DNA of 49,136 nucleotides from Candidatus Poribacteria bacterium (GTDB taxonomy: Bacteria; Poribacteria; WGA-4E; WGA-3G): positions 1 to 49,136 of the forward strand of contig JAPPFM010000046.1 in NCBI GenBank assembly GCA_028821605.1, in the 5' to 3' direction. Position numbers and translations under genes: made by a program. The notes under the pieces were generated by a model. That model was not told where the DNA came from. It did no database searches and was given only the letters and a program-made list of their open reading frames with translations. Below are positions 1-49,136 of this stretch, piece after piece (within the stretch, counting starts at the first letter, position 1; each line of letters opens with the position of its first letter).

Positions 1-35
1 AGCACATCCATGAAGCGAGAGATCGGATCGGTCAT
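1..35 (-). CDS. Possible 5' end of a leftward gene cut by the window edge
   Basis: An ATG on the minus strand (35..33) opens a frame reading MTDPISRFMDVL up to the window edge. There is no clear Shine-Dalgarno sequence before it and the fragment is too short to recognise. It is listed only because the frame is open and the neighbouring genes also run leftward. Confidence 0.2.
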   Translation of the reverse strand, partial: MTDPISRFMDV

Positions 36-160
36 TTTATCACACAGGTGTATCACCAAAAACGCCCCACTCGGCGTTAGGGTATTTGACACCTCTCGAA
101 TTTCAAAGACAAAACTTCTCTTAACTTTGCTAAATTTTGGTCTAAATAAACGGTAGCACT

Positions 161-919
161 TCACTCTGTGCTCTTTTGAACATGACTTTGAGTATGAATT
201 CTGTCTTCCAATTTGCTTTGAACCTTCTCCATTTGGGCCTGTGTCTTTGAATCATCTCTTGTTATTTGAACCCAAACCGAGAATTGCGGATCTATGTCTG
301 AAAGATTAAAGAAGTGGTGGATATCCTCCCAATAAGTAACACACAATGCTCCGAGATCTGATAACTCATCAGAAAGTTCAAGGGTAACGATGTCCAAGCC
401 AGTTTCTTCTGAAACGGTCTCCAATTCACCAAGCGATTGTTCAGAAATATCACGAGAAATAACTAAGACATAAACTTGAGGGTCTTGTAAATGTCTCTTC
501 ACTATATTGATATCTCTCACAATTTCTATATCCCTGGGCTTATTTCCTTCGCTGTAGTTCTTGACCTGTATTGATGCCTCATCTGTCAGGTTCCTAGCAT
601 CGCCTCTTGGTTGGTCGCCAGATATCGCAACAACAAAACGGACTTTGAGAAATGATGTTAGCAGTGTGGCAACGAGTTTTTCAAAGTCTACGGGTTTTAC
701 TGACTGGACGAGTTCTTTTAACTTTTGCCAACCCTGTTCAACTGCTTCAGCTTCGTCTGGCTGCAGATTTTGACGTGATTTGAGATTAACCTGAAATTCT
801 ACCTCGTGGGTTTCGTCCCAATAGTCAGCAAGGCTATGCGTATCCCAAAATTCACCTATCTCTTCTGGTGTTGCATCGGGAGGAGGCATTGGATCCCGTT
901 TTTTATCTTTGTCTTCCAT
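161..919 (-). CDS. BrnA/CopG-type antitoxin N-terminus fused to an Mrr-like PD-(D/E)XK domain
   Basis: 252 aa. Residues 10-46 (PMPPPDATPEEIGEFWDTHS, then DYWDE and EVEFQVNL) match the conserved N-terminal stretch of BrnA/CopG-like antitoxins, the part that normally binds BrnT. The ribbon-helix-helix DNA-binding part that should follow is absent. Residues 75-190 instead look like a restriction-endonuclease-like fold: FEKLV (E80), D107 in GDARN, and Q118-x-K120 in SIQVKNY, the spacing of Mrr-type D...QxK sites. The tail (about 225-252) is polar. The gene overlaps the upstream BrnT gene by 17 bp, with GAAGGA before its ATG, so the two are probably co-translated. The antitoxin match is clear. The nuclease-like assignment is inferred from motif spacing, and the domain may be degenerate. 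A leftward restriction enzyme gene lies just upstream of the pair. Confidence 0.65.
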   Translation of the reverse strand: MEDKDKKRDPMPPPDATPEEIGEFWDTHSLADYWDETHEVEFQVNLKSRQNLQPDEAEAVEQGWQKLKELVQSVKPVDFEKLVATLLTSFLKVRFVVAISGDQPRGDARNLTDEASIQVKNYSEGNKPRDIEIVRDINIVKRHLQDPQVYVLVISRDISEQSLGELETVSEETGLDIVTLELSDELSDLGALCVTYWEDIHHFFNLSDIDPQFSVWVQITRDDSKTQAQMEKVQSKLEDRIHTQSHVQKSTE

Positions 920-1190
920 AATTCCTTCGCTCCGTTCTGGTCATATCTCTTGCGCTGATAATCAACGCCCGGCGATTTGGTTTTTGAATGAAAAAAATGA
1001 TGAGATAGCGTCCCGCGTCTGTTTGTCCCATAGCCGAGTAAACATCTTCACCAGACCGATTGCCTTTAGAGACGAAACGAAAACGAGGACGATTGGTTAA
1101 GACTTCTTCAACTTCTGTTTTTGCTACACCATGCTTCGTCGCTAATTTATCAACAAATTGTTGCTGCCATATAATCTCATCAATCAGCAA
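903..1190 (-). CDS. brnT: BrnT family toxin
   Basis: 95 aa ribonuclease-type toxin of the BrnT family (RelE-like fold), which in known systems cleaves RNA and is neutralised by BrnA. Family hallmarks are the opening IDEIIWQQQFVDKLATKHGV, the central RPRFRF and GEDVY, the AMGQTDAGRYL strand, and the C-terminal ALIISARDMTRTERRNYGR. The start is TTG at 1190: it is preceded by GGAG with a 7-nt gap and the resulting N-terminus matches the family, while no upstream ATG fits. Toxin-first order is typical of brnTA. The downstream antitoxin gene overlaps by 17 bp. Such operons are usually repressed by the antitoxin; because the partner here has lost its usual DNA-binding region, that regulation is uncertain. 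Confidence 0.85.
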   Translation of the reverse strand: MLIDEIIWQQQFVDKLATKHGVAKTEVEEVLTNRPRFRFVSKGNRSGEDVYSAMGQTDAGRYLIIFFIQKPNRRALIISARDMTRTERRNYGRQR

Positions 1191-1315
1191 ATTTCCGCTC
1201 CGGTCCTGTATCAGTATTCTGGCGATTAGCTTGGTGCTTGTAGAGGTAAGTTTTCAGATTAAAATGCAGATTCGGGCGAATGTCACAAACTTTCCCGATT
1301 CTCTTTCCTTGCAGC

Positions 1316-1345
1316 ATTATATCATATCGTTTAGCGTCTTTGCAA
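1316..1345 (-). promoter_or_regulatory. Candidate sigma-70 promoter for the BrnT operon
   Basis: On the minus strand TTGCAA (1345..1340) is separated by 18 bp from a perfect TATAAT (1321..1316). It would give a leader of about 120 nt before the TTG start of the toxin gene. The -10 is good and the -35 is imperfect. Confidence 0.35.
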
Positions 1346-1365
1346 CATTTTGTTGATGTGATTTG

Positions 1366-1412
1366 TCTATAAACATGACACCCCTACGGGGCTAAAGAAA
1401 TGGGGGTATCCT
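1366..1412. repeat. Palindrome-bearing intergenic repeat-like segment
   Basis: Between the BrnT gene and the end of the restriction enzyme gene lies an AT-rich lead followed by CCCCTACGGGG, a short perfect hairpin, and a G-rich tail. It has the look of a dispersed palindromic element, but there is no second copy in this window, so the repeat status is inferred. The 274-bp gap holds no gene that I can support. Confidence 0.3.
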
Positions 1413-1464
1413 CAGCAAAGGGGTTGCGTAAGTCCTGAAAGTTACGGCACGCGGTGTATACCTA

Positions 1465-4400
1465 CTATAATGCAGGTAATCCGTTAACAATATCTACTGT
1501 TTCCAAACTAACCGTAATAACCTGTCCAATCAACCGGAGAATATACTCTGGATCTTCCTCGCGATTCGGGTTGTTGACGAGGCCGCTCCGTTTGTCCACC
1601 TTGACGCGATACTGATCCACAACCCATTCCAATGCTGAACGATTTCCCAACCGATACGCAAATGCCTCAGGTGGGATTCCCTCTAATGTGAGGAAGTCAT
1701 TGTATTTCAACTGCGTTTTGTCGTTGGAGAATTTCATTCGCTCCACACGCAGATTCACTTGCATCCCCGGTGTTTCAATCGGATTGAGTTTAGCGTATTC
1801 GGGTTGAGATTCGTAGTTGACGTGAAGTTCTGCTAACCGCGCCCCTGCCTTTACAAACCCCCAGAAGCCCTCGGCAAAAGGAATATGTGGTAAATCGCGC
1901 TTGAGGTTTTCTTGATACCGCTCGCGATAATCGGAATGATGCAGGAGACCGTAGGTATAGTGGAAAATGTCCCACTTGGTGATGGTGTCATCTTCGTAAT
2001 GCACTCGGAACTGTGTCAATGCCCAATCGGTGATGTTCTCGCGGCGGCTGGTGCCATCCTCATCGTAGGTATAGAATGGAAAGCACTGTGTCGGCGATCC
2101 AAAACCACCGGTCATGACATTCACAGGAATGCAATTACTCACTAAACAAGCGAACGGCCTTTCGGGAGTCATGTTGACACAGAGAATTCGATTTTCCCGT
2201 TCCGATTCAAGTGTGGGAAAAATGGAAGGAAATACATAAACGCGCTCATTCATTATCCTATCAAAAAACAGATTTGTTTTTGTAAACGGGCGGTAGATGG
2301 ACAGACGTAATTTTGATTCAGCAAATTCTGCAAGTTGTCCCGCTTTCAGTTTACGTTTTAAGTTTTCACTCCAACTGATTTTCTGTGGATCGGAATCGAC
2401 AAAATCATCAAGATTCACTCCCGCGTTGTTTTTTGGACCCATCCATTCAAGTGTTTGAGCATTGTAGAATTTTATCATCCGCTGAATGTTTTCAGTGAGA
2501 GAGTCTCTATCAAAGTTGTAAACCCAGGCATCTCGGTTCGTTGACACGCCGAGACTGTAGGTTTTAAAAAGCGTTCCCTCCGCATTACCTTTGATCGCCT
2601 TTGTTATCTTACTCCCCATAGGAATAAAGGTGTCAAAATCGGCATGGAGACCTCCGGTGAGCCATGTATACCGCTTATCAGGTGTCAGTTTTTGCCAATC
2701 CAAATTACCAACATGCTGGTTTTCGTCCAGAAACGTGAAGGTACGCGCTTTACTCACGTCCACCGTTTCATCGTTATAGAAGATACGCGCTGGAGATATC
2801 TCCCCACTTCGTTTTGACTTTACGAGGAAATTGACACTCACACCGACCTGAATGCCGAATACATTGGAATCTCCGGGCTGTCCCTTACGAACATTCCCAC
2901 CTAAATTCAAAATATAGAGCGTGTTAAACTCTTCGGCGAGGTGTCTCCGCATGCCATCAAACATTTGCCCGTCAATAAAACTGTTGTTCGTCACAAATGC
3001 GACAATCCCCTCATCGCTAAGTTTATCCATTGCCCATCGGAACGCCTTGACATAAGGGTCGTAGAGTTTATTTTTCGACTGTGCATTAGAGTCAGCGGCA
3101 AATGTGTTTCGCACCCGCGAATCCACTGCTGTATGTGGTCGATTCCTATTATTATCGTTCTCGTTAGTTTGCCTTGCATTGTAGGGCGGATTGCCGATAA
3201 CAACGAACATCGGTGTCTCTCTCTGCTCCTCAACCCGCAGCGTGTTCTCTGGTGTGAAATAGGAGAACTGCCCGGTTTGGTGGGGCGCGTCCATTAAATC
3301 CACCGTATCAAACGTATCCACAAAGCAGATATGAGGGAAGGGCTCATAGCTGTCGGTTCTCTCAAAATAGGCGTGTTCAATGTTTAGATTTGCGATGTAA
3401 TAGGGGAGCAGCATCACCTCATTGCAGTGCAATTCCTCGCGGTATTTCTGTGGCAGCCGCCTGCCCTGAATCTCTTGCATGAGCCGGACGATGAAGTTGC
3501 CGGTGCCGACGAACGGATCGATGATGTGAACGCCCATATCCGAGAGTGAGCGTCCGAACTCGGTTTTGAGAATGTGCTCAACGCTTTTCACCATGAAATC
3601 CACGATTGGCTGCGGTGTATAGACGATGCCGTGTGTATCGGCAACCTTTACCGAAAAACCTTGAAAGAACTGCTCGTAGACGGTGTTCAAAAAATCCTGT
3701 TTCTGTGAAAAATCCGTGATTGCTGCGGCGGTTTTCTCAATCGCAACGTAAAACGGATTCAAAGGACGGAGAAATTCAGAACGGCTCGGGGAACGACGCG
3801 TAAGGATGTGGATTACCTTCTCAATCTCTTGGGCGATGATGTTCCTATTCGTGAAATCGGGATTGTCAAATACGGTGCGGAAGATCCGCTCGGTGAGCAA
3901 ATGCTGGATGAGCATTTCCTCAACCTGTGCCTCGGTGAGGTTCGGGTCGATGGATGCTTTGCATTGCTGATGGAAACTCTGGAAGGCTTGCAGGAAGGCT
4001 GGATTGTCTTGCATCTCGGTTTGGATACGCTTTGCGACACCGCGTCCCAGCACAGGTACCTTCTCCCGAAATTCTTCCACCGCAGCATACCAATCAACGA
4101 TGTTCTCCTCCTGATACCCAAAGAAGGTTTCAAAGAGATTGATAAGATTCTTTGGATCCGTCAGATCACAATCAAGACGGAGGTGACCGTTCTGATAGAG
4201 GAGGGCGCGATTCGGCGATTGAATGATGATATTTTTAAAAGGATAACCCGCTTCCGATTTCCGCTGTGCTTCGGTGGGAAGATCGTCTTGTGTATCTTTT
4301 GCTTCCCAATGTCCGTGTAGCAAACCGAAGGCATCGACAATTTCACCATCAAGTCGGATACGTTTGTTTGTTTTCGTGTAGCGTGTCTTTTCACAGACGA

Positions 4401-4557
4401 GGATGAGGTTTACCTGTCGGCAATAGTGCTGGAGGAGATTTTGGAATGCGATTCGGACTGCGCCTTCGTGTTCCGCGCCGATTTTCTCGTATTCTTTGAG
4501 TTCAGTGTAATAGTTTTTGATGGGTTTGTGTGTCGGTTTGATATTAAGTGTCGGCAT
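1465..4557 (-). CDS. Type ISP/IIG-like restriction-modification enzyme (nuclease + N6-adenine methylase)
   Basis: 1030 aa single-chain enzyme. The N-terminal nuclease region has D70-G71, D75 and E85-A-K87 (in WEAKD), a PD-(D/E)XK arrangement. An alpha-helical linker follows (about 130-330). The amino-methylase core has motif I IDPFVGTGNF near residue 349 and the catalytic motif IV NPPY near 456, as in N6-adenine methyltransferases. The last 400 residues resemble the target-recognition region of type ISP enzymes such as LlaBIII. Unlike LlaBIII (about 1570 aa) there is no helicase between nuclease and methylase, so cleavage more like a type IIG enzyme is expected. All core motifs are intact, so it is probably active. 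It should both methylate and cut, and needs no partner gene. It is followed downstream by the BrnT/antitoxin-nuclease pair on the same strand, which suggests a small defence cluster. Confidence 0.85.
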   Translation of the reverse strand: MPTLNIKPTHKPIKNYYTELKEYEKIGAEHEGAVRIAFQNLLQHYCRQVNLILVCEKTRYTKTNKRIRLDGEIVDAFGLLHGHWEAKDTQDDLPTEAQRKSEAGYPFKNIIIQSPNRALLYQNGHLRLDCDLTDPKNLINLFETFFGYQEENIVDWYAAVEEFREKVPVLGRGVAKRIQTEMQDNPAFLQAFQSFHQQCKASIDPNLTEAQVEEMLIQHLLTERIFRTVFDNPDFTNRNIIAQEIEKVIHILTRRSPSRSEFLRPLNPFYVAIEKTAAAITDFSQKQDFLNTVYEQFFQGFSVKVADTHGIVYTPQPIVDFMVKSVEHILKTEFGRSLSDMGVHIIDPFVGTGNFIVRLMQEIQGRRLPQKYREELHCNEVMLLPYYIANLNIEHAYFERTDSYEPFPHICFVDTFDTVDLMDAPHQTGQFSYFTPENTLRVEEQRETPMFVVIGNPPYNARQTNENDNNRNRPHTAVDSRVRNTFAADSNAQSKNKLYDPYVKAFRWAMDKLSDEGIVAFVTNNSFIDGQMFDGMRRHLAEEFNTLYILNLGGNVRKGQPGDSNVFGIQVGVSVNFLVKSKRSGEISPARIFYNDETVDVSKARTFTFLDENQHVGNLDWQKLTPDKRYTWLTGGLHADFDTFIPMGSKITKAIKGNAEGTLFKTYSLGVSTNRDAWVYNFDRDSLTENIQRMIKFYNAQTLEWMGPKNNAGVNLDDFVDSDPQKISWSENLKRKLKAGQLAEFAESKLRLSIYRPFTKTNLFFDRIMNERVYVFPSIFPTLESERENRILCVNMTPERPFACLVSNCIPVNVMTGGFGSPTQCFPFYTYDEDGTSRRENITDWALTQFRVHYEDDTITKWDIFHYTYGLLHHSDYRERYQENLKRDLPHIPFAEGFWGFVKAGARLAELHVNYESQPEYAKLNPIETPGMQVNLRVERMKFSNDKTQLKYNDFLTLEGIPPEAFAYRLGNRSALEWVVDQYRVKVDKRSGLVNNPNREEDPEYILRLIGQVITVSLETVDIVNGLPAL

Positions 4558-4588
4558 GGCGTTTCCCGTGTAAAGTTAGCAATCAGGT

Positions 4589-4731
4589 TTATAGTAAAAC
4601 CCGTAATTACTTATCCATCAACGAAGGGCGAGGATACTACGAAGAAATACCCAAGCAAAAACACCCTCACCAGCGGTGGTGGGCTTTTGTTGCTTGACGA
4701 ACTGTAAATATATTTTCGAGTTTTACTATAA
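4589..4731. repeat. 143-bp MITE-like element with 15-bp terminal inverted repeats
   Basis: TTATAGTAAAACCCG at 4589-4603 is repeated in inverse orientation as CGAGTTTTACTATAA at 4717-4731, 14 of 15 positions matching. The interior has a GC-rich hairpin (CACCAGCGGTGGTG at 4668-4681) and a 17-nt core shared with two other hairpins in the window (4644-4660). It has no coding capacity. It fills most of the gap between the Ldh gene and the restriction enzyme gene and would lie in the restriction gene's leader. Confidence 0.55.
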
Positions 4732-4741
4732 GACAATGCCA

Positions 4742-4771
4742 ATTATACACGGATACAGGGCGCGATAGCAA
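4742..4771 (-). promoter_or_regulatory. Candidate promoter for the restriction-modification gene
   Basis: Minus strand TTGCTA (4771..4766), 18-bp spacer, TATAAT (4747..4742). Transcription would begin near 4735 and run through the MITE-like element before the ATG at 4557. The -10 is perfect and the -35 is only fair. Confidence 0.35.
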
Positions 4772-4778
4772 GGAAAAA

Positions 4779-5849
4779 TCACTGTCGGCTCCATGGGATT
4801 TCAACGCCTAACTCATCGGCAAGTTTCTCAATCTCATGCAACGGTTCCTTGTGAAGCGGAATCCCGTTTGCGAGACGTTCCTGCGTCAACTCCCATTCAA
4901 TCTCGCCGGGCAGGGTGACGCGCGTAAATCCACTACGTGGTGTGGCTTGACGAGTCATCTGAATCTGTCGGTCGATTTCAGCCTTGAATTCCACAATAGA
5001 GGTGAAATTGGCAATGTTGATAGCGAGGAAAAAATGTGCCGACGTGCGTTTCTCTGGTGGTGCATCCCCGGGCTGATAGTGCTTATTGATGCCCATCAGT
5101 CCACCACTCAAAGGACCGCATAAAACATCCATCACGATTGCGAGGGCGGAACCTTTGGGACCTGCAGCAGGTAAAATCGCCGCCACTTTCGATGGGTCCT
5201 CGGTTTCATTGCCATCTGCGTCCAGTCCCCATCCCAACGGAATTTTTTCCTGATATAATCTTGCAGTCCCAATCCGTCCAGCGGCAGCAGCACCGCACGC
5301 CATATCCAACACGATGGGTGGTTCTTCACCCGCAGGGATGGCATACGAGAAGGCATTGTTTCCAATCGAAGTGCTTCTGGCACCGTGGACAGCGACATTC
5401 ACACCGAGTCCATTGGTCGTTGCAAAACCGATCATATCGCGTGCCATGGCTCGCATCGCATGGCTGGAGGCAGCCCCGAAGTGATTACTGTTCCGAACGA
5501 CAGCCAATCCAATTGAAGCCGACCTTGCCTTTTCAATGGCAATGTTCATTGCACGAACACCGACAAGATGTCCCAATCCTCGGTTGCCATCCAATAGGAC
5601 AGATGCTGGGTTGTCTTCAAGCCGCTGGAGCTCCGGTGTCGGATTTATATTGCCGTTAATGATGCCTCGGACATAACCGGGCACGGCACGTGTCGCATGC
5701 GAATGAACACCCCGTAAATCCATCAGTACCTGCATTTCCGAGACGGTATCTGCATCTGATTGCGCAACACCCACCTCTTGGTAAAGCTGGCTACACACAC
5801 TTTGTAATTCTGCTGCGTTAACAATTGCTTCTTGTTCGTGTCGATTCAT
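4779..5849 (-). CDS. Ldh family oxidoreductase (malate/L-sulfolactate/ureidoglycolate dehydrogenase type)
   Basis: 356 aa NAD(P)-dependent 2-hydroxyacid dehydrogenase of the Ldh_2 family, which is unrelated to classical lactate dehydrogenase. Typical stretches are DLRGVHSHATRAVPGY near residues 45-60, the active-site NSNHFGAASSHA near 120, and LDMACGAAA plus the GPKGSAL loop in the C-terminal half. The length is normal. An open frame extends 86 codons further upstream, but the family start is the ATG at 5849, preceded by AGGGGGA at a good distance; upstream sequence does not resemble the family. Substrate cannot be read from sequence: members oxidise malate, sulfolactate, ureidoglycolate or sugar acids. 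It is divergent from the DUF1592 gene. Confidence 0.85.
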   Translation of the reverse strand: MNRHEQEAIVNAAELQSVCSQLYQEVGVAQSDADTVSEMQVLMDLRGVHSHATRAVPGYVRGIINGNINPTPELQRLEDNPASVLLDGNRGLGHLVGVRAMNIAIEKARSASIGLAVVRNSNHFGAASSHAMRAMARDMIGFATTNGLGVNVAVHGARSTSIGNNAFSYAIPAGEEPPIVLDMACGAAAAGRIGTARLYQEKIPLGWGLDADGNETEDPSKVAAILPAAGPKGSALAIVMDVLCGPLSGGLMGINKHYQPGDAPPEKRTSAHFFLAINIANFTSIVEFKAEIDRQIQMTRQATPRSGFTRVTLPGEIEWELTQERLANGIPLHKEPLHEIEKLADELGVEIPWSRQ

Positions 5850-5992
5850 GATTATGGGTCCCCCTACAGCATTTTCAAGTTGCCCGAATTGGAAGGACAA
5901 GTATACAATTGCCACTATTTTAGCAAAACTAATCTTAAAGCGCAAATTTTGTTCGGGAAACCACATAGGCTGGCATTTAACGGACTTTTTAC

Positions 5993-6022
5993 TTGACTTC
6001 ACACCTCCCGCTGTGATATTAT
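5993..6022 (+). promoter_or_regulatory. Candidate promoter for the DUF1592 gene
   Basis: TTGACT at 5993, 18-bp spacer, TATTAT at 6017-6022, about 70 nt before the ATG chosen at 6094. Five of six bases match at both boxes. This supports the downstream start rather than the longer frame that begins inside the Ldh gene. Confidence 0.45.
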
Positions 6023-6093
6023 TACTACATAAGTTAAGCGCAACATTGTCGATAAGAACGCAGACTCCAATTCTGCCCTTGGCGAGCATATCA

Positions 6094-8535
6094 ATGATTT
6101 TACCCAATTACACCTCACAACGCATTTGCCTGATTTTGGTGTTAGTGTTTGTTGCCTTCACCGCCAACCCGGGTAAAGAGACAATCTCTGGCTTCTCGCA
6201 AGAGGCGATTCCATTTTTAAAACAGCACTGCTTCAGCTGCCATGCTGGCGATCAGCCCGCTGCTGAACTTGCGCTCGATTCATTTACAGACGACCTTTCG
6301 TTGATTGAGAATCGTGATGTTTGGGAACGCGTCTTAGACATGCTAACGACAGGTCAAATGCCACCATCAGATAGCGATCAACCCTCGATGGAAGCGTCGG
6401 AGTCGTTTGTTCAATACATTGAAAGTGTCTTTGAGCACGCGGATCGCACGGCTAAACCGGATCCAGGTCGAGTAACGGTTCGCAGGCTCAATAGAGTCGA
6501 ATACAAAAATACTGTCCGAGACCTGCTCGGTGCTGATTTCGATCCGACCGAAAATTTTCCGGCGGATGATGTCGGACACGGATTCGATAACATCGGCGAT
6601 GTACTGACGATGTCGCCGCTCCTGATGGAACGCTACCTTGAAGCGGCAGAAGCCATCACTACTCGTGTAATTTCAGCAGAGCCACCACCGCCATTAAAAC
6701 GCTATCAGAGAGGCAGCCGCCTCCATCCACACCACGATGATGTTCCTGACGAACGCTTCCGTATACTTGATCCAACCGCCACAGAGACGTGGAAATCAGG
6801 CCCCTTTACAACGGGCGCAACATATTTCAATATGTTCCCTGATGAAGAGGTCATCTACAAGTCAACACTTTATGCCGAAACTGAAAGTGAGACACCCGTT
6901 GAAGTCGCTCTATTCGTTCAAGGTGAGGAGCTCGAGGAAGTCTCTTCACCAGATGAATTGGCACGTTTAGTAGGCATTGATCCTACATTAGACAACAAGA
7001 TTAAGATTTTAAAGACTTTTGAGATTACCGCCCGCGACTCAAAAAAGACACAGACGATTGAGGTACTTGTTACCGGAATCCCGCACATTCAACACGCTGG
7101 GATTGCGATGGTTAAGCCTGCTGACGGTGTCCCGAACGCTAAACTCCAGATCCGTACACTCTGGGCGGAAGGTCCATTGGATACCCGTCCCGACACCCAA
7201 CTTGAAATCTTGGCGTGCACACCGGATATCCCGCAAATAGAACAGACGCGTGAAGTGTTGACCCGTCTGCTTCGCCGTGGGTATCGTCGTCCACCGACTG
7301 AAACCGAAGTAGAACAACTCGTGCAATTTGTAGAATCAATCCAGACCGACGGTGCGAAATGGGAAGCAGCGATTCAGCAGGCGATCAAAGTCATCCTCTG
7401 TTCGCCGAAGTTTCTATTTCGGTTGGAGTTAGATGACCGTCCGCAAAGTCCGGATCCATACCCGATTGATGAGTTCCAACTCGCATCGCGACTCTCCTAT
7501 TTCTTGTGGAGCAGTATGCCGGATGATGAACTCTTTGAACTCGCAGAGAAAAATCAACTGACTGACAATCTTGAAGCACAAGTTAAACGGATGTTGGCGG
7601 ACCCAAAAGCGACGGAATTGGCACGCGATTTTGGATCTCAATGGCTACAAATACAACGCCTCGCAACAGTTACCCCTGATCGTGAACGCTTTCCGACCTT
7701 CGGTCGTAGGTTGCGAGCCGCGATGTTGAAAGAAACAGAGTTCTTTCTGGAATCAATCTTTCGTGAGGATCAGAGCATCCTCAACCTGCTTGACGCAGAT
7801 TATACTTTCCTCAACCAAGAATTGGCAAACCATTACGGCATTACGGATACACAAGGAAACTGGATGGGACAGAAAAAAACTGTCCTTGGTGGTGAAGCGA
7901 TTAAAGGCAGAGAGTTTCGGCGCGTTGCGTTGCAAGGTGCTTCACGCGGTGGTATACTTACCCATGCCAGCGTCTTGACGGTGACCTCTAACCCAACTCG
8001 CACCTCACCGGTAAAAAGAGGACGTTGGGTTTTGGAACAGCTTCTCGGTTCACCGCCACCGCCACCGCCACCAGATGTCCCAGAATTGGAAGAAGACCAT
8101 GAAACTATTACCGGCACTACCTTGCGAGAACGCCTTGAGCAACACCGAGAGGATCCAGCGTGTGCCAACTGCCACGCCAAAATGGACCCAATCGGTTTCG
8201 CACTCGAAAATTATAATGCAATCGGGGCATATCGAACCAAAGATGGCGAATTGGAGATTGATGCAACTGCAGAATTACCAGATGGAACAACATTTCACGG
8301 TATAGCAGACCTGAAACAAATTCTCAAAGACAAAAAACAACACTTTGCACGCTGCCTAACGGAGAAAATGTTAACTTACGCTTTAGGTAGAGGTTTGGAA
8401 TACTACGACCGACCAACCGTTGAACATATCGTTGCGCAACTTGAACCCAAAGGATACAGAAGCACCGTACTAATTACGGAAATCGTCAAGAGTGATCCAT
8501 TCCGCTTGCGACGTGGCACAAAGGACGAATTATGA
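6094..8535 (+). CDS. DUF1587/1592/1588/1585 protein with two heme-c motifs (planctomycete cytochrome type)
   Basis: 813 aa from ATG 6094; an open frame reaches 5848 but overlaps the divergent Ldh gene. The order is: N-terminal membrane anchor or signal (residues 11-24), PSCyt1-type heme motif CFSCH (46-50), DUF1587 (RRLNRVEYKNTVRDLLG), a carbohydrate-binding-like middle, DUF1595 (RRGYRRPPTE), DUF1592 (LSYFLWSSMPDDELFELA), DUF1588 (RGGILTHASVLTVTSNPTRT), a run of seven prolines, a second heme motif CANCH (690-694), and C-terminal DUF1585 (KMLTYALGRGLEYYDRPTVE). Families with this architecture are periplasmic and usually sit next to a DUF1552 protein. Their biochemical role is not established, and electron transfer coupled to polymer turnover is inference. 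The DUF1552 partner here is 3 kb downstream. The stop overlaps the next start (ATGA). Confidence 0.85.
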   Translation: MILPNYTSQRICLILVLVFVAFTANPGKETISGFSQEAIPFLKQHCFSCHAGDQPAAELALDSFTDDLSLIENRDVWERVLDMLTTGQMPPSDSDQPSMEASESFVQYIESVFEHADRTAKPDPGRVTVRRLNRVEYKNTVRDLLGADFDPTENFPADDVGHGFDNIGDVLTMSPLLMERYLEAAEAITTRVISAEPPPPLKRYQRGSRLHPHHDDVPDERFRILDPTATETWKSGPFTTGATYFNMFPDEEVIYKSTLYAETESETPVEVALFVQGEELEEVSSPDELARLVGIDPTLDNKIKILKTFEITARDSKKTQTIEVLVTGIPHIQHAGIAMVKPADGVPNAKLQIRTLWAEGPLDTRPDTQLEILACTPDIPQIEQTREVLTRLLRRGYRRPPTETEVEQLVQFVESIQTDGAKWEAAIQQAIKVILCSPKFLFRLELDDRPQSPDPYPIDEFQLASRLSYFLWSSMPDDELFELAEKNQLTDNLEAQVKRMLADPKATELARDFGSQWLQIQRLATVTPDRERFPTFGRRLRAAMLKETEFFLESIFREDQSILNLLDADYTFLNQELANHYGITDTQGNWMGQKKTVLGGEAIKGREFRRVALQGASRGGILTHASVLTVTSNPTRTSPVKRGRWVLEQLLGSPPPPPPPDVPELEEDHETITGTTLRERLEQHREDPACANCHAKMDPIGFALENYNAIGAYRTKDGELEIDATAELPDGTTFHGIADLKQILKDKKQHFARCLTEKMLTYALGRGLEYYDRPTVEHIVAQLEPKGYRSTVLITEIVKSDPFRLRRGTKDEL

Positions 8536-9683
8536 TACGAATTTTTCTAACTTTCCTTGCCGTTCGGTCAGCTGAGTTCGTTAAGTTGACGAACGCCTTC
8601 CGTTTTGCTGCTCTCCCTTTATTAATCATAATTCTCCAATCAAGTTGCCTTACATCTCATTATTATGAAATACCAAATTATGAAATACAAAGTAACAACC
8701 CTATGTCACAGTTGGAGGAAAAATATTCCGTTTACTTAGATTCCACATGGACGAAAAAAGACGCTGCTGCGCTTTTAAGGTCCTTTGAATCCATATCCGC
8801 AAATCTGAATCTACAATTTTCCAAATGGAATATAAGTGACGATGAGTTAGAAAACGGTATTAAGATTGAATCCAAAGACAGGTTAAAATTCGTTACTATT
8901 AGTAGAGATGTGTTTCCAGTTGAAGAGGCTCAAGAGGTCGTGTCCCCCGGCAAGCACCTATATTATGCTGTCGTTCAATACATAACAGAGAATGGAACAA
9001 ACAGATCCATAATAGAATTAATATTGCAGAAAAGGTATGGTATATATGTACCCTCTTATGATTCATTGATTGAGGACACATCAAACACAACATCAGAACA
9101 CTACTCGGAAACCGAGGACACACCAAACACAACATCAGAACGCTACTCGAATTTTGAAAATGACGATCTGATGCTTATTATATCAGTATTTGAAGAGTTC
9201 CCTCAGGCATTACATAAAATACCGCAATTAAAGTATATAGTTCGCAGAATCGATGATAATGAAGACAGAGGCATCAGTTATGCACGCACAGGTCGCGGTT
9301 GTATAGTGCTTGCTGAATCTACTCTCAAGCGTCGTGGTCGTTATAATGTTAATAATACGCGTTGCGTCATTGCCCACGAAAAGGCACATTTTTTATGGGC
9401 TTATGTTTTTAATCACAAAATTAGAGCAGATTGGGCACAACTTGGCGGATGGTATCAAGATTCAACAAGTGAATCCGGTTGGTCAACAACCAAAGAGCGA
9501 TCAGAGTTCATAACAGATTACGCTTATACAGAAAACCCAAATGAGGATATGGCGGAAAGTATCGCAAATTATTTTGTATATCCCGATAAACTCCGTTCCT
9601 GTTGCCCTGAGAAATATGAATTTATTCATAATCGGATTATGCTTCTATATGGCAAACGGTGGGGCACGTCTAATTTGATGTAA
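8532..9683 (+). CDS. Lipoprotein with HEKAH zinc-metallopeptidase motif, unknown family
   Basis: 383 aa. It begins with ATG overlapping the upstream stop; AAAGGA lies 6 nt before it. A hydrophobic stretch ends in a lipobox (LQSSC, Cys39), so it should be a lipid-anchored protein. HEKAH at 282-286 fits the HExxH zinc motif. About 55 residues later NPNEDMAESIANYF offers E342 as third ligand, the pattern seen in gluzincin-type peptidases that carry an NP.ED.AE segment. A 14-residue unit (EDT/P...TTSE.YS) is duplicated in the middle. I do not recognise a named family; secreted lethal-factor-like peptidases are a possible distant relation. The sequence appears more AT-rich than its neighbours, and the gene splits a normally adjacent gene pair, both consistent with acquisition. 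Confidence 0.6.
   Translation: MIRIFLTFLAVRSAEFVKLTNAFRFAALPLLIIILQSSCLTSHYYEIPNYEIQSNNPMSQLEEKYSVYLDSTWTKKDAAALLRSFESISANLNLQFSKWNISDDELENGIKIESKDRLKFVTISRDVFPVEEAQEVVSPGKHLYYAVVQYITENGTNRSIIELILQKRYGIYVPSYDSLIEDTSNTTSEHYSETEDTPNTTSERYSNFENDDLMLIISVFEEFPQALHKIPQLKYIVRRIDDNEDRGISYARTGRGCIVLAESTLKRRGRYNVNNTRCVIAHEKAHFLWAYVFNHKIRADWAQLGGWYQDSTSESGWSTTKERSEFITDYAYTENPNEDMAESIANYFVYPDKLRSCCPEKYEFIHNRIMLLYGKRWGTSNLM
9072..9149 (+). repeat. Tandem 42-bp duplication inside the lipoprotein gene
   Basis: The segment 9072-9107 is repeated at 9114-9149 with 2 differences in 36 bases and a 42-bp period. The encoded 14-residue unit (EDTSNTTSEHYSET, then EDTPNTTSERYSNF) forms a Ser/Thr-rich linker between the N-terminal and peptidase parts. 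The low divergence suggests a recent duplication. Confidence 0.8.
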
Positions 9684-9720
9684 GGACACACATTTTGAAA
9701 AAAGCGAAGGAAGCACACCC

Positions 9721-10119
9721 ATGAGAAAATACAGAACATGGCACGAAATACTAATGGAACAACTTTCTGACACGGATGACGCAATTGACTATCTTCAAGT
9801 GACATTGGAAGAGTACCAAATGGACGGCGATACCTCATTTTTTCTCAGTGAGATCCGTACCGTTGTAGAAGCACAAGGGGGAGTCTCCAAACTTGCCGAA
9901 AAAATCAATATTGAGCCACAGGTACTATCAGACATGCTCACCAGTAAAGTCGGACTACAGCTCGATACGTTCAGCACCATTCTCCGGACATTTGGGTGTC
10001 GACTGTCAATTGAACCCATAGCAGCTGTGAGCCCAGATCCTGAAGTTAAGGATAAGGATCATCCAATTGCGCAGCAGGGGGCTACGCGCGAGCGTCTTTC
10101 AGTCACCACTGACTCATAA
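9721..10119 (+). CDS. Addiction-module antidote-like protein (HigA/TIGR02684 type)
   Basis: 132 aa. The N-terminal helix pair (AIDYLQVTLEEYQMDG...FFLSEIRTVVEAQGG) leads into a helix-turn-helix (VSKLAEKINIEPQVLSDMLTSKVGLQLDTFSTILRTFGCRLSI), the arrangement of the probable addiction module antidote family usually paired with a RelE/HigB-type toxin. No toxin is encoded on either side, so it appears to be an orphan. The C-terminal 30 residues are polar and not conserved in the family. A shortened paralogue follows 53 bp downstream. An orphan antidote may act as a plain DNA-binding regulator; that is inference. Confidence 0.7.
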   Translation: MRKYRTWHEILMEQLSDTDDAIDYLQVTLEEYQMDGDTSFFLSEIRTVVEAQGGVSKLAEKINIEPQVLSDMLTSKVGLQLDTFSTILRTFGCRLSIEPIAAVSPDPEVKDKDHPIAQQGATRERLSVTTDS

Positions 10120-10172
10120 GTCTTGTGAGTCAGAAAATCGGTTTACCAAAGGAAAGTTATCGCATAAAAGTA

Positions 10173-10376
10173 ATGAGAAAATGCAAGAACTACGAAGAGG
10201 GGCTCAAGGTGCGATTGGCAGATTCAGCGTATGCGAAGGAATATCTTACCGTAGCACTTGAGGAATATGAGGAAGATGGTAACATTGAAGCGTTTTTGCT
10301 TGCAGCCAAAGACGTAGCAAATGCTCAAGGCAGAGAGTCTCAACCTTGCTGCCACAACGATGGAAAACGCCTATGA
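10173..10376 (+). pseudogene. Truncated second antidote paralogue
   Basis: From ATG 10173 the product (MRKCKNYEEGLKVRLADSAY..., 67 aa) aligns without gaps to the start of the upstream antidote through EYEEDG and AKDVANAQG, then departs into an unrelated tail just where the helix-turn-helix should begin. It therefore has the dimer/linker helices but no DNA-binding domain. The open frame reaches back to 10125 but the alignment supports 10173. Its stop TGA (10374) overlaps the ATG of the SMP-30 gene, so a leftover function in translational coupling is conceivable. It is best read as a remnant of tandem duplication followed by frameshift. Confidence 0.55.
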
Positions 10377-11413
10377 ACACATCAAAACAACTTTCACGTC
10401 GAACTTTTTTACGTAGTCTGGGTGCCAGTGCCGTTTTACCTTTATTCAATCCCTTGACTGCTTTAGCAGATATTCCGTCAAAAGAGGGACCGATTACCCG
10501 CTATCCCGATCCAGCGGTTGAAGTTATCGACCCGCGTTTTGCGAAATACAAAATCGGGAACGCCGTCGTGGAACGACTGTGGACAGGCGCGCGTTGGTCA
10601 GAGGGACCCGTCTGGTTCGGTGATGGTGGATTCCTCCTCTGGAGTGATATTCCGAACAACCGTATTCTGAAATGGCAGGAAGCCACTGGTAAGGTGAGCG
10701 TCTACCGCAAACCCTCTAACCATACCAACGGTCATACGCGCGATCGGCAAGGTAGGCTTATCAGCTGCGAACACGGCACACGACGTGTTACACGAACCGA
10801 ATACGACGGAACAATTACCGTCTTGATTGATAGCTTTGAACGGAAACGGTTCAATGCCCCAAACGATGTGGTCGTCCATCCGGATGGACATATCTGGTTC
10901 ACTGATCCGGGATACGGTATCATGTTCAATTATGAAGGGCATAAAGCACCGTTTGAATTACCTACATCCGTTTATCGTCTCAATCCAGACACCGGTAAGG
11001 CAACCGTTGTGACCGATGAACTCGAAAAACCTAATGGCATCTGCTTTTCACCTGATTATGATAAACTTTACATTGCTGATACAGGTACACCGAAAAATAT
11101 CGTTGTTTTCGATGTCGTAGACGGTGAGCGGCTTAGCAATAAGCGGATCTTCCACGATATGGCACCCGGTGCCGCTGACGGTCTTCGGTGCGATACTGAT
11201 GGTAATGTCTGGACGGGGACAGGCTGGGTTGGTGAAGGCTACGATGGCGTACATATCTTTGATCCGGATGGAACACTTATTGGGAAGATTCATCTGCCAG
11301 AAATCTGTTCCAACATCTGCTTCGGTGGTGTGAAACGCAACAGACTCTTTATGACAGGGAGCCAATCTCTCTACTCAGTTTATGTGGAAGCGCAAGGGGC
11401 ACCGTACTTTTAA
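10373..11413 (+). CDS. SMP-30/gluconolactonase family protein with Tat signal
   Basis: 346 aa. ATG 10373 begins MNTSKQLSRRTFLRSLGASA, a twin-arginine signal (SRRTFLR) with a cleavage region at ALA, so the protein folds in the cytoplasm and acts in the periplasm. The rest is a six-bladed propeller of the SMP-30/LRE-like type: ARWSEGPVWF (first metal ligand E), the paired blades FNAPNDVVVHPDGHIWFTDP and EKPNGICFSPDYDKLYIADTG, and a late GAADGLRCDTDGNVW. Ligand residues E, N and D are present, so calcium- or zinc-dependent lactone hydrolysis is plausible; sugar lactone is the usual substrate class. The longer frame from 10346 is rejected because the 11560 gene shares this exact N-terminus. The start overlaps the stop of the truncated antidote. 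Confidence 0.85.
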   Translation: MNTSKQLSRRTFLRSLGASAVLPLFNPLTALADIPSKEGPITRYPDPAVEVIDPRFAKYKIGNAVVERLWTGARWSEGPVWFGDGGFLLWSDIPNNRILKWQEATGKVSVYRKPSNHTNGHTRDRQGRLISCEHGTRRVTRTEYDGTITVLIDSFERKRFNAPNDVVVHPDGHIWFTDPGYGIMFNYEGHKAPFELPTSVYRLNPDTGKATVVTDELEKPNGICFSPDYDKLYIADTGTPKNIVVFDVVDGERLSNKRIFHDMAPGAADGLRCDTDGNVWTGTGWVGEGYDGVHIFDPDGTLIGKIHLPEICSNICFGGVKRNRLFMTGSQSLYSVYVEAQGAPYF

Positions 11414-11428
11414 GCGCGCCATAAACAC

Positions 11429-11457
11429 TTGACATGTCATATAAAATAAGGTATAAT
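11429..11457 (+). promoter_or_regulatory. Consensus sigma-70 promoter for the DUF1552 gene
   Basis: TTGACA (11429-11434), 17-bp spacer, TATAAT (11452-11457): both boxes perfect. Initiation near 11464 would give a leader of about 95 nt before ATG 11560. It separates the DUF1552 gene from the upstream transcript. Confidence 0.75.
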
Positions 11458-11559
11458 TGTGTTATAAGAGTTCTAAAACGAGAAATCATACAGTGACAGC
11501 AGAAGATTTTGGCAAGTTTCCTACTGCTTTAACTGTCGGGAGTTGACGAAGGAATAATT

Positions 11560-12903
11560 ATGAACACTTCAAAGCAACTTTCACGTCGAACATTTTTGCG
11601 TGGTTTAGGTGTTAGTATCGCCCTACCGTGGTTAGAAGTGATGGGACCTGTTACATCGTGGGCAGCTGCGCCCACAAGTGCAACGCAGGCAGCTCCGAAT
11701 CGGATGGCATTCCTCTATGTGCCTAACGGAAAGATTATGGAGGATTGGACACCGAAACAGGTAGGAACTGACTATGAGCTCACAGAAATCCTGAAGCCGC
11801 TTGAGAACATAAAGGACAAGACGCTGGTACTCAGCGGTCTAACGGCTGATAAGGCACGCGCCAACGGCGATGGCGGCGGTGATCACGCCCGTGCTATGGC
11901 AGCCTTCCTTACAGGCGCGCAACCCCGTAAAACCGACGGTGCGGATATCCATGCTGGGATTTCTGTTGACCAAGCAGCAGCATCGCATATCGGTAAGCAA
12001 ACGCGTCTCCCATCGCTGGAACTCGGAATCGATCCGGGTTACAGATCAGGAAATTGCGACTCCGGTTATAGCTGCGTCTACTCAGCAACATTGTCGTGGC
12101 GATCCGCGACGCAGCCGCTCCCTAAAGAGGTTAATCCAAAACTTGCTTTTGAACGACTGTTTTCCACTCTGCCAGATGCCCAACGGGCACAGCGCGACCA
12201 ACAACGAAAAAGTATCCTCGATTTTGTCATGCAGGACTCAGAAGACCTGATCCGTCAGGTCAGTGGAAACGATGTCCGCAAGCTTGATGAATACTTCTCC
12301 GCCATTCGGGACATTGAATTGCGAATTAACGCAGCCGAAAAGTTTCCGCCGATGGAAAGCCCCGATTATACCGCACCAGAGGAGATACCCAAAGATTTTC
12401 AAGAACATGTCCGCCTCATGACAGACCTGATTGTACTCGCCTTCCAGACAGATGTGACCCGTGTCGTGACTTTTACCTTAGCAAATGAAGGGAGTAACAA
12501 GTCGTATCCGGCTGTTAACGTCACTGATGGGCATCACTATTTGTCGCATCACCAGGGTGATGAAGAGAAAATAGAAAAAATCCGTAAAATCGATATTTTC
12601 CACACGCAGCAGTTGGCATATTTCTTGGACAAACTGGACGCAACCGTCGAGGGAGATGGTTCACTGCTGGATCACTCAATGATTTTGTATGGCAGTGGAA
12701 ACGCTGACGGCAACCGACACAGCCATCACGACCTCCCGATTCTACTTGCTGGTTCTGGCTGTGGCACGATCAAAAGTGGTCGTCATATTCGCTATCCAAA
12801 AGAGACCCCTCTCAATAACCTTTGGCTGTCAATGCTCAACCGTATGGATATCAATTTGGCAAAATTAGGCGATAGCACAGGCAGTCTGACAGATCTCTCC
12901 TAA
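11560..12903 (+). CDS. DUF1552 domain protein with Tat signal
   Basis: 447 aa. It begins MNTSKQLSRRTFLRGLGVSI (twin-arginine motif), cleaved probably near TSWAAA; GAAGGA lies 7 nt before the ATG. The body matches the DUF1552 family throughout: NRMAFLYVPNG near the mature start, LSGLTADKA, the GGGDHARAMAAFLTGAQPRKT segment, LPSLELGID, and a C-terminal GNADGNRHSHHDLPILLAGSG, with several conserved His and Asp that could bind metal. DUF1552 proteins normally follow a DUF1592 cytochrome-like gene in planctomycetes and relatives. Here that partner ends at 8535. Function is not established experimentally as far as I know; the alkaline-phosphatase/sulfatase-like look of the C-terminal part is only suggestive. 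A terminator follows the stop. Confidence 0.85.
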   Translation: MNTSKQLSRRTFLRGLGVSIALPWLEVMGPVTSWAAAPTSATQAAPNRMAFLYVPNGKIMEDWTPKQVGTDYELTEILKPLENIKDKTLVLSGLTADKARANGDGGGDHARAMAAFLTGAQPRKTDGADIHAGISVDQAAASHIGKQTRLPSLELGIDPGYRSGNCDSGYSCVYSATLSWRSATQPLPKEVNPKLAFERLFSTLPDAQRAQRDQQRKSILDFVMQDSEDLIRQVSGNDVRKLDEYFSAIRDIELRINAAEKFPPMESPDYTAPEEIPKDFQEHVRLMTDLIVLAFQTDVTRVVTFTLANEGSNKSYPAVNVTDGHHYLSHHQGDEEKIEKIRKIDIFHTQQLAYFLDKLDATVEGDGSLLDHSMILYGSGNADGNRHSHHDLPILLAGSGCGTIKSGRHIRYPKETPLNNLWLSMLNRMDINLAKLGDSTGSLTDLS

Positions 12904-12926
12904 AACCGCAGTTTCAGATATATTAC

Positions 12927-12980
12927 TGGCGAGGTTTCCTGGGGAAATACCCAAGCAAAACACCTCGCCATTTTTATTTT
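12927..12980 (+). terminator. Intrinsic terminator of the DUF1552 gene
   Basis: TGGCGAGGT (12927-12935) pairs perfectly with ACCTCGCCA (12962-12970), followed by TTTTTATTTT. The loop carries the 17-nt core GAAATACCCAAGCAAAA, identical to the one at 4644-4660, so this terminator belongs to a dispersed hairpin family. Confidence 0.8.
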
Positions 12981-13053
12981 CCTCTTGCCCTCTATCCTTC
13001 AGTTATTCAACCCATAGATGTCAATCTGTCCAGACCAGATGATTTTCAACGCA

Positions 13054-13300
13054 CGTAGGTTGGGTTGAACGGCGTTGAGAAGTCGGATGTTGATATACCA
13101 AACACACCTGAAAGTTAATATCCCGCCATATCTATTTATAAACGTAGTGAAACCCAACTTTACACGCTCAGCGTCTTGGAAACTTCAAATCAAAAGCGTT
13201 GGGTTTCACTCGGTCTCTGGTGGATGTAGCGTCTTTGGAAAAAGTTGTGTATTTCTATGATTTTTACGGTTTTGGTGGCACCCGTTCAACCCAACCTACG
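13054..13300. repeat. 247-bp element bounded by 19-bp perfect inverted repeats, with nested 12-bp repeats
   Basis: CGTAGGTTGGGTTGAACGG (13054-13072) is perfectly inverted at 13282-13300. Inside, GTGAAACCCAAC (13147-13158) is perfectly inverted at 13198-13209. Both pairs share the GTTGGGTT theme. No coding frame of note lies inside. A partial relative, GTAGATTGGGTTGAATG, occurs at 24070-24086. It looks like a MITE-type or palindromic repeat of the GTAGGTTGGGTT kind known from several bacterial groups. Confidence 0.7.
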
Positions 13301-13585
13301 CAGACTTCTTTTCTAAAATTGACACCTATGGCGCAGTTCCAAGCCGTACCTAATGTCTGTATAAATTTATCATATTGTGAATTTTTATCGCGTTGAATTC
13401 TCGCCAAATTTTCACGCCACCACCAACATTTTCCTGACAACCAATCCAAATGAACAAGATCCCACTACTTCCGATCCACTTGGAAGTGTGTTATCAGTCA
13501 TTCAAAATACGAGTGTTAGATTTTCGAGGTTCTAAACCTATAAATCCAGTAACCATCTATGTTTACAGCAAAATATCATTACTTT

Positions 13586-13625
13586 GGAAAAATTATTTTG
13601 ATAATGGGTTTCATTATCAAAATAG
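13586..13625 (-). terminator. Intrinsic terminator of the leftward TPR-to-DUF6785 operon
   Basis: ATTTTGATAATG (13595-13606) pairs perfectly with CATTATCAAAAT (13612-13623) around a 5-nt loop, and in the leftward direction the stem runs into AATTTTTCC. It lies about 70 bp past the stop at 13694. Confidence 0.7.
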
Positions 13626-13693
13626 GAATGTGTTCGCAAATGAGATTAAAATGTCATAGGACGCAAAATGTATTTTGATAAGGTAAAAATGGA

Positions 13694-15604
13694 TTACCAA
13701 TCCTTAAATGGAAATATGCGCGTTTCGGTTGCCATGCCGTAAAAACTCCACAGACTGCCTGCCACGAATTCACCGAGAATTAAACCGAGGAAGAACGGCA
13801 CTGCTTTCCGATGCAGCTGCAACCCACCTTGCTTGATAATCAACCATTTCGCGATGGTGCTTATCACGAGCGAAATCCAGAGCCAGTTCATACACCAATC
13901 CGCTGCCCCGGAAACAGCATAGCCGACAGCATGAAAGGGCCACCAAAAGAAGCGCATCCGTAAGAACATCAAGAGAAACGTGAATCCCATCCCGATGCCC
14001 ATAGATGTTACTTCAGGAATATTCGGCCCTGTTGGGAAATTAAGTTGTTGTTGCAACCGATTGAAAGGATGGCGTGCAAAACCGCCACTTGTCCCGAAAT
14101 GATATACGTCGTGAAGATATGCCCAGAAAGAACCAATCGAACCGACAAGTACCGCAAGGAGCATCACCCACACCAAAGGTTTCGGATTAAACCGCGCCCG
14201 GGAAGCAAGTTGGAACCCTTCTAACTGATGCGGCATCGGATGACTGCGGTGCGCGCGATTAAAGAAAAACAGAAAAGAGAGCGCGGTAAGGTTCGAGCCA
14301 CCCATGCCCCGCGAACCCAGAATCGCCGGTAAGGCGTAATCGGGACCCATGAAATGAAGATCGTGCGCAGGGGCACCGGATTCTACCCGCATCCGTGTGA
14401 TCCCAGTTGACAACGCGAAATACATCGCGAAAAAAGCAATGCCGAGCGAAATACTGATACCTATTTTCACAGAAAAGGCGATGAGAAAGATGCATCCCAG
14501 CACAATACCAGCAATGGCAGTTCGGTACCGCATCGGTTCAACGGATTCATCAAGGCTTGAGCGTCCTGTGATTATCTGTTTAAAGACTTCAGCGAGGTAT
14601 TTGCGACTTGCCCATATCGCGAAAATCGCAAGCCCAAGATACGCGCCGAGTGATTGCTGACGGTCGTAAGGAAACCCGGGTAATCCCCGAACCCCGATGA
14701 TGGCTCCACCGACCCGTTGCATCTTGCGAAACAGATAGAAGAACCAGCAAGAAAACGATAAGTCCAGAGGCATAAAGAATCCGAGTCCGATGACGAATGG
14801 ATAGATAGAAAACGGGGTCCAACCGATGGCGTTCCACGGCTTTTCCGTGAAAAATTGGCTGATATTCCGAAACCGAACGCCAATGATAGGAATGGTCGGG
14901 AAGAGATAGCTAAACCCGTTAATTAGATTCAGCAATGAAACGAGAATAAACGCTGTCCAAAAAGGTCTACTTCTGAAGAAGTTTGCGCCGCTGTCGCGCG
15001 TCATTTCTAAAGGCAGTTGAATGATGGGGTAGGCGAGTTTTTCACGTTCAGTCCACTGCTTGCGAAGCACAACGTTGATACAGAGCATCACAAACACAAG
15101 CACAACAATGAAACTCGTCCACCACAAGGTCGGACCAAGCCAAGCTTGTAGCACTTCTGTGCGATAGAGCGTCGTTTGTCCTTCGTAGAACCCTTCTAAA
15201 ATCCCCTTATCTTGGACTGTTCCCCATGACGGCATGTATCGGTAGAGAAGTTCTCGCCATTCGTTTTCAGGGGTATCATACCAGAAAACGTGTCCGATCA
15301 TTGGAATGAGTACTTGTGTGTGGTCGTGCGATGCGATGGCACTCGCCATACAAAGCATCACATAGATGACGAGCAGCTCGCCGTGTGTTAATGCCCATTG
15401 TTGGTTTATCCGGCGCACAAGTAGATTAAGGAGAGTGATCGTAAACACGAAGAAGACTGCATTGAAAAACAGCGACATCGTCGTCGGAAAAAGCCCCCAC
15501 CAGACCATTTCCGTGTACATAATCCAATAGCAGTTAATCGGGATGAGGATGAGTGATAAAGCAACAGATTTTAGCGTGACACCACGAGTTAAAGCCTGGG
15601 GCAT
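13694..15604 (-). CDS. Large multi-pass membrane protein, DUF6785/DUF6784-like
   Basis: 636 aa with about 12-14 hydrophobic segments spread along the whole length, no signal peptide needed. Conserved-looking stretches are HGELLVIYVMLCMASAIASHD near residues 74-94, TEREKLAYPIIQLPLEMT near 186, GFFMPLDLSFSCWFFYLFRK near 275, and ESGAPAHDLHFMGPDY near 405. I recall such proteins as DUF6785/DUF6784 in poribacteria and planctomycetes, loosely reminiscent of oligopeptide-transporter-like carriers; the transport role is inference. AGGAG lies 6 nt before the ATG. It is the last gene of a four-gene leftward operon, 9 bp after the CRTAC1/ankyrin gene, and ends before a terminator. Confidence 0.65.
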   Translation of the reverse strand: MPQALTRGVTLKSVALSLILIPINCYWIMYTEMVWWGLFPTTMSLFFNAVFFVFTITLLNLLVRRINQQWALTHGELLVIYVMLCMASAIASHDHTQVLIPMIGHVFWYDTPENEWRELLYRYMPSWGTVQDKGILEGFYEGQTTLYRTEVLQAWLGPTLWWTSFIVVLVFVMLCINVVLRKQWTEREKLAYPIIQLPLEMTRDSGANFFRSRPFWTAFILVSLLNLINGFSYLFPTIPIIGVRFRNISQFFTEKPWNAIGWTPFSIYPFVIGLGFFMPLDLSFSCWFFYLFRKMQRVGGAIIGVRGLPGFPYDRQQSLGAYLGLAIFAIWASRKYLAEVFKQIITGRSSLDESVEPMRYRTAIAGIVLGCIFLIAFSVKIGISISLGIAFFAMYFALSTGITRMRVESGAPAHDLHFMGPDYALPAILGSRGMGGSNLTALSFLFFFNRAHRSHPMPHQLEGFQLASRARFNPKPLVWVMLLAVLVGSIGSFWAYLHDVYHFGTSGGFARHPFNRLQQQLNFPTGPNIPEVTSMGIGMGFTFLLMFLRMRFFWWPFHAVGYAVSGAADWCMNWLWISLVISTIAKWLIIKQGGLQLHRKAVPFFLGLILGEFVAGSLWSFYGMATETRIFPFKDW

Positions 15605-15613
15605 TCAGTTCTC

Positions 15614-17761
15614 CTATCGTTTCCTCAATTCTATTGCTGCTTGAAGCATCTGCACAATTTCCAGATGATTCTTTGATTCCGCCAGCGTCAACGCTGTATC
15701 TCCCTGCCTATTTTTCAACGTGACATCGGCGCGGTACGCAAGCAGAAGTTGAACAATTCGCGAGTGCCCGCGCCACGCTGCATACATCAACGCGGTTTCA
15801 CCCGTCCGGTTTTGGGCATTGACCGCTGCACCTTTCTCAAGCAACTTTTTGGTTATCCCCAAGTTTCCCGTTTTGTGGATAATGAAAATTAAAGGAGTAT
15901 TGCCGTTGGCATCTGTTATGTTCACTTTAGCCCCGTTTTTAACCAGAAACGTCACGACCTCAGCATGTCCCTTTTCCGCTGCAATACCCAAAGCGGTTCT
16001 ACCCAACGCATCTTTTAGATTTACATCTGTGTTCATACCACGGATACCTGTAACATCGCCTGTCCACGCGGCTTTGAAGAGTGTGCCCGCAGGCGTGTCC
16101 GAAAATTCAGCAATAACGTGTTCCTGATTTGCCGGAAGATTCTCAAAGGCTTGTACAACACCACTCTGCCACCGTATTTCAAGCCTATCAACCTTCGTGT
16201 TTGTTTCCAATCCAAAATGGAGTCGCGCGTCATGACTGGAGAGGTAACTCGCGCCTGGGTTGATCTCCCGGATCTGTGTGTGTCCGCCTGCCGTTATAGC
16301 CACACGCGTCCCGATTCCCTCTCGGTTACTGATAACACCGACGGTCTTAATCCGTATCCAGTTGTGTTGTGCTTTGGTCTCATTCCGCAGTAAGGTTACG
16401 GGACCGTTAGACTGCGTGACAAGCATGTCAACATCACCATCGTTGTCATAATCCCCAAAGAGTGCACCGCGGCTTACCGCTGGACTTTGAAAATAAGCAC
16501 CCGCATGCGACGAAACCTCCTGAAACGTGCCATTTCCGTGATTACGGAATATCTGATCCGGCTGGCGATATGTTAGAATATCGTGCGTGTCTTCAATGTT
16601 ATCAATAATATGTCCATTAGCGACGAAGAGATCAAGCCACCCATCGTTATCGGCATCAAGGAAACCTGTACCAAATCCGACGAACAGATAACTCTCTTTA
16701 CCGAGGCGTGCTTCATAAATGACATCCGTAAACGTGCCATCGCCATTGTTACGATAAAGTGCGTTGGTTTCATAAGAGAGGTTCGTGACAAAAATATCCT
16801 GTAACCCATCCCCGTTGTAATCACCAGCGGTAACGCCCATACCGGCTTGCGCCACGCCGTTGAAACTGTAAGCACACCCAGCAAGAAGTGAGATTTCACT
16901 GAACGTGCCATCGCCGTTATTATAAAAGAAATCGTTTCGGGTATCGTCATTGGCAACGTAAAGATCGGGCGCGCCGTCGTTATTGAAGTCTGCAGAGACA
17001 ACACCTAACCCTTTTCCATGAAACAACCCACCAACACCGCCAACACCAGATTCTTCGCTGACATCGGTAAACGTCCCGTCCCCGTTATTGCGATAAAGTG
17101 TGTCCGGTGCACCTTCAAATAGGGAGGGATGGCAATAGGTTTGCGTCCCATCTTCTTCTCCACACGGTAGGTAGGGAACATCTAATGAATACACAAGATA
17201 ATTAACAACGAACAGATCAAGGTGCCCGTCTCGGTTGTAATCGAGAAAGCAGGCACTGCTGCTCCACGCTGGATCACTGACGTTTGCGGAGGCTGTGACA
17301 TCAGTGAATGTGCCGTCACCATTGTTGCGATAGAGGACATTGGTTCCAAAGTTGGTTACGTAAAGATCTACATCGCCATCGTTATCGTAATCCGCGCACG
17401 CTGCACCTTGCCCATAATTCCCGCGGTTGCCAACACCTGCTGTTGTCGTGATGTTCGTGAAAGTTCCATCACCCTTGTTACGATAAAGCGCGCTTAATGC
17501 CTCATCCGTTGGAGGTGATTCTTCCCAATAACCACTGTTAACGAGATAGAGGTCAAGATTACCGTCGTTATCGGCATCAAAAAACGCGCCACCGGCACCA
17601 AGAGTTTCGGGCAGATGGTATGCACCTTCAGCTCCATTGATATGTCTGAAACTGATACCCGCCTCCTCAGTTACATCAACGAATTCAATCGCTGCAGATG
17701 ACAGCAACGGTAAAGCACATACAAAGAGAACTATCAGGTAGCGGACGTTTTTACTTTTCAT
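15614..17761 (-). CDS. CRTAC1-type VCBS/FG-GAP + ASPIC/UnbV protein fused to ankyrin repeats
   Basis: About 715 aa, secreted (signal YLIVLFVCALPLLSSA). Residues 25-480 hold at least seven FG-GAP/VCBS blades with calcium-binding DxDxDGxxD loops (DADNDGNLDLYLVN, DYDNDGDVDLYVTN, DFNNDGAPDLYVAN) and the YRNNGDGTFTDV repeat. Then comes an ASPIC/UnbV domain (about 490-555: GIGTRVAITAGGHTQIREIN, LHFGLE, IRWQSG). The last 150 residues are four ankyrin repeats (DALGRTALGIAAEKGHAEVV, NGNTPL, TGETALMYAAWRGHSRIV, QGDTALTLAESKNHLEIV). CRTAC1 proteins are usually extracellular and end after ASPIC; the ankyrin tail is an unusual addition. ATG 17761 is preferred because the signal peptide begins there; ATG 17776 is possible and neither has a clear ribosome site. 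It overlaps the end of the upstream SUMF1 gene. Confidence 0.85.
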   Translation of the reverse strand: MKSKNVRYLIVLFVCALPLLSSAAIEFVDVTEEAGISFRHINGAEGAYHLPETLGAGGAFFDADNDGNLDLYLVNSGYWEESPPTDEALSALYRNKGDGTFTNITTTAGVGNRGNYGQGAACADYDNDGDVDLYVTNFGTNVLYRNNGDGTFTDVTASANVSDPAWSSSACFLDYNRDGHLDLFVVNYLVYSLDVPYLPCGEEDGTQTYCHPSLFEGAPDTLYRNNGDGTFTDVSEESGVGGVGGLFHGKGLGVVSADFNNDGAPDLYVANDDTRNDFFYNNGDGTFSEISLLAGCAYSFNGVAQAGMGVTAGDYNGDGLQDIFVTNLSYETNALYRNNGDGTFTDVIYEARLGKESYLFVGFGTGFLDADNDGWLDLFVANGHIIDNIEDTHDILTYRQPDQIFRNHGNGTFQEVSSHAGAYFQSPAVSRGALFGDYDNDGDVDMLVTQSNGPVTLLRNETKAQHNWIRIKTVGVISNREGIGTRVAITAGGHTQIREINPGASYLSSHDARLHFGLETNTKVDRLEIRWQSGVVQAFENLPANQEHVIAEFSDTPAGTLFKAAWTGDVTGIRGMNTDVNLKDALGRTALGIAAEKGHAEVVTFLVKNGAKVNITDANGNTPLIFIIHKTGNLGITKKLLEKGAAVNAQNRTGETALMYAAWRGHSRIVQLLLAYRADVTLKNRQGDTALTLAESKNHLEIVQMLQAAIELRKR

Positions 17762-18590
17762 GTGAGGGATTTGCATCTCTGGCGAGTCGGAATCCGATGA
17801 AACTCGTGCCGATCGCTGGGTGTTGACCGATTCGCGTGGAACACCTTGCGAGCGTTTCTGGATTCAGCCACGAACCGCCTTTCACGACCCGTCGACTTCC
17901 AACTGCTGGGCCCTTCGGGTTTCGATCAGGACTGCGGCGGTAAAAGGTTTCTGAATACCAGTCAGCCACCCACTCCCAGACATTGCCTGCCATGTCATAT
18001 GCACCATAAGGACTTACCCCTGTAGGATACGTGCCGACGGATTGCAACTGCGCCCCCGATTGCTTCCAAACATTCGCGTGGATGGTTACGTTTTTGATGC
18101 GTTGTGTAAAGGTATTCCCCCAGGGCCATCGCCTTGCTTTCACGCCGCGTGCCGCCTTTTCCCATTCCGCTTCGGTGGGCAGTCGCATACCGCGCCATGC
18201 CGCATAAGCGACAGCAGAGTCCCATGACACACCGATGACAGGGTGATTCGGCTTCATCTCAGCAATGCGGGGCCAGGTGCCGAATTCACCACCATAACTG
18301 ATGGGTGTATGTTCACTATCGGTACCACCACTCTCAACCCAAAATGGATAGTACTCAGCGTTGGTTACCTCCGTCTTTCCGATATAATAAGCATCCAGAT
18401 ATATTTTATGTACGGGTACTTCATTCGGGAGATTGTCATCACTTCCCATAGTAAAGGTGCCGGCGGGGATAAAACATAGGTCGGGTTCAGCCAACGCGTA
18501 AGGGAGGAAAGCGAAAAGAGCATAAAGTAGTATGGACTGGGTAACCCAGCCCCTACTATTGAGAAGTGGATTTTGACGTAAGACGTTCAT
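17751..18590 (-). CDS. Formylglycine-generating-enzyme (SUMF1) domain protein
   Basis: About 279 aa from ATG 18590 (AAGGA just upstream); a longer frame begins at 18638. Signal-like segment ILLYALFAFLPYALA, then the SUMF1 fold: FIPAGTFTMGSDD, HKIYLDAYYIGKTEVTNAEY, HPVIGVSWDSAVAYAAWRG, RLPTEAEWEKAARG, WPWGN, YDMAGNVWEWVADWY, RVVKGGSWLN and the closing GFRLARD. True sulfatase-activating enzymes need two cysteines four residues apart before GFR; here only one (ARCSTR) is present. It is therefore probably not the enzyme that matures the sulfatase at 22675, but a SUMF1-fold protein of other, perhaps structural or binding, use. It overlaps genes on both sides (35 bp and 11 bp), so it belongs to one operon with the TPR and CRTAC1 genes. 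Confidence 0.8.
   Translation of the reverse strand: MNVLRQNPLLNSRGWVTQSILLYALFAFLPYALAEPDLCFIPAGTFTMGSDDNLPNEVPVHKIYLDAYYIGKTEVTNAEYYPFWVESGGTDSEHTPISYGGEFGTWPRIAEMKPNHPVIGVSWDSAVAYAAWRGMRLPTEAEWEKAARGVKARRWPWGNTFTQRIKNVTIHANVWKQSGAQLQSVGTYPTGVSPYGAYDMAGNVWEWVADWYSETFYRRSPDRNPKGPAVGSRRVVKGGSWLNPETLARCSTRIGQHPAIGTSFIGFRLARDANPSHEK
18526..18560. repeat. Imperfect palindrome at the TPR/SUMF1 gene overlap
   Basis: CTGGGTAACCCAG is a perfect 13-bp palindrome centred near 18543; pairing continues outward with a few mismatches on both sides (AGTAGTATGGA / CCCCTACTATT). It codes for part of the N-terminus of the SUMF1 protein and abuts the TPR stop, so a palindromic repeat has apparently become coding sequence. 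Confidence 0.5.
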
Positions 18591-19722
18591 ATTCCTTATA
18601 GACTTTCTTGGATTCCGTATGTGCGCCAGCAAGTTCATAGGCTTTAGAGAGGTTCAAATAGAAACGCGGTTCATCAGGTTCTAACTGGATAGCCATTTCA
18701 TATTGTGCAATCGCTTCAGTATACGCCTCTAACATCAGACAAACCCCACCGAGACTGTTGTGGTAGGTAGCAACGTTCGGTTTATGCGCAATTACCTTCT
18801 CATACATCGTTTTCGCTTTTGGATAGTCCTGTCGCTGAAAGTGAACATAACCGAGTGCTTCATAGCCACGCGTCTCTTGTGGTGCGAGGGTGACGGAACG
18901 TTCCAAAGATTGCGTTGCCTCGTGCCACAGCTGCCGCTTCAGTTGGATCCTCCCCAGTCGGTACCACGCGTCGGAATTGTTGGGGTTCCGCTGCACGAAC
19001 CGTTTGAGATGTGTCAACTGCTCCGCCTCGATAGACAGCACCTCAAAACGTTGTAAACTCTCCTGTGCTACTTCTATTTTTCCAGTTCGGCGATACGCAG
19101 TACCCAAACTAAAATGTGCCTTCACATGGAAAGGATCAATTTCAATCAGTTTTTTGAAAGTATCAATGGCGGATTGCCATGCTTCCTGTTGAAGAAAAAC
19201 AGTACCGAGCGTGTAGCGTGCCATCAGTGAAGTCGGATCAAGTTTAATAGCGTGCTGAAGTTCATTGATGGCAGCATCGGTTAGATTATCACGGAAATAG
19301 GCGATACCTAATAGGGTTCGCGCGCGTGCATGATCAGCGTCTATCGCTACGGCTTTTTGTAAGACTTGCGTAGCCTGCGCGATGTCCCCTAAATGAATTA
19401 GCAGCACATCACCAAGTTCATAATACGCCTCAATATAGTTTTCATCTGCGATTGTTGCCTGTCGAAACGCTTCAGCCGCGGCATGGATCTCCTCTGCCCC
19501 TTTATAAATCAATCCCAAAACGCAGTGTGCATCTGCTAAAGACGCATCCAGCGCGACGGCTTCCTCTAAAGCGGTTTGTGCTTTTTCCTGCTTTCCGTGA
19601 GTGAGTGCGCGTAATCCAATGTCATACAACCGTGCTGCTTCGGGATGATACCGCGGCGCGCCAATTGTGAGCAGTGCGTGGAGAAATATGAGAAACGTGA
19701 GGGTGTATTTGAATAGTTTCAT
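18556..19722 (-). CDS. Exported tetratricopeptide-repeat protein
   Basis: About 388 aa. The N-terminus KLFKYTLTFLIFLHALLTIGA is a signal peptide, so the protein works outside the cytoplasm. The remainder is about ten 34-residue TPR units (for example AEAFRQATIADENYIEAYYELGDVLL, INELQHAIKLDPTSLMARYTLGTVFLQQ, IAQYEMAIQLEPDEPRFYLNLSKAYELAG), a protein-binding superhelix. The start is either ATG 19722 or ATG 19737; neither has a clear ribosome site and 19722 puts the signal peptide at the very N-terminus. It is first in the leftward operon with SUMF1, CRTAC1/ankyrin and membrane genes, so it may scaffold those exported partners. That role is inference from context. Confidence 0.85.
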   Translation of the reverse strand: MKLFKYTLTFLIFLHALLTIGAPRYHPEAARLYDIGLRALTHGKQEKAQTALEEAVALDASLADAHCVLGLIYKGAEEIHAAAEAFRQATIADENYIEAYYELGDVLLIHLGDIAQATQVLQKAVAIDADHARARTLLGIAYFRDNLTDAAINELQHAIKLDPTSLMARYTLGTVFLQQEAWQSAIDTFKKLIEIDPFHVKAHFSLGTAYRRTGKIEVAQESLQRFEVLSIEAEQLTHLKRFVQRNPNNSDAWYRLGRIQLKRQLWHEATQSLERSVTLAPQETRGYEALGYVHFQRQDYPKAKTMYEKVIAHKPNVATYHNSLGGVCLMLEAYTEAIAQYEMAIQLEPDEPRFYLNLSKAYELAGAHTESKKVYKEYERLTSKSTSQ

Positions 19723-19906
19723 ACCATTCAACGGCATAACCGAAACGGAAAAGTCAAACTTTCTTAGGTTCAGATTCGGTCCTCCGTTTTAATAGCCATT
19801 TTACGTAAAAGAAAACACACATAAACAAATCGTTGAAGCATCAATTTTTCGGCTATTTTATCATAAGGGACGCACAATGTCAAATGGAATCTATTTTCTT
19901 GAAAAC

Positions 19907-19935
19907 TTGATTCAAACTGGCAAAAAGGGTATAAT
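19907..19935 (+). promoter_or_regulatory. Promoter for the zinc alcohol dehydrogenase gene
   Basis: TTGATT (19907-19912), 17-bp spacer, TATAAT (19930-19935), followed by ATG at 19968. The -10 is perfect, and the 33-nt distance from the -10 to the start is short. Confidence 0.6.
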
Positions 19936-19967
19936 CGTTTATATCATTACAAAAAACGGAGATCCTC

Positions 19968-20981
19968 ATGAAAGTCGTTGCGAAATTCGGACCCGAAAGC
20001 GCGGGCTTAATTGACAAACCAGACCCAGTTGCCAAGGGTGAGTTCGTGGTCGTCAAAATTCATTCAGCACCTATGTGTACGGAATATAAAGGCTTCAAAA
20101 ATGAAGGTGAGAGTGACAGTTTCGGCCACGAAGCCGCGGGCGAAGTGGTAGAAATCGCACAAGCGGGCACTGTTAAGGTAGGCGACCGCGTTGTCGTGAT
20201 GCCACACTTCCCCTGTGGAAAGTGTTATATCTGCTTAGCAGGCGAATATGCCCATTGTCCGGACGACAATAAAATTCTACACATTACCGAACAGACAGGT
20301 GTGACGGCGACTTTTGCGCAGTACGTCCTTAAACAGGACTGGCTGCTCGTGCCAATTCCGGAGGAAGTCTCCTATCATCATGCTGCAATGGCATGTTGTG
20401 GGCTGGGATCGACATCTAATGCTATGCGGTTAATGAACGTCAATGCGTTTGATACCGTCCTAATCACAGGAATGGGACCTATTGGACTTGGCGGCGTGAT
20501 TAATGCTGTGTATAGGGGGGCGCACGTCATCGCTGTTGAAAGCCACCCGTATCGCGCAGCCCTCGCGAAAAAACTTGGTGCAGCGGAAGTCGTCAACCCA
20601 CAAGACGAGGATGTCATCGATCAGATTCAGGATTTGACTGATGGTAGAGGCATCGACAAAGGCGTGGAGTGCTCAGCGGCTTCCGCAGCAGTCCGATTAT
20701 TGATTGAGGCAGCACGTCCAAAAGGACACATCGCATTGATCGGTGGAATTGGCGAAGTGGAAATTCAAGGGAGTAATATTATCAATAAAGGCTTGACCTT
20801 ACACGGCACGCGGCATTACAATCTCATAGAGACACCTGCTATGATGCAGATGATTACACAAGTGAAGGAACAGCTGGATACATTCATCACGCATACCTTC
20901 CCTATGCGCCAGATTCAAGAGGCATGGGCGTTGCAGTGTACACATAACTGCGGGAAAGTCGTCCTTAATGCATGGTCGTAA
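19968..20981 (+). CDS. Zinc-dependent alcohol dehydrogenase family protein
   Basis: 337 aa medium-chain dehydrogenase/reductase. Catalytic zinc region C37 and GHE (53-55, FGHEAAGEV); structural zinc cysteines C83, C86, C89 and C97 (CGKCYICLAGEYAHC); nucleotide-binding GMGPIGLGGVINA near 170; RGIDKGVECSA near 220. It should oxidise a polyol or sugar alcohol with NAD(P); the exact substrate is not readable. GGAG lies 8 nt before the ATG. A Gfo/Idh/MocA gene follows 14 bp later, so both probably serve the same sugar pathway. Confidence 0.85.
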   Translation: MKVVAKFGPESAGLIDKPDPVAKGEFVVVKIHSAPMCTEYKGFKNEGESDSFGHEAAGEVVEIAQAGTVKVGDRVVVMPHFPCGKCYICLAGEYAHCPDDNKILHITEQTGVTATFAQYVLKQDWLLVPIPEEVSYHHAAMACCGLGSTSNAMRLMNVNAFDTVLITGMGPIGLGGVINAVYRGAHVIAVESHPYRAALAKKLGAAEVVNPQDEDVIDQIQDLTDGRGIDKGVECSAASAAVRLLIEAARPKGHIALIGGIGEVEIQGSNIINKGLTLHGTRHYNLIETPAMMQMITQVKEQLDTFITHTFPMRQIQEAWALQCTHNCGKVVLNAWS

Positions 20982-20995
20982 AAAAAGGAATCGCT

Positions 20996-22048
20996 ATGAA
21001 TTCGATGGCAAACAACATGCCTCTCTCAACGCCACTAGACGTTCGTCGTGGCATAACAAGCGCGGCAGATGTTGCTTTTCCGTTGCGTTGGGGCATTCTC
21101 GGTGCTGGCAGAATCTCGCCGATGTGGATAGAGGCATTGCACGCCTGCGAAGGGGCAACCGTAACCGCTGTGGCAGCACGCAAAATCGACCGAGCAAAAG
21201 AATTTGCAAGACAATACGGGGTTGCTACCGCCTATGGCGACTACAGAGAGATGGTCACAGCCGACGATGTGGATATTGTGTACATCGGCACGATCAACCG
21301 GCTGCACAAAGAACACACCCTTCTCGCAATTGAGGCGGGCAAGCATGTACTCTGCGAGAAACCGCTCACCGAGAGCCTTTCCGACGCGCAAGAGATGTAT
21401 GCAGCCGCTGAAGAAAAAGACGTGATGATGCAGGACGGTATGTGGACCCGTTTTTTCCCGGCGGTAGAACATGCCCGCGCCGCAATTGAAACAGGCGCTA
21501 TCGGCGAAGTGGTGCTGACACAGTCCGACTTCTTCGACCCGATCTACACCATCCAAGCAGCACCGCTCGCGTTCGGTGCGTCGGCAGTGCCAAGAACGGT
21601 CATCGCTTTGGGGGATAGAGTCGGTGGCGCAATGGTGGATTATGGGGACGACAAGTATGCCATCCTAACATTCCCGCCGCGCAACTCCGAGCTACCCGAA
21701 GTGACAGAACTCGTTGGGACAGAGGGACGCATCACACTTGAACGACCCGCACACTGTCCGACGCGTATCTCTATCCGAATTCCACCGCCAAATGGTGTGC
21801 CTTCGCAGTACAGAACCCGAAACGCACCCGCGCCGCTGCATTATTTTGAGTATCCGTTACCTGGATCCGTAGCGATGGCACGATCTTCTCCGAATCAACA
21901 CGGCTTTCTCTACCAAGCCGAAGCTGTCCACCGATGTCTCGCTGCAGGCTTGCGGCAATGTCCACAGTACAACAAGGAAGAATCATTGCACGCAATGCAT
22001 GTGTTGACGGAAATCAATAAAGCGAGGCAAGTTTCCTTGACAGCTTGA
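20996..22048 (+). CDS. Gfo/Idh/MocA family oxidoreductase
   Basis: 350 aa from ATG 20996, chosen because AAGGA lies 6 nt upstream; the frame extends to 20972. After a 30-residue leader comes the Rossmann fold RWGILGAGRISPMWIEAL, then the characteristic HVLCEKPLTESLSDAQEM (the EKP lysine is the conserved catalytic residue) and the dimer-forming beta sheet domain (GEVVLTQSDFFDP onward). These enzymes carry out NAD(P)-dependent oxidation or reduction of sugars and inositols. Relatives called dihydrodiol or xylose dehydrogenases share the AAAEEKDVMMQDGMWTRFFP stretch. It is paired with the upstream alcohol dehydrogenase. Confidence 0.88.
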   Translation: MNSMANNMPLSTPLDVRRGITSAADVAFPLRWGILGAGRISPMWIEALHACEGATVTAVAARKIDRAKEFARQYGVATAYGDYREMVTADDVDIVYIGTINRLHKEHTLLAIEAGKHVLCEKPLTESLSDAQEMYAAAEEKDVMMQDGMWTRFFPAVEHARAAIETGAIGEVVLTQSDFFDPIYTIQAAPLAFGASAVPRTVIALGDRVGGAMVDYGDDKYAILTFPPRNSELPEVTELVGTEGRITLERPAHCPTRISIRIPPPNGVPSQYRTRNAPAPLHYFEYPLPGSVAMARSSPNQHGFLYQAEAVHRCLAAGLRQCPQYNKEESLHAMHVLTEINKARQVSLTA

Positions 22049-22065
22049 CGCTTTTAAGATATACT
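22037..22065 (+). promoter_or_regulatory. Promoter for the MazF-type toxin-antitoxin operon
   Basis: TTGACA (22037-22042), 17-bp spacer, TATACT (22060-22065), about 50 bp before the antitoxin ATG. The -35 sits inside the last codons of the Gfo/Idh/MocA gene. Confidence 0.65.
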
Positions 22066-22115
22066 GCGCTTATACGTTAGGCAAAGTGATTCAACCACGA
22101 CTTATGAGGTAAACC

Positions 22116-22346
22116 ATGTTAAAAACCGTTGAAGCTACAATTGATGAACAAGGGAATGTGAAATTAGTCAAACCGATTCAGTTGCCAAAACCCGCACGCG
22201 CGTTCGTAACGATTTTCAATGAAGAGCTCAATGTCCCTGAAACTGCTTTGCTAAGCGAAGCCGCACTCGCTGAACATTGGCTGCGACCAGAGGAAGATGC
22301 CGCATGGGCCCACCTACAACATTTAGACCCGGAGAAGTCGTCTTAA
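22116..22346 (+). CDS. Antitoxin of a MazF-type module
   Basis: 76 aa. The N-terminal half (MLKTVEATIDEQGNVKLVKP...ARAFVTIF) is an AbrB/DUF-like beta strand DNA-binding module; the C-terminal half (LSEAALAEHWLRPEEDAAWAHLQ) is the acidic helix that typically blocks the toxin. The downstream toxin gene starts 43 bp inside it, so translation is coupled. Antitoxins of this sort repress their own promoter, here probably the one at 22037. Confidence 0.75.
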   Translation: MLKTVEATIDEQGNVKLVKPIQLPKPARAFVTIFNEELNVPETALLSEAALAEHWLRPEEDAAWAHLQHLDPEKSS

Positions 22347-22657
22347 TTCGCTTTCCATTTTCGGATTTATCCCAAACAAAATTGAGACCTGCAGTAATCC
22401 TCGCGAATGCTGGACGAGGAGATTGGATACTCAGCCAGGTTACGAGCAATCCACATATAGGGACACCGTTTATCTCGCTAACCGACACTTCTTTTGCTAC
22501 CGGCTCGTTACGTTTAGTAAGTTATGTCCTTCCCGGCAAGTTGTTCACTGCTCACCGCGAGCTCATAGTCGCGCATCTCGGCACTTTAAAATCAGACGCG
22601 TTCAATGAGGTTGTTGAAACGGTTATCAACATTCTCCGTACAAACCTAACACCATAG
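22304..22657 (+). CDS. mazF: MazF/PemK family endoribonuclease toxin
   Basis: 117 aa from ATG 22304; GAGGAAG upstream and the family N-terminus support this start over the longer frame from 22277. Motifs are FRPGEVVLIRFPFSDLSQTK (PG.V....FP.SD), RPAVILAN, SQVTSNPH, and the closing strand/helix SYVLPGKLFTAHRELIVAHLGTLK. MazF/PemK toxins cut mRNA at short motifs. The antitoxin overlaps upstream. The sulfatase starts 17 bp downstream and may be read from the same transcript, an odd coupling for a metabolic gene. Confidence 0.88.
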   Translation: MGPPTTFRPGEVVLIRFPFSDLSQTKLRPAVILANAGRGDWILSQVTSNPHIGTPFISLTDTSFATGSLRLVSYVLPGKLFTAHRELIVAHLGTLKSDAFNEVVETVINILRTNLTP

Positions 22658-22674
22658 GTGTCTAAACTGAAAAT

Positions 22675-24012
22675 ATGAAAAATATGAACAAACCAAATAT
22701 AGTCTATATTCATTCACACGATACAGGACGATATGTGCAGCCCTACGGGCATGCAATCCCAACACCAAACATACAAAAACTCGCGGAAGAGGGGGTCGTG
22801 TTTCGGAATGCCTTTTGTGCGAATCCAACCTGTTCGCCATCCCGCGCCGCACTGCTCACCGGACAATGGGCACATAGTTGTGGTATGGGTGGATTGGCAA
22901 ACCGTGGCTGGAGTCTTCCAGTACCAGAGCACCTCATAACCTACACCTTGAATCAAGCAGGCTACACCACCGCCTTGGCAGGATTCCAGCACGTTGTCCG
23001 AGACCTCAAAGAAACAGGATACCAAAGACTTTTATCTGAAGGAAGTGTCCGAGCAGGTGCAGAAGAACGCGCCCGTGCCTTCATCGAGGAGAAACACGAT
23101 GCACCGTTCTTTTTGGATGTTGGGTTTGGTGAGACACATCGCCGAGCAAAAGGATTTGATCCACCACCTGATGGAGAACCGAAGACGGATCCGCGCTATG
23201 TGAAACCTCCAGCACCATTCCCCGATACGCCTGTTACTCGACAAGACATGGCGGAATACATAGACGCAGCACGAACCCTTGATAGGAAAATGGGTGTGGT
23301 CTTCGACGCGCTGGAAGAAAACGGTCTTGCTGAGAATACGCTTGTGATATGTACGACCGACCACGGACTTGCATTCCCACGCATGAAATGCCACCTCAGT
23401 GACCACGGCATCGGTATAATGTTGATTGTTCGGGGTCCCGGCGGTTTTGATGGAGGGCAAGTCGTGGACGGGTTGGTCAGTCAGATTGACCTCTTCCCAA
23501 CGATCTGTGAATTGGCAGAGATTGAAGCACCCCCGTGGCTCCAAGGTAATTCCGTTCTCCCGTTAGTGCGTGGTGAGGCGGAGGATACCCGTGATGCTAT
23601 CTTTGCTGAAGTTAACTACCACTGCTGTTATGAACCGCAACGTGCGGTCCGAACCAAGCGGTGGAAATACATTAGACGCTATGACGACGCTGAGAAGTGG
23701 GCACTACCGAATTGTGACGATAGCATCAGTAAAACCTTTATGATGGATCACGGTTGGGGTGATGATCCCGTTGAATCGGAACGGTTGTATGATGTCGTGT
23801 TCGATCCATCAGAGGCACATAACCTTGCAGAAAATCCTGATTATGCGGACGTTTTGGCAGAGATGCAAGACCGCTTGGAGCAGTGGCGTACAAAAACAAA
23901 CGATCCGGTGAGCGAAAACCAGATTATGGTGCCACCGGAAACGGCTGTGTCGAACGATCCGACAGATATATCACCGGGCGATAAGCACTATCCCGCCCGT
24001 GAAATGGTATAG
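22675..24012 (+). CDS. Sulfatase (cysteine-type)
   Basis: 445 aa, cytoplasmic by sequence since no signal peptide is seen. Sulfatase signature CSPSRAALLTGQ at residues 53-64: Cys53 in CxPxR is the residue converted to formylglycine. D16 near the N-terminus, and the later TTDHGLAFPRMKCHLSDHG and RGPGG stretches, are metal- and sulfate-site regions. The tail (LYDVVFDPSEAHNLAENPDY) is typical of the family. It removes sulfate esters, most likely from a sugar, given its oxidoreductase neighbours. Activation requires a formylglycine-generating enzyme; the SUMF1 protein in this window lacks one catalytic cysteine, so another must do it. ATG 22684 is an alternative start; neither has a strong ribosome site. 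Confidence 0.9.
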   Translation: MKNMNKPNIVYIHSHDTGRYVQPYGHAIPTPNIQKLAEEGVVFRNAFCANPTCSPSRAALLTGQWAHSCGMGGLANRGWSLPVPEHLITYTLNQAGYTTALAGFQHVVRDLKETGYQRLLSEGSVRAGAEERARAFIEEKHDAPFFLDVGFGETHRRAKGFDPPPDGEPKTDPRYVKPPAPFPDTPVTRQDMAEYIDAARTLDRKMGVVFDALEENGLAENTLVICTTDHGLAFPRMKCHLSDHGIGIMLIVRGPGGFDGGQVVDGLVSQIDLFPTICELAEIEAPPWLQGNSVLPLVRGEAEDTRDAIFAEVNYHCCYEPQRAVRTKRWKYIRRYDDAEKWALPNCDDSISKTFMMDHGWGDDPVESERLYDVVFDPSEAHNLAENPDYADVLAEMQDRLEQWRTKTNDPVSENQIMVPPETAVSNDPTDISPGDKHYPAREMV

Positions 24013-24036
24013 TGCCACAATGCGCTCGACTTATCG

Positions 24037-24061
24037 CTGGCGAGGTTTATAACCTCGCCAG
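24037..24061. terminator. Perfect hairpin between convergent sulfatase and ThuA genes
   Basis: CTGGCGAGGTT (24037-24047) pairs with AACCTCGCCAG (24051-24061) around a 3-nt loop. There is no T-run, so it may act as a transcript-end stabiliser. The arms share GGCGAGGT with the terminator at 12927, and the GTAGATTGGGTTGAATG fragment follows at 24070. Confidence 0.55.
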
Positions 24062-24133
24062 AATTGAATGTAGATTGGGTTGAATGAATGTGAAAACCAA
24101 GAACGAATCTCGGCACCTATCTAACACTGTTTT

Positions 24134-24769
24134 TCAAAGTCGATTACCCGCCCATAACGCCCCGCGTCGGATAACCGTTTGGAAACTCGGATTTTCAAGC
24201 ACTGCCATATCGTGTCCGAGTGCGAAGTAAAAGACCCTACCCTCACCATACGTATGATGGAACGCCATAACATGCGTTTCATCTTTCGTCTCGTCATAAG
24301 CATGCATCAGGTGGTGTGATGTGTCAGGATTGTGTTTAAGGTAGTAGAGTTCATCCATCACCCCAAAATCGGCTAACCCTTCGGTAATCGGATGTCCACT
24401 GTCACTCACATTCACCATGAAATCCATATACGGGCTGTGTCCATCGAAAAACCCGTTAAGCATACCGTGGTAGCCTTCGGACTCCCGAAACGAAGCAGCC
24501 GCGGTGTGCAATCCGAAAAATCCACCACCCGTCCTAATATAGTTGAGCAGACCTGCCTCTTGTGCCGCCGAAAGTTCTCCAACATCCGTATAGAAAAGCA
24601 CGGTGTCATACCCACTAAGTCCGTCAGCAAGCACATTGTAGTCTTGCGAGAAATCAGCTGCAACCTCGTCGGTATCGTTGAGCATTGATGTCAAGAACTG
24701 TCCGTTTCCCGCGTGATCGTGATAAATACCTTCTGTACCGACAAATACAAGCAATTTAAGTGTTTCCAT
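24134..24769 (-). CDS. ThuA domain protein
   Basis: 211 aa. The ThuA fold (class I amidotransferase-like) is seen in LKLLVFVGTEGIYHDHAG, YDTVLFYTDVGELSAAQEAGL, RTGGGFFGLHTAAASF near 80-97, and the closing MAFHHTYGEGRVFYFALGHD. Proteins of this family are found in trehalose and other sugar utilisation operons; their reaction is mostly unknown. The HTA position replaces the amidotransferase cysteine nucleophile. It lies 43 bp downstream of a zinc alcohol dehydrogenase on the same strand, so the two are probably one operon. Confidence 0.85.
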   Translation of the reverse strand: METLKLLVFVGTEGIYHDHAGNGQFLTSMLNDTDEVAADFSQDYNVLADGLSGYDTVLFYTDVGELSAAQEAGLLNYIRTGGGFFGLHTAAASFRESEGYHGMLNGFFDGHSPYMDFMVNVSDSGHPITEGLADFGVMDELYYLKHNPDTSHHLMHAYDETKDETHVMAFHHTYGEGRVFYFALGHDMAVLENPSFQTVIRRGALWAGNRL

Positions 24770-24790
24770 CTCTATCTTTAACCCTCTTTA

Positions 24791-24812
24791 ACTGATAACT
24801 GATAACTGACAA
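24791..24812. repeat. Short ACTGATAACT tandem run, fragment of a dispersed element
   Basis: ACTGATAACTGATAACTGAC between the ThuA and dehydrogenase genes repeats the exact 10-bp arm (ACTGATAACT) of the palindromic element in the leuA leader (36546-36555). It looks like a solo end of that family. Confidence 0.45.
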
Positions 24813-25844
24813 CTAATCGTTCGGTATCACGAGAACTTTAACAGATCCGTGTTCATCACGTCCAGCAGCGACAGCAAATGCCTCGTTAATATCGTCTAAG
24901 TCGAACCTATGCGTAATCAAGGGGTTCGGATCAAGTTTACCTGCGGCAAGCAAATCGATAGCGACTTGAAACTCTGTTTTCCCACCACGTCTCCCGTAAC
25001 AGAACGACCAGATGACCGTGAGTTCTCGACTCCGTGCGAACCGTTCTGAAAAGGTGAGTGGCGTACGATGACCACCGACCATACAGATGCGTCCGCGTTT
25101 CGCTGCAATCTCTGTTGCCTGTTCCAGTGTATTTGCGCTGCCACCCACTGCCTCAAAAACGACATCCGCACCTCTACCATCGCTCCAGTCTGTAATAGCC
25201 TCAACAGCATCTGTTTTATCCACATTAATAGGCACGGCTCCGACTGCTTCGTGGGCGATCTGTATCGGTCCGTCCGGCTTTCCGAGCATGGCGATAGAGG
25301 TTGCCCCTGCAATATCTGCGACTTGAGCAATTGTCAATCCGACTGGACCGCTTCCAATAATGGCGACGCGGTCTCCAGGCGATACCATTGCTCTGTTGAC
25401 CGCGTGGACTGCTACCGCGTAGACCTCTGCCAATGCCCCACCCTCAATGGAGACGCTTTCTGGTAATGAATACACATTTGCAGTACGCGCAACCATAAAT
25501 TCTGCAAAGCCGCCACCACCGTGTCGCAAATTCGCACAGATGTTATAGTAACCGTTATAGCATTCGGGACAGTTGTTACACGGACTAATCGGTTCAACCG
25601 CCACGCGCATCCCTTTTTTAGGTCCTGTAACGCCGCTGCCTATGTCGATGATCTCGCCTGTCAATTCGTGTCCACCGATACGTGGCGATAGGGGCTTTTC
25701 CGGTTGATGATGGTACCCGTGCAAATCGCTGCCACAGATTCCTGTCGCTTCTACTTGGACGAGTACCTGCCCCTCTTCAGGCGTTGGATCAGGTACCGTT
25801 TCAATCCTTATGTCTTTTCCGCCATAAAATTGTGCCGCTTTCAC
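24813..25844 (-). CDS. Zinc-binding alcohol dehydrogenase (sorbitol/threonine dehydrogenase type)
   Basis: 343 aa beginning at GTG 25844. GAGGAG lies about 7 nt before this GTG and the family N-terminus starts with MKAAQFYGGKDIRIE; the frame upstream to 25925 is not conserved. Catalytic zinc: C37 (GICGSDLHGY) and H59-E60 (GGHELTG). Structural zinc: C89, C92, C95, C103. Nucleotide site: IIGSGPVGLTIAQVADIAGA. It probably oxidises a polyol or sugar derivative with NAD. It is upstream of ThuA on the same strand and near a second zinc dehydrogenase (19968) to which it is only distantly similar. Confidence 0.88.
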   Translation of the reverse strand: MKAAQFYGGKDIRIETVPDPTPEEGQVLVQVEATGICGSDLHGYHHQPEKPLSPRIGGHELTGEIIDIGSGVTGPKKGMRVAVEPISPCNNCPECYNGYYNICANLRHGGGGFAEFMVARTANVYSLPESVSIEGGALAEVYAVAVHAVNRAMVSPGDRVAIIGSGPVGLTIAQVADIAGATSIAMLGKPDGPIQIAHEAVGAVPINVDKTDAVEAITDWSDGRGADVVFEAVGGSANTLEQATEIAAKRGRICMVGGHRTPLTFSERFARSRELTVIWSFCYGRRGGKTEFQVAIDLLAAGKLDPNPLITHRFDLDDINEAFAVAAGRDEHGSVKVLVIPND

Positions 25845-26012
25845 AGTAGTCTCCTCAAATGGTACAAATCTGTTTGAAATATAGCATACATCGGGAATTG
25901 TGTCAATCTCGATTTCGTTAACCATTCAGTTTCCCATCTTTTACGGCTACAGCACCCAATAGACATTTCTTGAAACTTAGACCTCTGCCCTGAAAGTAAC
26001 ATTAATTAACGC

Positions 26013-26041
26013 TTTACTTTTTAGCGTAAACATGCTATACT
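26013..26041 (+). promoter_or_regulatory. Candidate promoter for the BMP-protein/formate dehydrogenase run
   Basis: TTTACT (26013-26018), 17-bp spacer, TATACT (26036-26041), about 40 bp before the GTG at 26080. No other good promoter is seen before the formate dehydrogenase, so all three genes may share it. Confidence 0.5.
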
Positions 26042-26079
26042 GTTTCAAATATTCTTATGAAAGAAGGAGAAATTTTGAC

Positions 26080-27150
26080 GTGATACAAATATCTTATAAG
26101 TTACGAAATAATGTTGCAATCTATGGATTACACCTGTGTCTTTTCATCATTGGATTCATGCTGATCGGGAGTGCAAACCTTGAAGCAAAAGGGCATGAAA
26201 AATTTAAGGTCGCCATGCTGCTTCCGGGTTCAATTAGTGATGCGGGTTGGAACGCTTTAGCGTATGAGGGCCTTAAGGAAATTGAAAAACAACTCGGTGC
26301 GGAAATCAGCCACGCTGAGACCCGAACCCCGACAGATCAGGAAGAACAATTCCGCTCGTACGCACTCGACGGTTACCACATGGTGTTCGGACACGGATAT
26401 GAGTTTCAAGATCCTGCGAAAGCAGTCGCCCCGGATTTTCCTGAGACGATCTTCATTACGTCTTCCGGCGGCACTATCACCGACAACATTTCACCCGTCA
26501 ATTTTCGTGTTGAGCAGGCTGCCTATCTGTTAGGCATAATCGCAGGTATGATGACCAACACAAATAAACTTGGGGTCATGGGCGGACAGAACATCCCATC
26601 TGTTAACAGCACGTTTATGGCGTTTGAAGGGGGCGCAAAAAGTGTTAACCCTGATGCAGAGGTATCTTGGGTATACGTCGGAAATTGGGAGGACATCGGC
26701 AAAGGCAAGGAGCTCGCACTCGCACAGATTAGCGAAGGCGTTGACTTTATTTTTCCCAATGCTGACGCAGCTGGACTCGGTGCCTATGAAGCCGCTGAGA
26801 TTTTTAATAAATCTGAAACCGCCCAAAAAGAGGAAAGAATGGTATACACCTTCGGGGCAAACCGAGATAAAAGCGATATATCTCCAACTGTGATTGCAAA
26901 CGCAGTAATTACACCGAACGCATTTGTGAAGATCGCCAAGATCATTAAAGAAGGCAAGTTTAAACCGCAAATCTATACCTTCAACATGCTAACCGACGAA
27001 GCGATCACGCTTACCTACAGTCCTACATTGAAAAGTAAGGTACCGGAAGCGGTGCAAAAAGCCGTCGAAGATGCCAAAGCCAAAATCCTCGCAGGTGAGT
27101 TGAAGGTGCCACAAATTGACTTCTCCGAAAAGGAAGACGACAAAGATTGA
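26080..27150 (+). CDS. BMP/PnrA-family substrate-binding protein, first of a tandem pair
   Basis: 356 aa starting at GTG 26080 (AAGGAG 10 nt upstream); the start is fixed by alignment with the paralogue that follows, which also uses GTG. Signal-like segment AIYGLHLCLFIIGFMLIGSANLEA, then the BMP-lipoprotein fold: FKVAMLLPGSISDAGWNALAY, a FGHGYEFQDPAKAVAPDFP segment, NFRVEQAAYLLGIIAGMMT, NSTFMAFEGGAKSVNP, and EGVDFIFPNADAAGLG. BMP proteins are the binding part of nucleoside-type ABC importers, but no ATPase or permease is nearby. The lipobox cysteine present in the paralogue is missing here, so this copy may be released into the periplasm. Confidence 0.85.
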   Translation: MIQISYKLRNNVAIYGLHLCLFIIGFMLIGSANLEAKGHEKFKVAMLLPGSISDAGWNALAYEGLKEIEKQLGAEISHAETRTPTDQEEQFRSYALDGYHMVFGHGYEFQDPAKAVAPDFPETIFITSSGGTITDNISPVNFRVEQAAYLLGIIAGMMTNTNKLGVMGGQNIPSVNSTFMAFEGGAKSVNPDAEVSWVYVGNWEDIGKGKELALAQISEGVDFIFPNADAAGLGAYEAAEIFNKSETAQKEERMVYTFGANRDKSDISPTVIANAVITPNAFVKIAKIIKEGKFKPQIYTFNMLTDEAITLTYSPTLKSKVPEAVQKAVEDAKAKILAGELKVPQIDFSEKEDDKD

Positions 27151-27220
27151 CATATTCTTCTAAACCGTGTGTTGCTAACGTGTTTTTTAAGCGCGCCAGC
27201 AAATACGAAGGAGGATTTGC

Positions 27221-28294
27221 GTGAAACATATATCTTGCAAATCGAGATATGGCATTGCAATCTATACCCTACATTTGTGTCTCTTCGCAATCGGATTCAT
27301 GTTAGGTTGTGAGCGGCTTCAGGATAGCAGCAAAATTATCCACGCGCCAGAATCGGGAACGTTCAAGGTAGGTATGCTTCTGCCAGGTTCCATTAGCGAT
27401 CAAGGATGGAATGCCTTGGCACACGACGGATTAAAAGCGATTGAAACGGAGTTAGGAGCGGAAATCAGTTACGTTGAAAGTTTAACTCCCTCGGATTGGG
27501 AGGCGGATTTTCGCTCCTATGCGATGCAAGGATACCATCTCATCTTCGGGCATGGCTACGAATATCAGGAAGCAGCCATAGCAGTTGCACAAGACTACCC
27601 TGAAATCATCTTTATCACGTCTGCCGGAGCGAGTGGGGCTATTCGCGAGAACGTCTCACCGATCGTCTTTCGGCTTGAACAAGCTACGTATCTTTTGGGA
27701 ATGATAGCCGGTATGATGACCGCAACAGACAAGATCGGTATTATCGGTGGGCAGGAACTTCCGTCCGGTAATAGCACGTTTATGGCGTTTGAAGGGGGTG
27801 TGAAAAGCGTTAACCCTGACACTGTCGTGCAACGCGCCTATGTGGGGGACTGGGAAAATATTGCCAAGGCAAGGGAACTGGCACTTGCACAGATTAATGA
27901 AGGTGTTGACTTTATTTTTCACAATGCGAATGAGGCTGGAATCGGTGTGTTTGAAGCAGTCGTCTTGGCGCAAGACGCTGGCAAGACCGTCTATGCATTC
28001 GGTGCCAACCGAGATCAAACCGCTGTCTCTCCTCGTGCAGTGCTCGCCAATGCTATGATTACACCGAGAGCCTACATACAACTCGCGACAGCTGTCAAGG
28101 AAGGGACTTTTGAACCCAAAGTCTATGTTTTCACAATGACAACTGACGGCGCAATCGCTTTGACCTATAACCCAGCACTGAGGGATCAGGTACCCGAAGA
28201 GGTACAGCAAAAGATTGAAGAAGCGAGACAGCAAATTCTCGCTGGCACATTAGAAGTCCCGCAAATTGATTTCACCGCAATGTCTGAAGAATAG
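27221..28294 (+). CDS. BMP/PnrA-family lipoprotein, second of a tandem pair
   Basis: 357 aa; GTG start with GAAGGAGG 6 nt upstream. Signal ends in a lipobox (IGFMLGC), so it is lipid-anchored. The body is colinear with the upstream copy (FKVGMLLPGSISDQGWNALA, FGHGYEYQEAAIAVAQDYP, VFRLEQATYLLGMIAGMMT, GNSTFMAFEGGVKSVNPD, FGANRDQTAVSP), clearly a tandem duplicate that has since diverged. The ligand is unknown; the family binds nucleosides or related small molecules. The formate dehydrogenase ATG lies 40 bp past its stop, so the genes are probably one operon, an arrangement whose meaning is not obvious. Confidence 0.87.
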   Translation: MKHISCKSRYGIAIYTLHLCLFAIGFMLGCERLQDSSKIIHAPESGTFKVGMLLPGSISDQGWNALAHDGLKAIETELGAEISYVESLTPSDWEADFRSYAMQGYHLIFGHGYEYQEAAIAVAQDYPEIIFITSAGASGAIRENVSPIVFRLEQATYLLGMIAGMMTATDKIGIIGGQELPSGNSTFMAFEGGVKSVNPDTVVQRAYVGDWENIAKARELALAQINEGVDFIFHNANEAGIGVFEAVVLAQDAGKTVYAFGANRDQTAVSPRAVLANAMITPRAYIQLATAVKEGTFEPKVYVFTMTTDGAIALTYNPALRDQVPEEVQQKIEEARQQILAGTLEVPQIDFTAMSEE

Positions 28295-28334
28295 GCTCTG
28301 CAAGATATGGAAATCTGTGTTTGGAGCATACATC

Positions 28335-31049
28335 ATGACGCATAAGATGGAAATTGACGGTATTGAAGTTGCTTTTTCCGAGGGTGAAACGATCCTTGAG
28401 GTCGCAGAACGTCATCAAAAAGAGATTCCAACGCTCTGCTACGACCCAAGGCTTGAGCCTTTCGGTGGATGTCGCCTTTGCATTGTCGAGTTAGAAGGTG
28501 CGCGAAATCCGGTCGCATCTTGCACAACGAAAGCAACAGCAGGGATGGTTGTCCGAACAACAACTGATACAATAGAGGCATACCGGAAGACGCTGCTGGA
28601 AATGGTTGTTAGCGAGAATCGTGAAGTCCATGTGTCACCGTTGCGCGGTTATGCATCTGGTGAACTCGCGGACCTCCGCGACAGATACGGCGTTAACGGT
28701 ACGAGCATAACAGGCGCAACATCAGGCACGAGCAAGACTGATGACAATCCATTCATTCTCAGAGATTACGAACTTTGTATCTCTTGTTATCGGTGCGTCC
28801 GTGTCTGTGCCGAACAAGAGGGGGACCATGCCATCAACGTCATGGACCGCGGTTTCCATACACAGATTACGACGGAGTTTGATGGCCTCCTTAAGGACTC
28901 TGCCTGCACCTTCTGCGGACAATGTATCCAAACCTGTCCGACCGGGGCACTTGCCGACAAGAAAGCACTCCGTGCAATTGACGTGGTAGCCGACGACGAC
29001 ACACTTGACAAAACACGCACCATTTGTCCCTACTGCGGTGTTGGGTGTTCCGTTGATATACTAACGAAAAACGAAAAGATCGTCGGCATTCATCCCGCAA
29101 TGGACGGACCTGCAAATCAAGGCGCGCTCTGTGTCAAAGGACAGTTCGCTTACGATTTCGTTCAACATCCCGACCGGCTGAAAACCCCGCTCATCCGTGG
29201 CGACGATGGCGAACTCCACGAAACCACATGGGAAGAGGCACTCGACAGAGTCGCCGAAGGGTTTCGGAACGTCCATGCTGAACACGGGAGGCATAGCATC
29301 TACGGGATTGCTTCTGGACGCGCACCCAGTGAAGCGGCGTATCTCATGCAGAAGTTTATCCGTACAGGGTTCGGGACGAATTACATTGACAATTGCAGCC
29401 GTGCCTGACACGCCCCGACCGTTGCCGGTCTGGCAGCGACAATCGGACGTGGAGCGATGTCTAATCCACTCGTTGACATGCAAAAGCCGGATGTGATTTT
29501 CTGTATCGGCACGAATATGACGGAATGCCACCCTGTTGCAGCGACGGGGCTTAAGAAGGCAGTCGCCCGCGGTGCGAAACTTATCGTCGCTGATCCGAGG
29601 CGTATCGACTTAGCGGAGATGTCTCATCTCTATCTGCCACTCCGCGTCGGTTCGGACACCGCCCTGCTTCTCGGTATAGCACACGTGATCGCCCGCGAAG
29701 GCTTGATTGACGAAAACTTCATCGAAAACCGAACGACAGGATTTGATGACTTCTTTGAACATATCAGCGAATGGACACCAGAGTGGGCAGAAACGATCAC
29801 AGGGGTGCCAGCGAAAGACATTGAAACGGCGGCTTTGTGGTACGGCACTGCGAACAGAGGTGCGATCTACTATACACTCGGAATTACGGAACATATCTGT
29901 GGCGTTGAGAATGTCCAGAGTTTGTGCAACCTTGCACTGATGACGGGTAATGTCGGACGAGAAGGAACAGGTATCAACCCGATGCGTGGGCAGAATAACA
30001 TCCAAGGCGCAGGGGACAGCGGCGCACTGCCAAACAATTATCCGGGTTTTCAAGCCGTCACGGAGCCAGAGCATCAGGCGAAGTTCAAAGCGGCTTATGG
30101 CAGAGAGGTTGACTTAGAGAAGGGCATTACCAAAGTCACTGCCTTGGAGCTCTGCGGTGACAGCATTCACGCAATGCTCATTGACGGTGAAAACACACTG
30201 CTTTCTGATCCAGATCGAGAGCACTGTGAACACGCGCTCCGTTCGTTGGAGCATCTCGTGGTTATTGACATTTTCCTCACCGAAACTGCCGAACTCGCCG
30301 ATGTGGTGCTGCCCGCGACCGCATGGGGTGAAACGGACGGGATCTGCACGAATACTGAGCGTCGTGTCCAACGGATGCGCGCCGCAGTTCCACCACCCGG
30401 TGAAGCGAAACCGGATTGGTGGATCATCTGTCAAATCGCACAACGCCTCGGTTTTAAAGGTTTTGATTTCGATACACCGAAACCGATCTTTAACGAACTC
30501 TGTCAACTTTCACCGATTTATGCTGGATTAGATTGGGAACGCATTGACAAGGGTGCCACGGATATCTTAAACAATCAGTGGCCCGTACCACATAAGGAAC
30601 ATCCGGGCACGCCGCGGTTACACGAAGAAACGTTCACAAACGGACGTGGTATCTTCTCCAATGTGCATTACCGGGATCCTGCTGAGACGATCAGCGAAGA
30701 GTTTCCAGTCTGGCTCACGACAGGGAGACGCTTGCAATCTTATCATACCCGTACACAGACAGGCAGAGCACAAGGGATCGACTACCTCCTATCAGAAGAA
30801 TCACTAGAAGTTAACCCGACTGACATCAAGAAATGGGACTTAACGGATGGAGAATGGTGTAAAATGAGTAGTGCACGCGGGAGTATCACGATCAAAGTAA
30901 AATCAACGAACCGTTCGCCGAGCGGGACCGTTTTCGCCAGTTTTAGCTTTGCAGATGTCCCTGTCAATCTATTGACAGGTTCTGGTTATGATCCGATTAC
31001 GCACACGGCGGAATTAAAAGTGTGTCCGGTGCGGTTGGAGCCACTTTAG
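28335..31049 (+). CDS. fdhA: Selenocysteine-containing formate dehydrogenase catalytic subunit
   Basis: 904 aa if the UGA at 29406-29408 is read as selenocysteine (residue 358). The frame continues unchanged across it: NCSRA-U-HAPTVAGLAATIG matches the active site RV-U-HGPSVAGL of E. coli FdhF, and GAMSNPL follows. N-terminus: [2Fe-2S] cysteines 35, 46, 49, 63; two ferredoxin-type [4Fe-4S] sets 148/151/154/158 and 191/194/197/201; the Mo/W-domain cluster 231/234/238/266 (CPYCGVGC). After Sec come the molybdopterin domains, ending with PVWLTTGRRLQSYHTRTQTG. It oxidises formate to CO2 at a bis-MGD molybdenum or tungsten centre. The NuoG-like N-terminus suggests a soluble, NAD- or ferredoxin-linked enzyme, but no partner subunit lies in the window. 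ATG 28335 has GGAG 8 nt upstream. Gene callers unaware of Sec will split it at 29408/29457. Confidence 0.92.
29406..29451 (+). promoter_or_regulatory. Sec UGA codon and bacterial SECIS hairpin
   Basis: UGA at 29406-29408 is followed by a hairpin: CACG (29409-12) with CGTG (29448-51), CCGA (29415-18) with TCGG (29443-46), and GTTGCC (29421-26) with GGCAGC (29432-37) closing a GGTCT loop. The GGTCT loop starts 18 nt after the UGA, as in E. coli fdhF, where the sequence around it (GTTGC.GGTCTG) is nearly the same. SelB recognises such apical loops. Confidence 0.88.
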
Positions 31050-31062
31050 TGGGTTTTCAGTT

Positions 31063-31136
31063 TTAACCATCAACTCGTGCTTTAACATTTATAACGGAGG
31101 GTTTTTGCTTGGGTGTTTCCTCGCGTTGATGGTTAA
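31063..31136 (+). terminator. Long hairpin after the formate dehydrogenase, member of a repeat family
   Basis: TTAACCATCAAC (31063-31074) is perfectly inverted at 31125-31136. The loop carries TTTTGCTTGGGTGTTTC (31103-31119), the reverse complement of the core at 4644 and 12944 with one change. Only 14 nt separate it from the stop, so it probably ends or stabilises the transcript, though no T-run follows. Confidence 0.5.
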
Positions 31137-31253
31137 GGTTAAGATCCGTTTAGGACAGAACCGAATTAAATTCTAAAATCTTCATTTAAGCAAGTTTAAG
31201 TGAAATTGTAAAAAATGTTCGCTTCATCGGGCGAATTCGAGGTAGATAATATT

Positions 31254-31652
31254 ATGAAAATTAGAGTAACCGCCATTTTCGTTAAAGATCAGGAAAGTGC
31301 CCTAAAGTTTTATACTGAAAAATTGGGATTTGTCAAGAAGAGGGACATTCCCTTAGAAAATGGGGACAGATGGCTTACGGTAGTATCAAAAGAAGAACAA
31401 GACGGACCTGAACTTTTATTAGAACCATTATCTGATAACCATTTTAAACCCGCCGAAACGTATCAAAAAGCTGTATTTGATGCAGGGCTTCCATATACTC
31501 AATTCAGTGTAGGAAACGTTCAGAAAGAATATGAGCGATTAATCAACCTTGGAGTCGAATTCAGTGTAGAACCTACTGATATAGGAACAACAATTTTTGC
31601 TGTTTTCGATGATACTTGCGGAAATAATATTCAGATCGTAGACATTGAGTGA
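31254..31652 (+). CDS. VOC (glyoxalase/bleomycin-resistance fold) family protein
   Basis: 132 aa from ATG 31254; the frame starts earlier (31215) but the family begins at MKIRVTAIFVKDQESALKFY. Two beta-alpha-beta-beta-beta halves: FVKDQESALKFYTEKLGFVKKRD then YTQFSVGNVQKEYERLINLGVEFSVEP ending in FDDTCGNNIQIVDIE. The E in NIQIVDIE-type ends and the early polar position are usual metal ligands. Reaction unknown; many such proteins handle electrophiles or antibiotics. Codon use looks more AT-rich than the surrounding genes, which may mean recent arrival. Confidence 0.8.
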   Translation: MKIRVTAIFVKDQESALKFYTEKLGFVKKRDIPLENGDRWLTVVSKEEQDGPELLLEPLSDNHFKPAETYQKAVFDAGLPYTQFSVGNVQKEYERLINLGVEFSVEPTDIGTTIFAVFDDTCGNNIQIVDIE

Positions 31653-31664
31653 GGGTGGTTCATT

Positions 31665-31694
31665 TTGATATGAGGCGTGAGTGCAGGATATAAT
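31665..31694 (+). promoter_or_regulatory. Candidate promoter for the small cupin gene
   Basis: TTGATA (31665-31670), 18-bp spacer, TATAAT (31689-31694); ATG at 31757. A second TATAAT at 31706 lacks a -35. Confidence 0.4.
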
Positions 31695-31756
31695 TTCAGA
31701 AATGGTATAATATCCACAGAAATCTCTCACCAATAAACCAACCAAGGAGATGCTTC

Positions 31757-32062
31757 ATGAATTGGAAATCGCGCTGGTCAGAACAGCATGCGGACGCTGA
31801 CGCTTTAAAGCAACAGCTGCAATCCGAAGGCTTCAATGCTTATGAATGGACAGGTCGTCCGGGTGGTGCTTACCTTGATTATATCCATACCCAAGATGAA
31901 GTTGTCTGTGTCCTGTCTGGCACCGCTGACGTGAAGGTTGCCGATGAACAGGGTACCGTTGAAGTTGGTGACCGGATAGACGTTCCTGCAAATACCTATC
32001 ATTCGATCACCGTCACGAGTCAAGAACCCTTGGTCGTCCTGACGGGAATGCGAAGAACTTAG
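31757..32062 (+). CDS. Small cupin-domain protein
   Basis: 101 aa; AAGGAG 8 nt before the ATG. A single beta-barrel: YIHTQDEVVCVLSGTADVKV gives the first cupin motif with H-x4-E spacing (H44, E48 region), and VEVGDRIDVPANTYHSITV gives the second with a terminal His. A metal site is therefore likely. Substrate unknown. It stands alone between a VOC gene and a nuclease remnant. Confidence 0.8.
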   Translation: MNWKSRWSEQHADADALKQQLQSEGFNAYEWTGRPGGAYLDYIHTQDEVVCVLSGTADVKVADEQGTVEVGDRIDVPANTYHSITVTSQEPLVVLTGMRRT

Positions 32063-32097
32063 AATGGAACACACGCTAACAAGACACACCGTAATAA

Positions 32098-32295
32098 GGT
32101 ATTGAACAAGGTGAAACCCAGGCGAAACAGGCAGCAGTGCTCAAGCTCCTGCAGTTCCGATTTAATGACGTTCCAGAATCGGTTGCGAATCAGGTAGCCT
32201 CAATACGAAGCGTCTCGCGTCTTGATTCACTCTTTGAAGAAGTCTGGGAAGCCACTACACTTGATGAGATTGATTGGCAGAAACGCAACAAGTAG
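32098..32295 (+). pseudogene. C-terminal remnant of an Rpn/DUF4351-type nuclease-transposase protein
   Basis: An open frame without a start encodes EQGETQAKQAAVLKLLQFRF...NDVPESV, then VSRLDSLFEEVWEATTLDEIDW, the C-terminal pattern of the Rpn/PD-(D/E)XK transposase-like family (Q-rich repeat, then a helical domain). A stop at 32095 closes the frame upstream and no N-terminal nuclease part is found, so it is a relic. It ends at TAG 32293, 14 bp before the aminopeptidase start. Too short for standard ORF listing; identification rests on the pattern. Confidence 0.55.
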
Positions 32296-32308
32296 AAAAG
32301 GAGTATTT

Positions 32309-33796
32309 ATGAACATTACTGTCAAAACGGGCGCGTTTACCCAAGAACAGAGCGATGTCATCGCCATCGGTATACTGGAAAATCCGGATTTCTATAGCGC
32401 GCCGCTCCAAAATATAGAACAAGTCCTCGGTGGACGCATTCGCGAAGTGATGAATCTTGGTGACTTCAAAGGTAAACACAAAACCACCTGTTGGCTCTAT
32501 ACAAATGGAGCAATAGCCGCGCCTCGCGTGCTGCTGGTCGGTTTAGGTGAATATCATGACCTCACTGTTGAAAAGGTGCGTGAGGCAGCCGGTAATGCCG
32601 CACGAACGATTCGCGACAAGGGATTAAGTACCGCAGCAATTCCGATCCCCATTGAAGCTACACCTGAAATGATTCAAGCCGCAGCGGAGGCAACTCTTCT
32701 CGCCCTCTACCAGTTCAATGAACATAAAACAGATAGCGACGATGACGACGAAAAAAAGAAGCTTGAATCCATTACGTTCTTAGCCGAGAGCGAACAGAGC
32801 AAAGCAATGATAGAAAATGCTGCGCAGCGCGGGGAAACGATAGCCAAAGGCACACTCCTTGCCCGTGATCTAAGTAATCAGCCAGCGAACTATCTCACAC
32901 CGACACAACTCGCTGAAAAAGCACAAACGGTAGCAGAAGCATCAGGTCTCGGTTGCGAAATTTTTGACAAAGTAACCCTCGAAGAAAAAGGTTTCCGAAC
33001 ACTTCTCGCTGTCGCCCAAGGAAGTGCCGAAGAGCCGCGGTTTATCATTCTGGAATATACGCCTGACGGTGAGGGGCAAGACACGGTCGTGCTTGTTGGA
33101 AAAGGGATTACGTTTGACACAGGTGGTATTTCGCTCAAAGCCGGCAGCGGCATGCATGAGATGAAACATGATATGTCAGGTGCCGCAGCGGTAATAGGAG
33201 CGATGCAAGTAATCGGTCAACTCAAACCCAATGTTCGTGTTATCGGTGTGGTCGCCGCAACCGAGAACATGCCGAGCGGGACCGCTGTTAAGCCCGGCGA
33301 TGTCATTACCTCCTACGGTGGCAAAACAATAGAGATTCTCAACACCGACGCAGAGGGTCGGTTAGTCCTAGCGGATGCTCTCGGATGGACAGCACAATAT
33401 AACCCCAAAGGCGTTATCGACTTAGCCACACTCACCGGTGCTGTGATTACCTGCTTAGGGCATATCGCAGCAGGAGCCATGGGTACAGATGAGGAACTCA
33501 TGGCGAAAGTGAAATCGGCAGCTGTAAAAACACATGAGCGCGTTTGGGAATTGCCGCTGTGGGACGATTACGATGAAGGGGTCAAAAGCAAGGTCGCAGA
33601 TGTACAGAACATCGGCGATGGTGGTGCAGGCACAATCGCAGGTGGGGCATTTCTGAAGAAATTCGCAGAGGGTTACCCGTGGGTGCATCTCGATATCGCT
33701 GGCACCGCTTGGGGCATGAAAGGTGCCAGCTACATCCCTGAGGGTGCGTCGGGCTACGGTGTACGGTTGTTGGTGCAGTTAGTTGAAGATTGGTAG
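32309..33796 (+). CDS. pepA: Leucyl aminopeptidase (M17)
   Basis: 495 aa; AAGGAG 6 nt before ATG 32309 and the family N-terminus support this start over 32222. The variable N-terminal domain (1-170) is followed by the M17 catalytic domain: LARDLSNQPANYLTP, VGKGITFDTGGISLKAG (two zinc ligands), MKHDMSGAAAVIGAM, and the signature NTDAEGRLVLADAL near 350. The later GTIAGGAFLKKF and WVHLDIAGTAW are also typical. It is a hexameric di-metal exopeptidase in the cytoplasm, removing N-terminal residues in peptide turnover; some homologues also bind DNA. Length is normal. It stands alone in its transcript. Confidence 0.93.
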   Translation: MNITVKTGAFTQEQSDVIAIGILENPDFYSAPLQNIEQVLGGRIREVMNLGDFKGKHKTTCWLYTNGAIAAPRVLLVGLGEYHDLTVEKVREAAGNAARTIRDKGLSTAAIPIPIEATPEMIQAAAEATLLALYQFNEHKTDSDDDDEKKKLESITFLAESEQSKAMIENAAQRGETIAKGTLLARDLSNQPANYLTPTQLAEKAQTVAEASGLGCEIFDKVTLEEKGFRTLLAVAQGSAEEPRFIILEYTPDGEGQDTVVLVGKGITFDTGGISLKAGSGMHEMKHDMSGAAAVIGAMQVIGQLKPNVRVIGVVAATENMPSGTAVKPGDVITSYGGKTIEILNTDAEGRLVLADALGWTAQYNPKGVIDLATLTGAVITCLGHIAAGAMGTDEELMAKVKSAAVKTHERVWELPLWDDYDEGVKSKVADVQNIGDGGAGTIAGGAFLKKFAEGYPWVHLDIAGTAWGMKGASYIPEGASGYGVRLLVQLVEDW

Positions 33797-33820
33797 TTTT
33801 TGAAATGAAGGCAGAAAGTC

Positions 33821-33887
33821 TTATGATGTTTCCGAGTTAAAACTTCGGTTTCTTTAAGTTCAGAATATAGACTTGGAAACATCATAA
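33821..33887. repeat. 13-bp inverted repeat between convergent genes
   Basis: TTATGATGTTTCC (33821-33833) is perfectly inverted at 33875-33887, with a 41-nt loop. It lies between the ends of the aminopeptidase and methyltransferase genes and could serve both transcripts, but no T-run follows on either strand. Confidence 0.45.
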
Positions 33888-33913
33888 AAATCGAATTGGT
33901 ATTAGACATGTCC

Positions 33914-34612
33914 CTAACCAAGTCGGCTTTTCAAGACATAGTGGCATAGCGTATCTTCCCGAAAGGAATCCACAATTTGAAAAGGGGCAGTTACTAACTC
34001 ATCCGTTAGATCAGCCTCCATAAAATAGTGGATAAATGTCGGGATCTCATGCGTCGAAAAGCCATCTCCTTCCTCTAAAGTTTCAAGGATATCATCAGAG
34101 AAACGCTGCTGGTTCTCCTCATGAATCGAGTCGTAGTTGTCGAGTATTCCATCAATGGAATACTGAACTAAGAAGAGCCAACTCTCAGGTTTCAACACGC
34201 GGGCAATCTCGTTCAGCCACGCAACTCGATTCCGGCGTTTGGGAACGTAACAGTATGTTTTCAACATCAGCACCGCATCGAAAACTTCATTTGGAAATGG
34301 TAGCGTCGCAGGATCACAAACCTGATAGGTTATTGTGAGTTCTTGTTCCGCGGCGTTTACTCTCGCTTCTTCGATGAGTCGCTCAGCAACATCTATGCCT
34401 GTAACAACATGACCTTCTTTAGCAAGTGCAATTGATGCCCTGCCGGTTGCACATCCAATGTCCAATATACAACATTTTTGCGGTAGAAACTGAAGCATTC
34501 GCCGTTCTGGCTTAGATAGCCCTTCGTGTTGTTCTTTGATACGCAGACTGACTTCGTGAGGCGCGTTAAAACTCGTTTTGACTGTACTGAATAGATTTTC
34601 TAAATTAGCCAT
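33914..34612 (-). CDS. Class I SAM-dependent methyltransferase
   Basis: 232 aa. Motif I CILDIGCATGRASIALAKEG near residues 46-65, acidic end of strand 2 GIDVAERLIEEA, and the post-motif region FDAVLMLKTYCYVP and WLNEIARVLKPESWLFLVQYS, as in the Methyltransf_11/25 families. The C-terminal part has a cap (THEIPTFIHYFMEADLTDELV) that probably sets the substrate. Substrate unknown: small molecules are usual. The nearest upstream gene on its strand is leuA, but a strong terminator stands between, so it has its own promoter in 34613-34822; I see none that is convincing. Confidence 0.82.
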   Translation of the reverse strand: MANLENLFSTVKTSFNAPHEVSLRIKEQHEGLSKPERRMLQFLPQKCCILDIGCATGRASIALAKEGHVVTGIDVAERLIEEARVNAAEQELTITYQVCDPATLPFPNEVFDAVLMLKTYCYVPKRRNRVAWLNEIARVLKPESWLFLVQYSIDGILDNYDSIHEENQQRFSDDILETLEEGDGFSTHEIPTFIHYFMEADLTDELVTAPFQIVDSFREDTLCHYVLKSRLG

Positions 34613-34822
34613 GATTTTTACTTCTCACTTTCCATTGCTAATGTTAATTGAGAGCGGTACGTAATTGTTACTTAAATCACGAGTAAATAGCCTTTCAATT
34701 ATTAATGACGTAATTTGAAATCGAAAGCGTGCATAAAATTGTAAAATCCTAACCTTAACAAGAATATTTGGAATTTTCGATCTTATAGAACAAGTCGCGA
34801 TTTAAAGTCCCTCCCACCAGAG

Positions 34823-34863
34823 AAAAAAAATGGCGAAAGAGGTTTTAGTAACCCCTTCCGCCA
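34823..34863 (-). terminator. Intrinsic terminator of leuA
   Basis: In the leftward transcript a 14-bp stem (arms 34850-34863 and 34831-34844, two G-U pairs) closes a 5-nt loop and runs directly into eight T (34830..34823). The stop of leuA is 17 bp upstream. Confidence 0.88.
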
Positions 34864-34880
34864 AATTGAACTTGTAAACA

Positions 34881-36434
34881 TTATCCCTCAGATCGAATCT
34901 GAATTAGTTTGTTAACAGCGTGGATGTAGGCGCGTGCGCTCGCCTCGATGATGTCTGTGCTGGCACCGTGTCCTGTGATGATGTTCCCGTTATCCTGTAC
35001 CTTCAGCGAGACCTCACCAATGGCATCTTCACCCTCGGTTACAGAACGGATCTGGTAATCAATGAGATTTAGTTGGATATCGACAATCTGACCAATCGCT
35101 TTAAACGCTGCATCAACGGGGCCATCACCAGTTGACGCTTTCTCAATCACCTTGTCTTCCGTCCGAACACCGACCGTCGTTGTCGGTGAGATTCTCGTTC
35201 CACTGACGACTTGGATATAATCCAGTTCATAAACAGCAGGAATTGAGCGAATCTCATCGCTCATGATTGCCTCAAGGTCGGCATCCTGCACCGCTTTCTT
35301 TTTATCAGCGACCCTCAGGAATCTTTCATAGACCTTATCCAGTTGTTCAGCGTCCACTTCGTAGCCGAGTTCGCTGAGTCGGTGCCTGAGGGCATTGCGT
35401 CCGGAACGCGGGCTGAGAATCAATTGACTCTCTTTCCATCCAATTTCTTTCGGATCAATAATTTCAAATGTTACACGCGACTTGATAATACCATCTTGAT
35501 GGATACCTGAGCTGTGTGCAAAAGCGTTCGCGCCGACAATCGCCTTGTTGGGTTGAACGGCAATACCCATTGTACGACTCACACGCCGACTGATCGGGAC
35601 AATTTCTTTCGCGTTAATGTCGGTATAATATTCTTTGAAATAATCGCGCCGGGTTCGGATCGCCATAACGACCTCTTCCAACGAGGTATTCCCCGCACGT
35701 TCACCAAGTCCATTGATTGTGCATTCTATCTGACGCGCACCTTGCTCAACTGCTATCAGACTGTTTGCGACGGCTAACCCAAGGTCGTTATGACAGTGAA
35801 CACTAATAATAGCATCGTTAACATTCGGTACGTTCTCCATGATGCCTTTAATCAAATCGCCGAACTCTGTCGGCACCGTCCATCCAACAGTTTCTGGGAT
35901 ATTGACGACGGTTGCCCCCGCAGCAATAGTCGCTTCAACGACCTCATACAGGAACGCTAATTCCGTCCGTCCAGCATCCATCGGTGAAAATTCGACATTC
36001 GCGTCCGGGTGTACTTCGCACAAACTCTTTGCGTAGGCGACTGCGTCGGTTGCCATTCGGAGCGTATCCTCAGGCGTTGTACGCGTGATGCGCCCCATGT
36101 GTATCGGTGATGTTCCAACAAAAGTATGGATACGGGCGCGAGGGGCATCTTCAATGGCTTTCCACGCGGCAGTAATGTCCTTCTCCACAACGCGAGAAAG
36201 CCCACAAATTTCCGGTCCTTCGACTTCGTTCGCTATCCGTTTGACAGCCTCGAAATCCCCCGGTGACGAAATCGGAAATCCGGCTTCAATGACATCAACA
36301 TTCAATTTGGCAAGGTGCTTGGCAATCTCCAGCTTTTCCTCAATACCGAGTGCAGCACCGGGTGTCTGTTCAGCATCGCGGAGTGTTGTATCAAAAATAT
36401 AAACCTTCTGCTGGTTATTTTCTACATTGTCCAA
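34881..36434 (-). CDS. leuA: 2-isopropylmalate synthase
   Basis: 517 aa enzyme joining acetyl-CoA and 2-oxoisovalerate, first step of leucine synthesis. TIM barrel: YIFDTTLRDAEQTPGAAL (metal/substrate-binding RD), VIEAGFPISSPGDFE, HCHNDLGLAVANSL (HxH region), ECTINGLGERAGNTSLEEV. After the barrel come the linker (HSSGIHQDGI) and the C-terminal LeuA dimer regulatory domain (about 385-517), expected to bind leucine for feedback. Start: TTG 36434 with GGAGG 9 nt upstream; no in-frame ATG fits. RDAEQ replaces the usual RDGEQ, a mild change. It follows the DAHP synthase on the same strand with a palindromic element between. Confidence 0.93.
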   Translation of the reverse strand: MDNVENNQQKVYIFDTTLRDAEQTPGAALGIEEKLEIAKHLAKLNVDVIEAGFPISSPGDFEAVKRIANEVEGPEICGLSRVVEKDITAAWKAIEDAPRARIHTFVGTSPIHMGRITRTTPEDTLRMATDAVAYAKSLCEVHPDANVEFSPMDAGRTELAFLYEVVEATIAAGATVVNIPETVGWTVPTEFGDLIKGIMENVPNVNDAIISVHCHNDLGLAVANSLIAVEQGARQIECTINGLGERAGNTSLEEVVMAIRTRRDYFKEYYTDINAKEIVPISRRVSRTMGIAVQPNKAIVGANAFAHSSGIHQDGIIKSRVTFEIIDPKEIGWKESQLILSPRSGRNALRHRLSELGYEVDAEQLDKVYERFLRVADKKKAVQDADLEAIMSDEIRSIPAVYELDYIQVVSGTRISPTTTVGVRTEDKVIEKASTGDGPVDAAFKAIGQIVDIQLNLIDYQIRSVTEGEDAIGEVSLKVQDNGNIITGHGASTDIIEASARAYIHAVNKLIQIRSEG

Positions 36435-36470
36435 GGCTCTTTTCCTCCAAATTAGAGTCGTCAGAAGAAA

Positions 36471-36555
36471 AGTTATCAGTTACGCTCTTGTGGCAGTAGC
36501 AAAGTTTGTGACTGCTACAAGAAGTCTCTTAACTAAAAACTGACGACTGATAACT
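36471..36555. repeat. Palindromic element in the leuA leader
   Basis: AGTTATCAGT (36471-36480) is perfectly inverted at 36546-36555. The inner hairpin 36487-36521 (CTTGTGGCAGT ... ACTGCTACAAG) is 30/35 identical to 37665-37699 before the DAHP synthase. No coding capacity. Fragments of the same family occur at 24791 and 38301. Confidence 0.65.
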
Positions 36556-36560
36556 ATTCC

Positions 36561-37577
36561 TTACATTTCACGACCAACAGCGATAGCAATCTGTTTCAAT
36601 TCCTGCATCAATGTCTCAAATTGATCTGGGAAGAGCGATTGCGCTCCGTCTCCTGTCATCGAATGATCTGGATCGTGATGCACCTCAAGTAACAACCCAT
36701 CTGCCCCTGCAGCCACAGATGCCTTCGTCATATCACAAACGAGACTCCGGATACCTGTGCCGTGGCTCGGATCAACAATAATTGGTAGATGGCTCAGTTC
36801 GTGAATAACGGGGACCGCGTTCAAGTCGAGTGTGTTACGCGTATGCGTTTCAAAAGTCCGAATGCCGCGCTCACATAGAATTACATCCGGGTTCCCTTCC
36901 GCGAGGATATACTCGGCGGCGAGGAGCCACTCCTCAATCGTCGCGGACATTCCGCGTTTGAGAATTACTGGCTTCTGTGCGCGTCCGACTTCGCGCAATA
37001 GATAGAAATTTGTCATGTTCCGGGTACCGAGTTGGAACATGTCTGTATATTCACCGACCAGTTCCACTTCATGCGGTGTCATGACCTCTGTGACGATGCC
37101 AAGTCCGGTTTCAGTTTTCGCCGCTTCCAGCATTTTGAGAGCGCTTTCACCGTAACCTTGGAAACTATAGGGTCCCGTTCTCGGCTTAAAGGCACCGCCT
37201 CTGATGAAACTCGCACCTGCTTTTTCAACAAACCGTGCAATGGTCACGATCTGTTCCGTGCTTTCTACTGCGCACGGACCGGCGATAACCGGCACCTGCC
37301 GTCCACCAATCTTTGTGTCGTTCACCGCAATAACCGTGGGTTCATCCCGAAACTCACGGCTTGCTAACTTGAACGGTGCTGTAATCGGCATTGTCCGTTC
37401 AACGCCGGACATTGACTCTATCGGAATATCACCAAGCAACGTTTTATCTCCTATGACACCGATGACAGTGTGTCGCTCGCCAGTCGAGACTTGGGCTTTC
37501 AATCCCACACCTTCGATCCGTTTGACAACAGCATCGATATCTGCTTGTGTCGCATCAGTCTTGGTAACGATTACCAT
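36561..37577 (-). CDS. aroF: 3-deoxy-7-phosphoheptulonate (DAHP) synthase, type I beta
   Basis: 338 aa from ATG 37577 (GGAGGT 11 nt upstream; an upstream in-frame TTG is only 2 nt from that site and is rejected). An N-terminal ferredoxin-like regulatory domain (residues 1-70, [20 protein letters not shown]) precedes the barrel: [82 protein letters not shown], and [11 protein letters not shown] with metal ligands. It condenses phosphoenolpyruvate and erythrose 4-phosphate, the entry to aromatic amino acid synthesis; the N-terminal domain usually confers feedback control. leuA follows 126 bp downstream. Confidence 0.93.
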
Positions 37578-37664
37578 GCTTTTCAATTACCTCCGCCTCT
37601 TTAATAGCAAGTTTTCGGAAGAGTGGCAGTCAGCCATCAGTTTTCAGCAGTCGGTAAAGAGCAA

Positions 37665-37699
37665 CTTGTGGTATTAGCAAATTTTGTAACTGCCACAAG
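37665..37699. repeat. Palindromic element core in the DAHP synthase leader
   Basis: A 35-bp segment, CTTGTGGTATT ... AACTGCCACAAG, 30/35 identical to the hairpin in the leuA leader. Flanking CAGTCAGCCATCAG / CTGATGACTGG sequences also resemble the outer arms there, less well preserved. Confidence 0.6.
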
Positions 37700-38300
37700 C
37701 GTCTATCAATAGTCCCTGCCTGATGACTGGCAACCAATACACCGAAAAGGAACTCTGTCCCACATTAAATTCGGTTAAAAAAAATTACCCAACATCGAAA
37801 ATTTTTCAACGCTGGGTGGTGATAATCAATCGGTTAGAATAGCCTCGCCTACGAACCTTCACCACCTCTTGTTGCCGTAAAAATAAAAATACACGTACAG
37901 ATATAACCCAAACACACCTGCTAAAAGCGAGTTTTTGCTTGCAAGCTGCGTAAAAAGTGGCCATGCGCTGAGAGTACCGCTCCGTAAGGAGACCGGAGCA
38001 ATCCCTCCATGAGTTATCTGTGCTGTAGTGGTGTTGTGTTCAAGCGTTCGCATTATCAAATTCCTAAAAATTAGGGTAACAAAGAAATTTACGTTTAAGG
38101 TTCCGAAAGCAAATTGTGCCATTGAAGCATATATTCCTATAACTTAAGACGTTGTTTGTGAAAAAGCGTTTACATCTTTTTCGGTATGAGCACAAGGTTT
38201 ACAATACAAGATTGAGCCGCGCGCTACAGGACCTTCAGAACCTACTTTAATTATATAATAACATAATTTCTTTTTCAAGTCAAATTTCTTTTTTGTAAGA

Positions 38301-38328
38301 AGTACTCAGTTTTCAGTACTCAGTTTTC
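38301..38328 (+). repeat. Tandem AGTACTCAGTTTTC repeat
   Basis: The 14-mer AGTACTCAGTTTTC occurs twice in a row, followed by GGTTAAGAG, which matches the reverse complement of the leuA-leader element flank. Probably another decayed member of that family. Confidence 0.6.
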
Positions 38329-38382
38329 GGTTAAGAGTCGGGAATCGGATTTCCTTTCTACTGATGAATACGGAAAATAATC

Positions 38383-38411
38383 TTGACTCCTGAACCTACA
38401 TAGGCTAAGAT
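38383..38411 (+). promoter_or_regulatory. Candidate promoter for the uridine-kinase-like gene
   Basis: TTGACT (38383-38388), 17-bp spacer, TAAGAT (38406-38411), 30 bp before ATG 38441. Confidence 0.45.
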
Positions 38412-38440
38412 AGGAAAAGAAAGACAACATGGAGAAAACT

Positions 38441-39103
38441 ATGCAGAAATCAGAACATGCTACACCTATCACCGTTGGGATCATGGGCGGTTCCGCATCC
38501 GGAAAAACAACGTTTGCGAGTGCTTTAGCGGAGCAGCTCGCGGAGTTCTCGCCTGTCGTACTAAATCAAGACTCGTATTTTCGCGATTGGTCGGAGTACT
38601 CGGAAGCAGAACGGGAACGCGTCATCACCGCAAATCACCCAGATGCCGTCCTGTGGGATGCCCTTATTACAGACATCAAAAAACTCCGAGAGCGCAATGT
38701 TATCGAGACACCGACACCGGGGACCCGCGCTGCGCAACGCAACGACGAAAAAGCCAGTGTGCAACCGAGCGAGGTCGTGATTGTGGAGGGTCATCTCATT
38801 TTTTGGAGTGAAGACCTACGCGATTTGATGGATATCAAACTGTTCCTCGATGTAGATGCGCATGAGCGTGTCCTCCGACGGATGCTCCGTGATGTTGCAC
38901 AACGCGGCGGTGATCTGGAGTGGGCTATTAACTGGTACCGCCGCGATGTCCTCCCTAATTTTCCGGTCTATACCGAACCCTGCAAGCAGTATGCGGATCT
39001 GATTATCCCGTTCCAAGACGAAAATCCGGTTGCGTTGCATACACTTGTCGCCGGAATCCGTGATCAAATCGAATCAAGGAAAATCGGTCATTTTAGCAGC
39101 TGA
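38441..39103 (+). CDS. Uridine kinase/phosphoribulokinase-family P-loop kinase
   Basis: 220 aa. Walker A GGSASGKTTFA (residues 16-26), the family's VVLNQDSYFRDW (D in NQDSYF binds the nucleoside), VIVEGHLIFWSEDLRDLMD (equivalent of the EGIL.F motif), and RRMLRDVAQRGG lid-type arginines. This matches uridine/cytidine kinases of the Udk type, which phosphorylate uridine with ATP or GTP for pyrimidine salvage; other small substrates cannot be excluded, since residues after the lid (LEWAINWYRRDVLPNFPVYT) are divergent. ATG 38441 has GGAG 7 nt upstream; ATG 38429 is less likely. Confidence 0.82.
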   Translation: MQKSEHATPITVGIMGGSASGKTTFASALAEQLAEFSPVVLNQDSYFRDWSEYSEAERERVITANHPDAVLWDALITDIKKLRERNVIETPTPGTRAAQRNDEKASVQPSEVVIVEGHLIFWSEDLRDLMDIKLFLDVDAHERVLRRMLRDVAQRGGDLEWAINWYRRDVLPNFPVYTEPCKQYADLIIPFQDENPVALHTLVAGIRDQIESRKIGHFSS

Positions 39104-39168
39104 CGGTCGTGGAACGCGCGCCCCCCTTTACCCGCATTATCTACCAAAGTCATTTTGACATCACGCAA

Positions 39169-39201
39169 TGCCACAGTGGCAAGAATTGTGCCAATTTGGC
39201 G
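39169..39201. promoter_or_regulatory. Paired TGCCA-N3-TGGC palindromes, candidate activator sites
   Basis: TGCCACAGTGGCA (39169-39181, perfect) and TGCCAATTTGGCG (39189-39201, 12/13) share TGCCA-N3-TGGC and are centred 20 bp apart, two helical turns. They lie 160-290 bp upstream of the sigma-54-type boxes, the usual location of enhancer-binding activator sites. Confidence 0.5.
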
Positions 39202-39274
39202 AACACACTTCCTGCCTGAATATCTGTGAGTCCTGCTATAAAAATACCTTCCCTACAGAGTAAAGAATGACCGG

Positions 39275-39292
39275 TGCGGTTAGGAAACCGCA
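39275..39292. repeat. Small hairpin, dispersed-repeat type
   Basis: TGCGGTT and AACCGCA pair perfectly around AGGA. No second copy in this window; resembles short palindromic repeats, role unknown. Confidence 0.35.
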
Positions 39293-39358
39293 TCTACTCA
39301 GTTCAGAGAAACCTATGCGCTTAGGTAAAATCCCTACCAGCGTTAGGCAGAAGAACTT

Positions 39359-39374
39359 TGGCACGGAATTTGCT
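39359..39374 (+). promoter_or_regulatory. Sigma-54-type promoter, copy 1
   Basis: TGGCAC-GGAAT-TTGCT: exact match to the -24/-12 consensus TGGCAC-N5-TTGCW with GG and GC 10 bp apart. Initiation would be near 39386. Confidence 0.65.
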
Positions 39375-39423
39375 TTATATGCAAACAGGAAGGCAAATAG
39401 CCTTAAAGTGTCTCAAAAAAGAT

Positions 39424-39439
39424 TGGCATAAAACTTGCT
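39424..39439 (+). promoter_or_regulatory. Sigma-54-type promoter, copy 2
   Basis: TGGCAT-AAAAC-TTGCT, one change from consensus, correct spacing. Initiation would be near 39451. Confidence 0.6.
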
Positions 39440-39446
39440 ACCTATT

Positions 39447-39462
39447 TGGCATGGAACTTGCA
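39447..39462 (+). promoter_or_regulatory. Sigma-54-type promoter, copy 3
   Basis: TGGCAT-GGAAC-TTGCA, one change from consensus, correct spacing, 23 bp after copy 2. Initiation near 39474, 29 nt before the first Hsp20 ATG. Confidence 0.65.
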
Positions 39463-39502
39463 TCTAACATCTATAGAAACAAAATTCAAAAGGAGATAAA
39501 AA

Positions 39503-39961
39503 ATGAATTACTTAACGACACGTAGACCGATGAGAAACCTGTTCAACCTTCACAATGAAATGGGACGGGTCTTTGGTGACCTCTTTGCTTCTGGTTCTCA
39601 TGAAGGCGGAACAGATACGGAAGAAACCTCTTGGATGCCCACAGTAGACATTTCTGAAATGGAAAACGGGTACGAAATTCGTGCCGAACTTCCTGGTGTC
39701 TCCGAAGACGATGTCAATATTTCCGTAACCGACAACGTCCTCACTGTCAAAGGTGAGAAACGGCAAGAACAGGAAACGGAAGGCAAAAATTACCACCGTG
39801 TTGAAAGACACTATGGCAGCTTCCAACGGAGTTTCACGCTACCGAGACACATTGAAACCGAGGCTATTAAAGCGGAATTCAAGGATGGTGTCTTGACACT
39901 CGGAATCCCGAAGGCGGAAGTAGCGAAACCGACTGAAATTCCGATCACCGCAAACTCGTAA
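39503..39961 (+). CDS. Hsp20/alpha-crystallin small heat-shock protein, copy 1 of 3
   Basis: 152 aa ATP-independent holdase that binds unfolding proteins in the cytoplasm. N-terminal arm MNYLTTRRPMRNLFNLHNEM, then the alpha-crystallin domain from WMPTVDISEMENGYEIRAEL to about residue 140, with LPGVSEDDVNISVTDNVLTV, FQRSFTLPRHIE, KAEFKDGVLTLGIPK, and a short C-terminal tail with the I-x-I-type anchor (EIPITAN). AAAAGGAG precedes the ATG. It is the promoter-proximal gene of three tandem paralogues, driven apparently by sigma-54-type promoters. Confidence 0.95.
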   Translation: MNYLTTRRPMRNLFNLHNEMGRVFGDLFASGSHEGGTDTEETSWMPTVDISEMENGYEIRAELPGVSEDDVNISVTDNVLTVKGEKRQEQETEGKNYHRVERHYGSFQRSFTLPRHIETEAIKAEFKDGVLTLGIPKAEVAKPTEIPITANS

Positions 39962-39972
39962 TGCAATGGGAA

Positions 39973-40010
39973 GGGTAATCTCGTCTGCTATTGAGTAGAC
40001 GAGACTACCT
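39973..40010 (+). terminator. Hairpin between Hsp20 copies 1 and 2
   Basis: CTCGTCTGCT (39980-39989) pairs with AGTAGACGAG (39994-40003), with further pairing outside (GGTA / TACC). No T-run follows, so it may tune expression or stabilise the upstream message rather than end it. Confidence 0.5.
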
Positions 40011-40087
40011 ACAAAATAGGTTTGAAAAAGTTAGTGCAGAATCCGCAACGGACCGACATAACTAAACTAAAATAAAAGGAGAAAGAA

Positions 40088-40534
40088 ATGAATTACTTAA
40101 CCACACGCAGACCGATGAGAAATTTGTTTGGACTCCACAACGAAATGGGGCGAGTCTTTGGTGACCTCTTGGGTTCAAGCGAAAATGAAACGGATGATAC
40201 AATTTGGATGCCCGCGGCAGATATTTGTGAAACAGAAAATGGGTTTGAAATTCGCGCTGAACTCCCGGGAGTCTCGGAAGACGACATCAACATTTCTGTA
40301 ACCGATAATCTCCTCACTATCAAAGGCGAAAAACGTCAAGAGGAAAACAGCGAGGGGAAAAACTACCACTGTGTCGAAAGACGATACGGCAGCTTCCAAC
40401 GGAGTTTTACACTACCGAGACACGTCGAGACCGACGGTATCAAAGCCGGGTTCACGGATGGTGTTCTGACACTCGGAATTCCGAAGGCGGAAGTAGCGAA
40501 ACCGACTGAAATCCCGATCACAGTAAACTCTTAA
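40088..40534 (+). CDS. Hsp20/alpha-crystallin small heat-shock protein, copy 2 of 3
   Basis: 148 aa, very close to copy 1 (N-terminus MNYLTTRRPMRNLFGLHNEM, domain ELPGVSEDDINISVTDNLLT, tail EIPITVNS). AAAAGGAGAAAG precedes the ATG. The variable loop after residue 30 is shorter (GSSENETDDTIW) and a cysteine replaces His in KNYHCVERRYG. No promoter of its own is evident in the 126-bp gap, which contains a hairpin, so it is probably read from the upstream promoters. Confidence 0.95.
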   Translation: MNYLTTRRPMRNLFGLHNEMGRVFGDLLGSSENETDDTIWMPAADICETENGFEIRAELPGVSEDDINISVTDNLLTIKGEKRQEENSEGKNYHCVERRYGSFQRSFTLPRHVETDGIKAGFTDGVLTLGIPKAEVAKPTEIPITVNS

Positions 40535-40544
40535 TACAACGAAA

Positions 40545-40586
40545 AGGGCATGCCTCGTCTGTTAAAAAACACACGGGGCTGCCCCT
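40545..40586 (+). terminator. Hairpin between Hsp20 copies 2 and 3
   Basis: GGGCA-t-GCCTCGT (40546-40558) pairs with ACGGGGC-TGCCC (40573-40584), one bulge and one wobble, around an A-rich loop. No T-run follows. Shares CTCGTCTG with the hairpin in the previous gap. Confidence 0.45.
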
Positions 40587-40631
40587 CAGAATACAAGGAA
40601 CACACAACTTTCATACCAAAGGAGAATGAAA

Positions 40632-41063
40632 ATGACTTACTTGACTTTACACAGACCGGCAAGAAACCTGTTCAGATTTTACAACCCATTATTTACGCGT
40701 CAAAACGCACGAACCGACGCGAGTAGATATAATTGGTACCCCTCGGTTGACGTTTCAGAAACAGATGACAACTTTGAAGTTCGCGCTGAACTCCCCGGAG
40801 TCGCAAAGGACGACCTTCATGTTTCTGTTAAAGATAACCTCTTGACCCTCAGCGGCGAAAAGCGACAGGAAAAGGTGGACGACACCCAAAACTATCGCCG
40901 AGTCGAGCGACGTTATGGGAACTTCCAGCGAAAATTCGCACTCCCACCGGAAGTGGAAACGGACGACATCAAAGCCGAATTCAGCGACGGGGTCTTGGTG
41001 CTTTCCATCCCGAAACCGGAAGCTGCGAAACCGACCGAAGTCCCTATCACAACTGTATCCTAA
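40632..41063 (+). CDS. Hsp20/alpha-crystallin small heat-shock protein, copy 3 of 3
   Basis: 143 aa from ATG 40632: AAGGAG lies 7 nt upstream, whereas the ATG at 40626 is only 1 nt from it. N-terminus MTYLTLHRPARNLFRFYNPL is clearly related to copies 1 and 2 but the rest has diverged more (WYPSVDVSETDDNFEVRAEL, GVAKDDLHVSVKDNLLTLSG, FQRKFALPPEVE, AEFSDGVLVLSIPK, EVPITTVS). This is probably the older duplication, and hetero-oligomers with the other copies are possible. The transcript ends at the terminator at 41084. Confidence 0.95.
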   Translation: MTYLTLHRPARNLFRFYNPLFTRQNARTDASRYNWYPSVDVSETDDNFEVRAELPGVAKDDLHVSVKDNLLTLSGEKRQEKVDDTQNYRRVERRYGNFQRKFALPPEVETDDIKAEFSDGVLVLSIPKPEAAKPTEVPITTVS

Positions 41064-41083
41064 TACATTACCATAGCACAAAA

Positions 41084-41127
41084 TAAAAAAGGCTGGCGCG
41101 TGAATGAATGTGCCAGCCTTCTTTTTT
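41084..41127. terminator. Bidirectional terminator between Hsp20 copy 3 and aquaporin
   Basis: AAGGCTGGC (41089-41097) pairs perfectly with GCCAGCCTT (41112-41120). CTTTTTT follows rightward and TTTTTTATTT follows leftward, so it can stop both convergent transcripts. Confidence 0.88.
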
Positions 41128-41143
41128 CTCTGTGATACGCGTG

Positions 41144-41812
41144 CTACGCTTCTCCTTTATCTTTCAAAACGCCGATATAGAGAAGCGCTGCAAGGATCGC
41201 ACCCACGAACGGTCCTACAAAATAGAGCCAGATGTCTGCGTAGTTACCACTGACAATAGCAGGACCCAATGTCCGCGCGGGATTGAGCGAAGCCCGGGTC
41301 AATGGACCACCCATCAGGATGCAAAGAACCAACGTTAGTCCAATAGCCAATCCTGCCAAGTTCCCTGCTTTCCCGCTCACAGCAGTATTGAAAATGGTAT
41401 TGACGAGGAAGAAAGTGAGTACGATTTCGACGATGAGTCCTTGTGTTGCAGTAACCGTGAAGGCTCCGCCATTCGCCTCGGTGGTTAGAATTGTTACACC
41501 CAGATCGCCGGGATTCGGCAGCACGATGTTAAGCACAACCGCCCCCAGGATTCCACCAAGAAATTGCACAATCCAGTACCCGATCGCTGCAACAAATTCG
41601 ATTTCACCTGCTACCAACAAGCCAAGCGTCACAGCCGGATTGATATGTGTGCCTGAAATGTGTCCATAAGCATAAGCAAACGTTACAATCACCAAGCCGT
41701 GGGCAAGTGCAACGCCCACCAAATTCGCTTGGGTAATCGCCAGCGCGCCAGCACCGATAAAAATCAGCGCGAAAGTACCGATAAATTCGGCAACTAAGTT
41801 CTTTGTATTCAT
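41144..41812 (-). CDS. Aquaporin/MIP family channel
   Basis: 222 aa, six membrane helices plus two half-helices. NPA boxes: HINPAVT (N58-A60) and RASLNPARTLGPA (N177-A179 with the selectivity-filter Arg180). The second box followed by R and the short loop suit a water channel more than a glycerol facilitator, but the NPA-adjacent residues (GISGTHINPAV) do not settle it. Located in the inner membrane. Start ATG 41812 is preceded by the ideal AAGGAGGT; the frame extends to 41845 without support. Promoter at 41893-41921. Confidence 0.92.
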   Translation of the reverse strand: MNTKNLVAEFIGTFALIFIGAGALAITQANLVGVALAHGLVIVTFAYAYGHISGTHINPAVTLGLLVAGEIEFVAAIGYWIVQFLGGILGAVVLNIVLPNPGDLGVTILTTEANGGAFTVTATQGLIVEIVLTFFLVNTIFNTAVSGKAGNLAGLAIGLTLVLCILMGGPLTRASLNPARTLGPAIVSGNYADIWLYFVGPFVGAILAALLYIGVLKDKGEA

Positions 41813-41892
41813 GAAACCTCCTTGTGTTTGCAATTGAACAACCAATGAATGTTAGTCCCTCAAGGATATAACTCACAAGTTTTCGCGAAAAA

Positions 41893-41921
41893 AGTATAGC
41901 AAAATATCAAGTTTGAATCAA
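41893..41921 (-). promoter_or_regulatory. Promoter for the aquaporin gene
   Basis: Minus strand TTGATT (41921..41916), 17-bp spacer, TATACT (41898..41893), about 80 bp before ATG 41812. The first 12 bases (TTGATTCAAACT) equal those of the promoter at 19907. Confidence 0.5.
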
Positions 41922-41951
41922 TTGCCCCACTTTAAACCTTGATTTTGGAAA

Positions 41952-41985
41952 TTGACATTTTCTGACGGACGTGCTAAATTAGCAC
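41952..41985 (+). promoter_or_regulatory. Promoter with a 15-bp palindromic operator candidate, before the cupin gene
   Basis: TTGACA (41952-41957), 17-bp spacer, TAAATT (41975-41980). GTGCTAA-A-TTAGCAC (41971-41985), a perfect 15-bp palindrome, covers the -10, the classic place for a repressor site. Confidence 0.55.
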
Positions 41986-42038
41986 CAAACTTTTTAGAAC
42001 CAATTCTGTTATAAATTACGTTGAAAGGGAGAACTTTC

Positions 42039-42344
42039 ATGGAAAAAGAGATTAGAAACGATATTAAAGGCATTAACCGCTTTATCTTTGAAGCAGGGGC
42101 AGACCGAGAACAACTCCATCTCCACATCTCAGAGGTTGGACCTGGGCAACGCGCGCATCCACCGCATACACACGACGGACAAGAAATCTTCTATGTATTT
42201 TCTGGCGAAGGCGAAGTGCTGTTTGGGGAGCAGACGCACCGTGTGAGCGACAACGAAGCCGTCCATGTCGATTGTCAAGTTTTGCACGGTATACGCAACG
42301 TCGGTGAGACACCCCTCCGTTACGCTGTGATTATAGCGAAATGA
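42039..42344 (+). CDS. Cupin domain protein
   Basis: 101 aa from ATG 42039 (GGGAG upstream). Cupin motif 1 HPPHTHDGQEIFYVFSGEGE holds H-x-H...E metal ligands; motif 2 ends in DCQVLHGIRNVG. It is a single-barrel metal protein with unknown substrate. It does not closely resemble the cupin at 31757. It stands alone, convergent with the small membrane protein gene, and appears to be under a palindromic operator. Confidence 0.85.
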   Translation: MEKEIRNDIKGINRFIFEAGADREQLHLHISEVGPGQRAHPPHTHDGQEIFYVFSGEGEVLFGEQTHRVSDNEAVHVDCQVLHGIRNVGETPLRYAVIIAK

Positions 42345-42379
42345 ACTAAGTTGTAATCAGGTGAAGTTTTTAACCACAC

Positions 42380-42823
42380 TTATTCTACTTCCGAAGATTC
42401 TAACGGCAGGTCTTCTGAATACAATTTATAAATGCCGTAAATACCGGCAGCGATCAAGACAATCCCGATGCCTGCTAACCCGCGTCGCACCCAAATCGGT
42501 TGTAAAAAGACTGGTAAATGGAAGGTTAACCAACGCGGTTGTAAGAGTTTCGACATAGCGATGCCAAAGTACAGTAGCCCATAAGCGATGAGACCAATAT
42601 CACTCGCCAATTCCTGCTTCCGTGCCGTGACTGGCAGTCTGAAGATATTCAGAAGATAATCGCCCGAAAAGATTAGGGCAAGTCCGACGACCAGAAAGAC
42701 GAAGAGAATCGCGCTCGGATACCCTGAATGCCGGAGTGTTATCAGTAAACCGATACTGAAGCATCCCAATACGAGACTCATTATTCCCTGCATAATTTGA
42801 TAACTTCTATTTTGTGAGACCAT
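42380..42823 (-). CDS. Small four-helix membrane protein, unknown
   Basis: 147 aa. Hydrophobic segments near residues 10-30, 38-55, 75-92 and 108-130 (GLAGIGIVLIAAGIYGIYKLY), with a charged C-terminus (LPLESSEVE). I recognise no family. It begins 9 bp after the stop of the permease gene on the same strand and so is probably the last gene of that operon. A role with the binding protein and permease is inferred only from position. Confidence 0.6.
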   Translation of the reverse strand: MVSQNRSYQIMQGIMSLVLGCFSIGLLITLRHSGYPSAILFVFLVVGLALIFSGDYLLNIFRLPVTARKQELASDIGLIAYGLLYFGIAMSKLLQPRWLTFHLPVFLQPIWVRRGLAGIGIVLIAAGIYGIYKLYSEDLPLESSEVE

Positions 42824-42832
42824 ATTTTAAAT

Positions 42833-43825
42833 TTACGAGGCAGCGGCACCAAGTCGAACACGCGGATCCACCAGCGTGTAACTGATGTCTGTCAGTAACA
42901 GACCGATAATATACAGCACAGAACTAAGATAAACCATGCTCCGCACAATTGCGAAATCTTGGGCGTGGATGGCTTCTATCGTAAAACTTCCGAGTCCTGG
43001 AATCGCGAAAAACGCCTCCATCACCAAACTTCCCATAAAGAGCAATGGGATCACCAAAACCACATTCGTCAGAATCGGAATCATCGCATTTTTCAGGGCA
43101 TGTTTAAAGAGAATTACCGCTTCACTCAACCCTTTTGCTCGCGCTGTCCGCACATAGTCCCGATTGACCTCTTCAAGGAATATCGTCCGGTAAAAACGGA
43201 TACCGCCACCGACTCCGCCAATAATGCCAATAACTACCGGCAGAATAACAAACTTCAGCATGTCTACACCGGAATCGTATCCAGAGATCGGGAAGAGTCG
43301 CAATATCTTTCCGAATACCCACTGTCCACCGATAATATAGAAGAGCGTGGAGACGGACATAAGGATTACCGCGATGATTGTGCCCCAGAAATCGACATAA
43401 GTTGCACGGTAGTACGCAACAATCATCGAAACAGTGATATTTACCAGAACACCGACCAGAAAGGTCGGCAGCGCAATAGCGAGGCTTGCCCACATTCGTT
43501 GCGAAATTTGTGATGTAATATCAATGTTATTAGAGTCTGATGTTCCGAAGTCGAAGAAAAAAAGTTTAACCGATTTCTCAAAGAAGATAGTCTCCGTAAA
43601 AGAGGCGGTTCCAGATGCTTCTGCATTGAACCAAAGGGGTAGGTGATAGCCGTTCTGCTTTTTCCAATTGTCAACATCTTCCTGTGTAATATTCTTCTCG
43701 CCAAGAATCCGACGCGCCATCTGATCGGGTGAATTAACGATAAAAAACAGAAAAAACACAATAAGATTCACGCCGATTAAGATTGGTATCGCATAAAGGG
43801 TTCGTCGGACAATATAAGTGATCAT
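42833..43825 (-). CDS. ABC transporter permease, OppB/DppB type
   Basis: 330 aa inner-membrane permease. N-terminal YIVRRTLYAIPILIGVNLIVFFLF signature helix, an extended periplasmic loop (about 45-105), five further helices, and the EAA loop RDYVRTARAKGLSEAVILFKHALKNAMIP that contacts the ATPase. C-terminus VMEAFFAIPGLG...DPRVRLGAA is family-typical. Opp/Dpp systems import peptides or nickel using OppB, OppC, two ATPases and a binding protein. Here only the binding protein lies beside it; OppC and ATPases are absent from the window. It starts 63 bp after the binding-protein gene. Confidence 0.88.
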   Translation of the reverse strand: MITYIVRRTLYAIPILIGVNLIVFFLFFIVNSPDQMARRILGEKNITQEDVDNWKKQNGYHLPLWFNAEASGTASFTETIFFEKSVKLFFFDFGTSDSNNIDITSQISQRMWASLAIALPTFLVGVLVNITVSMIVAYYRATYVDFWGTIIAVILMSVSTLFYIIGGQWVFGKILRLFPISGYDSGVDMLKFVILPVVIGIIGGVGGGIRFYRTIFLEEVNRDYVRTARAKGLSEAVILFKHALKNAMIPILTNVVLVIPLLFMGSLVMEAFFAIPGLGSFTIEAIHAQDFAIVRSMVYLSSVLYIIGLLLTDISYTLVDPRVRLGAAAS

Positions 43826-43888
43826 TTAGAAAAAATTGCCTCGCTGAAAAGAAGCGCGGTCGGAAACACGCCAACAAAGAGAACACAG

Positions 43889-46057
43889 TTAAGAGGTTCC
43901 TCGCTCCCGTTTCCAAATTGTGATTGCAGCTGGAATCGTGCCTAAAATGAGGACCGCGACGCATACCCAGAGGGGCCAGACGACAGGTTTATTCCATGCC
44001 TGACGATTTTCTGATCGCTGACCGGCATCAATGCGAAGATACTTGAGCGTCCCTCCGCCTAAAGAACTCGGTTTACTGTTCTTCACCCATTGATGCGACA
44101 ACCCAAAAGCAACAGGGTGATAGGTAAAGACCCACGGTGCGTCTTGTTGAAGCAGATGGTTCATCTTGCGAATGATTTCTAACCGTTCTGGTGAGTTCTC
44201 CATGTTTTTCATCTGCTCAAAGAGCCGGTTGTATTCTTTATTATCGTAGTTAGCGGTGTTTTCGCCACCGTGGGTGGCTCTGCCGTTCGGCCCATAGAGA
44301 AGAAATAGAAAATTCTCCGCATCAGGGTAGTCAGCGTGCCATCCCCAAGAGATGATTTGGAAGTTACCGTTTTTTACTTTGTCGCGAAACCGATTGTAAT
44401 CGGTAGTGCGACTCTCCATTGTGATGCCGAGTTGCTCTAATTTATTCCGCATCCATGTTAAGTATGCTGTGGCACCTGCGGAGTTCCATGCGTTATCAAA
44501 AGAGACAACGAGCGGATCTCCCTTGCTATTCTGCCCACCTGGGTAGCCGGCTTCTGCGAGAAGCTGCCGTGCTTCTTCAATAGATTTCCGAACCGGACGC
44601 TGCTTCTCAGCATCCCAATTATAGACATAAGGGTTAATACCAACTTCCCCCGCTTCGTAACCGAAAATACCCGGTGGAATTGGACTTTGAGAACTTACAC
44701 CGCGTCCATTGATGAAAATTTCAATAAATTCTTCATAATCAAGGGCAATGGAAATTGCCTGGCGAAGTTTTTGTCTCTCTGCAGTGTATCCACCAACGGT
44801 ATCGTCCAACATATTAAAAGCGAGGTATCTCGTCGTCGGTTCAACATTGGTGCGCAGCGCAATATGCTTTGCTTTCATTGATTCGCTTGCAGCAGGATCA
44901 CCCGTATCGTTGAAAGAAACCGCACTGTCAAATGTGTCGGAAGAGATGCCAGAACTATCGTAGTAGCCTTGCAAGAATTTATTCCAGCGCGGAATGTATT
45001 CCTTCTCTAATTTGTAGACGATTCTTGGAATAAACGGAATGACTTCCCATGCGTCATCCAAAAGTCCGGCTTCCCTATCGCCGGGTTCCCCGCTTGATGG
45101 ATAGCGTGCTACCCGAAAGTTTTCATTTTTGACGAGAACTATCTCTTTATGTGCGAGGAGAGTTTCCATCCGATAGGCTCCCGTTCCTACAGGAAATCTA
45201 TCAATTGTGATATTTCGATCTTCGACAACGGGTTGACTGTAAAAATCAATTGCTTCTTTGGGCATCGGCGAAAAGAACGGCATCGCCAACCAATAGACAA
45301 ACTGCGGATACTTCGTCTTGAGGATAACCCGATAGGTGTAACGATCCACGACCTCGACACCGGGAAATGGCGCGTCTTTTTGTCCTGCAGCAATAGCAGC
45401 TGAATATGTTTCCATGCCGAGGATATAGTCCTTCAACGTACTGAGAATAGGGCAGGCGACACCTGGATCCGCCATGCGTTTAATCTGGTAGACATAATCG
45501 GCGGCGACAAGCTCACGCGTGCCTGTCAGCGAAAAATCCTTAACCTCTTTAAAGCCTTTGACATCCGCGCTTGTTAAATTGCGGTAAAGCCATTCGCCGC
45601 TTTCAGTCTTCGCAAAACAGGGATGTTGCTGGTACATAATCCCCTGTCGGATACGGATTTCATAAACCGCACGCGCCACCGATGCAGCAGGAGCACCTAA
45701 TGGCAACTGCTGCCTATCGGCATCAAAATAACGAGGTTGTGGCACAGCCTCTGCTGTCAACGGAATCAATTCGTAGGGTCTCTTCAGATAATGATATTGC
45801 AAGGGTGGTTCATAAATCTGTTGAATGAATCTGTATTCGTCTGAACTGTAAGAGACCGCCGGATCGAAGTGCTTCGGTTCTTCATCAAACGTGCTATAGT
45901 AAATCTCCTCGTCCCGCTCAGACTTCGGATATGGATTGTTCGGCACACCGCAACCCACTAAAAGAGCAAGCACCATTAGTACTATGCAACATTCATTTGA
46001 AAACAACGCCTTAAAACTGAAGTTCTGCGTCGTGCGATGACGTTTCGGTAATTTCAT
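43889..46057 (-). CDS. Family 5 extracellular solute-binding lipoprotein with C-terminal membrane anchor
   Basis: 722 aa from ATG 46057 (AAAGGA upstream; longer frame to 46099 rejected). N-terminal lipobox LLVGC (Cys36). Residues 55-680 form the oligopeptide/nickel-binding SBP_bac_5 fold: FDEEPKHFDPAVSYSSDEY, YVYQIKRMADP, RYLAFNMLDDT, ISIALDYEEFIEIFINGRG, SWGWHADYPDAENFLFLLYG. Near the end, WPLWVCVAVLILGTIPAAIT is a transmembrane helix followed by KRERGTS. Most family members have no such C-terminal anchor, so this protein would be held to the membrane at both ends. It is probably the binding partner of the OppB-type permease downstream. Confidence 0.88.
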   Translation of the reverse strand: MKLPKRHRTTQNFSFKALFSNECCIVLMVLALLVGCGVPNNPYPKSERDEEIYYSTFDEEPKHFDPAVSYSSDEYRFIQQIYEPPLQYHYLKRPYELIPLTAEAVPQPRYFDADRQQLPLGAPAASVARAVYEIRIRQGIMYQQHPCFAKTESGEWLYRNLTSADVKGFKEVKDFSLTGTRELVAADYVYQIKRMADPGVACPILSTLKDYILGMETYSAAIAAGQKDAPFPGVEVVDRYTYRVILKTKYPQFVYWLAMPFFSPMPKEAIDFYSQPVVEDRNITIDRFPVGTGAYRMETLLAHKEIVLVKNENFRVARYPSSGEPGDREAGLLDDAWEVIPFIPRIVYKLEKEYIPRWNKFLQGYYDSSGISSDTFDSAVSFNDTGDPAASESMKAKHIALRTNVEPTTRYLAFNMLDDTVGGYTAERQKLRQAISIALDYEEFIEIFINGRGVSSQSPIPPGIFGYEAGEVGINPYVYNWDAEKQRPVRKSIEEARQLLAEAGYPGGQNSKGDPLVVSFDNAWNSAGATAYLTWMRNKLEQLGITMESRTTDYNRFRDKVKNGNFQIISWGWHADYPDAENFLFLLYGPNGRATHGGENTANYDNKEYNRLFEQMKNMENSPERLEIIRKMNHLLQQDAPWVFTYHPVAFGLSHQWVKNSKPSSLGGGTLKYLRIDAGQRSENRQAWNKPVVWPLWVCVAVLILGTIPAAITIWKRERGTS

Positions 46058-46116
46058 ATCTTCCTTTAAAGGTAAACGCTGCTCGCGATATTTCCTCAAT
46101 AGACAAGGATGGAACC

Positions 46117-47067
46117 CTAAAATGCATACAGAGCCGTTAACGACACCAAAGGACCAAACTTAAAAGCGTCTCTCTCCTCATATACACCATCCAAGAAAGC
46201 ATCCGTATCATCATAAAGCGTCTCTTGGTTCAAGGGTAGCATCACTCTCACAGACAATGGAATATTGTAGGGTGTTGCGACTGACGCGCCTACAGAAGCC
46301 ATACTGAAACGGAGTCCAGTATTGATATCCTGCTCCCCTGCCCAATACGCGTAAGATTGATAAAAGCCAAAATAACCTGTTTGAAACGAGAGCCAATTAT
46401 TAAGACGGTAATTTAGACTGGCTGTGTAAGTCAGTTCTCTGGAACCACGATAGGTTTTGCTGTTCTCATAGAACGGAAATTTTCCGCGAATACTGGCACT
46501 CGCGCCCACACCTTTGTAAAGAGGAAGGCTGTAATATAAATCTGCCATCGGATTAAAGGTACCGGTCCCAAATTGGATATGGAGATGCTCAAGTCCATCA
46601 TCCCCTAACTTCCAAGGATCTTCTTCAGTCTTGCCGAACGGAATTGTCGTTCCGATACGACCTATTACAAAATCACTTTCCTTAAAAAGACCACGTGTAT
46701 GATATCCCAAGAGAACATCTGTGTCGGCGAGTCCCCTGTAGGTCTCATTTCGGTGATGATTGTCCCGATTGCGTAAAATTGCTTCCAGTTCTGTCTGTGT
46801 AACCGGTTCAATTTCTTCAATAGTTGCCTCTTGGACTTTGGTCTCGTAAGGCACATTTGCTTCCAATATCCACCGAGAACTAAAGTGATACTTCAAGCCA
46901 ACATCAACACGGAAAACATTCAATGTAACGTGGTGTCGATGAAGCGGCACATCTATTACTCTCCTGTCTGGTGAGATACCCTTTGTTTCTAAGTGTCCAC
47001 CTTGGGCATCGAACCACCGCATCATACTGAAAGAGCTCTGAAACCTCTTCATCTCTCCTGAAGTCAA
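46117..47067 (-). CDS. Outer-membrane beta-barrel protein, signal peptide separated by in-frame stops
   Basis: 316 aa as listed from a TTG at 47067. Alternating hydrophobic strands (DVGLKYHFSSRWILEANVPY, TYTASLNYRLNNWLSFQTGYF, SVRVMLPLNQETLY) and the last residue Phe in SLTALYAF are signs of an outer-membrane barrel, like transporter-type porins. As listed it has no signal peptide. The same frame upstream of a double UGA encodes one (see 47068-47196), and the sequence between (SNPAIPRGGIGEVSL) continues the protein well. The gene is thus either recently broken or read through. The partner genes downstream are a peptide-type binding protein and a permease. Family not named with certainty. Confidence 0.65.
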   Translation of the reverse strand: MTSGEMKRFQSSFSMMRWFDAQGGHLETKGISPDRRVIDVPLHRHHVTLNVFRVDVGLKYHFSSRWILEANVPYETKVQEATIEEIEPVTQTELEAILRNRDNHHRNETYRGLADTDVLLGYHTRGLFKESDFVIGRIGTTIPFGKTEEDPWKLGDDGLEHLHIQFGTGTFNPMADLYYSLPLYKGVGASASIRGKFPFYENSKTYRGSRELTYTASLNYRLNNWLSFQTGYFGFYQSYAYWAGEQDINTGLRFSMASVGASVATPYNIPLSVRVMLPLNQETLYDDTDAFLDGVYEERDAFKFGPLVSLTALYAF

Positions 47068-47196
47068 ACTGACTTCACCAATCCCGCCACGTGGAATTGC
47101 GGGATTGCTTCACGCGCCTCAGCTCTCCTGCACGAAACCAAGTGGGAGAAAAATGAATTGAAAACAGAGCAATATCAAAAAAATTCGAGTTATCAT
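47068..47196 (-). pseudogene. Detached signal-peptide segment of the outer-membrane protein gene
   Basis: ATG 47196 overlaps the stop of the aldo/keto reductase (ATGA). It encodes MITRIFLILLCFQFIFLPLG then FVQES, a good signal peptide, in the same frame as the barrel gene. Two UGA codons (47121..47119 and 47112..47110), three codons apart, interrupt it. Restoring CGA at both would give QESRGARSNPAIPRGG. No SECIS-like hairpin is evident, so selenocysteine is unlikely. Confidence 0.5.
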
Positions 47197-48143
47197 AGGG
47201 GATTCGTATCCGTTTCTAAGTTGAGCCATTCCACTTCGGCATCGGAGAGTTCAAGCCCGATGGCACCAACGGAAGAATCCATCTCCGCTAAGGTTGCCGG
47301 TCCAACAATTGGAAAAACGGGGAATGAAATGTTCAAGCAGTATGAGAGGGAAACCTGAATTGCAGAATAGCCGTGTTTCTCGCCCAATTTCTTCGCGCGC
47401 GCAAGCCTTTCAAAATTATCATCATTATAATAGACGCGTACCATATCTCCATTGTCTCGGTTCTCCGGTGTAAACGCACCACTAAAGAAACCACGTGCTT
47501 GTGAAGACCAAGGCATCAGCGGAAATTGACTCTCTTTATGCCATTCACGCGCGGCATCGTCCACACAAACACAACCACCCCACATCGGTTCCATCGGCAC
47601 AGCAAGACTAATGTTATTACTACAAGAAACAAATCCTTGTAGCCCGTTCTCGGCGGCGTAGGTATTGGCATCAATGATGCGTTGCGGCTGCCAATTAGAA
47701 GCGGCGGCAGCTCGGATGCGTCCTGCACCAATCTCGTCGTTCAGATAATCAATGATTGTGCTAACTGGAATTACCGGATCGTCGCGATGGAGCATGTAAA
47801 GATCAATAGCATCGGTGCGGAGCCGGATGAGACTTTCATCAAGATCGCTTTTTAACTCTTCAGGGGAGAGACGCGGGCGAGGCACTCTGCCTTGTGGATG
47901 CCCTCCCTTATCAATGAGAAAGACCTCATCCCTGTTTCGGCGTTGGCGCATCCAGAGACCGATGAGCATCTCGCTATCGCCACCGCCATAACCGTGTGCT
48001 GTGTCGAGGGCATTTCCACCCGCTTCAAAAAATGCGTCGAGCATTTCAGTACTATAGTCGAATTTTACGGGCGAAAACATCATGGTACCCAGAATCAGCT
48101 GCGAGATGTCTTTGCTAACGCCGGGAATTTTTATGTGTTTCAT
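47193..48143 (-). CDS. Aldo/keto reductase
   Basis: 316 aa TIM-barrel NADPH-dependent reductase with the complete catalytic tetrad D47, Y52 (DTAHGYGGG), K79 (LIDKGG) and H119 (YMLHRDD). The cofactor end is represented by YSAIQVSLSYCLN and IVGPATLAEMDSSV. Related proteins reduce sugar aldehydes or carry out redox steps in inositol or sugar catabolism. AAGGA lies upstream of the ATG. The stop overlaps the ATG of the outer-membrane protein's signal-peptide segment by 4 bp, a sign that both were once translated as one operon. Confidence 0.9.
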   Translation of the reverse strand: MKHIKIPGVSKDISQLILGTMMFSPVKFDYSTEMLDAFFEAGGNALDTAHGYGGGDSEMLIGLWMRQRRNRDEVFLIDKGGHPQGRVPRPRLSPEELKSDLDESLIRLRTDAIDLYMLHRDDPVIPVSTIIDYLNDEIGAGRIRAAAASNWQPQRIIDANTYAAENGLQGFVSCSNNISLAVPMEPMWGGCVCVDDAAREWHKESQFPLMPWSSQARGFFSGAFTPENRDNGDMVRVYYNDDNFERLARAKKLGEKHGYSAIQVSLSYCLNISFPVFPIVGPATLAEMDSSVGAIGLELSDAEVEWLNLETDTNPL

Positions 48144-48406
48144 TATGAATACTTTCCTTATTTTATATGGGCAGATAGGTCGCGCCCTTTGTGATTACAG
48201 GATATAGGGGAATTATAACAGATTCGCAATCTAAAATCCAGAAGAAAATGTGCTAACGTGGGGAAACCTATAGTCGGTGGGATTATACACTCCGCCAGTG
48301 GAGGAGAAGGGTGTTCGGATGAACAGAACTCAATTCAATTATCAGCGATGGATGACCGGAAAGCTAATAAACATCAGCATTCCAGCCATCATAAGGTCAT
48401 TTGATA

Positions 48407-49136
48407 CTATTTCAAAATTACCATCTTCCGCAGTAGGGAGGTCTTATCTGTCTGGAGTTGATAGAAATAGATGCCACTGGACACCTTTTCACCAATATCG
48501 TTGCATCCATCCCAATACGCCGCACGGCTCCGACTCGTGTAGTATCCCCCCTGCTGATGACCAAGATCGAGGTGGCGTACAACGGTGCCGCGCGTATCAT
48601 AGATAGTAATCTGAACCTCACTGGGGTTCGCCAAGTGATACGGTATCCAAGTTTCTGGGTTAAACGGGTTGGGATAGTTCGGAAGTAGGTGCGTCTTATC
48701 CGGGTGCCTCGTAGCCAAAACGCTTTCAAGCAACGCAATGGATCGTAGGTATAGGGCAGACCCGTCGCTTTCGGCGAGCCAGATGTCAAGCTGTGCCTCT
48801 AACATCGCCGGGTCCAATTGCTCAAGCGTTATCCGATCCAAGAGGAGCACGTTTTTAGGATAGGACGGGGCCTCACCTGCCTCGTCACACCATGTCCCCC
48901 CTAGTTCTTCGCAAAGCTCCTGCCGTGTTGGAGGACGGACACAGATTGGGATTTTGGTTTCGACACCGTCAATTGTACTTGTAGCCCAATAGATTGTTCC
49001 CCCTTTTGCTTCGCAGTCGGCTATGGTGTCCGCGTACGGGTCCTCATCTTCGTCTTCCTCGTCATCTTCGTCTTTTTCCTCGGGTTCGGGTTCGTCTTCC
49101 TCCTCGTCTTCCGGTTCGGGTTCGGGTTCGGGTTCG
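48407..49136 (-). CDS. C-terminal part of a secreted protein with acidic linker and sorting tag (5' end outside the window)
   Basis: The frame is open from the window edge to the stop at 48407, at least 243 residues. In order: a Glu/Pro then Asp/Glu-rich linker (repeats of EPEP and EDEEEDE, 49022-49136), a small four-cysteine segment (DCEAKGGTIYW ... IPICVRPPTRQELCEELGG ... TWCDEAG), a helical spacer, and the tail NYPNPFNPETWIPYHLANPS ... GIYFYQL ... LLRKMVILK, a FlgD-Ig/T9SS-type C-terminal domain. The TWIPY form of this tag is common in poribacterial proteins. It should be a surface or secreted protein. The GTG at 48850 is an internal codon, not a start. Confidence 0.8.
   Translation of the reverse strand, partial: EPEPEPEPEDEEEDEPEPEEKDEDDEEDEDEDPYADTIADCEAKGGTIYWATSTIDGVETKIPICVRPPTRQELCEELGGTWCDEAGEAPSYPKNVLLLDRITLEQLDPAMLEAQLDIWLAESDGSALYLRSIALLESVLATRHPDKTHLLPNYPNPFNPETWIPYHLANPSEVQITIYDTRGTVVRHLDLGHQQGGYYTSRSRAAYWDGCNDIGEKVSSGIYFYQLQTDKTSLLRKMVILK

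What the first reader, a model, noticed from the sequence alone, without database searches (positions are those of the whole stretch)
39359..39462. Three sigma-54-type promoters stacked before a small heat-shock gene cluster
TGGCAC-GGAAT-TTGCT, TGGCAT-AAAAC-TTGCT and TGGCAT-GGAAC-TTGCA within 104 bp, all on the correct strand with the correct 5-bp spacer; three chance matches are very unlikely. E. coli ibpB is reported to have a sigma-54 promoter, but a triple array driving tandem Hsp20 genes would be a distinct heat- or stress-control mode.
Basis: partly seen in the sequence, partly recalled or inferred. Interest (0 to 1): 0.75.

Follow-up and report, generated by a model that had tools for sequence, protein, structure and literature searches.

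The report
Sigma-54-driven heat-shock chaperone regulon
In a sponge-associated Poribacteria genome, the genes for small heat-shock proteins, DnaK, GroES-GroEL and ClpB share one promoter type (sigma-54) and one conserved upstream enhancer, which suggests that this lineage runs its protein-folding stress response through an activator-dependent switch instead of the usual HrcA or RpoH controls.

Summary
Three exact TGGCAY-N5-TTGCW sites lie at 39359, 39424 and 39447 (+), upstream of three tandem Hsp20 genes. The genome (Candidatus Poribacteria) has a three-domain RpoN and 14 strong sigma-54 activators. It holds 71 exact sites against 15 for a reversed control. Every one of 49 distinct Poribacteria Hsp20 upstream regions has 1-3 such sites, so the array is real and conserved; its copy number varies.

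The larger finding was missed. A block of three 13-bp palindromes (TGYCA-N3-TGRCA), 20-22 bp apart, lies upstream of the promoters and looks like an enhancer for a sigma-54 activator. Of 71 exact sites scored in this genome, only those before hsp20, dnaK, groES-groEL and clpB have two or more such palindromes within 260 bp upstream. The pairs before dnaK and groESL keep fixed spacing across the genus. HrcA is absent from this genome and all 23 same-genus genomes searched; no true RpoH was found. Best reading: a sigma-54 chaperone regulon with one shared activator. Heat induction and the activator's identity are inferred. Sigma-54 control of chaperones has been predicted in Bacteroidota and Planctomycetota, so this is a new variant, not a new category.

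The parts
39148..39160 (+). Enhancer palindrome 1, AGTCATTTTGACA
   Evidence: conserved in genus
39169..39181 (+). Enhancer palindrome 2, TGCCACAGTGGCA (exact TGYCA-N3-TGRCA)
   Evidence: conserved
39189..39201 (+). Enhancer palindrome 3, TGCCAATTTGGCG
   Evidence: conserved
39359..39374 (+). Promoter P1 (distal), sigma-54 -24/-12 element TGGCAC-GGAAT-TTGCT
39424..39439 (+). Promoter P2 (middle), TGGCAT-AAAAC-TTGCT; clade-limited 23-bp repeat
39447..39462 (+). Promoter P3 (proximal), TGGCAT-GGAAC-TTGCA
39503..39961 (+). hsp20 gene 1 (152 aa), with AGGAG ribosome site just upstream
40088..40534 (+). hsp20 gene 2 (148 aa)
40626..41063 (+). hsp20 gene 3 (145 aa; ATG at 40632 also possible)
41089..41120 (+). 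Intrinsic terminator closing the operon (13-pair stem then T run)

Best explanation
The three sites are genuine sigma-54 promoters of a three-gene hsp20 operon that belongs to a dedicated sigma-54 chaperone regulon of Poribacteria: hsp20, dnaK, groES-groEL and clpB. SHOWN from sequence: exact and conserved -24/-12 elements, a shared palindromic enhancer (TGYCA-N3-TGRCA) in several copies, an rpoN gene and activator genes, absence of HrcA in the genus and of a true RpoH. INFERRED: on heat or protein-folding stress one NtrC-type activator binds the enhancer array, assembles as a ring and loops to sigma-54 polymerase waiting at the -24/-12 elements, turning the chaperone operons on together. At hsp20 the extra promoters would let more than one polymerase wait (P1 and P3 are 88 bp apart) and raise the burst; P2 and P3, 23 bp apart, can probably be occupied only one at a time. 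Two response regulators conserved across the class (L007, L008) are the likeliest activators, but that step is weak.
For: Exact sites and excess over control; conservation upstream of hsp20; three-domain RpoN and 14 activators; conserved enhancer triplet; the same enhancer plus promoter at dnaK, groESL and clpB; only these four loci among 71 scored sites have two or more enhancer palindromes; fixed enhancer-promoter spacing while the leader length varies; composite pattern in 33 of 40 relatives with zero reversed-control hits; HrcA missing in 24 of 24 genus genomes; no RpoH over cut-off.
Against: No transcript, binding or induction data. The activator is not identified and none is encoded in the window. 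At hsp20 the enhancer lies 146-246 bp from the promoters and in two relatives (L064, L066) it nearly abuts P1, which may then be unusable from it. A few genus mates have the composite element before non-chaperone genes.
Confidence: 0.8

Rival explanations
1. The sigma-54 promoters and enhancer are real, but the signal is not heat: the activator answers another stress (nitric oxide, redox, nitrogen or envelope stress), and chaperones are among its outputs.
For: The enhancer resembles the GTCA-N3-TGAC sites of the nitric-oxide sensor NorR (consensus from memory), which also come in threes. Candidate activators are response regulators, so the signal could be extracellular.
Against: In this genome the loci with the enhancer are exactly the classical heat-shock chaperones and no nitric-oxide or nitrogen genes. 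In the genus no HrcA or RpoH is left to do heat control.
Confidence: 0.25
2. The palindromes are sites for a repressor or another regulator and not for the sigma-54 activator; the promoters are sigma-54 but the chaperones are mainly regulated otherwise.
For: Palindromes are typical of repressors too; no activator has been tied to them. CtsR and HspR were not searched for.
Against: Multiple copies upstream (not overlapping) the promoter and fixed 53-55 bp spacing to the -24 element at dnaK and groES despite leaders of variable length.
Confidence: 0.12
3. Chance matches to the -24/-12 consensus.
For: Single matches do occur by chance: 15 in the reversed control.
Against: Three in 104 bp, in the right strand and place, and conserved in 49 of 49 distinct upstream regions.
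Confidence: 0.01

Closest known systems
Predicted sigma-54 promoters of chaperone genes in Bacteroidota and Planctomycetota (PMC12316311, PLoS One 2025)
   Same: sigma-54 elements before groEL, groES, ibpA, grpE, dnaJ and dnaK.
   Different: Other phyla; Poribacteria not mentioned; no tandem promoters reported and no chaperone enhancer found in the passages read; link to HrcA loss not made in them.
E. coli ibpB sigma-54 promoter (PMC4316790, citing Kuczynska-Wisnik 2001)
   Same: A sigma-54 promoter before a small heat-shock gene.
   Different: Secondary to sigma-32 control; a single promoter for one gene, no regulon.
E. coli norVW enhancer with NorR (PMC2941729)
   Same: Three enhancer sites essential for a sigma-54 activator; similar palindrome (from memory).
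   Different: Controls nitric-oxide detoxification; no NorR identified here.
HrcA/CIRCE heat-shock control
   Same: Targets groESL and dnaK in many bacteria; present in other Poribacteria families with perfect CIRCE at hrcA loci.
   Different: Repressor system; absent from this genus.
Myxococcus HsfA-HsfB two-component system activating lonD (Ueki and Inouye 2002, cited in PMC9548883)
   Same: A two-component regulator switches on a heat-shock gene; HsfA as an NtrC-type activator is from memory.
   Different: One protease gene, not the main chaperones; no shared enhancer known to me.

Membership tests
sigma-54 (RpoN) dependent promoter | TGGCAY-N5-TTGCW with GG and GC at -24/-12 spacing | tested here: met
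   Three exact matches, conserved
sigma-54 (RpoN) dependent promoter | rpoN gene with activator-, core- and DNA-binding domains in the genome | tested here: met
sigma-54 (RpoN) dependent promoter | Upstream enhancer for an AAA+ activator, and activators in the genome | tested here: met
   Conserved palindrome triplet; 14 activators. Binding itself not tested
sigma-54 (RpoN) dependent promoter | Transcription from these sites that needs RpoN and an activator | not testable with these tools
   Needs RNA or reporter data
HrcA/CIRCE regulon | hrcA gene in the genome | tested here: not met
   PF01628 absent in G000 and 23 genus mates; found in 13 of 40 relatives, in other families
HrcA/CIRCE regulon | CIRCE element at chaperone operons | tested here: not met
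   No good CIRCE at genus dnaK or groES loci, perfect CIRCE at outgroup hrcA loci
RpoH (sigma-32) regulon | rpoH gene | tested here: not met
   TIGR02392 below cut-off in all genomes
NorR enhancer system | Three GTCA-N3-TGAC type sites upstream of a sigma-54 promoter | tested here: met
   Three sites with a similar core; NorR consensus from memory, source paper not held
NorR enhancer system | NorR protein (GAF-AAA-HTH) as the activator | tested here: inconclusive
   L007 and L008 score below the NorR cut-off; six of 14 activators domain-scanned, five with a receiver domain and none with GAF; the other eight not scanned

The most novel reading that the evidence does not exclude
A whole bacterial class runs its core chaperone set (Hsp20, DnaK, GroESL, ClpB) through one dedicated sigma-54 activator and a shared enhancer code. 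In one genus this became the only recognisable heat-shock control after HrcA was lost, with stacked promoters at hsp20 holding several waiting polymerases.
Probability: 0.6. Interest if true: 0.75.

Novelty: new variant of a known kind. Interest (0 to 1): 0.62.

Why it matters
Bacterial heat-shock control is usually described as a sigma-32 regulon or as release from a repressor (HrcA, CtsR, HspR). A regulon in which the main chaperones wait under sigma-54 and are released by an ATP-driven activator would be a third logic: low leak, fast release, one switch. The finding gives a defined DNA code (enhancer plus -24/-12) and a short list of activators to test, and predicts what to look for in heat-stress metatranscriptomes of sponges, which host this uncultured group.

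Tried and rejected
Chance matches: rejected by the reversed-pattern control and by conservation. HrcA/CIRCE and RpoH control: not found in the genus. A minus-strand near-match at 39178-39193 (TGGCACAATTCTTGCC) falls inside the enhancer block and is explained by its TGNCA half-sites. Activator by gene neighbourhood: none in the window; an activator about 2 kb from hsp20 in relative G032 (L253) has no ortholog in this genome, so it is not the common one. Activator by reciprocal best hit over five genomes: L007 and L008 remain, undecided, and several G025 and G038 activators could not be extracted, so the screen is incomplete. Helical phasing of promoter spacings: suggestive only (Rayleigh p about 0.06 on ten distinct values). 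Hsp20 homologues outside Poribacteria (L102-L112): no good site within 450 bp. A first motif script had an index error and found nothing; corrected. The outgroup dnaK loci looked negative in a 450-bp scan but were positive behind a longer leader. Rfam: no hit. The Tucker 2010 NorR paper was not held.

Full report
WHAT WAS CHECKED. The window lies on contig C46 of a 6.0-Mb, 60-contig draft genome (98% complete). Its Hsp20 gene is closest to those of many Candidatus Poribacteria genomes. The three reported motifs are present exactly as described, at 39359, 39424 and 39447, and are the only exact TGGCAY-N5-TTGCW matches in the window. Genome-wide the pattern occurs 71 times against 15 for the pattern read backwards. 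Three Hsp20 genes follow at 39503-39961, 40088-40534 and 40626-41063, closed by a strong terminator at 41089-41120. No sigma-70 promoter stands out above chance.

MACHINERY. RpoN is present with all three domains. There are 14 strong sigma-54 activator genes; the fifteenth, weak hit of that search is ClpB.

CONSERVATION OF THE PROMOTER ARRAY. The orthologous gene was collected from 40 relatives and from named Poribacteria records. Upstream regions gave 119 forward sites against 3 in the reversed sequence. Of 49 distinct upstream regions, all have at least one site, 35 have two or more and 16 have three; spacings are mostly 61-65 bp and 23 bp. Outgroup genera have a single site. The middle site aligns as a 23-bp insertion beside the proximal site, which looks like a tandem duplication. 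The array is real and conserved, but its number is a variable elaboration.

THE ENHANCER. Aligning the upstream regions showed a second conserved block: three 13-bp palindromes of the form TGYCA-N3-TGRCA, at 39148, 39169 and 39189 in the window. They are spaced 20-22 bp across the genus while their distance to the promoters varies. This is the layout expected for a sigma-54 activator; three enhancer sites are essential at the NorR-controlled norVW promoter (PMC2941729; PMC4601167).

THE REGULON. Searching the genome for the palindrome led to dnaK and groES-groEL, each with an exact -24/-12 element downstream (identities confirmed). A sigma-54 site with near-matches to the same palindromes precedes clpB (identity). 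As a specificity test, the palindrome (up to one mismatch) was scored in the 260 bp upstream of 71 exact sigma-54 sites: 61 have none, 5 have one, and the only loci with two or more are hsp20, dnaK, groESL and clpB. The motif was defined on hsp20, so the other three are not circular. In the genus the dnaK enhancer sits 53-55 bp before the -24 element in 20 of 22 loci, although the leader length varies about threefold; the other two have short contigs. groES has an enhancer about 55 bp before the -24 element in 23 of 23. A composite pattern (promoter, 30-60 bp, palindrome) matched 33 of 40 relatives, with no reversed-control hit in any genome, and in this genome matched only dnaK and groESL. 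It also finds dnaK in an outgroup family, behind a leader that carries a small receiver-domain gene, and clpB in a genus mate (L344). Beyond the genus, hsp20, groES and clpB keep sigma-54 sites, most with palindromes, in several families; in family f3 the groES upstream regions lack a good site while hsp20 has one.

WHAT IT REPLACED. HrcA is missing in all 24 genomes of the genus and in family f3, but present in the other families searched, where perfect CIRCE elements lie at hrcA loci. No genome has an RpoH above the curated cut-off. In this genus the sigma-54 system is the only recognisable control of the main chaperones found here. CtsR and HspR were not searched for.

HOW IT PROBABLY WORKS. 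Shown: conserved elements, shared code, machinery, absence of HrcA. Inferred: stress activates one NtrC-type activator, which fills the enhancer array, forms a ring and opens promoters held by waiting sigma-54 polymerase. At hsp20, P1 and P3 (88 bp apart) could both hold a polymerase, whereas P2 and P3 (23 bp apart) probably compete; this rests on general knowledge of the polymerase footprint. Reciprocal best hits over five genomes leave two pan-class response regulators, L007 (with what looks like a sensor-kinase gene next to it) and L008 (orphan), as the best candidates. L301, the L008 match in G025, was found but not extracted, and several G025 and G038 activators were not extracted at all, so this identification is weak.

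NOVELTY. sigma-54 promoters before chaperone genes have been predicted in Bacteroidota and Planctomycetota (PMC12316311), and E. coli ibpB has one (PMC4316790). A planctomycete heat-shock study noted that its rpoH, rpoE and rpoN genes were not themselves regulated and suggested a different cascade (PMC2754498). I found no paper on sigma-54 control of heat shock in Poribacteria, but only open-licence papers were searched. The new parts are the shared enhancer code, its confinement in this genome to the chaperone operons, the stacked promoters, and the coincidence with HrcA loss. I file it as a new variant of a known kind.

LIMITS. No transcript, binding or induction data; draft genomes; the inducing signal is inferred from the targets. 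Other chaperone genes (grpE, dnaJ, htpG, lon) were not examined one by one.

Noticed in passing
window 39973-40010 and 40546-40584: Strong RNA hairpins without a long T run in both gaps between the hsp20 genes (fold z-scores -4.0 and -4.6); possible processing or stability elements.
   Followed up: partly
L321-L325 (outgroup family f4): A 165-aa single-domain receiver protein sits between the sigma-54/enhancer promoter and dnaK, hinting at a phosphorelay link to chaperone control.
   Followed up: partly
L318, L327, L338, L342: In some relatives the same enhancer plus promoter precedes other genes: a repeat protein, a gene pair with a TIR-like protein, a CBM9-like protein and a membrane permease-like protein (gene names judged by eye).
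   Followed up: no
G000 contigs C8 and C44 (L015, L011): Two unusual activators with long C-terminal extensions, related to L008, close to other sigma-54 sites.
   Followed up: no
L253 (G032): A response-regulator activator about 2 kb from hsp20 in one outgroup genome, without an ortholog in the window's genome.
   Followed up: partly
G014 contig C347: A divergent DnaK next to the only strong RpoH-like match among the relatives; probably a contaminating contig.
   Followed up: no
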